Part shown: positions 1-39,511 of the stretch, one piece after another | Layout: the number at the start of each line of letters is the position of its first letter | Position numbering within the stretch: the stretch's first letter is position 1 | Source: a bacterium | Lineage (GTDB): Bacteria; Desulfobacterota; Deferrisomatia; Deferrisomatales; BM512 | NCBI GenBank assembly: GCA_004322275.1 | Contig: SCTA01000039.1 | Span: forward strand, 1-39,511 | Direction of reading: 5' to 3' | Length of the DNA: 39,511 bases | Made by a program: the position numbers and the translations under genes | Notes under the pieces: generated by a model | The model's database searches: none | Told to the model about the DNA's origin: nothing | What the model saw: the letters and a program-made list of their open reading frames with translations, nothing else

Positions 1-176
1 GGCCCAGCCGGAACGAAGTGGTCGCGCTTTTTAAAGCGCGAGCGACGGGTCCGGGCTGAGTTTTGGGCCACCTTTTGCTCACTCAAAAGGTGGCTAGGAG
101 CGCGAGGCAAAGCCTCGCAAGGTGTAAATTGGCGGGCCGAGCCCACCCTACCACTGGATAACCCCGCCTTCGCGGG
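1..176 (-). repeat. dispersed intergenic repeat A, copy 1 (runs off left edge)
   Basis: The reverse complement of this stretch aligns over almost its whole length with 24741..24912. Shared blocks are the GC palindrome CCCGCGAAGGCGGG, a GTAGGG-type hairpin (about 134-154), TTGCGAGGCTTTGCCTCGCG, a variable hairpin built around CTTTT/AAAAG, and a block ending in TTCCGGCTGGGCC. The two copies are in opposite orientation. The hairpin arms differ between copies while base pairing is kept, so secondary structure seems to be conserved. No gene is visible before 235. The copy begins at the window edge and probably continues to the left. Confidence 0.85.
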
Positions 177-234
177 AATGACGATTAAGGTTTTGTCGCC
201 TTTCGCTACGCTCAAAGCGACCTACATTTACTAT

Positions 235-1599
235 CTAAAAACTATACCTTAACCCCAGCCTTACCCTCCTCGCGCTGCTCAGTGCCCCCATTGGTCCTTC
301 TGATGAACCGTATGGTAACTCTCCCCCGGTGGTGATTTTCAGGCTATCGGTGAGGTCGTAGCCGATCTCGGCTTTGAGGAGGCCGTCGCCGTGGGCGAGC
401 CCGGCTGTCCAGGCAATTTTCCAGCTCCCCCATTCTTCAGTCCGGTTCAGCGCGGTTATGAGAGCGGGCAGCAAGGCGCGGTCATAGAGGAGCGGGGCGT
501 CCACGGGGGTGTCTTTGAGGTTGTCGGCGAGGGTGGCGACGAAGGTCGAGTCGCCGAACCCCTTTTCGACTCCAAGGGTGTAGATCAGCGCGTGGCCGAG
601 GCCGGGGTCGTCCGAGCGCAGATACGCGGACTCGGCGCGGAGCACCCACGCGCCCGCGACGCGGGATATCTCCACCCCGCCCGCCTCTTCGCGCGCCCAG
701 CGGCGGGTCACGAGGAGATTCGGGTCGAACGGGTCGGCGGAGGGGACGAGCGAGAAATTCAGCAGGGGCGCGGGGCGGACGCCGAACCTTCCCCACGCTC
801 CGAGATCCCAGTCGCCGCTGGTGAGAAGGAGCCGAAGCGCTCCGAAGCCGGTCTTTGGCGGCGTTTCCTCTTCCTCTATTATTTTTTCCGGGTCGAAGTC
901 GAGGGGGGCGTATCTGCGGCCCATCTCCGGCAGCCTCCACGGCGTGGTGACGGGGCAGGCGACCAGCTCGGTGCGAAGGTCGCCCGTCTGCCCGGTGAGC
1001 CGCGCCCCCCAGAGGGGGATTTTCTCGTCGGCGAAGGGGTCGGTCAGGTCGCGGGGCAAAAAGGCGTCGGCGGGGGAGTAGCCGTCGGTCTTTCCCCAGC
1101 CAAGCTCGAAGCGCCCCGCCTGAAAATCGAAGGAATCTCCCAGCGGAACCCTCGCCCAGAACTCCCGCAGAGAAAAATTCGCCCTTCGGAGCCCCCTGTC
1201 GTCGATGTCGAAGCCGGTCTCGCCCTCTTCGGAAGAGATTTTTTCGGCCCTTACCGAGGCTGTCGCGTAGAGCGGCCCGAACTTCTCCTCGCCCTTCACC
1301 AGCAGCGTCGCCCACCCCTGAAACATCGGGTCTTCGCCGCTCTCCCTCTTCGCGAAGGCGAAACCCTTCGCTTCTCCGTAGCCGGAGAGGTCAAAGGCAA
1401 GGGCTCCTGCCGGCAACAGGATTGCCGCGAGCGCGAGAGCAGAGAAAAGTTTCCATTCTGGTTTTTTCCGTTTCCGGCAATCTATTTCGGTGAAGGGCGA
1501 GGAGTCCGCAGGGCGCGCGACGATGACAGTAGCGTGACTACGGCGAGGAGCGCGCACGAGAAACGACGAAGCCATTCGCTGAAAGAGGAAGCCGGTCAA
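235..1599 (-). CDS. probable outer-membrane beta-barrel protein
   Basis: This gene encodes 454 residues. A hydrophobic export segment lies near residues 50-68 and ends in an AGALA-type cleavage site. The rest is rich in alternating aromatic/polar segments and ends in RLGLRYSF, with the C-terminal Phe typical of barrels inserted by BamA. The middle contains the motif AGRFELGWGKTDGYSPAD, which resembles porin-like families found next to LolA-like proteins. It is the last gene of a four-gene operon. The TTG start (1597-1599) overlaps the upstream TGA stop, with AAGG about six bases before it. The odd point is about 45 residues ahead of the signal-like segment. No in-frame start lies close to that segment; an ATG at 1573-1575 is possible but lacks a ribosome site. 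The barrel call comes from composition and C-terminus; the substrate is unknown. Confidence 0.7.
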   Translation of the reverse strand: MTGFLFQRMASSFLVRAPRRSHATVIVARPADSSPFTEIDCRKRKKPEWKLFSALALAAILLPAGALAFDLSGYGEAKGFAFAKRESGEDPMFQGWATLLVKGEEKFGPLYATASVRAEKISSEEGETGFDIDDRGLRRANFSLREFWARVPLGDSFDFQAGRFELGWGKTDGYSPADAFLPRDLTDPFADEKIPLWGARLTGQTGDLRTELVACPVTTPWRLPEMGRRYAPLDFDPEKIIEEEETPPKTGFGALRLLLTSGDWDLGAWGRFGVRPAPLLNFSLVPSADPFDPNLLVTRRWAREEAGGVEISRVAGAWVLRAESAYLRSDDPGLGHALIYTLGVEKGFGDSTFVATLADNLKDTPVDAPLLYDRALLPALITALNRTEEWGSWKIAWTAGLAHGDGLLKAEIGYDLTDSLKITTGGELPYGSSEGPMGALSSARRVRLGLRYSF

Positions 1600-2396
1600 T
1601 CTCCACCTTCTCTATTAAGGTTTTTCAGTGTGAAACGGTCTTCCGGTTGCGGCTTGTCGAAGACTATGTCTTTCAGGATTACAATCGTCCTGCTCCCCTT
1701 CTTCAAATCGGACATTTCGAGCTTTTTCCCCATGTAGTGAGGACCGACCTCGGCTATGTCGGAGATGAGGAAGAGCTTGGAGGGCTCCTTGTCGCCTTCC
1801 TTGTAAAGATCGACCCTCGCGAGGTACAAAATGTCCTTCCGGAGGTAGAGCATCCGCCTGGCGTAGACCGATTTCTGGTCCTTGCCCGCCGGTATCGCCT
1901 CTATCAGGTAGCAGGGAACGCCGTCATGCACGGTTTCGCCCCGAAGATCGACCTCGTAGCGCCGGTGGTCGAATTCCTCCATGTCTTCGTAGGAAAAATC
2001 GGTGCCGACGAAGGAAGCGTCGCGGTCCTGCGAGGCGATGCGGCGCTCGCGCTTCATAGAGGGGAGGTAGAGCCACTGGTCGGCGTTTTTGCCCACCCGC
2101 GAGAGCGAGAGAAAGGAGACTCCCTTCACCTCGGGGGGGCTTGTGAAGCGCACCAGCACTTTGGCGTCGCCCGCGTAGCCCTCGCGGAAGGATTTCCACC
2201 CCTTCGCGCGGGTCTTTCCCTCCTTCGTGTAGACGGTCAGCTCGCCGCCGTATTCGAGGGTGGCCGAGCGGTGGCGACCCTCGGATTCGATCAGGAGCTT
2301 TCGCGCCTCCTCCTCTCCGGCTATCGAGAAGGCCGGAAGAAGGAGGGTGAGGAGCAGCGCCGGGGCGAGCATTTTAAAAAAATTAATTTTGACCAT
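1596..2396 (-). CDS. LolA-like outer-membrane lipoprotein-sorting protein
   Basis: This is a 266-residue periplasmic protein with an N-terminal signal peptide (MVKINFFKMLAPALLLTLLL, cleaved near SIAGEE). The core motifs WLYLPSMKRERRIASQ and GTDFSYEDMEEFD are hallmarks of the LolA-like 'outer membrane lipoprotein-sorting' family (Pfam LolA_like type). These have an unclosed beta-barrel that carries a lipid or lipoprotein. The ATG at 2394-2396 is chosen because GAGG lies seven bases upstream; the longer reading to 2429 has no ribosome site. It lies between an ABC permease and an outer-membrane barrel, so a role ferrying a hydrophobic cargo across the periplasm is likely. The cargo cannot be told from sequence. 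Confidence 0.85.
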   Translation of the reverse strand: MVKINFFKMLAPALLLTLLLPAFSIAGEEEARKLLIESEGRHRSATLEYGGELTVYTKEGKTRAKGWKSFREGYAGDAKVLVRFTSPPEVKGVSFLSLSRVGKNADQWLYLPSMKRERRIASQDRDASFVGTDFSYEDMEEFDHRRYEVDLRGETVHDGVPCYLIEAIPAGKDQKSVYARRMLYLRKDILYLARVDLYKEGDKEPSKLFLISDIAEVGPHYMGKKLEMSDLKKGSRTIVILKDIVFDKPQPEDRFTLKNLNREGGD

Positions 2397-2495
2397 TTTT
2401 TGCCTCGTCACAGTAAAAACTGCCAGCAAACCCCTTTCACTTCAAGGGGTTCCACCCCTCGACCCGGCACCGCTTCTAAGGTGATTTGTTTACGG

Positions 2496-5048
2496 CTACT
2501 CATAGGTCAGCGCCTGCGTTACGTCGAGGGATACCGCCTGCCGGGCGGGGGCGAAGGCGGCGGCTATGGCCACGGCGGGGAGCGCGAGGACGGTGAAGCC
2601 GAGGAGCGCCCACGGGTAGAGGTGGGGCATCGTCCAGCCGGTGTAGAGGTCGGCGACCACCTTTTCCATGAAGAGAGCCATCAGGTTCCCTATCGGTATC
2701 GCGAAAATAAGGCCAGTGAAGGCGAGGGTAAGCCCTTCGAGGACGATGCTGGCGGTTATCTGCCCGCTCACCGCGCCGAGAGCCTTCAAGACTCCTATCT
2801 CGCGGCTTCGCTCCGCGACGGAGATTAGGAGCGAACTTGCTATGCCGAGGGAGGCGATCAGGAGCGCGAGAAAGAGGGTTACCCGTATCAGCGCGAAGAA
2901 GGCGTCCACCGCCTGGGTAATCTCGCGGACGAATTCCTGACGGGTGGAGATGAGCGAGGGGTGGCGGCCGCCGAGGAGCTTGTGTATCGCGTCGCGGACT
3001 ACGTGGGGGTCAACGCCGGGGTGGACGCTTATGTCGTAGACGTCCACCCGGTCGTCCTTCCAGTGGTTCAGGAAGGTCTCCCTGTCCACGTAGACTACGC
3101 CCCGGTCGTTCGAGAGATCTCTCGTCACGGCGCTTATCGTCAGCGGCACCATCCCGCCGGGGGCGGGAAGCTCGAAAGTGTCTCCGAGGTGGAGGCCGAA
3201 GCGGCGCGAGAAGTTGTCCGAGACGGAGCATTTCCCCTCCTCGATAAGCCCCCTCCTCATGGATATTTCGTCCCCCTCAACGAATTCCCGACGAGTGCGG
3301 TCCATCATCGCCCCCATCTCTATGCTGGCCAGAGAGATCGTATCGCCCCGAAACTCGGCGCGGGAGTTGCGGAAGGACTCCACCGCGCGCACACCCTCCA
3401 CCCGCAAAAGCTCTTCCTTGAGGGAGGCGGGGTAGCGGTAATCGGGCCGCGCCCAGTTGGCCGAGCCCCGGACGTAGAGGTCTGAGGTGAGCATGTCGTC
3501 CATCCAGCGGATGGTCGAGGCTTTGGTAGCGCCCATGTGGCCGCCGAGGCCGAGGACGAAGGCGAGGGAGATAGTCGTCGCCATAACCGTGCCGCCGGTG
3601 CGCAGCGGGTTTTGCCGGAGGGCGTCGGCGGAGAGCTGGCCCGCCACGGGTATGAACCTCGAATAGAGCGGCGCAATGGCCCGGAGGAGGTACCTTGAGA
3701 AGGGGCCGACCAGAAAGACCACCCCCATCGCGCCGAAGATGAGCGAGGTGATGGTCGTTCCGTCGGCGCTGAAGGGGGCGAGAATCCCTACGTACATCGA
3801 GAAGGCGAGGAGAGCGAAGCCGAGGGCGATGCGAAGGAGAGGGCGGGAAAGCTCCCTCGCCTCGGAGGCGCCCTTGGCGAAAGCCTCCACCGCGACGATG
3901 CGCGACGCTTCGCGGGCGGGAAGGAAGGCTCCGATGAGGGAGGCGGCGACTCCCATGACTAGCGCCTGAAAGGCTATGAGAGGGGTAAGCGTCGCCTTGC
4001 CGGAGCCGGTCACCCCGAAGATCTGCTCGGTAGTCTTTCCCATCATTTCGAGGAAGGACTGGGAGGCGAAGGAGCCCATAAAGAGGCCCAGCGCCCCGCC
4101 GAGAGCGCCTATCACCACCGCTTCCAGCAAAAAGAGCGCGAGCACCTGATTCGGGGTCGCCCCGAGGGAGCGCAGGGTGCCGATATCCCTCCTCCGCCGG
4201 TTTACCGCGACGTGAAAGGCGTTGAAGATGAGGAAGGTGCCAATGCCGAGGGCGATGATGCTGGAGATATTGAACCCGGCTATGAAGTTGGAGATTATCC
4301 GCTCCAGGTTTTCGCTCCTGCGGTCGGGGGTCTCCACGCGGTAGGCGGGGCCGAGAACTCCCGAGAGGGTGGCCGTGCCTTCGGCGAGGGAGACGCCGGT
4401 CAGGAGCCTGACTTCGAGGCGGTCGAAATTCCTCCCCCTGCCGAAGAGGGTCTGCGCGGAATAGACGTCGGTGACGATCAGGTTGCCGCCGAAAGCCTCG
4501 GCGAACCCCTTGGGGGTCAGAAGCCCTCTCACCACGGCGTTTTTCGGGCCGAGCGGGGTGTTGAAGGAGAAGGTATCGCCGAGTTTTACCCCCGCCTTTT
4601 CCGCCAAAGGACGGGCTATTACGATGGAATCGGGCTGGGCGAGGAAGAGCAGGGGGTCGTCGATGTCGGCGTCGTCACCCTCGAAGCCGTATTCGCGCAT
4701 CTCCCTGTCGCCGAGGAGGTCCACGCCGAGGACGAGGACGCTTCCAAGCTCCGCCTTCACCGGCGTCACTATCTGCTCTATCACCGGGGCGGTGGCGCGG
4801 ATTCCCGGGAGGTCGCGTATAGCTTCCTGTATCTCCTCCGGCACGCCGCCCTCCATCGTTATCTGGAGGTGCGCCTTGCCCGCCATGCGGTCCACCGTGG
4901 CGCGTATTCCGTCGGTAAGGGTCTGGTGGGCGGTGCGGATAGCGCTGAAGGTGGCGACCCCCACCGCCACGGCGAGGAGGGTCAGCAGGGTCTTGGCGAG
5001 GTGGCTTCGGGCGTAGGAAAAGGAGAGGGTGGTCAGCAAAAACCTCAT
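2496..5048 (-). CDS. ABC transporter permease, MacB/FtsX-type, duplicated domain
   Basis: This 850-residue inner-membrane protein has one N-terminal helix (SHLAKTLLTLLAVAVGVATF), a large periplasmic part, and two FtsX-like transmembrane blocks. The first block is near residues 255-400 (RRDIGTLRSLGATPNQVLALFLLEAVV) and the second is at the C-terminus (RSREIGVLKALGAVSGQITASIVLEG). The paired (R)xIGxLxxLGA coupling motifs show an internal duplication, as in 'extended' LolC/MacB relatives. The ATG at 5046-5048 overlaps the TGA stop of the ATPase gene (ATGA), which implies translational coupling; the longer reading to 5117 lies inside the ATPase gene. With the ATPase it forms a mechanotransmission-type transporter, probably moving lipoprotein or lipid from the inner membrane to the downstream LolA-like carrier. 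Confidence 0.9.
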   Translation of the reverse strand: MRFLLTTLSFSYARSHLAKTLLTLLAVAVGVATFSAIRTAHQTLTDGIRATVDRMAGKAHLQITMEGGVPEEIQEAIRDLPGIRATAPVIEQIVTPVKAELGSVLVLGVDLLGDREMREYGFEGDDADIDDPLLFLAQPDSIVIARPLAEKAGVKLGDTFSFNTPLGPKNAVVRGLLTPKGFAEAFGGNLIVTDVYSAQTLFGRGRNFDRLEVRLLTGVSLAEGTATLSGVLGPAYRVETPDRRSENLERIISNFIAGFNISSIIALGIGTFLIFNAFHVAVNRRRRDIGTLRSLGATPNQVLALFLLEAVVIGALGGALGLFMGSFASQSFLEMMGKTTEQIFGVTGSGKATLTPLIAFQALVMGVAASLIGAFLPAREASRIVAVEAFAKGASEARELSRPLLRIALGFALLAFSMYVGILAPFSADGTTITSLIFGAMGVVFLVGPFSRYLLRAIAPLYSRFIPVAGQLSADALRQNPLRTGGTVMATTISLAFVLGLGGHMGATKASTIRWMDDMLTSDLYVRGSANWARPDYRYPASLKEELLRVEGVRAVESFRNSRAEFRGDTISLASIEMGAMMDRTRREFVEGDEISMRRGLIEEGKCSVSDNFSRRFGLHLGDTFELPAPGGMVPLTISAVTRDLSNDRGVVYVDRETFLNHWKDDRVDVYDISVHPGVDPHVVRDAIHKLLGGRHPSLISTRQEFVREITQAVDAFFALIRVTLFLALLIASLGIASSLLISVAERSREIGVLKALGAVSGQITASIVLEGLTLAFTGLIFAIPIGNLMALFMEKVVADLYTGWTMPHLYPWALLGFTVLALPAVAIAAAFAPARQAVSLDVTQALTYE

Positions 5049-5719
5049 TGCCGGGTATCCCCCTCGACCTTCCCGTCGCGAAACTCGATGAGCCTTTCGC
5101 AGGCGCAGGCGGCCCACTGGTCGTGGGTAACCATCACTATGGTGGTCTTTTGTCTTTCGTGAATCTCGCGGAGAAGGTTCAGGATTTCGAGCCCCCGGGC
5201 CGAGTCGAGGTTGCCGGTCGGCTCGTCGGCGAGAAGGAGGGGCGCTCCAGTCACCAGGGCGCGGGCTATGGCGACCCTCTGGCGCTCGCCGCCGGAGAGT
5301 TCGTCGGGAAGGTGCGCCGCGCGTTCCCGAAGTCCCACGACATCTAGGGAATTTAATACTCTCCGGTCTATCTCGCCGCGCGACGTTCCCGCTATGTGCA
5401 GGGGAAGCGCGACGTTCTGGCTGGCGTTCAATGTCGGCATCAGGTGGTAGGACTGGAAGATGTAGGAGACGTGGCTTCTGCGAAAGAGGGAGCGCCCTTT
5501 TTCGCTCTCACCCGAGAGGTCCTTCCCCGCGACGATTACCGAGCCGGAGGTGGGAACGTCAAGGCCTCCCATCAGGTTCAAAAGGGTGGACTTGCCGGAG
5601 CCCGAGGGGCCCATTACCGCCACCATTTCCCCCGGCTGAATGTGAAAGGAGACGCCGCTTAGGGCGGTGACCTCGGTCTTGCCCGAGTAAACCCTGGTAA
5701 CGTCGATCAGCCTGAGCAT
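5045..5719 (-). CDS. ABC transporter ATP-binding protein (LolD/MacB type)
   Basis: This cytoplasmic ATPase of 224 residues energises the permease encoded downstream. It shows Walker A GPSGSGKST, the Q-loop IFQSYHLMPTL, the signature LSGGERQRVAIARAL, Walker B LLLADEPTGNLDS and the switch His in MVTHD. The length and the QSYHLMPTL/EPTGNLD pattern match the MacB/LolD/FtsE subfamily. The ATG at 5717-5719 has GGGGAG five bases upstream; an upstream-extended reading to 5854 has no ribosome site and atypical sequence. It is the first gene of the operon, so a promoter should lie in 5720-5855, where no clear one was picked out. Confidence 0.93.
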   Translation of the reverse strand: MLRLIDVTRVYSGKTEVTALSGVSFHIQPGEMVAVMGPSGSGKSTLLNLMGGLDVPTSGSVIVAGKDLSGESEKGRSLFRRSHVSYIFQSYHLMPTLNASQNVALPLHIAGTSRGEIDRRVLNSLDVVGLRERAAHLPDELSGGERQRVAIARALVTGAPLLLADEPTGNLDSARGLEILNLLREIHERQKTTIVMVTHDQWAACACERLIEFRDGKVEGDTRQ

Positions 5720-5855
5720 GGAAGACTCCCCGGAAAGGAAGGAAACAATCAGCAGGGCCATGACGGCCGCCCCGGAAGGGGCGGCGCTTGTACCAGCAAT
5801 ATATATCAGGAAGCCGCGATTGTGAACGGCTGCACTAGAGTGAAAGCTACCCAAA

Positions 5856-7676
5856 TCACATATTTCGCATGAACTCCTTGAGTCCTTCTTCTGCGGGGTT
5901 GATTTCCAGCGCTTTTTCGTAAGCCCGCCTCGCCCTCTCCTTTTCCCCGGCGTTTAAAAATCCGTTGCCGATCTCTATCCAGGCTACGGCTTCATTTTGG
6001 GAGGCCGATTCGGCAAGGTCGAGAATATTCAATGCCTCCTCCCTGTTTCCAAGGGCAAGTTTAGCGCCGGCGGCATAACAAAGAAGCCGCCAATTCTGAT
6101 CCCGGCTCTCGGTGAGGTTTTTGTCGATCTCGTAGTCGAGCCGCTGCCGCTCTTTGTCCGAGGAAGGGACGCCCGGGGTCCCCGGCTTAAGGAACCGGTA
6201 CTCGTTCTTTTGAAGAAACTCCGGGGTCGCGGCGCTTCTCCTCAAAAGGACGGAGAATGTGCCGTCCCAAAAAACAGTCGCCCACCCGTCTTCGGGGAAA
6301 ACCATCGGGGCGAACCTGGTGGCGATTACGCCGGTGTTTATGCCGTATTTGTCCAGAAACTCCGGCCAGCGCTTCTCCAGGTAGGCGTTGTTGAATTCCC
6401 TCAGGAATTCGGGAGGGTAGGCGTGGATTCTGCCGTCTTGAAGGACGCCGTAATCCGGGTAGAGTTTCCAGGCGACGTAGCCTCCTACACCGAATTCATT
6501 GAAAATAGCAGCGGGGAGCCTGTTTTCGGAGACAAAATCGACCGCGTAAACCGGGTAAATCTCGCCGTTAAGCCCGGAGCCGGTCCGGTAGGGGTAGTTA
6601 TCGTCGTACCGGACGGCGAAAACAGTAGATGAAACGAACAAAATACCCAGTATCGAGACCCCATACCGGTAAATCCTTCTCCCGCTTGCACCCGGCCATG
6701 ATTTCGCGAGGAGTATCGCGGAAATTATTACCGCTTCGGGCAGGGCGCGCCTGTACCTTACGCCCAGACAGATGAAAAAAAACGCCGCCGCAGCCACAGG
6801 CCAGTCCCTGTTTTTCCCGGAGACGGTGAAAATCGCCGCCGCCAGCAGCAACAGTCCGTAAAAATTAGGATGGCTGTCGAGGTAAGACCACTGGAGGTCG
6901 CCGAGGTTGAACATGGTCGATACTTCCAGATGGTCTCTTCCCCACACGTAGCCCAGGTAATAGACCCCCTCAGGATTGACGAAGGACGCCAGGAAGGAGG
7001 CGGCGAAGGCGAGAAACAGTATTCGAGAGCTCTCGGGAACCGGTTTCTTTCCTGCCAGAGCCTGCGACGCTTCCGCAAGGGGAACCATCAGGAGGTAGTA
7101 AAGCCCGAAATTGTTCATGAAATGGATGTTGGTCCAGATTACGAAAAGAACGGGCAGCGCCCAGAAGACAAGCCCGCGTTCTCCCTTCCTCAGCCTCTCC
7201 GCCAGAAGGACCGTAAGCCCGAAAAATATCATGGAGAAAAAGTGGGGGCGCTCGGTGAAGGCAAAGCGCATTACCGTGAGGGAAAAAAGGGAGATCATCA
7301 GCGCCGTGGCTGAGGGTGCGCCCGCCTCCCTCGATCCTCGGTAAACCACCGCCCCGAGGGCGGAGGCCAGCGAAATCTTCAGGAGGGAGATGCCCAGCCA
7401 GCCCGTCTTGTTGAAGATGAGGGCCAGTATCGCCTGAAAGAGCCAGGAGGGGTTTTTCCAGGGATAGTCTGCGAAATGGGCGGAAAGGGTGTTGGTGTCG
7501 GGAAGGGAGGTTGTATCCAGTATTATCTGCCCGATTTTCAGGTGAAAAAAGAAATCCGGGTCGGCGGTCTTGAACCAGCCGAGAGCCGAGGCGAAAACAA
7601 CCACGGTAAAGAGAGCCGCCCAATCGCCGGTTCTGAATTTCAAAGGCGCCTTTCCGCCGTTGACCGCACGGGGCAC
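5856..7676 (-). CDS. multispanning membrane protein with C-terminal TPR repeats
   Basis: This protein has up to 606 residues. Residues 20-360 form about ten hydrophobic helices. An acidic pair follows the first one (KTADPDFFFHLKIGQ), as in GT-C fold glycosyltransferase-like proteins. A soluble region comes next, and the end holds TPR-like helices (EAVAWIEIGNGFLNAGEKERARRAYEKALEINP). A GT-C-type sugar transferase or a related membrane protein is the best guess; no catalytic motif proves it. The GTG start (7674-7676) overlaps the TAG stop of the kinase by one base. A TTG at 7641-7643, preceded by GGAAAGG, is a competing start. The overlap puts it in the same transcript as the two-component genes, although a functional link is not evident. 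Confidence 0.75.
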   Translation of the reverse strand: MPRAVNGGKAPLKFRTGDWAALFTVVVFASALGWFKTADPDFFFHLKIGQIILDTTSLPDTNTLSAHFADYPWKNPSWLFQAILALIFNKTGWLGISLLKISLASALGAVVYRGSREAGAPSATALMISLFSLTVMRFAFTERPHFFSMIFFGLTVLLAERLRKGERGLVFWALPVLFVIWTNIHFMNNFGLYYLLMVPLAEASQALAGKKPVPESSRILFLAFAASFLASFVNPEGVYYLGYVWGRDHLEVSTMFNLGDLQWSYLDSHPNFYGLLLLAAAIFTVSGKNRDWPVAAAAFFFICLGVRYRRALPEAVIISAILLAKSWPGASGRRIYRYGVSILGILFVSSTVFAVRYDDNYPYRTGSGLNGEIYPVYAVDFVSENRLPAAIFNEFGVGGYVAWKLYPDYGVLQDGRIHAYPPEFLREFNNAYLEKRWPEFLDKYGINTGVIATRFAPMVFPEDGWATVFWDGTFSVLLRRSAATPEFLQKNEYRFLKPGTPGVPSSDKERQRLDYEIDKNLTESRDQNWRLLCYAAGAKLALGNREEALNILDLAESASQNEAVAWIEIGNGFLNAGEKERARRAYEKALEINPAEEGLKEFMRNM

Positions 7677-9747
7677 TAGGAGGCTCGCGGCAGGGCCACG
7701 ACCACAGTCGTGCCTTCGCCCTCGCGGGAGGAGAGGGTTATGTGGCCCGCCATCTGCTCGATTATGGCGTGGGAGATGCTTAGGCCGAGCCCGGTGCCGT
7801 CCGCTCTCGTGGTGAAGAAGGGGTTCCAGACGCTCTGCCTGTCCTTGCTGGGAATGCCGTGACCGGTATCCGCGAAGGAGACCATGACCATGTTGTTTTC
7901 GGGCGATACGCCCGTCGTGATGGTGAGGGTTCCACCTCCCGGCATCGCCTGTATCGCGTTCATCGAAAGATTGGTGAAGACCTGTATGAGCCTGTCACGG
8001 TCGGCCAGCACCGGCGGCAGATCCGGGGCCAGATCGACCTTTATCTCTACTTTGCGCGTCCCGGCCTTTTTCTTTACGAGTTCCAGAGAGTCGAGGATCG
8101 GCTCGTCGATGACCAGAGGAAGGAGGGAAGCCTTTCCCTCGCGGGAGAAGGTCAGAAGGTCGCGCACTATCTTGCGCATCCTCTCGGTCTGCTCGGCGAT
8201 AAGCTCTATCTCCCGCTTGCAGTCCTCGCGGTCGGCGAGGGTGAGGCGCAAAAGGTCGAGGTTGCCCTGCACGGTGGCGAGGGGGTTGTTTATCTCGTGG
8301 GCGACGCCCGCCGCCATCGCGCCGAGGGCCGCCAGCTTGCCCGAGCGGATAAGCTCCTCCTGCGCGGCGCGCAGCCGGGCGAGGGATTCCTCAAGCTCCA
8401 CGTTGGTCTTCTTTTGCTTTTCCATCATCGAAAGAAGGTCGGAGCGGGCCTCGGCGAGCTCCTTGTACCTCGTCTCCAGGGCCAGGTTCCTTTCGCTGAC
8501 CTTGTCTTCGAGGCCGCGGGTGAGGCGGTCTATCGCCTCGTCGCGCTCCCGGAGCGATTTGGTCATTGCGTTGAAGTCGCTCGCGAGCTGGCCGATTTCG
8601 TCCTCGGATTCGATGGGTATCTCGTGGTCGAGGTCGCCGGTCTCTATCTTCCTCGTCGATTCGGAGAGGTGCTTTATCGGCTTTCCGACCCACCGGTAGA
8701 GAGCCAGCGAAAGCACGACGAAGCCCGCGATAATGCCGATGAGCTGTATTATCCCGACCACGACGAGAGACCGCCAGACCAGCGCGCTGTAAGGCCTTTC
8801 GAGTATGCCGACGTAGAGGATGCCGATTATCTGGTCCCGCGAGTCTGTTATCGGCTCGTAGGCCGAGAGGTACCAGTCGTTGACGACGAAGGCGCGATCG
8901 ACGAACTTGGCGCCCCTTTCGAGGACGCGCTCGGCTACCTCTTCCGAGACCCTCGTCCCGATGGCGCGCTGTCCGCCGGTTGAGGGGACGTTGGTGGAGA
9001 TGCGCACGTCTCCGAGGAATATCGTGGCGGTGCCGACCTCCTGCCCCTCGAAGGTGGTGTTCGCGAAGACGGTGGAGCGTATCTTGTCCACGAGGGAATA
9101 ATTCCGGTTGAGGAGGTCGGCGGCGTAGATTGCGCCGATTATCTTCCCGCTGTAGTCGGTTATCGGGCTCGCGGCGATGATGACCATCCCCTTTTCGAGC
9201 ACGGTTTCCCCGTCCTGCTTCGCCATCGGGGTTGGAAGTACGGGTATCTTCACCTGTTCCGCGAGGTCCCCCCCTTCGATCTTCAGTTGCTCCAGGGTGA
9301 CTATTTCGGTGGAGGTCGCCGATTCGCCGAGGAGCGCCGAGCGCACCGGCGCGAGCGCGGTCGCGTCGTCGCCCGTGACGGAGGGATTTCTCGCCCTCGC
9401 CACGACCCGCCCCTTCGCGTCGGTCACCGTCAGGATGTCGGCTTTTACCCGCACCCGAAGCGGCTGGAGGGTGGCGAGCAGCTTTTGGGCGTCGCCCTCG
9501 GCTATTCCCTCGCGAACCCCGGAGAGGTTCGCTCCGAGGCGGACCAGTTCGACGATGTGCTCCATGCGGGAGTTGTAAAGTTCGCGGGCGCTCCGAAGGT
9601 CGTCGGCTACGTTAAGCTGAATCTGCTTTATGAGGAGGTTCTGGACCAGATAGACGACCATGACGATAGAGGCCGCCAGAGAACAGATGAGAGGGAAGAT
9701 GACGGCCATCGAAAGCCGCCTCTGGAGTTTCGATTCCCAGTAAAACC

Positions 9748-9751
<4 letters not shown>
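7676..9751 (-). CDS. sensor histidine kinase with extracytoplasmic cache domain
   Basis: This is a 691-residue membrane kinase. The N-terminal helix (AVIFPLICSLAASIVMVVYL) is followed by about 280 extracytoplasmic residues with two cache-like halves (SPITDYSGKIIGAIYAADLL and EPITDSRDQIIGILYVGIL). Then come a second helix (GIIQLIGIIAGFVVLSLALY), a HAMP domain, a coiled coil, HisKA with phospho-accepting His in AAGVAHEINNPLA, and HATPase with N box NLSMNAIQAM and G boxes DTGHGI and GTGLGLS. The ATG at 9749-9751 overlaps the TGA of the regulator gene (ATGA). The longer open frame to 10681 merely shadows the regulator gene. The NtrB-like kinase core fits the sigma-54 partner. The signal is unknown; cache domains usually bind small molecules such as organic acids. 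Confidence 0.93.
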
Positions 9752-11127
<1,376 letters not shown>

Positions 11128-11599
11128 TTTCGTGAGTTTCCAAAAAGTGTTTATGTGAAATTTTTTGGGTGAGTCAAAAGGATACAACACGTTTCCTTTT
11201 GACGCAAACCAAGAATTCACGGCTTGAAAAAAATCCACCGCCTTCACAAAAACCCCCGAATATCGGCCTTTTGCGGATAGCAGTACCGGCGTCGGCGAAA
11301 GATTTCCTGACGGGAAACAGTCTTTGCATGTGGCTGGGAAGGGGTTGCGGAAGCGACCGCCATGAGACGCTGTATCATTTTGACACGCCCTTTCAAAACC
11401 CATTTGATTGCCGAAACCAGTTTTGCCAGCGCAAGGTAAAAAATTATCCGCGCCGCGTCTATGTATTCGCTTCGTTTGAAAGCGGCCCGGCGCTTTAGGT
11501 ACGCATATTGCAAAACCACCACTGACTTACTTGACATCACCCTTTTTTATTTAAAAAGGCCGATTCATCGTTAAAGAGGATGGAAGGAGGCACCCGTAG
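11128..11599. other. divergent intergenic region upstream of fdnG and the sigma-54 regulator
   Basis: This 472-base gap separates divergent operons and should hold both promoters. No convincing coding frame is seen; open frames here are short and lack ribosome sites. A perfect TTGACA occurs about 70 bases before fdnG, but no good -10 box follows at 16-18 bases. TGGC and TTGC occur near 11330-11350, but their spacing is three bases too long for sigma-54. GGAAGGAGG precedes fdnG and is its ribosome site. Confidence 0.5.
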
Positions 11600-14500
11600 A
11601 TGGGTATCAGCAGAAGAGACTTTCTAAAACTCTCCGGAGCAGGGATTGCGACCGGCGCACTGGGGGCGGCGGGCGTCAAGTCCGCACAGGCCGCCGGTGA
11701 AGAACCGCTTCGCACCAACGGCTCCAAAAAAACCACCACAATCTGCCCTTACTGCGCAGTCGGTTGCGGCATCATCGTTGAAGCCAAAGACGGCAAGGTA
11801 ATCAACATCGAGGGAGATCCCGATCATCCGATCAATCAGGGAACCCTCTGTCCCAAGGGCGCTTCCATCCAGCAGCTTCGCGAGAACCCCAAGCGTCTCA
11901 CGAAGCCCCTTTACCGTGGCAAGGGCGCGAGCGAGTGGAAGGAAGTCGAGTGGGGCTGGGCGCTGGAAGAGATAGCGAAGCGCACCAAGGCCACCCGCGA
12001 CGCCAACTACGAGATTAACTCGGTCTTAAAGACCCCCGAGGGCGACAAGAAAGTCGTCGTGAACCGCGTCTCCGCAATAGCGAGCGTCGGCAGCGCCGCG
12101 ATGGACAACGAGGAGTGCTACCTCTATCAGAAGTTCCTCCGCGGTCTCGGCGTAGTCCACATCGAGCATCAGGCCCGGCTCTGACACAGCTCCACTGTCG
12201 CCAGTCTGGCGGAGAGCTTCGGTCGCGGCGCAATGACGAACCACTGGATCGACATCCGCAACGCGGACGTTATCCTCGTATGCGGGGCCAATCCCGCTGA
12301 AAATCATCCGATAAGTTACAAGTGGATTCAGGAGGCGATCGACAAGCGCGGCGCAAAGCTCGTAGTCATCGACCCCCGCTTCACGCGCACGGCTTCCCAC
12401 GCGCACAATTACGTCCCTGTCCGTTCGGGCGCGAACATCGCCTTCTTCGGCGGGCTGATCAACTACATTCTGCAAAACAACCTTATGCAGAAAGATTACG
12501 TCGTCAACTACACCAACGCAGCCTTCCTCGTTAACCCCGATTTAAAGATGCCCGGCGAACTCGACGGTCTCTTCTCGGGTTACGACCCCGCGACCAGAAA
12601 GTACGACAAGGCCACTTGGGCCTACCAGAAAGACCCCAAGACCGAGATAATCAAGAAAGACAAGACTCTCTCCGATCCCAACTGCGTCTTCCAGTTGATG
12701 AAGAAGCATTACTCGCGCTACACCATCGAGACCGCGTCCAGCGTAACCGGCGCCACCGTGGAGCAGCTCAAGGCGGCTTACGTGGTCATCGCTTCCACCG
12801 GCAAGGCCGACAAGGCGGGAACCCTTCTCTACGCGATGGGCCTCACCCAGTCCACCACCGGCGTCCAGAACATCCGCGGCGGATCGATAGTACAGCTTCT
12901 TCTCGGCAACATCGGCATCGCGGGCGGCGGCGTCAACGCCATGCGCGGCGAATCCAACGTTCAGGGTTCAACCGACCAGGGGCTTCTTTTCCATATCCTC
13001 CCCGGCTACCTCCCGATGCCGACCTCGGAGCTCCAGACCCTCGACGCCTACAAAGAAAAGCACGTGCCCAAGACCAAGGAGCCCCAGTCCGTCAACTGGT
13101 GGGGCAACCGCGGCAAGTACATCACCAGCTACCTCAAGGCGATCTACGGCCCGAACGCCCTGAAGAACAACGACTTTCAGTACAGCCTGATGCCCAAGCC
13201 CGACATGGGCGTCAACTACTCCTGGCTGATGATCTTCGACCGCATGTACGACAAGAAGATAAAGGGTTTCTTCGCCTGGGGCCAGAATCCCGCCTGCTGC
13301 ACCTCCAACGCGGTCAAGACAAGAAAGGCCCTCTCAAATCTCGACTGGATGGTTGCCGTAAACATCTTCGACAACGAGACGGCGAGTTTCTGGAAGGGCC
13401 CCGGCATGGACCCCGCGAAGGTTGACACCGAAGTCTTCCTCCTTCCCGCCGCGGCGAGCTACGAGAAGGAAGGCTCCATCGCCAACTCGGGGCGCTGGGC
13501 GCAGTGGCGCTACAAGGCCGTGGAGCCGCTCGGCGAATCGAGGGCCGACCTCGAAATCATCGACGAGCTCTACCACATCCTCAAGGAAAAGTATCAGAAG
13601 GAGGGCGGCGCCCTTCCCGAGCAGCTCACCCTCCTCGACTGGAACTACGCGGGCAAGGATTCGGAAGGCAAGGCCGTTCCGATCGACGTAAAGCTCGTCG
13701 CCAAGGAGCTGAACGGCTCCTACTGGGCGAAGGACGGCAAGTCAAAGGCCCCCTTCACCGACGAGAAGACCCTCGACAAGGACGGCAAGCCCACCACCTT
13801 CAAGCAGGTCCCCGGCTTCGGCAAGCTCCAGGACGACGGGATGACCAGCTCCGGTAACTGGCTCTACTGCGCCAGCTTCAACGACGCGGGCAACATGATG
13901 GCAAGAAGAGGCAAGGACGACCCGACGGGTCTCGGCCTCTATCCCAAGTGGGCCTGGTGCTGGCCGGTCAACCGCAGAATCCTTTACAACCGCGCCTCGG
14001 TGGACCTCGACGGCAAGCCGCTCGATCCCTCCAGAAAGCTGCTGGCCTGGAACGCGACGGATTCCAAGTGGGTCGGCGACGTGGTCGACTCCCCGGCTAC
14101 GATCAAGCCGATGTCCGACCTGAAGGAGGGCGGCCTCCCCTTCATCATGAAGAGCGAAGGCGTCGCCTCCCTCTACGGCCCCGGCCTCAACGACGGTCCC
14201 TTCCCGGAGCACTACGAAGCTCTCGAATGTCCCGTCGCCGCAAACCCGATGGGCAAGCAGAGGATCAACCCCACCGCCAAGATATGGTTCAAGGAAGGCG
14301 GCAAGTCCAAGGCTGAAGACGTTTTCGCCACCTGCGACGCGCGCTTCCCCCTTCTTTGCTCCACCTACCGCGTCACGGAGCACTGGCAGACGGGCGTAAT
14401 GACCCGCAACTCGCCCTGGCTCCTCGAAATGCAGCCCCAGCAGTTCGTCGAGATGAGCCCGCAGCTCGCGAAGGAAAGAGGCATAGCAAACGGCGAAAAG

Positions 14501-14734
14501 GTCAAAGTGGTGAGCGTCCGCGGGCAGGTAGACGCCGTGGCGATAGTCACCACCAGACTGATGCCCTTCCGCATTGGCGATTCCACAGTCCATCAGGTGG
14601 GGCTGCCGTGGTGTTTCGGCTGGACGACCCCCAACGCGGGAGACACCTCGAACCTCCTGACGCCCACGGTTGGCGACGCCAACACGATGATCCCTGAAAC
14701 CAAGGCCTTCATGGTCGACGTAAGGAAAGGGTAA
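11600..14734 (+). CDS. fdnG: formate dehydrogenase catalytic subunit, selenoprotein (Sec at codon 195)
   Basis: This gene encodes 1044 residues when the in-frame TGA at 12182-12184 is read as selenocysteine. The frame continues without shift, and the flanking residues (HQARL-U-HSSTVASL...FGRGAMTNHW) align with E. coli FdnG around Sec196. The protein is the periplasmic molybdenum or tungsten bis-pterin subunit that oxidises formate to CO2. It has a Tat signal (SRRDFLK, residues 4-10, then a hydrophobic run to about 31). One [4Fe-4S] site uses Cys49, Cys52, Cys56 and Cys84. The C-terminal region carries the pterin-binding domain (YRVTEHWQTG...). It is the first gene of the operon with GGAGG about nine bases before ATG. 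A caller that treats TGA as stop would give two false ORFs, 11600-12184 and 12233-14734. Confidence in Sec is very high because selB is in the window. Confidence 0.97.
12199..12211 (+). promoter_or_regulatory. SECIS-like hairpin after the fdnG UGA
   Basis: A perfect 5-bp stem (CGCCA/TGGCG, 12199-12203 with 12207-12211) closes a three-base GTC loop at 12204-12206. The loop starts 20 nt after the last base of the TGA codon. Bacterial SECIS elements sit in the coding region just 3' of UGA, with a short apical stem and a G-U in the loop that SelB recognises. The position and loop fit that model. Confidence 0.75.
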
Positions 14735-14739
14735 GAGCC

Positions 14740-15498
14740 ATGAAGAGATACGGACTTCTAATTGACACCTCGCGGTGCATCGGATGCCGTTCCTGCCAGG
14801 TGACCTGCAAACAGTGGAACCAGCTTCCCGCCGAGGCGACGGTAAACCGCGGATCCTTTGAAAATCCGCCGGACCTCAGCAACAACAATTACAACAAGAT
14901 ACGCTTCATCGAGGTCGCGGAGCCCAAAAACGGCGTTGACTGGTACTTCCTCAGCCAGCGCTGCATGCACTGCGCCGACCCCGGCTGCGTCAAGGTCTGC
15001 CCCTCCGGCGCTCTGTCCAAAAGCGAAACCGGAGCGGTGGTCATAAACAAGGAAAAGTGCATAGGCTGCAACTACTGCAAGGGGGCCTGCCCCTTCAACG
15101 TCCCCAGGTACGACGCCGACCGCAAGGTCGCCAAGTGCCACCTTTGCAACGAGCGCGTGTTAAACGGGATGGAGCCCGCCTGCGCCAAGGGCTGTCCGCC
15201 AAAGGCGATACGCTTCGGCGAGTGGGACGCCCTTTTGAAGGACGCGAAGGCCACCGGCAAATACGTCTACGGGGCCGATTCTCTCGGCGGAACAGGGGTT
15301 CTCTACCTCCTCGAAGACAAGCCCGAGGCTTACGGGCTCGATCCGAGACCGTCCATCCCGCTTTCGGTAACTCTCTGGAAGGATATCCTTCGCCCCCTCG
15401 GCTGGGTGGCGATGATTGGCGCTCTGTGCGGCGCGGTCGGCCATTACGCAGCCATCGGCCCCAAGAAGCTCGATAAAGAAGAAAAGGAAGGTGCGTAA
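14740..15498 (+). CDS. fdnH: formate dehydrogenase iron-sulfur subunit
   Basis: This 252-residue electron-transfer subunit links FdnG to the cytochrome b. It holds four cysteine clusters, enough for four [4Fe-4S] centres: CIGCRSCQVTC near residues 15-25, CMHCADPGCVKVCP, CIGCNYCKGACP and CHLC...CAKGCP. A single C-terminal helix (PLGWVAMIGALCGAVGHYAAI) would anchor it in the membrane with the clusters on the periplasmic side. It has no signal peptide and is normally exported together with the Tat-bearing catalytic subunit. It starts five bases after the fdnG stop, and its TAA stop overlaps the ATG of the next gene (TAATG). Confidence 0.95.
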   Translation: MKRYGLLIDTSRCIGCRSCQVTCKQWNQLPAEATVNRGSFENPPDLSNNNYNKIRFIEVAEPKNGVDWYFLSQRCMHCADPGCVKVCPSGALSKSETGAVVINKEKCIGCNYCKGACPFNVPRYDADRKVAKCHLCNERVLNGMEPACAKGCPPKAIRFGEWDALLKDAKATGKYVYGADSLGGTGVLYLLEDKPEAYGLDPRPSIPLSVTLWKDILRPLGWVAMIGALCGAVGHYAAIGPKKLDKEEKEGA

Positions 15499-16124
15499 TG
15501 GCGACCAAATACGTCAAGCGATACAGCGCGCTAGACAGGCTGATTCACTGGACCATAGCGGTCACCTTCATAATCCTCGTTGTGACGGGGCTGGGCCTCT
15601 TCGAGAAGAAGCTCTCCTTCCTCTTCGACCTCTTCGGAGGAGGCGAGAACGCCATAGCGATCCACAAGTACATCGGCCTTCTCTACTTCGTTACGGCGCT
15701 GTGGTTTTCGCTGGCCCACCTGAAGGATTCGATCAGCTTCGACAAGGACGACGTAGCCTGGATCAAGGTCATGGGCGGCTACCTCAACAAGAAGGCGATC
15801 GTGCCCCCGATGGGCAAGTACAACACCGGGCAGAAGATTTTCGGCATCTTCGTCCTTCTGACGACGATAATCTTCGGCCTCACCGCCCTCGTCATCTGGA
15901 CTCCCGCGACGGCGGCCCAGGGTCTTGCGCGGGTGAGCTTTCTCCTACACTCGCTAAGTTTCGTGATTATGATAACCTTCTTCGTGGTACACGTTTACCT
16001 CGGCGCAATCGGCGTTGTCGGCGGCCTTGAGGGAATGATACGAGGGGAGGTCAGCGAGGCATGGGCAAAGAAATACTCTCCGAAGTGGCTGAGCGAACAA
16101 AAGAAGCGCGGCGAGGCCGGTTGA
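15498..16124 (+). CDS. fdnI: formate dehydrogenase cytochrome b subunit
   Basis: This 208-residue integral membrane protein has four predicted helices and passes electrons from the iron-sulfur subunit to quinone. Candidate haem ligands are His17 (DRLIHW), His56 (AIHKYIG), His151 (LLHSL) and His165 (VVHVYLG), matching the two-haem pattern of the family. The GKYNTGQK loop and the C-terminal GEVSEAWAKKYSPKW motif are both typical of FdnI/FdoI. The start overlaps the fdnH stop by one base. Its TGA stop overlaps the probable TTG start of the following DsbA-like gene. Confidence 0.95.
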   Translation: MATKYVKRYSALDRLIHWTIAVTFIILVVTGLGLFEKKLSFLFDLFGGGENAIAIHKYIGLLYFVTALWFSLAHLKDSISFDKDDVAWIKVMGGYLNKKAIVPPMGKYNTGQKIFGIFVLLTTIIFGLTALVIWTPATAAQGLARVSFLLHSLSFVIMITFFVVHVYLGAIGVVGGLEGMIRGEVSEAWAKKYSPKWLSEQKKRGEAG

Positions 16125-16726
16125 TTCGGAAACTCAAAGCTACGGTTTGGGCGGCCCTTCTGGGGGCCGCCTTTCTTCTTTCGGCGGCGCAGGCGGCTGA
16201 AAGAATGACGGTGACCGTCGGGGACTCGCCTTCCATAGGCTCCCCCGGCGCTCCCGTCACCATGATCGAGTTCGTCGATTACCAGTGACCCCACTGCGCG
16301 GCGACCGGTCCGGTCGTGAAGGAACTGCTGAAAAAATACGACGGAAAAGTAAGGCTGGTGGTGAAGTTCGCTCCCTACCCTTACCGCGACGGCGCTAAAC
16401 TGGCGGCGCAGGCGGCCCTCGCGGCAAAAGAGCAGGGCGCGTTCGCCCCCATGCACGAAAAGATGCTGGAGAACTACTACCGGCTAAACGCCGCCAGCCT
16501 CAAAAAGCTGGCCGGAGAACTAAGGCTCGATACTGTCCGCTTTGAAAAGGATATGAACTCCGAGCGGATAGTAAAAAAGGTCGAAGAGGACATAGCCCTG
16601 ACGCGGGGCCTTGAAATATGGCAGACGCCGACCTTCGTCATTAACGGAAGGCAACTGGTCGGCGAGCGCCCGATCGAGCACTTCGTACAGGTGATCGACG
16701 AAGAGCTGAAGGTTTTAAAGAAATGA
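16121..16726 (+). CDS. DsbA-like thiol oxidoreductase, selenoprotein (Sec-Pro-His-Cys active site)
   Basis: This gene encodes 201 residues if TGA 16286-16288 is read as selenocysteine (residue 56). The text around it is EFVDYQ-U-PHCAATG, exactly where DsbA/thioredoxin-4 proteins have their CxxC site, so the site becomes Sec-Pro-His-Cys. The same frame continues to a cis-proline motif (WQTPTFVINGRQLVG). A signal peptide (IRKLKATVWAALLGAAFLLSAAQA) shows periplasmic location. The TTG start at 16121 overlaps the fdnI stop (TTGA); an ATG at 16061 inside fdnI is possible but puts 20 charged residues before the signal. The last bases overlap the peroxidase ATG (ATGA). Known DsbA relatives oxidise, reduce or isomerise disulfides. 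Here the partner could be the peroxidase or a dehydrogenase subunit, which is inference. Confidence 0.9.
16302..16316 (+). promoter_or_regulatory. SECIS-like hairpin after the DsbA-like UGA
   Basis: A perfect 6-bp stem (CGACCG/CGGTCG, 16302-16307 with 16311-16316) closes a GTC loop at 16308-16310. The loop starts 20 nt after the TGA, the same distance and loop bases as in fdnG. This match supports recoding of this TGA rather than a nonsense mutation. Confidence 0.75.
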
Positions 16727-17787
16727 AAAAGACGGCGCTGGCTCTGGTTTTGCTTTTTTGCTTCTCACCGGCGCTGGCCGTGGAGAAAGAAGCCCTGAAA
16801 GGTTATCTTCTGCCTGAACTGGAGCGCCAGCCCCCCGCCGGGCTGGTCGAGCTCGGAAGGATGCTCTACTTCGACAGGAGGCTCTCCGGCGACGGGACGA
16901 TGAACTGCGCCACCTGCCATCTGCCGGAGGAGGGTTTCAGCGACGGGAGGGACGTTTCGGCGGCGTACCCGACGAACTCCCACTTCCGGAACACGCCCAC
17001 GGTGGTCAACGCCGCGCTCCGACCCCTCCTCACCTGGGACGGAAGGGCTCCCAACGTTGAGGAGCAGGCGATGGGGGTGATTAAAAACCCCTTCGAGATG
17101 AACATAAACCTCGACCTTCTGGAAGAAAAGCTCCGGAGCGTCCCCGAGTACCGCGAAGGTTTCAGGACCGCCCTCGGGACCGAGGTGACGAAAAAGGCGA
17201 TAGTTCGGGCGATAGGCGCTTTCGAGCGGACGGTCCTCTCGGGACCCTCCCCCTTCGACCTTTACGTGAAGGGCGACGACAGCGCGCTGGGCGAAGCCCA
17301 AAAGAGGGGGCTCGAACTCTTTTTCGGCAAGGCGAAGTGCATTGAGTGCCACGACGGCCCGAACTTCGGCGCGAACAAGCTCGAAAGCCTCGGTCTTCCT
17401 CCCAATCCGAAGGTGGCCGAGGACCCCCGGAGGGGCGTATCGATGCGCTACGCCGCCAGGACCTTCGGAGAGACTATGCCCTTCGGCGAGGAGGACGACT
17501 GGGGACTCGCTTTCGTCACAGGCGACCCGAGGGACAAGGGAGTGTTTCTGGTCCCGAGCCTTAGGCAGCTCGTGAGGACCGCGCCTTACGGCCACGACGG
17601 CAGGTTCCCGGATCTCGATTCGATAATCGACCTTCAGGACAAGGGCGGGGGCACGATGCCCGGAAAATCGGAAAAACTGAAACCTCTCGGGCTGACCGCC
17701 GAAGAGAGGGCTGACCTGAAGAGCTTCCTCGAAAGCCTTACCGGCCCCGATCCGGTGGTGAAGCCGAAACTGCCCGCGTACCCTTGA
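16723..17787 (+). CDS. di-heme cytochrome c peroxidase / MauG-family protein
   Basis: This exported protein has 354 residues with a signal peptide (MKKTALALVLLFCFSPALA). Two c-type haem sites are visible, C62-x2-C65-H66 (CATCH) and CIECH near residue 206. Family motifs include LGRMLYFDRRLSGDGTMNCATCH, the RNTPTVVNA segment, and GHDGRFPDLDSII near the end. Bacterial di-heme peroxidases reduce hydrogen peroxide to water with electrons from a small cytochrome or cupredoxin; MauG relatives oxidise protein side chains. The length favours a classical peroxidase. The ATG overlaps the stop of the selenoprotein DsbA-like gene, so the two are probably translationally coupled. A role in protecting the selenium-containing dehydrogenase from oxidants is a reasonable but unproven idea. 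Confidence 0.92.
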   Translation: MKKTALALVLLFCFSPALAVEKEALKGYLLPELERQPPAGLVELGRMLYFDRRLSGDGTMNCATCHLPEEGFSDGRDVSAAYPTNSHFRNTPTVVNAALRPLLTWDGRAPNVEEQAMGVIKNPFEMNINLDLLEEKLRSVPEYREGFRTALGTEVTKKAIVRAIGAFERTVLSGPSPFDLYVKGDDSALGEAQKRGLELFFGKAKCIECHDGPNFGANKLESLGLPPNPKVAEDPRRGVSMRYAARTFGETMPFGEEDDWGLAFVTGDPRDKGVFLVPSLRQLVRTAPYGHDGRFPDLDSIIDLQDKGGGTMPGKSEKLKPLGLTAEERADLKSFLESLTGPDPVVKPKLPAYP

Positions 17788-17834
17788 GAAATTTCGCCGC
17801 ATCCCCGTAAGGGCGCTAAACCGAATCGTTATGC

Positions 17835-17853
17835 CCTCCCCGTGATCGGGAGG
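17835..17853 (+). other. small hairpin between peroxidase and IclR genes
   Basis: CCTCCC (17835-17840) pairs with GGGAGG (17848-17853) across a seven-base loop. It has no T run, so it is a poor terminator. It could be an mRNA structure in the 5' leader of the IclR gene. Function unknown. Confidence 0.35.
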
Positions 17854-17872
17854 ATTAAACCGGCAGGTCAAA

Positions 17873-18670
17873 ATGGGCAAAAGAGAGAAAAACAGCTACG
17901 TGATACAGGCGGTCGCCTCCGCCCTGCAGATTCTTGAGGAATTTCGCGGAAGGGAGCCCCAGATAGGGCTTACCGATTTCGCCAACCGCCTTGAGCTGCA
18001 TAAAAACACCGCCCAGAGGGTTCTCTATACCCTCGAAAGCAGGGGCTACGTCGAGCAGGACAGGCTTACCGGCAACTTCCGGATCGGAGTCCGCGCCCTC
18101 GAACTGGCGCACCTTTACCTTCGCAAGACCGATATCCTGAGCATGGCCGACGTCGCCCTGGCCCAGATAGGGGAAAAGTGCAACGAGACCTCCTACCTCG
18201 GGGTGCTCCGCGAGGGAAGGGCCGTCTACGTCAGCACCATAGAATCGACTCACCCCGTCCGGGTCGTCTCCAGAGTGGGAAAGTCCTTCCCCCTCCACTC
18301 CTCCGCAATCGGTAAGGTGCTCCTCGCCTTCCGCGATCGGGAGGAGGCGAAAGGCCTCATCGCCAAAATCGAGTTCGAGACCTTCACGCCGCACACGATA
18401 AAAAACGCCGACGAGTTGGCCGTCGAGCTGGAGAAGATACGCAAGCAGGGCTACGCGCTGAGCGAGCAGGAATATCACGACGGAATACGAGGCGTCGCCG
18501 CGCCGGTCTACGACCACCTTGGGAACGTCGTCGCTGCGGTCTCGATAACCGGCCCCGTCTACCGCTTTGGCGAAGAGAGAATTAAAAGCGAGCTTCTTCC
18601 GCTGGTCATGGAGGCTGCGGCGGAGATGTCCCGGAGGCTCGGCAACGGCCTTTCGGAGGCGATCAGGTAA
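17873..18670 (+). CDS. IclR-family transcriptional regulator
   Basis: This 265-residue DNA-binding regulator has an N-terminal winged helix (residues 10-70: VASALQILEEF...GLTDFANRLELHKNTAQRVLYTLESRGYVEQ). The C-terminal IclR effector domain includes the SAIGKVLLAF motif and the SEQEYHDGIRGVAAPVYDHLGNVVAAVSITGP pattern. AGGTCAAA before the ATG is a usable ribosome site. It is co-directional with the formate dehydrogenase operon and 85 bases after it, and could regulate that operon; neither operator nor ligand is evident. IclR proteins often respond to small organic acids. A strong terminator follows. Confidence 0.93.
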   Translation: MGKREKNSYVIQAVASALQILEEFRGREPQIGLTDFANRLELHKNTAQRVLYTLESRGYVEQDRLTGNFRIGVRALELAHLYLRKTDILSMADVALAQIGEKCNETSYLGVLREGRAVYVSTIESTHPVRVVSRVGKSFPLHSSAIGKVLLAFRDREEAKGLIAKIEFETFTPHTIKNADELAVELEKIRKQGYALSEQEYHDGIRGVAAPVYDHLGNVVAAVSITGPVYRFGEERIKSELLPLVMEAAAEMSRRLGNGLSEAIR

Positions 18671-18703
18671 AATCAGGATTTTTCAGGCGCGTACCGATAA
18701 AAA

Positions 18704-18740
18704 GGGGTTACGGCAAAAAGCCGTAGCCCCTTTCACTTTT
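18704..18740. terminator. bidirectional rho-independent terminator
   Basis: An 11-bp stem (18704-18714 with 18720-18730, one G-T wobble, arms GGGGTTACGGC and GCCGTAGCCCC) is followed by TTTCACTTTT on the plus strand. Read from the minus strand, the hairpin is followed by TTTTTATC. It lies between the converging IclR gene and the 34-residue ORF and can serve both. Confidence 0.9.
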
Positions 18741-18762
18741 CACGGTTGCCCGTTTCTTCTTC

Positions 18763-18867
18763 TTATTCGACGGGGAACTTCACGAAATGGCCCAGCCAGA
18801 ACATTGCGGCCACCGCGACGACGTGCAGCACCCACCAGAGGGGTTGAAATAACTTGAACCTGTTCAT
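18763..18867 (-). CDS. 34-residue single-helix membrane protein
   Basis: This short gene (ATG 18865-18867, TAA 18763-18765) is supported by a strong ribosome site: GGAGGT ends four bases before ATG. The product begins MNRFKLFQPLWW and has one hydrophobic helix (VLHVVAVAAMFWLGHFV) with two histidines. It starts two bases after the stop of the larger membrane protein upstream, so both are co-transcribed. It is likely a small structural subunit of a membrane complex with that protein. The function is unknown. Confidence 0.7.
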   Translation of the reverse strand: MNRFKLFQPLWWVLHVVAVAAMFWLGHFVKFPVE

Positions 18868-18869
18868 GA

Positions 18870-19334
18870 TTACCTCCAGAAGAGAAAGCCGAGCGTGTAA
18901 ACCGTCGAAAGCGCCGCGAGATGAACGATCCAGTAGCCGAAGTGCGGGTATCTGAAGGTCCTCCACCCGAGAGAGGGGGCGGCTTCGAGATTGCCGAAGA
19001 CCTCAAGGTGGAAGAGCACGTAGCCGATGGAGAACTTGGCCCACAGTATCGCGATGTCGGGCCAGATGGGCCGTCTGGTCAGCGCGAAATGTCCCATCGT
19101 GATCGTCCCTATGATCACCGTAAACCCGTTTATCAGGTACCCGGCGTGCAGGGTTTTTCTGGAGATGAAGAGCCACGGAGTTATCACTACGCCGATAAGC
19201 CCCACGAAAAAGGGCACGTAGCCATAATCGGCCTTGGCCGCGGGGTGAATCAGATAGTGGAGAATGAGTCCTCCCAGCGAGAGGAAAAAGAGCCCGGCGA
19301 TAAGGGCTGTTTTGACTTTGGTTTTTATGGTCAT
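18870..19334 (-). CDS. histidine-rich five-helix membrane protein, unknown function
   Basis: This 154-residue protein has about five transmembrane helices (near residues 9-28, 36-58, 62-86, 90-113 and 133-153). Histidines lie in or at the edge of several helices (LILHYLIHP, TLHAGYL, TMGHFAL, LFHLEVF, PHFGYWIVHLAAL), a pattern that could ligate haem b or metal. AGGAGG stands nine bases before the ATG. It is paired with the 34-residue ORF downstream and sits convergent to the formate dehydrogenase/IclR block. I do not recognise the family, and a cytochrome-like role is only suggested by the histidines. Confidence 0.75.
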   Translation of the reverse strand: MTIKTKVKTALIAGLFFLSLGGLILHYLIHPAAKADYGYVPFFVGLIGVVITPWLFISRKTLHAGYLINGFTVIIGTITMGHFALTRRPIWPDIAILWAKFSIGYVLFHLEVFGNLEAAPSLGWRTFRYPHFGYWIVHLAALSTVYTLGFLFWR

Positions 19335-19371
19335 CCCGTGCGCCTCCTGTCTGTCGAAGAAATACTGACTT

Positions 19372-19408
19372 AGGGCTTATCCGAAAGGCCTATTTACGGA
19401 CAAGCCCT
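19372..19408. other. inverted repeat upstream of the five-helix membrane protein gene
   Basis: AGGGCTTATCCG (19372-19383) pairs with CGGACAAGCCCT (19397-19408), 11 of 12 positions, across a 13-base spacer. It lies 38 bases upstream of the ATG at 19334. It could be an operator, a leader hairpin or a degenerate mobile palindrome. No T run follows. Confidence 0.5.
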
Positions 19409-19505
19409 TGAATTATATCACCCCGCAGGGCGTCTGCCCGGCGAGGCGATAAATTAGGACACGGATTTTGCGCTTCGGGTTGTGCTATAGTCGCCTTTTC
19501 CGGTA

Positions 19506-21398
19506 ATGGGAATCCCCACCAGCGGACAGGAGCCGATGCAGGAACCTCTCGCCCCTGAATATCCGGTGTGCGCCAAAACCCCGGGGGAACGCTCGGGGCT
19601 TCTGATGCTTCTAAGCGGGCTCTTCGGCTTTTTCCTCTTCGCCCTCGTCTTTCCGGGGGCGACGGACAACGTGGAGAGCGCCCAGGTGGTCGCGGGACTG
19701 GTCACCTACCCGCCGGGAAACCCGATGGGTATTTACCATCTCTCGGCGCTCTCGCTCCTCATAGATTCCGCCGCGCTGCTCCTCAGACTCGGCCTTCCCG
19801 AGTGGGCGGTTTGCGCTTTTTTCACGGGTTTGCAGGGAGCGCTGATCTTCTCCGGCCTGACCGGGCTCACCTTGGCGTTTTCGCGTAGCGCCTCCGTCTC
19901 GTTTCTCGTCCCGCTCCTTTTAGTCCACCTCTACCTCAACTCGAAAGCCTTCGCCTTTACGCCCCCCTATCTGCAGGCCTTCAACGGCCACGCCTACCCG
20001 ATTCTCCTGGTAAACCACCCCTACATCTACGGAACAGCCGGCCTCTTTGCCGTCCTCCTGATCTGGGGGCTTCTCGCTCACAGGAAGCTTCGCCTTGCGG
20101 GGTTTCTCGCGGGGCTGATGGTGTGGGTGCACCCCTCGATGGGCCTGGCGTGCTGGGCGGGAGCGGGGGCGGGGCTTTATTTTCTGAGGGAAGAATACGG
20201 CGGGGATGAGTTGCGCGGGCTGGCCCGCTGGTTTCTTGCCGGAATCGCGCTTTCGGCGGCGGGGATGGGGTTGCACTACCTTTTTTTCACGCCGGAAATA
20301 AAAGGAGTGGACTGGGAACTCGCCTCGCGCATCGTGGAGAATTACGAGCGCAACTGGGACACCCACCGGGTCTTCGATTCCCGCCTCGTCCTCCCCATGC
20401 TGGAGGTGGACTTTTACGCAACGGTCCTTCTTCTGGCTCTTCGCTTTTTCATTTGGGAAAAACTTCCCCAGGGGGCGAGATTTCTTTTCTACGGACTTCT
20501 GGCGATAACTGCGACGGGCGCGGCGGGCCTCGTGATTCAGGGCTATTTCCCGGAAGCCATGCCCCTTTCTGTGCGCACCTTCATGCTCCACCGCTGGCTG
20601 AACATAAATTCGATGGCTTTTCCGGCCTTGGTCTTCGGGATTCTGGGGTATTTCGGGCTCAGGGAGAAAAATCCCTTCGCCCTCGGGATGCTCCTCGCAA
20701 ACGTCATTCTCGTTTCGACCCTGACTGCGGACTCGCTGACCTGGTTTTCGCACTTCGGCTTTCCGGAAGGTCCGGGCCCGGCCTGGGAGGGGCTTCTCTT
20801 CCCCCTGCTGGGGGGAGGTTCCGTACTGTTTCTGGCCGTCACAGCCTCGGGGAAGTGGAGAATCGCAATACCTGCCGCTCCCGGCTGGCTTGCCCCTCTC
20901 GGAGCGGGGATTGTCGCGGCGGTGGCCCTCTACGTGCTGGCTTTCGGCATTCTGCCCTACTTCAGCAAGGAGCGCATGACCGGGAAGGAATGGTCGAACC
21001 CCTTCTTCGAGGACCTCTCAAGAGGAGAAGGGCTGCTTCTTCTCTCGCACCCCGATGGCCTCCGGTTCCCCCTGCGGACGCGCAGGGGGGTTCTCCTCGA
21101 TCCCGAGCAGATAGACATGTTCACCTACGCCAAAGGCGCCGCCCCGGTGATGGAGGAGATTTTCAACAGGGTGTACGGAAAAACCCTCCTTCGCCCGCGC
21201 GGCGAGGGCGAGCCGGTGCTCATTTACGACTACCTGGCCCCCGAAAACTGGGACCGGTACACGATGGCGGACTGGCAGGCGATAAGGAGGGAATATCAGG
21301 TTACGGAGGTGATAGTCCCCTTCGGCTATCAACTCCAGTTGCCTCTCTCGACGGGCCTGAAGCCTTATTTTTACGCCTACCGCATACCCGCCCCCTGA
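19506..21398 (+). CDS. large multispanning membrane protein, unknown function
   Basis: This protein has up to 630 residues, with about twelve hydrophobic helices between residues 35 and 500 and a soluble tail of roughly 130 residues (LLLLSHPDGLRFPLRTRRGVLLDPEQ...). An acidic motif after the first helix (FPGATDNVESAQVVAGL) and the overall layout recall GT-C-type membrane glycosyltransferases, but no diagnostic catalytic motif stands out. The ATG at 19506 has no ribosome site. An ATG at 19536 (MQEPLAPEYPV) is preceded by AGGAG at a short spacing and may be the true start. The gene stands alone: the next plus-strand gene starts 258 bases later. Confidence 0.65.
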   Translation: MGIPTSGQEPMQEPLAPEYPVCAKTPGERSGLLMLLSGLFGFFLFALVFPGATDNVESAQVVAGLVTYPPGNPMGIYHLSALSLLIDSAALLLRLGLPEWAVCAFFTGLQGALIFSGLTGLTLAFSRSASVSFLVPLLLVHLYLNSKAFAFTPPYLQAFNGHAYPILLVNHPYIYGTAGLFAVLLIWGLLAHRKLRLAGFLAGLMVWVHPSMGLACWAGAGAGLYFLREEYGGDELRGLARWFLAGIALSAAGMGLHYLFFTPEIKGVDWELASRIVENYERNWDTHRVFDSRLVLPMLEVDFYATVLLLALRFFIWEKLPQGARFLFYGLLAITATGAAGLVIQGYFPEAMPLSVRTFMLHRWLNINSMAFPALVFGILGYFGLREKNPFALGMLLANVILVSTLTADSLTWFSHFGFPEGPGPAWEGLLFPLLGGGSVLFLAVTASGKWRIAIPAAPGWLAPLGAGIVAAVALYVLAFGILPYFSKERMTGKEWSNPFFEDLSRGEGLLLLSHPDGLRFPLRTRRGVLLDPEQIDMFTYAKGAAPVMEEIFNRVYGKTLLRPRGEGEPVLIYDYLAPENWDRYTMADWQAIRREYQVTEVIVPFGYQLQLPLSTGLKPYFYAYRIPAP

Positions 21399-21404
21399 AA
21401 ACTT

Positions 21405-21569
21405 TCAGGCTTTCAGCTTCTCCTCCAGCTCGGCGATTTTGTCTCCCAACTCTTCGATGGCCAGTATCTGGTGGGGACGGATAGAGTGGGCAGGGAGGCT
21501 GGCCTCCCTCTCCTTTTTAAGCTCCCGAAGTTTCCTGAGTTCCTCTTCAAGCTCTTCTCTTTCGCTCAT
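21405..21569 (-). CDS. 54-residue coiled-coil protein, unknown function
   Basis: This small gene (ATG 21567-21569, TGA 21405-21407) has GGAG seven bases upstream of its start. The product is a charged double coiled coil: an N-terminal helix (EELEEELRKLRELKKEREA), a central SLPAHSIRPHQILAIEEL segment with conserved-looking Pro and His residues, and a C-terminal helix (GDKIAELEEKLKA). Codon use fits the neighbours. The start lies 88 bases from the start of the MFS gene on the other strand. I have an impression that such LPAHS-RPHQ proteins recur in deltaproteobacterial genomes, but no function is known to me. Confidence 0.7.
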   Translation of the reverse strand: MSEREELEEELRKLRELKKEREASLPAHSIRPHQILAIEELGDKIAELEEKLKA

Positions 21570-21656
21570 CTTTTACTCCCGGATACGGTATAGTTTTCTT
21601 CCCTGTGGAATATAGCACCTAAAGGCTTCCACTCTCCAAAAGAGGTTTCGAGTAAA

Positions 21657-23075
21657 TTGACCGAGTGCCCGGCAAAAAATAACGATACGCCCTGGAAGAT
21701 ATTTACCTGCGTAGGGCTTGGCGTCTTCATGGCCACCCTCGACGGCTCGGTGGTGGCTGTGGCCCTCCCGTCTCTGCGCGAGGAGTGGAACGTAGGGCTG
21801 GAGACCCTCCAGTGGGTCCTTTCCATCTATATGCTGGTAATCACCGGGCTTCTCCTCGCGGCGGGCAGGCTGGCCGACCTCATCGGGCAAAAGGCGGTCT
21901 ACCTCTGGGGGCTCGCCGTCTTCATCCTCGGGAGCGGGCTTTGCGCCGCCGCGCCCTCTCCGGCCCTCCTCATCTCGGCGCGGGCGGTGCAGGGGGCTGG
22001 CGGCGCGATGCTGATGGCCTGCGCTCCCGCGATAATAACGGCGGTCTTCCCGGTGGCCCACAGGGGCAGGGGGCTCGGGTACCTCGGAACGGTGGTCGGC
22101 CTCGGACTTACGGCAGGGCCGCCCATCGGCGGCTTTCTCATCGGAATCTTCGGCTGGCGCTCGATCTTCCTCGTAAACCTTCCCATCGGCGTAGCCTCCA
22201 TACTCTACGGTATAAAGGAGCTTCCGCCCTTATGCTTCACGAAGCCGGGGCAGAAGTTCGACTGGTCGGGGGCTTTTTTCTTCACCGCCACCTGCGCCCT
22301 TCTCCTCCTCGGCGCGTCCGGCCTCCGCAGGGAGGGGCAGACCGTTCTTTACTTCGGTCTTGCGGGACTTTCCTTCGCCGCCTTTCTGGTCAGGGAAAAG
22401 TTCGCGCACGACCCCCTCGTCAACCTTGGCCTCTTTAAAAACCCGGAGTTCTCGGCGGCGCTCGCGGCCTCCCTGCTGACCTTTTCCTCCGGCATTTCGG
22501 TTCTTCTCCTCATCCCCTTCTATCTGACCGAAATAAAGCATCTTTCGACAGTCCGGATGGGCATGGCCCTTATGGTCACCCCATTTCTTATGATGATTCT
22601 CGCCTCCTGGGCGGGAGGGCTCTCCGACAGGCAGGGCGTGCGGGGGCTGACCACCATCGGCCTTACCCTCCGCGCGCTCTCCTTCGCGGTTTTTTACTTT
22701 CTGACGCCGGACACTCCTATGGCGGTTATCCTCTTCGCCCTCGTGCTGATGGGGCTGGGCAACGCCATCTTCATGCCTCCCAACACAAGCTCTATAATGG
22801 GCAGCGCGCCCCCGCCGATGCTGGGCGTAGCGGGCGGGCTCACCGCCGTCTCGCGCAATCTCGGCATGTCGATAGGGGTTGCGGCGGGCTCCGCAATCTT
22901 CGACCTCGCCCTCGTGAGGGCCGGGGGGACGACGGTCGGCGAGGCGGCAAAGTCGAACCACCCCGCCTTCATGGCAGGGTGGAAGGCGGCGATGGCGATG
23001 GCTTTCGTCTTCTGCGTCCTTTCCGTCCTCGCCTCCCAGCTTCGCGGAGCCGAAAAAGGGAAAACACCGGCATGA
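21657..23075 (+). CDS. MFS drug-efflux transporter, DHA2 (EmrB/QacA) type
   Basis: This 472-residue exporter has about 14 helices. It shows the first-helix motif LDGSVVAVALPSL of the DHA2 family, GRLADLIGQKAVYLWG (loop 2-3 motif A) and the helix-5 antiporter motif C (GLGLTAGPPIGGFLIGIFGWRSIFLVNLPIG). Such proteins export drugs or lipophilic compounds in exchange for protons. The TTG start (21657-21659) has AGAGG about ten bases upstream; no in-frame ATG lies nearby. Its TGA stop overlaps the ATG of the radical SAM gene (ATGA), so the two are coupled; export of that enzyme's product is conceivable. Confidence 0.9.
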   Translation: MTECPAKNNDTPWKIFTCVGLGVFMATLDGSVVAVALPSLREEWNVGLETLQWVLSIYMLVITGLLLAAGRLADLIGQKAVYLWGLAVFILGSGLCAAAPSPALLISARAVQGAGGAMLMACAPAIITAVFPVAHRGRGLGYLGTVVGLGLTAGPPIGGFLIGIFGWRSIFLVNLPIGVASILYGIKELPPLCFTKPGQKFDWSGAFFFTATCALLLLGASGLRREGQTVLYFGLAGLSFAAFLVREKFAHDPLVNLGLFKNPEFSAALAASLLTFSSGISVLLLIPFYLTEIKHLSTVRMGMALMVTPFLMMILASWAGGLSDRQGVRGLTTIGLTLRALSFAVFYFLTPDTPMAVILFALVLMGLGNAIFMPPNTSSIMGSAPPPMLGVAGGLTAVSRNLGMSIGVAAGSAIFDLALVRAGGTTVGEAAKSNHPAFMAGWKAAMAMAFVFCVLSVLASQLRGAEKGKTPA

Positions 23076-24730
23076 GCGGAGGGATTGTCCTCGTCTCGCC
23101 GCCGGTGGCGAAACCCTGCGAGCCCGACCCGGCGCTGCTGGTTCTCGCCGGGCATCTGCGCGAGAGGGGCTGCGAGGTCAGCGTCTGTGACGCCAACCTG
23201 GGCTTCTTCGAGGAGCTTTTATCCCCGGAAAGCCTACGGCGCTGCTACGCCGCCCCGGAAGGAAAGGAGCGCACCCGCCCGGAGGAAACCTCGGCCAGGC
23301 GCGCGGTAGGCAACGTCGCGAGGGCGCTGGAGCGGCTGAGAAACCCGGAAACTTACGAGTCCTTCGGAATTTACCGCTCCGCTCTCGGCGAGGTGGCGGA
23401 AGGGCTTCGCCTCGCCTCGCGTACCCTCGGCGTACATATTTCACTCTCCGATTTCGTCCACCCCTCCCTTTCCCCCCTCTCTTCCGAAGACCTCGCTTCG
23501 GCGGCGCGCGAGCCGGAACTTCTGGGGACGGCCGGAGCGCTCGAAAAATCCGCCGGAGAGATTCTCGCGCTTGAACCTGCCATCATCGGGATCTCCGCCT
23601 CCTTCCTTTCGCAGGCCCTTCACGGTTTCGCGCTGGCCGGGCTGCTCCGCCGGACGGGCTTCGCGGGAACCCTTCTTCTCGGCGGAGGGCTCGTCAATTC
23701 GTGGGTCAAGTGCCTTCGCCCGGAGATGGAGATATTCAAAGTCTTCGACGCAGTGGTGACGGGTCCGGGAGAAGAAGCGCTGGCAGCGATGGCGAAGGCG
23801 GGAGGGGTGACGAACGCTCCGGGGGTGCTGGCGCCGCGTTTTTTGATCTGGAATCAGCCGCCGGAGGGAGAGAAGAGGGAGGTTTCCTTCAACCCCTCCT
23901 GCGAAGGGCTGCGATGGCAAAGCTACCTCGCCCCCGCGCCGGTTCTCCCCGTCTCGGCCTCGCGCGGGTGCTACTGGGCGAAGTGCGCCTTCTGCCCCGA
24001 GGCCTCCGGCGACCGTCAGCCCTACCGCACCGCCGACGCCGGTGAACTGGTGAAAAAAATCCTCGAAGCCCGCGACAGGCACTCCATCCGCTTCGTTCAC
24101 TTCACCGACAACGCCCTCTCTCCCTCCCACCTCGGAAAGATCGCCGAAGGGCTGAGCGGGGAGGGAGTGAAATGGTACGGCTTTTCGAGGATGGAGGAGC
24201 AGCTCACCGACCCGGCCTTCATGGAGGCGCTCGCCGAGGGCGGCTGCGCCATGCTCCAGTTCGGCTTTGAATCCGCGACGAAGAGGCTTCTGGACCTTAT
24301 GAGGAAGGGTATAGACCCCGAGAGGGGCGCGAAGGTCGCTGCGCTGGCCCACCGCTTCGGAATCCGCGTCTACGGCTACTTCCTTTTCGGCCTTCCCACC
24401 GAAAGCCTGGAGGAGGCCCGCGCCACCGTCGAATGGATTAAAGAGCGCGGCGAAGAGATAACCTTCCTCAACCTCTCCCTGATGAATTTCCCGCGCGGGG
24501 GCGAGATGGAGGCCGCGCCGGAGGATTTCGGCATCGACACCCTCAGCGAGCGGGCGGGGAAAAACGACCTCTCCCTCTACCTCGACTTCGGCGGGGAAAA
24601 GACCCTTGAGCGGCGGGAGCTGCGGAGGCTCTTGGCGGAGGCAAAGCGCGACCCTGTCATAAAGAAGATTCTCCTTCGCACCCCGCCCTGGTTCTCCTCC
24701 AACCACGCTGCCTTCGCGCCGCTGCCGTAA
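23072..24730 (+). CDS. B12-binding-type radical SAM protein
   Basis: This gene encodes 552 residues. The N-terminal part (MSGGIVLVSPPVAKPCEPDPALLVLAGHLRERGCEVSVCDANLG) resembles a cobalamin-binding Rossmann domain, with the usual 'GG' strand at LLGGGLVNS. The radical SAM core begins at SASRGCYWAKCAFCPEA, with C300, C305 and C308. The spacing is CX4CX2C rather than the canonical CX3CX2C. Later motifs (HFTDNALSP, LQFGFESATKRLLDLMRKG, YGYFLFGLPTESLEEA) are normal for the superfamily. The open frame extends upstream to 22979 inside the MFS gene, but the ATG at 23072 overlapping its stop is the natural start. The substrate is unknown. Confidence 0.88.
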   Translation: MSGGIVLVSPPVAKPCEPDPALLVLAGHLRERGCEVSVCDANLGFFEELLSPESLRRCYAAPEGKERTRPEETSARRAVGNVARALERLRNPETYESFGIYRSALGEVAEGLRLASRTLGVHISLSDFVHPSLSPLSSEDLASAAREPELLGTAGALEKSAGEILALEPAIIGISASFLSQALHGFALAGLLRRTGFAGTLLLGGGLVNSWVKCLRPEMEIFKVFDAVVTGPGEEALAAMAKAGGVTNAPGVLAPRFLIWNQPPEGEKREVSFNPSCEGLRWQSYLAPAPVLPVSASRGCYWAKCAFCPEASGDRQPYRTADAGELVKKILEARDRHSIRFVHFTDNALSPSHLGKIAEGLSGEGVKWYGFSRMEEQLTDPAFMEALAEGGCAMLQFGFESATKRLLDLMRKGIDPERGAKVAALAHRFGIRVYGYFLFGLPTESLEEARATVEWIKERGEEITFLNLSLMNFPRGGEMEAAPEDFGIDTLSERAGKNDLSLYLDFGGEKTLERRELRRLLAEAKRDPVIKKILLRTPPWFSSNHAAFAPLP

Positions 24731-24740
24731 TATTCTTAGT

Positions 24741-24912
24741 ACCCGCGAAGGCGGGAATCAAGAAGAGCTGTAGGGCGGGCTCGGTCCGCCGGTTTACAGC
24801 TTGCGAGGCTTTGCCTCGCGCTCCTAGGCACTTCTTTTAGAAAGAAGTACCCAAGAAATCGGCCCGGACGCGTCGCTCGCTCTACGAGCGACCACTTCGT
24901 TCCGGCTGGGCC
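24741..24912 (+). repeat. dispersed intergenic repeat A, copy 2
   Basis: This copy matches the reverse complement of 1..176. It starts with CCCGCGAAGGCGGG, contains a GTAGGGCGGGCTCGGTCCGCC hairpin and GCGAGGCTTTGCCTCGC, and ends in TTCCGGCTGGGCC. The variable hairpin here is ACTTCTTTTAGAAAGAAGT, against a CACCTTTTG-type stem in copy 1. The right-hand extension to about 25010 may belong to the same element, because copy 1 is cut by the window edge. A 95-codon reading frame on the minus strand is an artefact of the repeat. Confidence 0.85.
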
Positions 24913-25019
24913 GTACGGGGCACCCACTGCGCTTCGCTCCGTTAAGACCCCGCGCCGGCCCGACGCCTCCACTCGTTGCGCCGCATATGGGCCATGAGGA
25001 GGACGAAAAGAAGGCTCGC

Positions 25020-25138
25020 CCAAAAGCGAAATCTCTTTGAGCTTTTGGACTCGAAGGTAAAATTTTTACACGTATGCCTTGAATAGTGTAAATAATTTAC
25101 CTTCGAGCCGATAAGTCCATATAATTTCACTTATCGGC
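25020..25138. other. cluster of three consecutive inverted repeats
   Basis: There are three adjacent palindromes. First, CCAAAAGC (25020-25027) pairs with GCTTTTGG (25041-25048). Second, a 22-base arm at 25050-25071 (starts CTCGAAGGTAAA) pairs with 25086-25107 (ends TTTACCTTCGAG) with 20 of 22 matches and a 14-base loop. Third, GCCGATAAGT (25107-25116) pairs with ACTTATCGGC (25129-25138) perfectly across 12 bases. The second and third abut at one shared base. They sit between repeats A and B at the left side of a low-GC patch. No gene is visible in 24731-25377. Confidence 0.8.
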
Positions 25139-25193
25139 GAGCTTTATTTTCGTTCCCCACGCCCTCCGGCGCCAGCGAGTGAGAGAGCGAGGG

Positions 25194-25349
25194 TGTTCCG
25201 AGCGCGCCATGAGCCCGTGGCGATTTGCGCGCTCGCCGAGCGACGAACGAGCGCCTTGGCGCAAAGGGGGCGCGCCTTTTCTTCCCACCGCTTCTTTTGG
25301 GCGGTCAAAAGAAGCGGTGTTGGGGCGCAGGGGCGAACAGCCCCGCAAC
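25194..25349 (-). repeat. dispersed intergenic repeat B, copy 1
   Basis: The reverse complement aligns with 39359..39511. Shared features are a GTTGCGGG start, a hairpin of the form CTTCTTTTG...CAAAAGAAG, a run like GGCGCGCCCCCTTTGCGCC, CTCGTTCGTCGCTCGGCGAGC, and a GCTCGGAACA end. Arm bases differ between copies while pairing is kept. A 73-codon minus-strand frame over it is an artefact. It immediately precedes a low-GC ORF. Confidence 0.82.
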
Positions 25350-25377
25350 TATAGAATTACAATAGGAGTTTCAACAA

Positions 25378-26073
25378 ATGTTGCCAAAAGAATATCGAGA
25401 TAGAATTACAATGCTTGTTCAATCGGAGATGAATTATTTTTACAGGGCAATTAATGAGAGGGATAATTCAATAACGCGACATATCGCCAGAACCGACCCA
25501 AAAGTTATTAGTGAGGCCAATTGTAAGATTATAGAAGCAGAGCACATGTTAATAAGAGTTGTTGCAGATAAATTGCTTGGTTCCATTGAGCAACTAGGTG
25601 TACCAAACAAGTGTAGCCTAGAGAAAGATTGTATCGATGAGGCGAAATATTTTATACAGGAATTAATAAAACGAGCTAATTACCCAGATAATCCAGCAGC
25701 GATAGCCTCCTGCGAGTCAATGCTTATGGCTGAGGTCGAAGGTAAAATTAGGGTATATGCAAGAGATAAGTTAAGAATAAATGAAAGAATTATTGAAAAA
25801 CAAAAATACCAGAAAGATAGTTCCGCAATCAAGGAAAGGCAAGACCAGCCGTCTCCTACTGATATTAAAAAATGGAATATATACATAAAGTCTTTGGGCA
25901 ACGAAACTATAAAGAGGCGTCTTTCTGTGCTGTTATTGCATATTCAAGGAAAACCTAGAAGTGAGATTGAAAAATCACACCCAGGGTGCAATATTTCACG
26001 CGATATAAAGAGGGCAAAAAAACATGTTCAGGAGATACGCGAAAAACGCCCAGACCTTGTGGACCTGTCCTAG
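25378..26073 (+). CDS. unknown protein, low-GC accessory gene
   Basis: This gene encodes 231 residues and is clearly AT-rich compared with its neighbours, which suggests horizontal acquisition. AGGAG lies nine bases before ATG. No signal peptide or membrane helix is seen; the protein is charged and helical. The C-terminal stretch IKRRLSVLLLHIQGKPRSEIEKSHPGCNISRDIKRAKKHVQEI has helix-turn-helix character, so a DNA-binding or phage/plasmid-type role is possible. I do not recognise the family. It is flanked upstream by repeats A and B and the hairpin cluster. Confidence 0.7.
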   Translation: MLPKEYRDRITMLVQSEMNYFYRAINERDNSITRHIARTDPKVISEANCKIIEAEHMLIRVVADKLLGSIEQLGVPNKCSLEKDCIDEAKYFIQELIKRANYPDNPAAIASCESMLMAEVEGKIRVYARDKLRINERIIEKQKYQKDSSAIKERQDQPSPTDIKKWNIYIKSLGNETIKRRLSVLLLHIQGKPRSEIEKSHPGCNISRDIKRAKKHVQEIREKRPDLVDLS

Positions 26074-26116
26074 GACACATGCACGGACAATTTTTGATAC
26101 AAACCATAACATGCTG

Positions 26117-26132
26117 TAATTATTGATAATTA
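26117..26132. promoter_or_regulatory. AT-rich perfect palindrome (possible operator)
   Basis: TAATTAT (26117-26123) and ATAATTA (26126-26132) form a perfect inverted repeat with a TG spacer in the gap between two low-GC ORFs. A second short hairpin, TGTCCG/CGGACA (26153-26158 with 26163-26168), follows. Either could be an operator or leader structure for the 79-residue ORF. Confidence 0.4.
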
Positions 26133-26227
26133 TGAAAATGGAGGTGCTCGTTTGTCCGAGGGCGGACATGCGATGATTTAGCCATGCAAAACGCAATCTC
26201 CCTATAAAAGGAGAGAAAGGTTTAAAC

Positions 26228-26467
26228 ATGGCAGCATCAAAATTTATCGAAACTCTGACAACACCCCTCAGAGAAAAACAGACCTCTTTAATCCTAAACC
26301 TGACGACAAAGGAGCTTGAATCTTCGCGTGGCCTTTTAACAAAAAGACGTGTTAAACGGGGTTGGACAAAATTTGTATACAACGTGGCCTTCCCCATAAT
26401 ATTCACGGTTTTGAAAGCCATATTAGAAAATGCCATCAACGCTTATTTGAACGGGCACGGCCTTTAA
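26228..26467 (+). CDS. 79-residue unknown protein with a C-terminal hydrophobic helix
   Basis: This is a small low-GC gene with AAAGG about seven bases before ATG. The N-terminal half is polar and helical (FIETLTTPLREKQTSLILN). A basic stretch, TKRRVKRGWTKF, is followed by a hydrophobic segment (VAFPIIFTVLKAILENAINAYL) that could be a membrane anchor. It ends 12 bases from the stop of the converging chalcone-isomerase-like gene. No family is recognised. Base composition groups it with the ORF at 25378. Confidence 0.6.
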   Translation: MAASKFIETLTTPLREKQTSLILNLTTKELESSRGLLTKRRVKRGWTKFVYNVAFPIIFTVLKAILENAINAYLNGHGL

Positions 26468-26479
26468 ATGTCCGATCTC

Positions 26480-27058
26480 CTACTCCCCCATCATCCCTCT
26501 TTTGACCTCTTCGGAGGCGGGGACGTTCCCGAGCCAGACGGAGAAGAGCGCCCGCATGAAGTCGGCCCCGCCGAACCAGCCGATAAGTTTGGCGCCGCTC
26601 AGGACGTACCCCTTTTCCACGGTGGTTCCGCCGCCGGGGGTGTAGGTTATTGTCAGCGTCGTCCGGGGGTCGAACTCGGCGTTGAAAGCTTCGAGAAGGG
26701 ACTTCATTTTCGCCTTTAATTCTTCGTCGGCCTCCGGCACGTTATCGTTGAACCCTGTTCTGATAATCCTTCGCGCATCGCCAAGTTCAAGGGTTCTTAC
26801 GAATTTGAGCTGGATCCGCTTCGGTTCGTCGGCGTTTATCGCCTCGTCGGCAGTTTTCGCGGGAGTCATAAGATAGAGGCCCGCCACGTAGACGGTTCCC
26901 AGAAGGTTTTTGTGTTCCCCCAGCCCGCGAAGGGTGAGCGTTTTGCCTTCAACGTCTACCGAATCTGCCATTTCGACCCCGCCGAGCGACGCGGCGAAAC
27001 CGTTTGCGGACAAAAAGACGAGGGCCAGAACCGCTAAAAATCCGAGGAGCTTTTTCAC
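26480..27058 (-). CDS. chalcone isomerase-like exported protein
   Basis: This 192-residue protein has a signal peptide (MKKLLGFLAVLALVFLSANGFAA). Family features include the LRGLGEHKNLLGTVYVAGLYL strand pair, LKFVRTLELGDARRIIRTGFNDN and the ending FMRALFSVWLGNVPASEEVKRGMMG. These match the bacterial chalcone-isomerase-like fold (Pfam Chalcone_2 type). Most bacterial members are not true chalcone isomerases and may bind fatty acids or other small ligands in the periplasm. The gene stands alone, divergent from ilvE. Confidence 0.88.
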   Translation of the reverse strand: MKKLLGFLAVLALVFLSANGFAASLGGVEMADSVDVEGKTLTLRGLGEHKNLLGTVYVAGLYLMTPAKTADEAINADEPKRIQLKFVRTLELGDARRIIRTGFNDNVPEADEELKAKMKSLLEAFNAEFDPRTTLTITYTPGGGTTVEKGYVLSGAKLIGWFGGADFMRALFSVWLGNVPASEEVKRGMMGE

Positions 27059-27206
27059 CTTCTCTTCTCCTTTGCCGTCCGGTGAGAATCAGCAAAAAGT
27101 TCAATTCAAGAATACCACCTTAAACCGGGAGTACAGCCTTGCCGGGGCGAACGGGATATTTTCGCGGCCCGCGTCGAAAAACTCCCGTTTGACGGCCTCC
27201 TCCCTC

Positions 27207-27235
27207 TTGCCACGCGGCGCGCCTTCGCTTACGAT
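27207..27235 (+). promoter_or_regulatory. probable sigma-70 promoter of ilvE
   Basis: TTGCCA (27207-27212) and TACGAT (27230-27235) are separated by 17 bases and lie 47 bases before the ilvE ATG. They match the consensus at 5 of 6 and 4 of 6 positions. No leader peptide or attenuator was seen between it and the gene. Confidence 0.55.
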
Positions 27236-27281
27236 AATCAGTTATACTTAAAAATCAAACCCAAGGGGAGCAAAGCCAAAA

Positions 27282-28301
27282 ATGGAACGCGCCAACCTCG
27301 ATTTCAAAAATCTGCCCTTCGCCTATCAGGATACCGACGCCAATATCCGGTACTACTTCAAGAACAAGAAGTGGTCGGAGGGGGAGCTTACCGCCGACAG
27401 GTCGATAAACCTCCACATGGCGGCGGTCTGCCTCCATTACGGGCAGGAGATTTTCGAGGGGCTGAAGGCCTACGAACGCCCCGACGGGCAGATAGGCCTC
27501 TTCCGCGTCGAGGCTAACGCCGAGCGCTTTCAGTGTTCCGCAAGGAAGCTCCTGATGGAGCCGGTCCCTGTGGACCTTTTCCGCGAGGCGGTCCACCGCG
27601 TCGTAAAGGCCAACAGGCGCTTCATTCCGCCCTTCGACAGCGGCGCGACCCTTTACATCCGCCCCCTGGAGCTCGGCATCAGCGCCGAGGTCGGGGTGAA
27701 GCCCAGCTCGGATTACCTCTTCATTGTCTTCACCACCCCCGTCGGCCCTTACTACAAGGCGGGGCTGACCCCGGTGAAGCTGCGCGTGGAGGAGATTATC
27801 CACCGCGCGGCCCCCGGCGGCGTGGGAGACATCAAGTGCGGCGGCAACTACGCGGCGGGCATGAGGGCGACGATCGGCGCGAAGGAGGAGGGCTTCTCGG
27901 AGGTCCTCTACCTCGATGCCAAGGAGAACCGCTTCATCGACGAATCCGGCTCCTCTAACTTTTTCGCCATCTCGGGCAACACTCTCGTCACCCCCGCGAG
28001 CGAATCGATCCTCCCCTCCATCACCCGCCTCAGCGTCGTGCAGCTGGCCAGGGACATGGGCATGAAGGTCGAGGAAAGGCCCGTGGCCCTCGAAGAGCTG
28101 CCTTCCTTCGAGGAGGCGGGGTGTCTGGGCACCGCCGCCGTCATAACCCCGGTCGAGTCGATTACCTGGGGCAAGAAAGTCATCGTCTACGCGAAAGACG
28201 GCAAGCCCGGCAAAAAGGTGCTCGAACTCTACAACCGCCTGACCGCGCTCCAGAAGGGCGAGGCACCCGATCCCTACGGCTGGACAGAGATCGTAAAGTG
28301 A
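27282..28301 (+). CDS. ilvE: branched-chain amino acid aminotransferase
   Basis: This 339-residue PLP enzyme of fold type IV moves the amino group between glutamate and the keto acids of Leu, Ile and Val. The catalytic Lys is in GDIKCGGNYAAG and the phosphate/PLP motif is in FIDESGSSNFFAI. HYGQEIFEGLKAY and LYIRPLELG are typical of the class II (eukaryote-like) BCAT subgroup, as is the length near 340. AAGGGGAG precedes the ATG. The TGA stop overlaps a GTG start for the next ORF (GTGA), so it leads a four-gene operon. Confidence 0.95.
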   Translation: MERANLDFKNLPFAYQDTDANIRYYFKNKKWSEGELTADRSINLHMAAVCLHYGQEIFEGLKAYERPDGQIGLFRVEANAERFQCSARKLLMEPVPVDLFREAVHRVVKANRRFIPPFDSGATLYIRPLELGISAEVGVKPSSDYLFIVFTTPVGPYYKAGLTPVKLRVEEIIHRAAPGGVGDIKCGGNYAAGMRATIGAKEEGFSEVLYLDAKENRFIDESGSSNFFAISGNTLVTPASESILPSITRLSVVQLARDMGMKVEERPVALEELPSFEEAGCLGTAAVITPVESITWGKKVIVYAKDGKPGKKVLELYNRLTALQKGEAPDPYGWTEIVK

Positions 28302-28645
28302 GCGAACCGCAAGGGAAGCTCTACGAGAGCATCGAAGGCCCCGGCGGGGTGAGAGTGGATGTCTACGACGAATCGATGCCCTATGCCTACTCCAACATCT
28401 TCTGGGTGAAGCTCCGCCTCGTCGGGTGCTTCCCAGGCTCCAGCGAGCCTTTCGAGCGCAGGCTGGAGAAGATGGGAGTTTTCGCCGAGGACCTCGAGGC
28501 GACGAAGAAAACCCTCGTCGATTCCTTTAAAAACTCCGCGCTGCCCTACCTCTCGAAGGCCGGGTTCGGCGAGAAGATGAAGGCGATGCGCGACAAAAAA
28601 GAGTCGCCTAAGCCGAAAGGCGTCGGCGGCTACAGGTGCTCGTGA
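28298..28645 (+). CDS. 115-residue unknown protein
   Basis: GTG at 28298-28300 overlaps the ilvE stop (GTGA), giving MSEPQGKLYESIEGPGGVRVDVYDE. A longer frame to 28121 is only a shadow of ilvE. The protein is soluble, with no signal peptide or metal motif; a notable segment is SNIFWVKLRLVGCFPGSSEPFERRLEKMGVF. No family is recognised. Its GTGA-type overlap at both ends shows it is an integral member of the ilvE operon. Confidence 0.8.
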   Translation: MSEPQGKLYESIEGPGGVRVDVYDESMPYAYSNIFWVKLRLVGCFPGSSEPFERRLEKMGVFAEDLEATKKTLVDSFKNSALPYLSKAGFGEKMKAMRDKKESPKPKGVGGYRCS

Positions 28646-28941
28646 GCCGGCAGCCACCGACCGAACGGGACGCCAAGTGCGCTCTGTGCGGCGGCGAGCT
28701 TCCGCCTCCCCCGTACTTCAGGCGCGACTCCTGCAGGTGCGGCGCGGATATACACGCCTGCGTACAGTGCTCCCTCTACGCCCCCGGCTCTTACAACGAC
28801 TGCAGGGAGAGCGAGACCGAGAGGGTGGCCGACAAGGAGCGGGGCAACGCCTGCGAGTGGTTTTGCCTCTCGGGCAGCGGCCCGGACGCGAAAAAGAAAG
28901 ACGCCGCCCTTTCCGCCCTCGACAAGCTCTTCAAAAAGTAG
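28642..28941 (+). CDS. cysteine-rich zinc-binding-like small protein
   Basis: This 99-residue protein starts at GTG 28642-28644, overlapping the previous stop. It has nine cysteines: C-x2-C (CALCGG), C-x-C (CRCGADIHACVQC), and C...C-x3-C (DCRESE ... ACEWFC). This suggests two structural zinc sites. The C-terminal part is lysine-rich. There is no export signal. Its TAG stop is immediately followed by the ATG of the radical SAM gene. The function is unknown; it may be an accessory of that enzyme. Confidence 0.8.
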   Translation: MSRQPPTERDAKCALCGGELPPPPYFRRDSCRCGADIHACVQCSLYAPGSYNDCRESETERVADKERGNACEWFCLSGSGPDAKKKDAALSALDKLFKK

Positions 28942-30813
28942 ATGACGCGAAAAAAAGCAGTTCTCGTCCAGCTTCCCGTACCGGCGATGCGCTGGCCCCG
29001 CGCCGACGCCAACATCCCCCTCGCCGCCGGCTATATCGCCGCCCACGCCTCCGCTTGCGCCCCCGGCTGGGAGGTGGAGCTGCTCCCGTGGGAGGAGGCG
29101 GACGTCTACGGCGATTCCCTCCTTCTTGCTTCCATCCTTCGCCGAAAGCCGCTGGTCGCGGGTTTCTCACTTTACCTCTGGAACTCCGAGCGCTCGGCGC
29201 GGCTGGCGAAAAAACTTCGCGAACACGGCGTCTTCACCGTCGGCGGAGGCCCCGAGGCCGACCCCTCGAACTCGTGGCTTTACGAATCCGGCGGGTTCGA
29301 TCTCCTCATACCCGGCGAGGGCGAGGCGGCGTTTTCGGCGCTCCTGAACTCCTTCCCGGCTCTTCCCGCGGGACAGCCTCCGGCGCTTCTCGACCTCACG
29401 AAGGCCAAGAGCCCCTATCTGGAAGGTTTTCTGCGCCCCGCCCACGACAACTCGGCCTGGCTGGAGACGGTGCGCGGCTGCCCCTTTTGCTGCGATTACT
29501 GCAACTACGGCAAGCGCTTTAAAACCGTGAGGACCTTCCGCGAAGGGTGGCTTTCGGACCACCTGCGCTGGTTTCGTGAGAACGGGGTCTCCGAGGTCTA
29601 CCTTATGGACCCCTCCTTCAACGTCCGGCCCGACTGGGAAAAGACCCTGAGTGACCTCGAAGAGGGGAACGCCGGGGGCGGCCTCTCCTTCCACACCGAG
29701 CTTTCGGCGCAGCACCTTCGCCCCGGCGACGCCGGGCGGCTCGCCCGCGCGGGTCTGGTCTCGGCGGAGGTCGGGCTTCAGTCCGTCCGTCCGAAAGTGC
29801 TGAAGAACGTCGGCCGCACCTTCGACAGGAAAAAATGGCTGGCGAGGATGCGGGAGCTGACCTCCGAAGGCATCGCCGCCTCCGTCGGCCTCATCGTCGG
29901 GCTTCCGGGCGACGACCTCGAAGGGTTCTCGGAGTCGCTCGATTTCGTTCTCGCCAACCTTCCCGAAGCCGACATCCAGCTTTTCCCCCTCGCCCTCCTG
30001 CCGGGGACGGCGCTGCGGGAGCGAGCGGAAGAGGAGGGGATACACCACTTCCTCCTGCCGCCTTACACCGTCTTTTCGACCCCCACGATGAACGCGGAGG
30101 AGATACACAAAGCCTTCCTCCTCTTCGAGGAGGCGACCGGCCACGAACTCGATCCCCTCGGCAACCCCTCGCTCACCGGCCCCTTCACCGGCGGAGAAAA
30201 CGCCGTCTGCCTCACCGGGGCGCGGCTGAACGCGGCGGGAAGCCTCTCCCCGGAGTGGCCGGAAAACCTTGCCAAACGCGCCGGGGCGAACTTCACCTTT
30301 TTAATAAGCGGCTGGCGGGAAGGGCTCGCCGAAGAGCTTGGACGCTTCGCCGGAATCCTCCCCCACACCGCCCTCACCGTCGTCCTCGAAGACGCCGACA
30401 AAAAGACGCCGGAAAGAGTGAAGGAGCTGCGAAAGGCTGTCGCGCCCGAGCCCTACCTCCGCAGGCACTACTCCCACCTTTCGACCGATCTCTTCCCCCG
30501 CATCGTCGTCCTTCTGGATCACAAAAAGGCCGGAAGCGGGTTCGCGGAAGAGCTTAGAAAGTCCGCCGAGCTCATCCTCACCGTGAGCGCGGACGAAGGA
30601 TGGCGCGGGCGCACGGTGGAGCTGGCGCTGGCCGGAGAAACCCTCTTCGTAACGGGAGAGACCAAAGAGACGGACTTTAGCGCGCTGGTTGAAGAGCTGG
30701 GCGAAGACGCTGGGGGAGTGTTCTTTCAGAGCGCGCGCGCGCAGGAAAAATTCTCAGCCGTCACGGCCCCCGGAACCGTCTTCATGGAGGAAAACCGGAT
30801 TACTCTCGGCTGA
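28942..30813 (+). CDS. B12-binding radical SAM protein
   Basis: This gene encodes 623 residues. The N-terminal cobalamin-type Rossmann domain has IPLAAGYIAAHA, VAGFSLYLWNSER, VGGGPEAD and the IPGEGEAAF signature, all usual for B12-binding radical SAM enzymes. The cluster motif is C180-x3-C184-x2-C187 in VRGCPFCCDYCNYG, with an extra Cys183. The core continues with VSAEVGLQSVRPKVLKNVGR and GLIVGLPGDDLEGF. A DUF4080-like or unassigned C-terminal region of about 200 residues follows. Known relatives methylate unactivated carbons or rearrange tetrapyrroles, but the substrate here cannot be read from sequence. It is the last gene of the ilvE operon. Confidence 0.9.
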   Translation: MTRKKAVLVQLPVPAMRWPRADANIPLAAGYIAAHASACAPGWEVELLPWEEADVYGDSLLLASILRRKPLVAGFSLYLWNSERSARLAKKLREHGVFTVGGGPEADPSNSWLYESGGFDLLIPGEGEAAFSALLNSFPALPAGQPPALLDLTKAKSPYLEGFLRPAHDNSAWLETVRGCPFCCDYCNYGKRFKTVRTFREGWLSDHLRWFRENGVSEVYLMDPSFNVRPDWEKTLSDLEEGNAGGGLSFHTELSAQHLRPGDAGRLARAGLVSAEVGLQSVRPKVLKNVGRTFDRKKWLARMRELTSEGIAASVGLIVGLPGDDLEGFSESLDFVLANLPEADIQLFPLALLPGTALRERAEEEGIHHFLLPPYTVFSTPTMNAEEIHKAFLLFEEATGHELDPLGNPSLTGPFTGGENAVCLTGARLNAAGSLSPEWPENLAKRAGANFTFLISGWREGLAEELGRFAGILPHTALTVVLEDADKKTPERVKELRKAVAPEPYLRRHYSHLSTDLFPRIVVLLDHKKAGSGFAEELRKSAELILTVSADEGWRGRTVELALAGETLFVTGETKETDFSALVEELGEDAGGVFFQSARAQEKFSAVTAPGTVFMEENRITLG

Positions 30814-30877
30814 GAAACCCTCGGCCGCGCCGCAGCGAAAAATCCGTCAAAAAAATCTTTCCCGCTAACACTTTTCC

Positions 30878-30906
30878 TTGACAGCGGGTAGACTCAAAGT
30901 TAACAT
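30878..30906 (+). promoter_or_regulatory. tRNA-Lys promoter
   Basis: TTGACA (30878-30883), a 17-base spacer and TAACAT (30901-30906) form a near-consensus sigma-70 promoter. It ends 15 bases before the mature tRNA 5' end. Confidence 0.85.
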
Positions 30907-30921
30907 TCGCGCCTCCTTCGT

Positions 30922-30997
30922 GGGCCGTTAGCTCAACCGGTAGAGCAAGTGACTCTTAATCACTAGGTTCGGTGTTCGATCCACCGACGGCTCACCA
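30922..30997 (+). tRNA. tRNA-Lys (anticodon CTT)
   Basis: The 76-base cloverleaf has acceptor stem GGGCCGT/ACGGCTC (one G-T pair), D arm GCTC/GAGC, anticodon stem AGTGA/TCACT with loop CTCTTAA (anticodon CTT, reads AAG), T arm CGGTG/CACCG with TTCGATC loop, and an encoded CCA end. Confidence 0.97.
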
Positions 30998-31008
30998 CGA
31001 AATCCAAA

Positions 31009-31045
31009 CCGGGCACTTCGCACAACGCGGAGTGCCCGGTTTTTT
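31009..31045 (+). terminator. rho-independent terminator of tRNA-Lys
   Basis: CCGGGCACT (31009-31017) pairs with AGTGCCCGG (31031-31039), with further pairing towards the loop, followed by a run of six T (31040-31045). It lies 11 bases after the tRNA. Confidence 0.93.
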
Positions 31046-31445
31046 ATTGCCGCCAGTCCTTCTATCGCCGCATTGCTCCCGCACATGACCGCTGTGTTGC
31101 CACAATTCACCGCAAATCACCGCCAAAGATTTTTAGGGAAATTTTCAGCGGCATGGAGTATTTTGGGACAACTAGAAAGTGAGCACGGGCGCTGTAAAGC
31201 GGACAATTACAGTAGTTTATCCTCTGCCCGTGTATTTTGAGCCCCCCGTGTTGTCCCCCGTGTTACCGAATCGGGGGAAGCTGGGACTAATGACAGACAG
31301 GCAAAAACGATCCTAGCATTGCGCAAGTGGTTTTTATCACATATAGTTGAACTGTCTCAGGTTAAAACAAAGCCGTTGCACAGCTTCCCAGATCCGGAGA
31401 CTTTAAAACAACTGCTTAGCCACAGAGTGTTTCAAAGGAGAAATT
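31046..31445. other. gene-free gap after tRNA-Lys
   Basis: No supported gene is seen in these 400 bases. Base composition falls towards the low-GC lipoprotein gene. A short tandem CCCCCGTGTT repeat occurs near 31241-31264. The promoter of the lipoprotein gene should lie here but was not identified with confidence. Confidence 0.5.
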
Positions 31446-33959
31446 TTGAAAAAACTAATGGCCGCACTTTTGATTTTAACGCTAGCTTACACTCTGACCG
31501 CCTGCGGTGGTGGGGGCGGAGGAGGAAGTGAAGCCCCAAGATCGGCAGCCATTAAAGGCACTGTCGTTAGCTCTTCTGACCTTTCGGCTGCAAGGGGAGG
31601 TTTGGGGCTAATTGTAAATGGAAAGTACTCAGTACCTGGGGCAGTCTGCACACTTGAAGGCACTGATAAGAGTGGAATAACAGACATCGAAGGCAATTTC
31701 ACGATAAACGGCGTCGGAAATGGTAGCTATATCCTCATCTGTAAAAAAGAACTCTCCACTGGCGACGTTCTCGTCGCTCTTCAGATTCTTGAGGTTACCA
31801 AGGACGGAACTGACAGCAATACAGTCAATCTAGGAACCATAGAGATTTCAGCGGAAGGCACAATAGTTGGCAAAGCGTTACTAATCGGCCAATCTGAACA
31901 TACGGGCATAAAAATCTATGTGCCAGGCACTTCATTTCAAGCCAACACTGATGCAACTGGAGCTTTCAAGCTAGACCTTCCGGCCGGAACCTATGACCTC
32001 GTTGTTGAAAAGACCGGGTACACTTATCAGAATCTAGTCGGAATTATGGTAAAGCCCGGACGTACTACGGATATAGGGGTACTGCCCCTGAGTGTCTCAA
32101 TCGGGCCGTCCGGCAGCGTCTCGATCAATAACGGAGCCGAGCTTTCAGACTCAGAGACAGTTACGCTGTCCATTACCCATTCCGCTGATGCTTCTCTAAT
32201 GAAAATCAGCGAAAAAGCCGACTTCTCCGATGTCGCTTCCTGGGAACCAGTTGCCGAAGCCAAGGATTACACGTTTGCATCGGGCGGGTTGAAGACCATA
32301 TATATAATTTTTGAAAACGCCGATGGACTTGAAAGTGGAATATCCTCAGACTCCATTAATCTAAATATCGATGCTCCGATTGCGGCAACACTATTGGTAA
32401 ACGCACCGCAGAACACGCCTGTCAGTATCACCCTTTCTGCCACCGACCCAGACGGGGTGACAGATTTCAACTTTTCCATCATCTCGCCTCCCGTAAACGG
32501 TGCACTATCCGTTATTCCCAATGAATCCAGAGAGTCAGTCGTAGTCACCTACACTCCGAACGCCGGTTTTTATGGCTATGACAGCTTCACCTACATGGCA
32601 AGCGATGGCTTAAAAGAAGATTCTGCAATCATTGAAATATCAGTTATGGCCACGTGGTATGAAGATAAAGATGGCGACGGTTACACATCCGGCCTAACAT
32701 TGACTTCCACTAGCCCGCCCGGGGGATATGTATTGTCAACATCGCTTGTTAATACAACCTCTGTTGACTGTAATGACCTTTCTCCATTCATTAATCCCGA
32801 AGAAGTAGAAATTTGTGACGGAGTAGATAACGACTGCTCAGGGGGAATTGACGACGGTCTTGTTCCGCCTCTGGCAGAAGAACAGCTCGGCGTATGCTCT
32901 GGCGCCACCAAACTTTGCAGCGGTGCAAGCGGATGGGAAGAGCCGGATTATTTTATTTTCTCAAGTGAGTATGAGTCATCCGAAACCAACTGCGACTCAA
33001 AGGACAATGATTGCGACGGGCAGATTGACGAAGGACTGCTGACCGAATACTGGCTTGATCTGGACGGTGACTCCTACGGCGACCCATTGAATAATACCAA
33101 TTCTTGCACTCAATCCGCTACATACGTCTTGAACTCCAACGATTGCGATGATTCCGAAACATTGGTTAATCCTGGCGCCTATGAAATTGACAATGGAATA
33201 GACGACGATTGCGACGGGCAGGTAGACGAGATGGCGGTGGGGGATATCTATGTGGAACCAAAGACAGGCTTTAAATTCTCATGGGTTCCGCCAGGAAGTT
33301 TTCAGATGGGAGACACTTATGGCGACGGAAATCCAAATGAGCTACCTGTGCATACTGTTACCTTTTCAAAAGGCTTCTGGATGGGCACCTATGAAATAAC
33401 ACAGGAGCAATGGAAGGCATTTATGGGTAATAACCCAAGCTATTACAAAAGTTCTTCTCCGGGCTTGCCCATTGAACAGGTTAGCTTGTACGATATAATT
33501 GAATTCATTGGGGAACTTAAACTGAAAACCGGAGTCGCCTTTCGCCTACCAAGCGAAGCAGAGTGGGAGTACGCCGCCAAGGGAGCGCAATACTCCGGCA
33601 CAAAATACTCAGGGACCAGCGACCAGTCCATGCTGCTAGATTACGCCTGGTTTCAACCATACTCTCCAGTTACCTCTGCTGGTTCTACGCATCCGGTAGG
33701 ACAAAAACTACCAAACGCCCTTGGGCTTTATGATATGAGCGGTAATGTCATGGAATGGGTGGAGGACTATTATTCCTCCTCCTATAGCTTAGCGCCAACG
33801 GACGGCAGTGCTTGGGGAGATGGTTCCCAAGGCTGGGCAATTGCGCGCGGCGGAGATTGGTACAGTATAAGCAAATATGTGCGCACTACATGGCGATTTT
33901 CAACAAGTCCAAGCCAGAGGAACCGATATATTGGATTGAGATTTGTTATAGAACCATAA
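31446..33959 (+). CDS. multidomain surface lipoprotein with MopE-like motifs and an FGE-sulfatase domain
   Basis: This is an 837-residue exported lipoprotein. The TTG start has AAGGAG six bases upstream. The signal is MKKLMAALLILTLAYTLTAC with the lipobox LTAC, then a glycine spacer. Residues 35-210 hold two carboxypeptidase-regulatory/CnaB-like beta domains (GITDIEGNFTINGVGNGSY, ATGAFKLDLPAGTYDLVVEKTGY). A cadherin/Ig-like domain follows (YTPNAGFYGYDSFTYMASDG). Next come repeated calcium-type motifs like those of MopE (DKDGDGY, CDGVDNDCSGGIDDG, CDSKDNDCDGQIDEG, IDDDCDGQVDE). The C-terminus is an FGE-sulfatase fold (PGSFQMGD, LPSEAEWEYAA, GLYDMSGNVMEWVED, ARGGDW). GC content is clearly lower than its surroundings, suggesting transfer. 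Adhesion or metal binding at the cell surface is likely; formylglycine-generating activity is doubtful. Confidence 0.9.
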   Translation: MKKLMAALLILTLAYTLTACGGGGGGGSEAPRSAAIKGTVVSSSDLSAARGGLGLIVNGKYSVPGAVCTLEGTDKSGITDIEGNFTINGVGNGSYILICKKELSTGDVLVALQILEVTKDGTDSNTVNLGTIEISAEGTIVGKALLIGQSEHTGIKIYVPGTSFQANTDATGAFKLDLPAGTYDLVVEKTGYTYQNLVGIMVKPGRTTDIGVLPLSVSIGPSGSVSINNGAELSDSETVTLSITHSADASLMKISEKADFSDVASWEPVAEAKDYTFASGGLKTIYIIFENADGLESGISSDSINLNIDAPIAATLLVNAPQNTPVSITLSATDPDGVTDFNFSIISPPVNGALSVIPNESRESVVVTYTPNAGFYGYDSFTYMASDGLKEDSAIIEISVMATWYEDKDGDGYTSGLTLTSTSPPGGYVLSTSLVNTTSVDCNDLSPFINPEEVEICDGVDNDCSGGIDDGLVPPLAEEQLGVCSGATKLCSGASGWEEPDYFIFSSEYESSETNCDSKDNDCDGQIDEGLLTEYWLDLDGDSYGDPLNNTNSCTQSATYVLNSNDCDDSETLVNPGAYEIDNGIDDDCDGQVDEMAVGDIYVEPKTGFKFSWVPPGSFQMGDTYGDGNPNELPVHTVTFSKGFWMGTYEITQEQWKAFMGNNPSYYKSSSPGLPIEQVSLYDIIEFIGELKLKTGVAFRLPSEAEWEYAAKGAQYSGTKYSGTSDQSMLLDYAWFQPYSPVTSAGSTHPVGQKLPNALGLYDMSGNVMEWVEDYYSSSYSLAPTDGSAWGDGSQGWAIARGGDWYSISKYVRTTWRFSTSPSQRNRYIGLRFVIEP

Positions 33960-33972
33960 CAACTAGAATTAT

Positions 33973-34005
33973 GGAAAGGCGGGATAATTGGTCTCAAGCC
34001 TTTCC
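33973..34005 (+). other. hairpin after the lipoprotein gene
   Basis: GGAAAGGC (33973-33980) pairs perfectly with GCCTTTCC (33998-34005) across 17 bases. It follows the stop codon by 13 bases and could act as a weak terminator or protect the mRNA 3' end; no T run follows. Confidence 0.4.
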
Positions 34006-34057
34006 AAAAGCTTGCATCAGAGGCGATTCGGGCGGTTATTCAAGGCAGTTCAGTCGT

Positions 34058-34079
34058 GTAGGATGGGTTTTAGCCCATC
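34058..34079 (+). repeat. GTAGGATGGG palindromic repeat, copy 1
   Basis: GATGGG (34062-34067) and CCCATC (34074-34079) pair around a TTTTAG loop region. The same element, GTAGGATGGG..AGCCCATC, recurs at 39307-39328, and related GTAGGG forms lie inside both copies of repeat A. It looks like a REP-type palindrome. Confidence 0.7.
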
Positions 34080-34139
34080 AAATTTACAGTGCATCTCCAC
34101 GTTCCCACATCCGCCGCCGATTGCTTACCGCGAATCAGC

Positions 34140-34176
34140 AAGGGGTTACAGGTTTCGGCCTGTAGCCCCTTTTTTG
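34140..34176 (+). terminator. rho-independent terminator
   Basis: GGGGTTACAGG (34142-34152) pairs with CCTGTAGCCCC (34159-34169), one G-T wobble, followed by six or more T. The outer sequence resembles the terminator at 18704. It can end transcripts from the lipoprotein gene. Confidence 0.9.
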
Positions 34177-34207
34177 TTCCACCTCACTCCGGTAATTCAC
34201 ACAAAAC

Positions 34208-34241
34208 AAAAGGGCCAGGCTCGAAAGCCTGACCCTTTGTT
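34208..34241 (-). terminator. terminator of tRNA-Phe (probably bidirectional)
   Basis: An imperfect stem (AAAGGGCCAGGCT with AGCCTGACCCTTT, CGAA loop) lies just beyond the 3' end of the tRNA on the minus strand and is followed there by TTTTGTTTTG. Confidence 0.8.
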
Positions 34242-34246
34242 TTTAT

Positions 34247-34322
34247 TGGTGGGCAGAGACGGAATTGAACCGCCGACACGGGGATTTTCAGTCCCCTGCT
34301 CTACCGACTGAGCTACCTGCCC
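34247..34322 (-). tRNA. tRNA-Phe (anticodon GAA)
   Basis: The 76-base cloverleaf on the minus strand has acceptor GGGCAGG/TCTGCCC (one G-T pair), D arm GCTC/GAGC, anticodon stem GGGGA/TCCCC with loop CTGAAAA (anticodon GAA), T arm GGCGG/CCGTC-type with TTCAATT loop, and an encoded CCA. Confidence 0.96.
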
Positions 34323-34409
34323 ATGAATATCCAACCTATCTCAGCGAGATTGTTGGGATATTTTTGAGTTTTCAGCGAGCTGGCTTAAAAGTTTGCCCAA
34401 GAAGCATTT

Positions 34410-34432
34410 TCTACCGACTGAGCTACCTGCCC
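34410..34432 (-). pseudogene. duplicated 5' fragment of tRNA-Phe
   Basis: These 23 bases are identical to 34300..34322, the first 23 bases of tRNA-Phe (acceptor 5' strand and D arm). The rest of the tRNA is absent. The copy is 110 bases upstream of the intact gene in its own direction and lies between it and the likely promoter. It could be a remnant of site-specific integration or of a tandem tRNA duplication. Confidence 0.85.
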
Positions 34433-34469
34433 GCGCCCGGCTGGCCTTGCGGGAGCCGGGAAGTTGCAG

Positions 34470-34499
34470 TTTTTACCTTACTTGCAGCCGCCCTGTCAA
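34470..34499 (-). promoter_or_regulatory. candidate tRNA-Phe promoter
   Basis: On the minus strand TTGACA (34494-34499) is followed 18 bases later by TAAAAA (34470-34475). It lies upstream of the tRNA 5' fragment, so transcripts would run through the fragment before the intact tRNA. Confidence 0.5.
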
Positions 34500-34523
34500 G
34501 GCTTTTGGGCCTCGAAAGGGGGG

Positions 34524-35012
34524 TTATTTCTTTTTGTCGTCTCCGAACACGTCGCTGAAATCCATGTCGAGGAAGCCGTCCTCGGTTTCCTCTTCCTTTT
34601 CCTCGTTCTCAGCTCCGGTGAAGCCGATGTCGATCTCTTCGTCTTCGGCGGAGGCCGGGGCGGCCTGAGCGGCGGGGCGCGAGTAGCTGGTGTGCTCGAC
34701 CATGGATTCCGTTTCCGGTTCTTCGGCGGTTCCTTCGGATTCAAAATCGGTGATGAAGTCGCTGTTTATCGCTTCGTGGGTTTCTTCGTGCTCGGTTCCC
34801 ACGTCGGAGAGAAGGCCCGCAGTGCTGAAGTCGAGCTCGTCGTGAACCGGCTCGGGCGAAGCGATTATCGCGGCGGGCTTTGACTGGGCGCGTTCTTCGG
34901 GGGAGATTGCAATCACTCCCAGCATCGCCCGGATGTCGGAGATGTCGGTTCCGCACTTCTTGCATTCGTTCAGGTAATCGAAACTTGTGTAGCCGCACTT
35001 GGGACATTTCAT
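34524..35012 (-). CDS. zinc-ribbon protein with long acidic tail
   Basis: This gene encodes 162 residues. The N-terminus is a C4 zinc ribbon (MKCPKCGYTSFDYLNECKKCGTDI, four Cys in two CxxC pairs). The remainder is low-complexity and acidic (EEETEDGFLDMDFSDVFGDDKKK) and probably disordered. GAGGAAAGG precedes ATG. It follows rsmE on the same strand after 127 bases. Its stop is only 24 bases from the -35 box of the tRNA-Phe promoter. No function is known to me. Confidence 0.85.
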   Translation of the reverse strand: MKCPKCGYTSFDYLNECKKCGTDISDIRAMLGVIAISPEERAQSKPAAIIASPEPVHDELDFSTAGLLSDVGTEHEETHEAINSDFITDFESEGTAEEPETESMVEHTSYSRPAAQAAPASAEDEEIDIGFTGAENEEKEEETEDGFLDMDFSDVFGDDKKK

Positions 35013-35139
35013 CTTTTTGTGCCTTTCCTCTGTGTAGTTACACGCGCAGGCCTAAAAGATTTGAGTTAATTCCGACAGCAAAAGTATCACGAAGGAGTCA
35101 AAACAACAAGAGAATCGCTTCCCGCAAAGCTCCTGATAT

Positions 35140-35877
35140 TCATTTGACGTGTTCCGCCGCCAAAAAAACAGAGAGCGCCGCGATTGCGGCGGTTTCACTT
35201 CTGAGTATCCTTTCGCCGAGGGATACGGGCGAAAAGCCGGTTTTGACAAGGGACGCGGCCTCTTCCTCGCTCCAGCCGCCCTCCGGACCGAGGGCGACGA
35301 GGCTTTTGTTCTTTTCCGCGCCCGGCGAAAGGAATCTTGCCCCCGCCCTTTCGGCGCAAAAAAACCGCTCTTCGGATTTTTCAGCCGGTCCGAGTACGCG
35401 GAGAAATTCGGCGAGCCCGAGAGGGGCGGTTATCTCGGGGATTTTGCCGCGCTCGCACTGCTTGGCCGCCGAGAGGAGTATCTTTCTCCAGCGCTCGACC
35501 TTTTTTCCCGAACCTTCCCTGTCGGGGCGGGCCACTGTGCGCGAGGTGATAAGGGGTATTATGCGCAAAGCGCCGAGTTCGACGGCTTTTTCCAGAAACC
35601 ATTCCCAGCGGTCGCCCTTTATGAGCGCCTGAGCGACGGTCAGCTCTTTTTTCGGCTCGCAGGAGGGCAGGGGGGAGAGTTTTTCGAGCAGGAGGGTGTC
35701 GCCTGAAAAATCCGCCGCGATTCCGAGATATCTGTTGCCCCCGCCGTCGAAGATGCGGACTTCGTCACCCTTTTTGACGCGGGTGACGCGGCCAAGATGC
35801 CTGGCCTCCTCGCCCCGGAGGAGGGCGATTGCGCGGGCGGCGTCGATGTCTGACGGCAGGGCGAAAAACTGTGACAT
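35140..35877 (-). CDS. rsmE: 16S rRNA m3U1498 methyltransferase
   Basis: This 245-residue SPOUT-class enzyme uses S-adenosylmethionine to methylate N3 of U1498 in 16S rRNA. The N-terminal PUA-like domain contains HLGRVTRVKKGDEVRIFDGGG. The knot domain has KGDRWEWFLEKAVELGALRIIPL, SAAKQCERGKIPEI, the SAM loop ALGPEGGWSEEE and the family end motif SLGERILRSETAAIAAL. GGGAG lies before the ATG. It is divergent from selB, with 72 bases between the starts. Confidence 0.95.
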   Translation of the reverse strand: MSQFFALPSDIDAARAIALLRGEEARHLGRVTRVKKGDEVRIFDGGGNRYLGIAADFSGDTLLLEKLSPLPSCEPKKELTVAQALIKGDRWEWFLEKAVELGALRIIPLITSRTVARPDREGSGKKVERWRKILLSAAKQCERGKIPEITAPLGLAEFLRVLGPAEKSEERFFCAERAGARFLSPGAEKNKSLVALGPEGGWSEEEAASLVKTGFSPVSLGERILRSETAAIAALSVFLAAEHVK

Positions 35878-35949
35878 TTCTTTGACTCCCGGAGCGCATC
35901 TCCCTTACTCTTAATAAGAATCTTCAAAAATTATCCGGCTAAAGAGATT

Positions 35950-37881
35950 ATGGCTCAACCAAAAAGAATCGTACTGGGAACCGCGGGCCACATCGACCAC
36001 GGGAAAACCTCTCTGGTGCGGGCTCTCACGGGAATCGACACCGACAGGCTTAAGGAGGAGAAGCTCCGGGGCATTACCATCGAGCTCGGCTTCGCCACCC
36101 TCGACCTTCCCGGCGGGAGGCGCATGTCCATCGTCGACGTTCCGGGCCACGAGAAGTTCGTGCGGACGATGGTGGCGGGGGCTTCGGGCATAGACACCGT
36201 GCTTTTCGTTGTAGCGGCGGACGAGGGGGTGATGCCCCAGACGAGGGAGCACCTCGAAATATGCTCGCTTCTCGGCGTCGCCAGCGGGGTAGTGGCGCTC
36301 ACCAAGGCGGACATGGTGGACGAGGAGTACCTGGAGCTGGCCCGCGAAGACGTGGCCTCCCTCGTAAAGGGAACCTTTCTGGAGGGAGCGCCGATAGTGC
36401 CGGTAAGCTCCGTCACCGGGCAGGGGCTCGACCAGCTTCGCGAGAGACTCTGCGAGCTGGCCGACGCGGTGCCCCAGCGCGACGCCAAGGGGCTCTTTCG
36501 CCTTCCCGTGGACAGGGTCTTCCCTATGAAGGGGTTCGGCACCGTCGTAACGGGAACCCTCCTCTCCGGGGCGGTAAAGCGCGACGACGAGGTGGAGATA
36601 CTGCCCGGAGGCGTGCGCGCGAAGGTCAGGGGGGTGCAGGTCCACGGTGAAGCGGTCGAAAAGGCCTACGCGGGAAACCGCACGGCCCTCAACTTCTCCG
36701 GCGTGAGCGTCGAGGAGATAAACCGGGGCGACACGGTCGTCCACCCCGGCGAGATAGAGCCCACCTACATGGCCGACGCCAGAATAACCGTACTTGGTAC
36801 CGCCAGAAAGCCGCTGAAGGAGCGTGACCGCCTGCGGCTCCACATCGCCGCGAGGGAGGTGCCTGTGGTGGTGGCGCTCCTCAGCTCGGAAAATATCGAG
36901 GGCGGCGAGGAGGGGTACGTCCAGCTTCGCTCGCGTGAAAAATTCGTGGCCTGCCCCGGCGACAGGTTCGTCCTTCGCGGCTACTCACCGGCGCGGACGG
37001 TGGGCGGAGGCGTTGTCCTCGACCACCACCCGGCGCGCCACAAGGGGCAAAAGAAAGAGGTCGCCGCCCTCCTCGAAGTGCTCGACAAGGGCGCTCCCGG
37101 CGAGAGGCTGAAGGTGTTTCTGGACCTTAGAAAGCACGTCGGGCTGACGCCGGAGGACGCCGTTTCGGCGCTGATGGTGACGCTGGAACAGGCGAGAAAC
37201 CTTCTCCAACTCTCGGTGCGCGACGGCCACGCTTTCGTCTCCGACAGAAAGGCCCAGCGCCACGTCAGTTCGGGGTACATCGCCGAGCTTTCGGCCTTCG
37301 CCCTCGAAATCCTCGCCGATTACCACAGACAAAACCCGCTCAAGAAGGGAATCGGAGCCGAGGAGCTTCGCAGCAAGTTCCCCGCTTACATCGACGACAA
37401 GCTCGTCGCCTTCACCCTGGAAAGGCTGGCCGGGGAGGGGAAGATAATCCTCGACGCGGAGAAGGTGAGGCGAAGCGATTTCACCCTTACCCTGAGCCTG
37501 GAGGACGAGGGAACCCAGAAGCGGATAAGGGAACTGGTGCGCGAGAAGGGGTTCGAGGCGCACACCCTGGAGACTCTTGTGGCCGGGACGGGTGAGAGCG
37601 CCGCGGCGCTTAAGCCGGTAGTGAATTACCTCGTGGCCGAGGGCAGGCTCGTCAGGACCAAGGAGGGTTTTCTCTTCGACGCCGCGCTGATGGAGGGTTT
37701 CGTCGAAAAGGTGAAAGACCTTCTGGCCGGAAAGGGGGAGATGGGGGTGAGCGACGTAAAGGACCTCACCGGCGCGTCCAGAAAGTACGCGATACCCCTT
37801 CTCGAATACCTCGACACCAACAAAATCACCATGCGGCGCGGCGAAAGCCGGGTGGCCGGGGTCAAAGGAAAGAAAAGCTAG
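35950..37881 (+). CDS. selB: selenocysteine-specific elongation factor
   Basis: This 643-residue GTPase brings Sec-tRNA(Sec) to UGA codons that carry a SECIS hairpin. The G domain shows G1 at residues 10-20 ([11 protein letters not shown]), G3 [20 protein letters not shown] and G4 TKAD. The EF-Tu-like domains II/III follow ([20 protein letters not shown]). The C-terminal third holds the winged helices that grip the SECIS RNA ([20 protein letters not shown]). It is slightly longer than E. coli SelB. Its stop touches the fdhD start. Its presence supports reading both TGA codons in this window as selenocysteine. Confidence 0.97.
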
Positions 37882-38664
37882 ATGTCCACTACCATATGGA
37901 AGATATCGCGCTGGAAGGAAGGGGTCTTCACCGCCTGCGACGACGAGGTGGTGGAGGAACTCCCCCTCACCGTCTTCGCCAACGGCAGGGAGATCGTCAC
38001 CCTCCTGACGCTCGGGGAAAACCTCGCGGAACTCGCGGTTGGTTTCCTGCGCTCCGAGGGGTTCCTCTCCGCGCGAGAGGATATACTGGAATTGAAGGAG
38101 GAAACGGGGGCCGTCCGGCTGAAACTCAAGGGGGATATCGCCCTCGTCGAGAGCCTCATGGAGCGGCGCACCCTCACCACCGGCTGCGGCAAGGGCACCA
38201 CCTTCTACCACCCCCTTGACGCCCTCCGGGTGAAGCCTCTCGACACCGGAGCCGTCTTCTCGCCGGAGGATATTCTGGCGAGGATGGGGGAGATTCAGAC
38301 CCGCTCCGAGGTCTTTCAGAGGACCGGCGGCACCCACAACGCCAGCCTTGCCTCGCCGGAGAAGACGATACTCTTTCGCGCCGACATCGGCAGGCACAAC
38401 GCCGTGGACATGCTCGGCGGCAGGGCGCTGCTGGACGGCCTTGGCGTGGAGAGCCTCGCGCTTTTCACCACGGGGCGCGTAAGCTCGGAGATACTCCTCA
38501 AGACGGCGAAAATGGGGGTGGCGGTGCTTGTTTCCCGCTCCGCCCCGACGGCCCTCGCCCTGCGGCTCGCCGAACAGCTGGGGATGACAGTTATTGGCTA
38601 CGTCAGAGGGGGAAGGTTCAACGTCTATACCGGGTCACAGCGGGTTAAGGAATGCAACCTGTGA
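37882..38664 (+). CDS. fdhD: formate dehydrogenase sulfurtransferase FdhD
   Basis: This 260-residue protein is needed for active formate dehydrogenase; it passes sulfur from a cysteine desulfurase (IscS in E. coli) to the bis-pterin cofactor. Motifs include EELPLTVFANGREIVTLL, AVGFLRSEGFL, FQRTGGTHNASL, DIGRHNAVD, TTGRVSSEI and SRSAPTALALRLAEQLGMTVIGYVRGGRFNVY. The catalytic loop reads TTGCGKG and has one Cys, whereas E. coli FdhD has two in a CxxC. The gene follows selB with no gap and would support the selenoprotein FdnG encoded about 20 kb upstream. Confidence 0.95.
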   Translation: MSTTIWKISRWKEGVFTACDDEVVEELPLTVFANGREIVTLLTLGENLAELAVGFLRSEGFLSAREDILELKEETGAVRLKLKGDIALVESLMERRTLTTGCGKGTTFYHPLDALRVKPLDTGAVFSPEDILARMGEIQTRSEVFQRTGGTHNASLASPEKTILFRADIGRHNAVDMLGGRALLDGLGVESLALFTTGRVSSEILLKTAKMGVAVLVSRSAPTALALRLAEQLGMTVIGYVRGGRFNVYTGSQRVKECNL

Positions 38665-38689
38665 AACTAAAAAAATTAAGGGGTATTAT

Positions 38690-39310
38690 TTGAGTCTCGA
38701 AAATTCAGTCCAAGAGATGGTTGATCACTTGAGGACTAACCGGAGGTTCCCGAAGTACCAGCTTGAAAGGGCCATAGATGCATTCATGTGCCCATTCATA
38801 AAGGAATATCTCGAAAAATCCTACAAAGCAGATGTGATTTATGCTGCCGCCGAAGTTCCATTCAAAAAAGATGGAAACTACCAGAGCACCAATGCAGATT
38901 ATCTCTTCGGTGTTATGGGAACTGACCCCAAGTGGGTACTTGTAGAACTTAAGACGGATATGGCCTCTCTGGGAGAGCAACAGCTTATGCGCTACAATAC
39001 TTTCCTTGAAAAGGGGGCAAGGATGGACGGGATTTTTGGAAGTATCCCAGATATCAGTAAAAACTCCCGTGCATGGAAAAAATACGATTCCCTCCTGGAT
39101 AGTTTAACGAATATTAAGATGCCAGAAAATGCTCTGGTGGATATTTGGTACTTCGTCCCTGAGTGTCCTAAAAAATTAAAATATTCGCCTCATCCAAAAA
39201 TTCGCTTTGTCTGCTTCAATAAGATGGTAGACACATTTACAAGCTCTCAGCACCCAGAGTTGTGGGCCCTCGTAAAGCCGCTCATCGAAGAACTGAAAAC
39301 CAGTGCGTAG
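38690..39310 (+). CDS. PD-(D/E)XK nuclease-like protein, low-GC accessory gene
   Basis: This gene encodes 206 residues from TTG 38690-38692, with AAGGGG seven bases upstream; the frame is open back into fdhD but that part is a shadow. A candidate nuclease core is D70 in STNADYLFG, followed by E86-x-K88 in WVLVELKTD. An earlier acidic residue (E26 or E55) could complete the site. There is no signal peptide. Base composition is poorer in GC than selB-fdhD, indicating acquisition. The stop codon lies inside a GTAGGATGGG palindrome. A restriction- or defence-type role is possible; no partner gene is visible. Confidence 0.65.
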   Translation: MSLENSVQEMVDHLRTNRRFPKYQLERAIDAFMCPFIKEYLEKSYKADVIYAAAEVPFKKDGNYQSTNADYLFGVMGTDPKWVLVELKTDMASLGEQQLMRYNTFLEKGARMDGIFGSIPDISKNSRAWKKYDSLLDSLTNIKMPENALVDIWYFVPECPKKLKYSPHPKIRFVCFNKMVDTFTSSQHPELWALVKPLIEELKTSA

Positions 39311-39328
39311 GATGGGCTTCAGCCCATC
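39307..39328 (+). repeat. GTAGGATGGG palindromic repeat, copy 2
   Basis: GATGGGCT and AGCCCATC form a perfect 8-bp stem with a TC loop. It overlaps the stop codon (TAG) of the preceding ORF and matches 34058-34079 with two mismatches. Confidence 0.7.
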
Positions 39329-39358
39329 GAATATAAAAAACTATAATGTAATTAAATG

Positions 39359-39511
39359 GTTGCGGGCTGCCCGCCCGCACCCGGCCCCATTTCTTTTGAG
39401 CGACCAAAAGAAATGGGGGAAAGAAAAGTCGCGCTCCCTTTGTGCCCAAAGCTCGCTCGTTCGTCGCTCGGCGAGCTCATATTCGCTGCGGCTCAGAATG
39501 AGCTCGGAACA
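39359..39511 (+). repeat. dispersed intergenic repeat B, copy 2 (runs off right edge)
   Basis: This copy aligns with the reverse complement of 25194..25349. It has a GTTGCGGG start, the hairpin CCCCATTTCTTTTG/CAAAAGAAATGGGG, a GTCGCGCTCCCTTTG run, CTCGTTCGTCGCTCGGCGAGC and a CTCGGAACA end. No gene is visible from 39311 to the window end. Confidence 0.82.

Follow-up and report, generated by a model that had tools for sequence, protein, structure and literature searches.

Organization of the fdhABC-dsbU locus

The window (the entire 39,511-nucleotide stretch of DNA that was analyzed) contains, on its + strand, an operon for a selenocysteine (Sec) formate dehydrogenase. The catalytic subunit is encoded by fdhA (11600..14734), which bears a TGA at 12182 and a twin-arginine signal (SRRDFLK); the Fe-S subunit is encoded by fdhB (14740..15498) and the cytochrome b subunit by fdhC (15498..16124), which scores above the TIGR01583 cut-off. 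The gene that follows (16121..16726, + strand), labeled dsbU here, encodes a DsbA-fold protein predicted to contain Sec, and is itself followed by a gene for a di-heme CCP/MauG-family protein (16723..17787, + strand). Overlaps join dsbU to both neighbors: its start codon with the stop of fdhC (TTGA), and its stop codon with the ATG of the next gene (ATGA).

Further 3' on the same strand are selB (35950..37881), encoding the selenocysteine elongation factor, and, directly 3' of it, fdhD (37882..38664), encoding a formate dehydrogenase accessory protein; this pair (35950-38664) shares the window with both Sec genes. The window also encodes an 837-aa protein (31446-33959) with MopE-type metal-binding motifs and a formylglycine-generating-enzyme-like (FGE-sulfatase) domain, as well as a 231-aa ORF (25378-26073) with no Pfam match and a third-position GC content of 0.35, compared to ~0.75 in neighboring genes, that was possibly acquired.

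The dsbU frame encodes a DsbA-type protein across an internal TGA

Read from the TTG at 16121 to the TGA at 16724-16726, dsbU specifies 201 residues, with a single internal TGA at 16286-16288 (codon 56) in the context FVDYQ-U-P-H-C-AATG, where U denotes Sec. By inspection, the N-terminus resembles an export signal (approximately residues 1-26), consisting of (L/M)IRKLK, a hydrophobic stretch and SAAQA, and the DsbU protein of a congener can start at almost the same site. The Pfam Thioredoxin_4 match spans the TGA (residues 34-194, 2.2e-27), and the DSBA match likewise crosses it; scores were above the curated cut-offs for both PF13462 (96.7 vs 23.2 bits) and PF01323 (60 vs 25.6 bits). An AlphaFold2 model built with 22 aligned sequences displayed a DsbA fold with high confidence (mean pLDDT of 91), comprised of a thioredoxin fold with a helical insertion and a cis-Pro, the latter within a TPT (Thr-cisPro) motif. 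The nearest structures were 3gyk (a Silicibacter thioredoxin-like oxidoreductase), Wolbachia alpha-DsbA2, BdbD and ScsC. These proteins lack Sec but share the fold (TM-score of 0.70-0.77 by query) and active-site position of DsbU, at a sequence identity of 22-30%; ScsC has an added oligomerization region that is missing in DsbU. The sequence-only reading had placed the TGA at the first position of a CxxC site, with the frame, the cis-Pro motif and the gene overlaps intact, and had described the gene as embedded in a formate dehydrogenase operon. All of this is confirmed, and the operon context is conserved in the clade described below; the di-heme gene that invariably adjoins dsbU had gone unmentioned.

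The TGA is conserved among the closest homologs

We scanned 395 genomes of one phylum for homologs of dsbU. The top 12 hits, among them the window's own sequence, scored 156-431 bits at 46-100% identity; each possesses exactly one TGA, always in this column. Below a gap in score (≤135 bits) were mainly Cys homologs, together with some others bearing a TGA, which belong to separate lineages. A 53-homolog tree grouped the 12 all-Sec sequences together (support 97/93), and the Sec/Cys state required 7 changes across it, at least 4 of which were forced by well-supported branches. A separate search for related loci in the genome_contigs collection returned one distant Cys homolog only. In two genomes, DsbA-like genes occur in tandem, with TGA in one copy and Cys in the other at the same column (L049:7599-9027 in G029; L067 in G180); since the tandem copies are close relatives in the tree, the arrangement resembles a recent Sec/Cys interchange. 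The proposed check of this column for Cys or Sec was borne out: the examined homologs held either Cys or TGA, and no other residue. An in-frame TGA in a column with Cys in homologs is the pattern by which bacterial selenoproteins are recognized.

A SECIS-like hairpin follows the TGA

A predicted bacterial SECIS hairpin (16301..16317, + strand) lies downstream of the TGA, with a 7-bp stem (16301-16307 paired with 16311-16317) and an apical GUC (16308-16310); the loop begins 19 nt after the UGA. The bSECIS criteria given in PMC13188914 are a loop of 3-9 nt, a stem of 4-16 bp, a G in the first two loop positions, a spacing of 16-37 nt and a minimum free energy of ≤-7.5 kcal/mol. The dsbU hairpin, with its 3-nt GUC loop, 7-bp stem, 19-nt spacing and energy of -11 kcal/mol, conforms to them. 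However, the folding energy was no better than that of shuffled sequences and RNAalifold favored a different fold, and we therefore excluded energy from the argument, building it instead on motif, spacing and conservation.

All 12 clade members have a hairpin with an apical GUC 19 nt past the UGA, and the apex bases GGTCCG are invariant among them. In two of the stem pairs both bases vary, and 5 sequences have a C-A mismatch at one pair; the covariation exceeded column shuffles only modestly (15 of 500), and the same bases encode Gly-Pro. The motif was absent at this place from the Cys homologs and from Sec homologs outside the clade. Considering both strands of the window, just 2 of 916 TGAs had a complete 6-bp stem capped by a GU apex downstream at the dsbU spacing, compared to ~0.16 expected from the background rate, and these were the TGAs of dsbU (16286) and fdhA (12182). 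Because the dsbU site itself supplied the search pattern, the fdhA hit alone counts as independent confirmation; the hairpin after the Sec codon of fdhA matches that of dsbU in geometry and in its GUC apex. Finally, the genome encodes SelA, SelB (from the selB gene in the window) and tRNA-Sec.

We also considered whether the TGA is a true stop, arising from a nonsense mutation, pseudogene formation or sequencing error. Nothing but the codon itself speaks for this view. The dN/dS downstream of the TGA, measured between the window and a congener, was 0.20/0.93, indicating that the sequence 3' of the TGA is translated and under purifying selection; together with retention of the TGA in 12/12 clade members, the hairpin and the Sec machinery, this led us to reject a stop or pseudogene, which we regard as scarcely tenable. 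The earlier judgment that a nonsense mutation is unlikely thus holds. Taken together, the conserved TGA, the SECIS element, SelA/SelB/tRNA-Sec, downstream purifying selection and Cys in the wider family strongly support Sec at residue 56. On these grounds, DsbU is almost certainly a real selenoprotein, in which SelB would read the UGA at 16286 via the hairpin at 16301-16317; the protein is predicted to be exported and to fold as a thioredoxin domain of the DsbA type whose active site is Sec-Pro-His-Cys.

DsbU compared with described Sec-containing DsbA-like proteins

Although its Sec assignment stands, the sequence-only interpretation needs qualification: Sec-containing DsbA-like proteins are not new, having been reported since 2005 (a Sargasso Sea set, PMC1088965; see also PMC1794560), and at least 4 Sec/Cys changes occurred within this phylum. 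They also appear, as DsbA-like form 1, in the family list of a 2026 review (PMC13188914). Compared by description, known DsbA-like selenoproteins (UxxC) have in common with DsbU the DsbA-family fold, Sec at the first position of UxxC and a predicted downstream SECIS, whereas the portions of these accounts considered here describe neither a formate dehydrogenase operon nor a di-heme partner. The nearest NCBIfam model, NF041057 (Rcas_1661 family thioredoxin-like (seleno)lipoprotein, DsbG-like), shares its domain and UxxC with DsbU, but its first ~80 positions have no counterpart in DsbU. With a score of 89.3 bits against a cut-off of 190, DsbU is not a member of this family; other tested clade members scored 76-100 bits.

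A di-heme gene invariably adjoins dsbU

The product of the gene 3' of dsbU contains a PF03150 domain and two CxxCH motifs, which place it in the CCP/MauG superfamily. It is neither MauG nor MbnH by curated models (220.4 vs 443.85 bits for TIGR03791; 192.8 vs 362.85 bits for TIGR04039). The site aligned with the Tyr of MbnH (6e1c) and the Met of Pseudomonas CCP (1eb7), which we take to be that of the second heme's ligand, varies among the members (Q, I, L, F or Y). Since no constant residue occupies this CCP-Met or MauG/MbnH-Tyr position, peroxidase activity of the di-heme protein is assumed.

The dsbU and di-heme genes are adjacent in all 12 genomes, and in 11 of the 12 the pair lies within a Sec-formate dehydrogenase operon. 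The order fdhA-fdhB-fdhC-dsbU-di-heme gene is found in the window and at seven further loci (L045, L046, L075, L076, L078, L081 and L082), and in L075 and L081 the di-heme gene is in turn closely followed by fdhE (by Pfam). At L079 and L080, fdhA-fdhB-fdhC is followed by fdhE, a fused fdhD-mobA, dsbU and the di-heme gene, with Pfam confirming fdhE and fdhD-mobA in L079. At L047, dsbU and its di-heme partner gene follow fdhB, an NrfD-type membrane gene and fdhA, in that order; on the 5.5-kb contig of L077 they come after fdhD-mobA (encoded on the opposite strand), a TOBE-domain gene and moeA. Both dsbU and the di-heme gene were absent from all 20 control formate dehydrogenase loci, taken from genomes outside the dsbU clade and covering up to ~7 kb on each side (less at contig ends), indicating that the di-heme gene is tied to dsbU rather than to formate dehydrogenase generally. 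The 12 genomes span six families (f1, f3, f30, f66, f100 and f102), and beyond close relatives FdhA is only ~60% identical to that of the window; owing to the relatedness of these genomes, the 12 cases do not represent 12 independent events. As judged from this gene order, dsbU and the di-heme CCP/MauG-type gene probably constitute a two-gene redox cassette that specifically serves the Sec-formate dehydrogenase encoded in their operon.

We found no paper describing a formate dehydrogenase-DsbA-MauG operon in the open-access literature. Thus, Sec-DsbA is already known, while the combination of fdhA, dsbU and a di-heme gene was not found described, within the open-access literature and the one phylum searched. 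Operons with multiple selenoproteins (grdA-grdB, frhA-frhD-hdrA, SAO and Tso; PMC13188914) likewise contain two Sec genes in one conserved operon; to the extent considered, the operon section of that review does not name the pairing of fdhA with dsbU.

In methylamine dehydrogenase clusters, too, an enzyme operon has a thioredoxin-fold gene (mauD) next to one for a MauG-family di-heme protein, but in the present locus the di-heme protein falls below the MauG cut-off, the enzyme is a different one and the thioredoxin-fold protein contains Sec. By this analogy, DsbU might serve in biogenesis, placing or isomerizing disulfides or readying CxxCH for heme, while the di-heme protein would modify a residue in formate dehydrogenase or in one of its partners, much as MauD and MauG act in the maturation of methylamine dehydrogenase. 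The nearby fdhE, fdhD and moeA genes are consistent with such a role, as is the pairing of DsbA-like and MauG-family genes, which we presume recalls the mau cluster. We nevertheless consider biogenesis quite unlikely, given the di-heme protein's scores below both the MauG and MbnH cut-offs, the missing Tyr in most members, the failure to recognize a MauE-like gene in the operons and the lack in the genome of a DsbB or VKOR to recharge an oxidase.

Periplasmic redox context

By inspection, export signals are present on FdhA, on DsbU and on the di-heme protein. Neither DsbB nor VKOR was found above threshold in the genome, making a classical disulfide-forming role for DsbU unlikely. The single CcdA/DsbD-type gene found in the genome lies outside the operon, beside two thioredoxin-like genes, with a DsbC-like gene on the same contig. 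That DsbU is a general periplasmic disulfide-forming DsbA merely located in this operon would fit its fold, its PH dipeptide and its rank as the genome's best Thioredoxin_4 match; the missing DsbB and VKOR, together with an operon position kept across several families, render this improbable.

In Desulfovibrio vulgaris FdhAB, a surface disulfide switch (Cys845-Cys872 of FdhA) confers protection against O2, and full activity requires its reduction (PMC11134731, PMC13397495). Both switch cysteines are present in the window's FdhA. They occur in 10 of 11 FdhA proteins with dsbU, the exception being L080, versus 23 of 27 without it, indicating that they do not track dsbU. The literature examined, as far as its considered portions extend, does not state which in-cell reductant acts on the protective disulfide of periplasmic Sec-formate dehydrogenase. 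Close FdhA homologs without an internal TGA are present beside TGA-containing ones (G108 contig 1, 1446173-1449196, and others); hence Sec and non-Sec forms of formate dehydrogenase coexist in the phylum.

Another link between these functions is seen in G036, in which the ORF directly upstream of fdhA (L086:8679-9965, - strand, contig 24) fuses a Cys-DsbA domain to a peroxiredoxin with an in-frame TGA at the peroxidatic position (TPVU). That stretch also includes Fur, desulfoferrodoxin and flavodiiron genes. The fusion separately links DsbA and peroxidase domains with formate dehydrogenase.

A possible role in protecting formate dehydrogenase

Protection or reactivation of formate dehydrogenase is our best inference for what the DsbU/di-heme pair may do. 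The di-heme protein would remove peroxide in the periplasm, and the DsbU selenolate would reduce oxidized thiols or selenols of formate dehydrogenase or of its partner proteins, a presumed target; a disulfide switch equivalent to Cys845-Cys872 is one possible substrate. The oxygen-sensitive formate dehydrogenase could thereby survive or recover from oxidant exposure. We place this mechanism just short of an even chance. Several observations argue against it: the switch cysteines do not track dsbU, most formate dehydrogenases do without dsbU, no reductant for DsbU is encoded in the dsbU operon, the di-heme protein lacks a constant residue at the CCP-Met or MauG/MbnH-Tyr position, and the UPHC site of DsbU is similar to the strongly oxidizing CPHC site of E. 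coli DsbA.

The same pair could instead protect the cell rather than the enzyme, with electrons from formate dehydrogenase feeding a di-heme peroxidase and DsbU either assisting or acting as a selenol peroxidase. The invariant dsbU-di-heme adjacency, the export signals on all of these proteins and the G036 fusion adjoining fdhA are compatible with formate-dependent peroxide reduction, yet the neighbors include the maturation genes fdhE and fdhD, plus moeA, and no dedicated electron carrier was seen between formate dehydrogenase and the di-heme protein. We view it as unlikely.

Taken as a whole, the explanation that combines a selenoprotein, a dedicated cassette and protection or maintenance of formate dehydrogenase is, in our estimation, evenly balanced between right and wrong. 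More tentatively still, the Sec-DsbA and di-heme peroxidase may provide a selenium-dependent periplasmic repair or defense that keeps the FdhA thiol switch or active site reduced and so sets oxygen tolerance. Periplasmic Sec-formate dehydrogenases are wanted for CO2 reduction, and an operon-encoded Sec-thiol oxidoreductase with its di-heme protein represents a candidate dedicated protective or activating partner for such an enzyme. The conserved operon is one in which one selenoprotein may serve another, and as such bears on the retention of selenocysteine use.

Follow-up and report, generated by a model that had tools for sequence, protein, structure and literature searches.

Bacterial palindromic repeats have usually been treated as single hairpins or pairs of hairpins. 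MITEs with strong secondary structure, such as YPAL and ERIC, are short, non-coding and intergenic, occur in many copies and form stable hairpins. Di Nocera et al. (2013, PMC3733652) describe GTAG- and CGTC-tagged REPs as dispersed intergenic palindromes of 20–40 bp that lie mostly between unidirectional and convergent ORFs and downstream of genes. RAYT transposases are regarded as the probable mobilisers of GTAG REPs, according to that paper and to PMC8266576. REPINs, which go with RAYT/TnpA-REP, are outlined in PMC3116915 and PMC8266576 as inverted palindromic units with a predicted ssDNA fold, non-autonomous and spreading within a genome. The abstract of Cozzuto et al. (2008, PMC2267715) reports 92 families of stem-loop repeats from 40 genomes. 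The unit at the locus described here is larger, and its parts are exchanged without loss of a four-way fold. The locus lies in the window, by which we mean the whole 39,511-nucleotide stretch of DNA that was analysed, in a genome (G000) of 2,882,786 bases (2.88 Mb) assembled in 45 contigs.

Four-way core of a longer element

A sequence-only reading of the window had drawn attention to three abutting hairpins. All three were borne out, with 20/22, 10/10 and 8/8 complementary bases, and a fourth helix that the reading had missed, a closing stem, encloses them. Because the closing stem encloses three folded hairpins, the block is a four-way junction, or cloverleaf, of closing stem, side hairpin a, central hairpin and side hairpin b. 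Its features are as follows (no strand was assigned to features listed without one, here and below).

25003..25018, plus strand: closing stem, 5' side; pairs at 14/16 positions with 25138-25153
25020..25048: side hairpin a (the third palindrome; arms 25020-25027 and 25041-25048, 8/8 match); stem CCAAAAGC/GCTTTTGG; typed A, with a loop like that of type B
25050..25107: central hairpin (arms 25050-25071 and 25086-25107, 20/22 match); nearly invariant base CTCGAAGGTA...TACCTTCGAG
25107..25138: side hairpin b (the second palindrome, starting on the last base of the first; arms 25107-25116 and 25129-25138, 10/10 match); type E, CCGATAAG; first and last bases shared with the neighbouring stems
25138..25153, plus strand: closing stem, 3' side

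The general layout of the core is GGCTCG - side hairpin - CTCGAAGGTA ... TACCTTCGAG - side hairpin - CGAGCC. The window copy is intermediate in that it combines the side stem CCAAAAGC/GCTTTTGG with a loop of the AACAAAAGC type. Between positions 20001 and 30000 of the window, 22-base arm pairs with at least 20 matches had one placement and perfect stems of at least 10 bases had six, and three first-order Markov resamplings of this 10-kb segment gave 0 and 0 for both of these larger classes each time. Folded as DNA, the 165-nt core reached -42.9 kcal/mol (z -9.4; 0/200 dinucleotide shuffles as good), and its minus strand folded as RNA gave a z of -9.6 (again 0/200 shuffles as good). The cloverleaf was not the minimum-energy fold everywhere: for the minus strand of the window copy, as RNA, and for copies such as L011, L017 and L025, the prediction was one long rod, formed by pairing between the two side hairpins.

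The three hairpins proved to be the core of a non-coding element of approximately 600–630 bp (about 24740-25371, outer limits approximate), which is about five times longer than the block first noted. These limits of homology were obtained by comparing the surroundings of 39 other places, and the outer limits vary between copies. The element (24740..25371) folds at -313.3 kcal/mol, compared with -238.2 (sd 7.3) for 20 shuffles, and no coding content is conserved with it. The element, the insertion that contains it and the related features of the window are listed below.

24731..26479: whole insertion, between two convergent genes; relatives have almost nothing there
24740..25371: dispersed multi-hairpin element; homology to other copies runs across the stretch
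24770..24791, plus strand: outer REP-like hairpin with its GTAG tag outward, as read from the sequence
24793..25002: left arm, type B2
24803-24809/24813-24819 and 24830-24837/24841-24848: two arm hairpins
25154..25371: type A right arm; contains a perfect 14-bp hairpin (25286-25319) and, at about 25330-25344, a GC hairpin
25378..26073, plus strand: accessory ORF of 231 aa in the same insertion as the element; no Pfam match
26228..26467, plus strand: accessory ORF of 79 aa, same insertion as the element
1..151, minus strand: arm of a further copy, at one end of the contig
39344..39511, minus strand: arm of a further copy, at the opposite end of the contig

On each side of the core lies an arm of some 220–260 bases that carries further hairpins in alternative self-complementary versions; the arm hairpins at 24803..24848, for example, are replaced in other copies by different but still self-complementary versions. 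Left and right arm types differed in all 22 copies with both arms typed. The core bears no GTAG tag, and only the outer hairpins fit the GTAG REP pattern. An outward GTAG-tagged hairpin was located 234–319 bases from the core in 16 of the 44 arms long enough to test (15 of these 16 at 234–260 bases), compared with 1 for the inward-tag control, and only some copies carry such hairpins on both arms.

A second small palindrome, CCCGCGAAGGCGGG, is located at 24742-24759 of the window, between the radical-SAM gene and the GTAG hairpin; we take it to resemble the widespread ATTCCCGC-type repeat. The arms of L011, L016, L017 and L019 contain an extra, very roughly, 130–170 bases at a corresponding place, with ends that read as complementary.

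Copies, genomic setting and distribution

A 161-base query produced 70 matching stretches in the genome, many of which matched on both strands owing to its nearly palindromic sequence. A covariance model (R1) of 24 cores recognised at least 61 distinct places (E≤0.01), a count for which 150 of 859 first-look candidates were scored and which includes many truncated copies. Further genomic copies, which the sequence-only reading had suggested looking for, were thus numerous and dispersed, and the block was neither single-copy nor unconserved. Eighteen of the 61 scored places lay within 450 bp of a contig end, compared with 0.86 expected, and both ends of the window are themselves arms of other copies, indicating that the assembly breaks on the element. 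No two aligned cores were identical (best 95%, median 71%), and therefore no recent jump was seen. These aligned cores (alignment A1) are 24 of the 25 complete ones, partial copies (L029, L034, L038 and L040 among them) having been excluded from the core set; L045 was left out of the alignment for a long insert in its central loop. In that copy (on G000:C25; core at 631-853 of L045), a pair of REP-like palindromes (TGTAGGGTGCGTTAGGC...) sits within the central-hairpin loop, as though a jumping repeat had landed at the cloverleaf's tip.

The genomic setting was assessed in an unbiased sample of twenty 20-kb stretches (400 kb), in which seven places of the element fell into six convergent gaps, one divergent gap and no tandem gap, against a background of 308 gaps of which 31 were convergent and 244 tandem. 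Among the places with a gene called on both sides (n=26), 19 were convergent, 5 tandem and 2 divergent; they belong to a set of 45 of the 61 places, of which 18 others had a gene called on only one side or none and 1 came without its surrounding sequence. The gene calls rely on codon usage trained on the window, so that accessory genes are under-called.

This setting would suit a structured RNA in the 3' ends of both convergent transcripts, acting as a two-way barrier that stabilises the messages or stops read-through. Six of the seven sampled places lie between convergent genes, and a flanking gene in the congener G001 that lacks the element is followed instead, as far as its sequence can be read, by an apparent ordinary hairpin terminator. 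Most convergent gaps, however, do without the element (6/31 have it), and the pairing data below weigh further on this explanation.

The radical-SAM gene of the window has its end at 24730, and 1749 bp separate it from the host gene that follows, at 26480-27058 on the minus strand. The same two genes are neighbours in G001 (same genus) and in G004 and G002 (same family), where the aligned protein ends are 5, 36 and 45 bp apart, respectively; in G001 the two flanking ORFs overlap. The order MFS - radical SAM - 26480-27058 gene - aminotransferase is common to the window and these three genomes. At this one locus the site is occupied in the window and empty in 3/3 relatives. At the C9:13059 locus the relatives' sequence stops shortly beyond the gene, and the C41:43271 locus is rearranged in the relatives; in G001 a different gene comes after the left gene of that locus, and the element is missing. 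Of the candidates named by the sequence-only reading, a non-autonomous palindromic element was best supported, by the many dispersed copies, the empty site in three relatives and the lack of conserved coding content. Against a mobile element we count that no target-site duplication or sharp end has been demonstrated and that the clean empty site comes from one locus only.

Accessory genes adjoin several copies. An AT-rich ORF of 754 aa (L105:2089-4353, G000:C15), with the Pfam domains nSTAND3 and Mrr_cat, lies between two core places, C15:81394 and C15:83784, and looks like a putative defence gene. A 387-aa ORF with HSDR_N matches (L104:3233-4396, G000:C5) is located beside another copy. Elsewhere in the window, tRNA genes at 30922-30994 (plus strand) and 34250-34322 (minus strand) flank an 837-aa ORF with several AT-rich stretches, and 30922-34322 is a possible accessory region next to tRNAs.

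Integron attC is a folded site recombined in an integrase-dependent manner through RYYYAAC/GTTRRRY cores. Roughly like such gene cassettes with their folded site, the palindromic element and one adjacent AT-rich accessory gene might move together as a unit. The window insertion, which consists of the element and two ORFs, agrees with this arrangement, as do several other copies that adjoin a single AT-rich ORF and the 754-aa ORF between two core places. Many copies, on the other hand, have no such gene, and the accessory proteins that were compared differ in size and Pfam content. In the unbiased sample, AT-rich stretches were found in 3/6 convergent gaps with the element and in 3/5 wide convergent gaps without it; because the rates are similar, we keep a cassette-like unit only as a very unlikely alternative. 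The integration or replication site that had also been suggested received no positive support, as AT-rich neighbours were not commoner beside the element, and a replication origin is hard to reconcile with dozens of scattered copies.

Across 12 genomes of the order, the model matched only in its own genome and in G001, which contains at least four copies on three contigs. These share the plan in which a closing stem surrounds one side hairpin, the CTCGAAGGTA hairpin and a second side hairpin, but their central hairpin is short and their side hairpins are others (CAAATCTTTTGATTTG and GC-rich sequences). Since the plan is kept with other sequences, the architecture has outlived the sequence. A query with the B2 arm matched the own genome only, whereas queries with other arms matched G001. 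In 148 genomes of the phylum, the model matched only its own genome at E≤1e-4, among the 22 candidates scored per listed genome and under strict filters that could miss weak relatives. No match to the element was found in plasmids and phages. The exact central pattern occurred in four stretches of genome_contigs, which we attribute to chance because about 7 are expected for 20 fixed bases and 31 spacings in 257 billion bases, and in none of viral_contigs. In the open-access literature, which leaves most subscription journals outside, we recognised no paper describing the element. The element is a species-amplified, genus-restricted, cloverleaf-cored palindromic repeat.

Pairing and exchange of the hairpins

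In A1, 97.5% of 961 cells were paired, whereas shuffles reached 89.0% (sd 0.6) and slid partners no more than 43.5%; the structure was drawn on A1 itself, so the 97.5% leans towards it, and cells count copies, not events. Two-sided changes were found in 78 cells, compared with 22.5 (sd 4.6) in shuffles, and derive from a few hairpin types, not from 78 separate events. Further pair types showed no excess (28 vs 28.2 in shuffles). The inner six pairs of the closing stem were kept in 23 or 24 of 24 copies. Closing and central stems were nearly invariant, with an entropy of 0.06 bits per column each, and covariation shows nothing about them, whereas the side stems and loops vary.

Dispersed copies with such nearly invariant central and closing stems, which two species of the genus share although the remainder has changed, could also be expected of a chromosome-organising or protein-binding site, that is, of folded or palindromic DNA read by a host protein. 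We consider this most improbable, since the family is restricted to one genus in the searches made, many copies are truncated and no known binding protein was identified.

A selected RNA is expected to tolerate G.U pairs but not A.C mismatches. On the modelled strand, G.U cells (15) hardly exceeded A.C cells (9), and outside the inner central stem the two were equal (6 vs 6), so that no RNA-type wobble tolerance is seen on this strand; transcription of both strands would blur the signal. In the side-hairpin stems of 25 copies, 434 of 450 cells were Watson-Crick pairs, 14 were unpaired and 2 were G.U. An Rfam 15 scan of the window returned, above the gathering score, two tRNAs only and no match for the element. 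These results bear on the RNA barrier between convergent genes. The core folds strongly as DNA and, on its minus strand, as RNA, and its hairpins covary; the element belongs to no Rfam family, no U-runs are read after the hairpins, and G.U pairs are scarce, particularly in the side hairpins. We regard the barrier as unlikely. The structured RNA put forward from the sequence alone gained no support from Rfam or from the G.U count.

PMC8794818 raises the question of template switching versus selection for perfect hairpins in RNA genes, and states that template switching can copy one arm onto the other in a single event. Template switching would account for the scarcity of wobble intermediates, as would gene conversion or strong selection. 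Dozens of copies with hardly any wobble intermediates thus provide a natural data set on whether selection or a mutational process maintains perfect hairpins.

Five types of side hairpin were distinguished, with the stems CCAAAAAC, AACAAAAGC, CACACGAG, CAAATGAGC and CCGATAAG. Three of them (A, B and C) were seen on either side, mirrored when they change side: type A was found 20 times as side hairpin a and once as side hairpin b, type B 3 and 5 times, and type C 1 and 7 times. When described by their two arms, their two side hairpins and a crude class of inner loop, the 25 complete cores represented 19 distinct combinations, and several module pairs showed all four combinations. Recombination or gene conversion between copies would be a simple explanation of this mosaicism.

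A further-reaching reading is that of a mobile cruciform DNA family whose machinery reads the folded shape, not the sequence. Side hairpins would then be interchangeable cassettes between conserved CTCG/CGAG joints, and copies would diversify hairpin by hairpin with the four-way junction kept even between species. We hold this to be distinctly improbable as a whole.

Mobilisation and comparison with described systems

The locus probably carries a copy of a mobile element that is palindromic, non-coding and non-autonomous, measures about 600 bp and is dispersed in the genome. The element would be private to the species, with a diverged form in at least one congener; its pairing would be kept at the DNA level and its copies shuffled by recombination. 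The data suggest a selfish repeat that preserves the shape of its folded DNA. It would have multiplied by placing copies of itself elsewhere in the genome, most plausibly in the form of folded single-stranded DNA. The mobiliser may have been an HUH/Y1-type transposase (TnpA-REP/RAYT-like) that read the outward-GTAG hairpins and is now missing from the genome; the hairpins point to a Y1-type enzyme because GTAG REPs are regarded as probably RAYT-mobilised. Survival would be mainly between convergent genes, where insertions presumably break no gene or promoter. Pairing might be kept by DNA-level processes, namely template switching or gene conversion between arms, perhaps aided by selection on the folded form. 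Hairpins and arms could be swapped when copies recombine within the CTCG/CTCGAAGGTA stretches that they share.

The Y1 transposase family (PF01797) had 0 matches in the own genome, whereas the control matched 5/14 genomes. In the order, PF01797 was present in 9 of 12 genomes, with one match each in G002 and G003, and absent from G000, G001 and G004. The proposed mobiliser would accordingly be absent from these three, and the family may be a stranded population. The element is thus a case for how folded DNA spreads in a genome without a detected Y1 transposase.

Comparison with the described systems places the element close to several of them. GTAG/CGTC REPs are likewise dispersed intergenic palindromes with several families per genome, and the outer ends of the element carry outward GTAG hairpins; REPs measure 20–40 bp, whereas the element has about 600 bp, an untagged cloverleaf core and swapped hairpin types. 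REPINs share its palindromic, non-autonomous nature and its spread within a genome, but the genome here has no detected Y1 transposase and the spacer is much longer and made of several hairpins. Against the features of GTAG REPs and REPINs, the element was dispersed, intergenic and multi-copy; it was not a 20–40-bp tagged palindrome with a resident Y1 transposase. Stem-loop repeat families (PMC2267715), as characterised in that abstract, resemble it in a shared predicted secondary structure and a location between genes. Mitochondrial mobile double-hairpin elements are also small mobile DNAs made of hairpins, but they are organellar and, by their name, have two hairpins instead of a closed four-way core. 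Like MITEs, the element is non-coding, shorter than about 1 kb, multi-copy and intergenic and folds into hairpins; it differs in the modular exchange of covarying hairpins, and is at most MITE-like. Tag, size and the lack of a resident transposase set the element apart from REPs, but it works like a MITE or a REPIN-like repeat.
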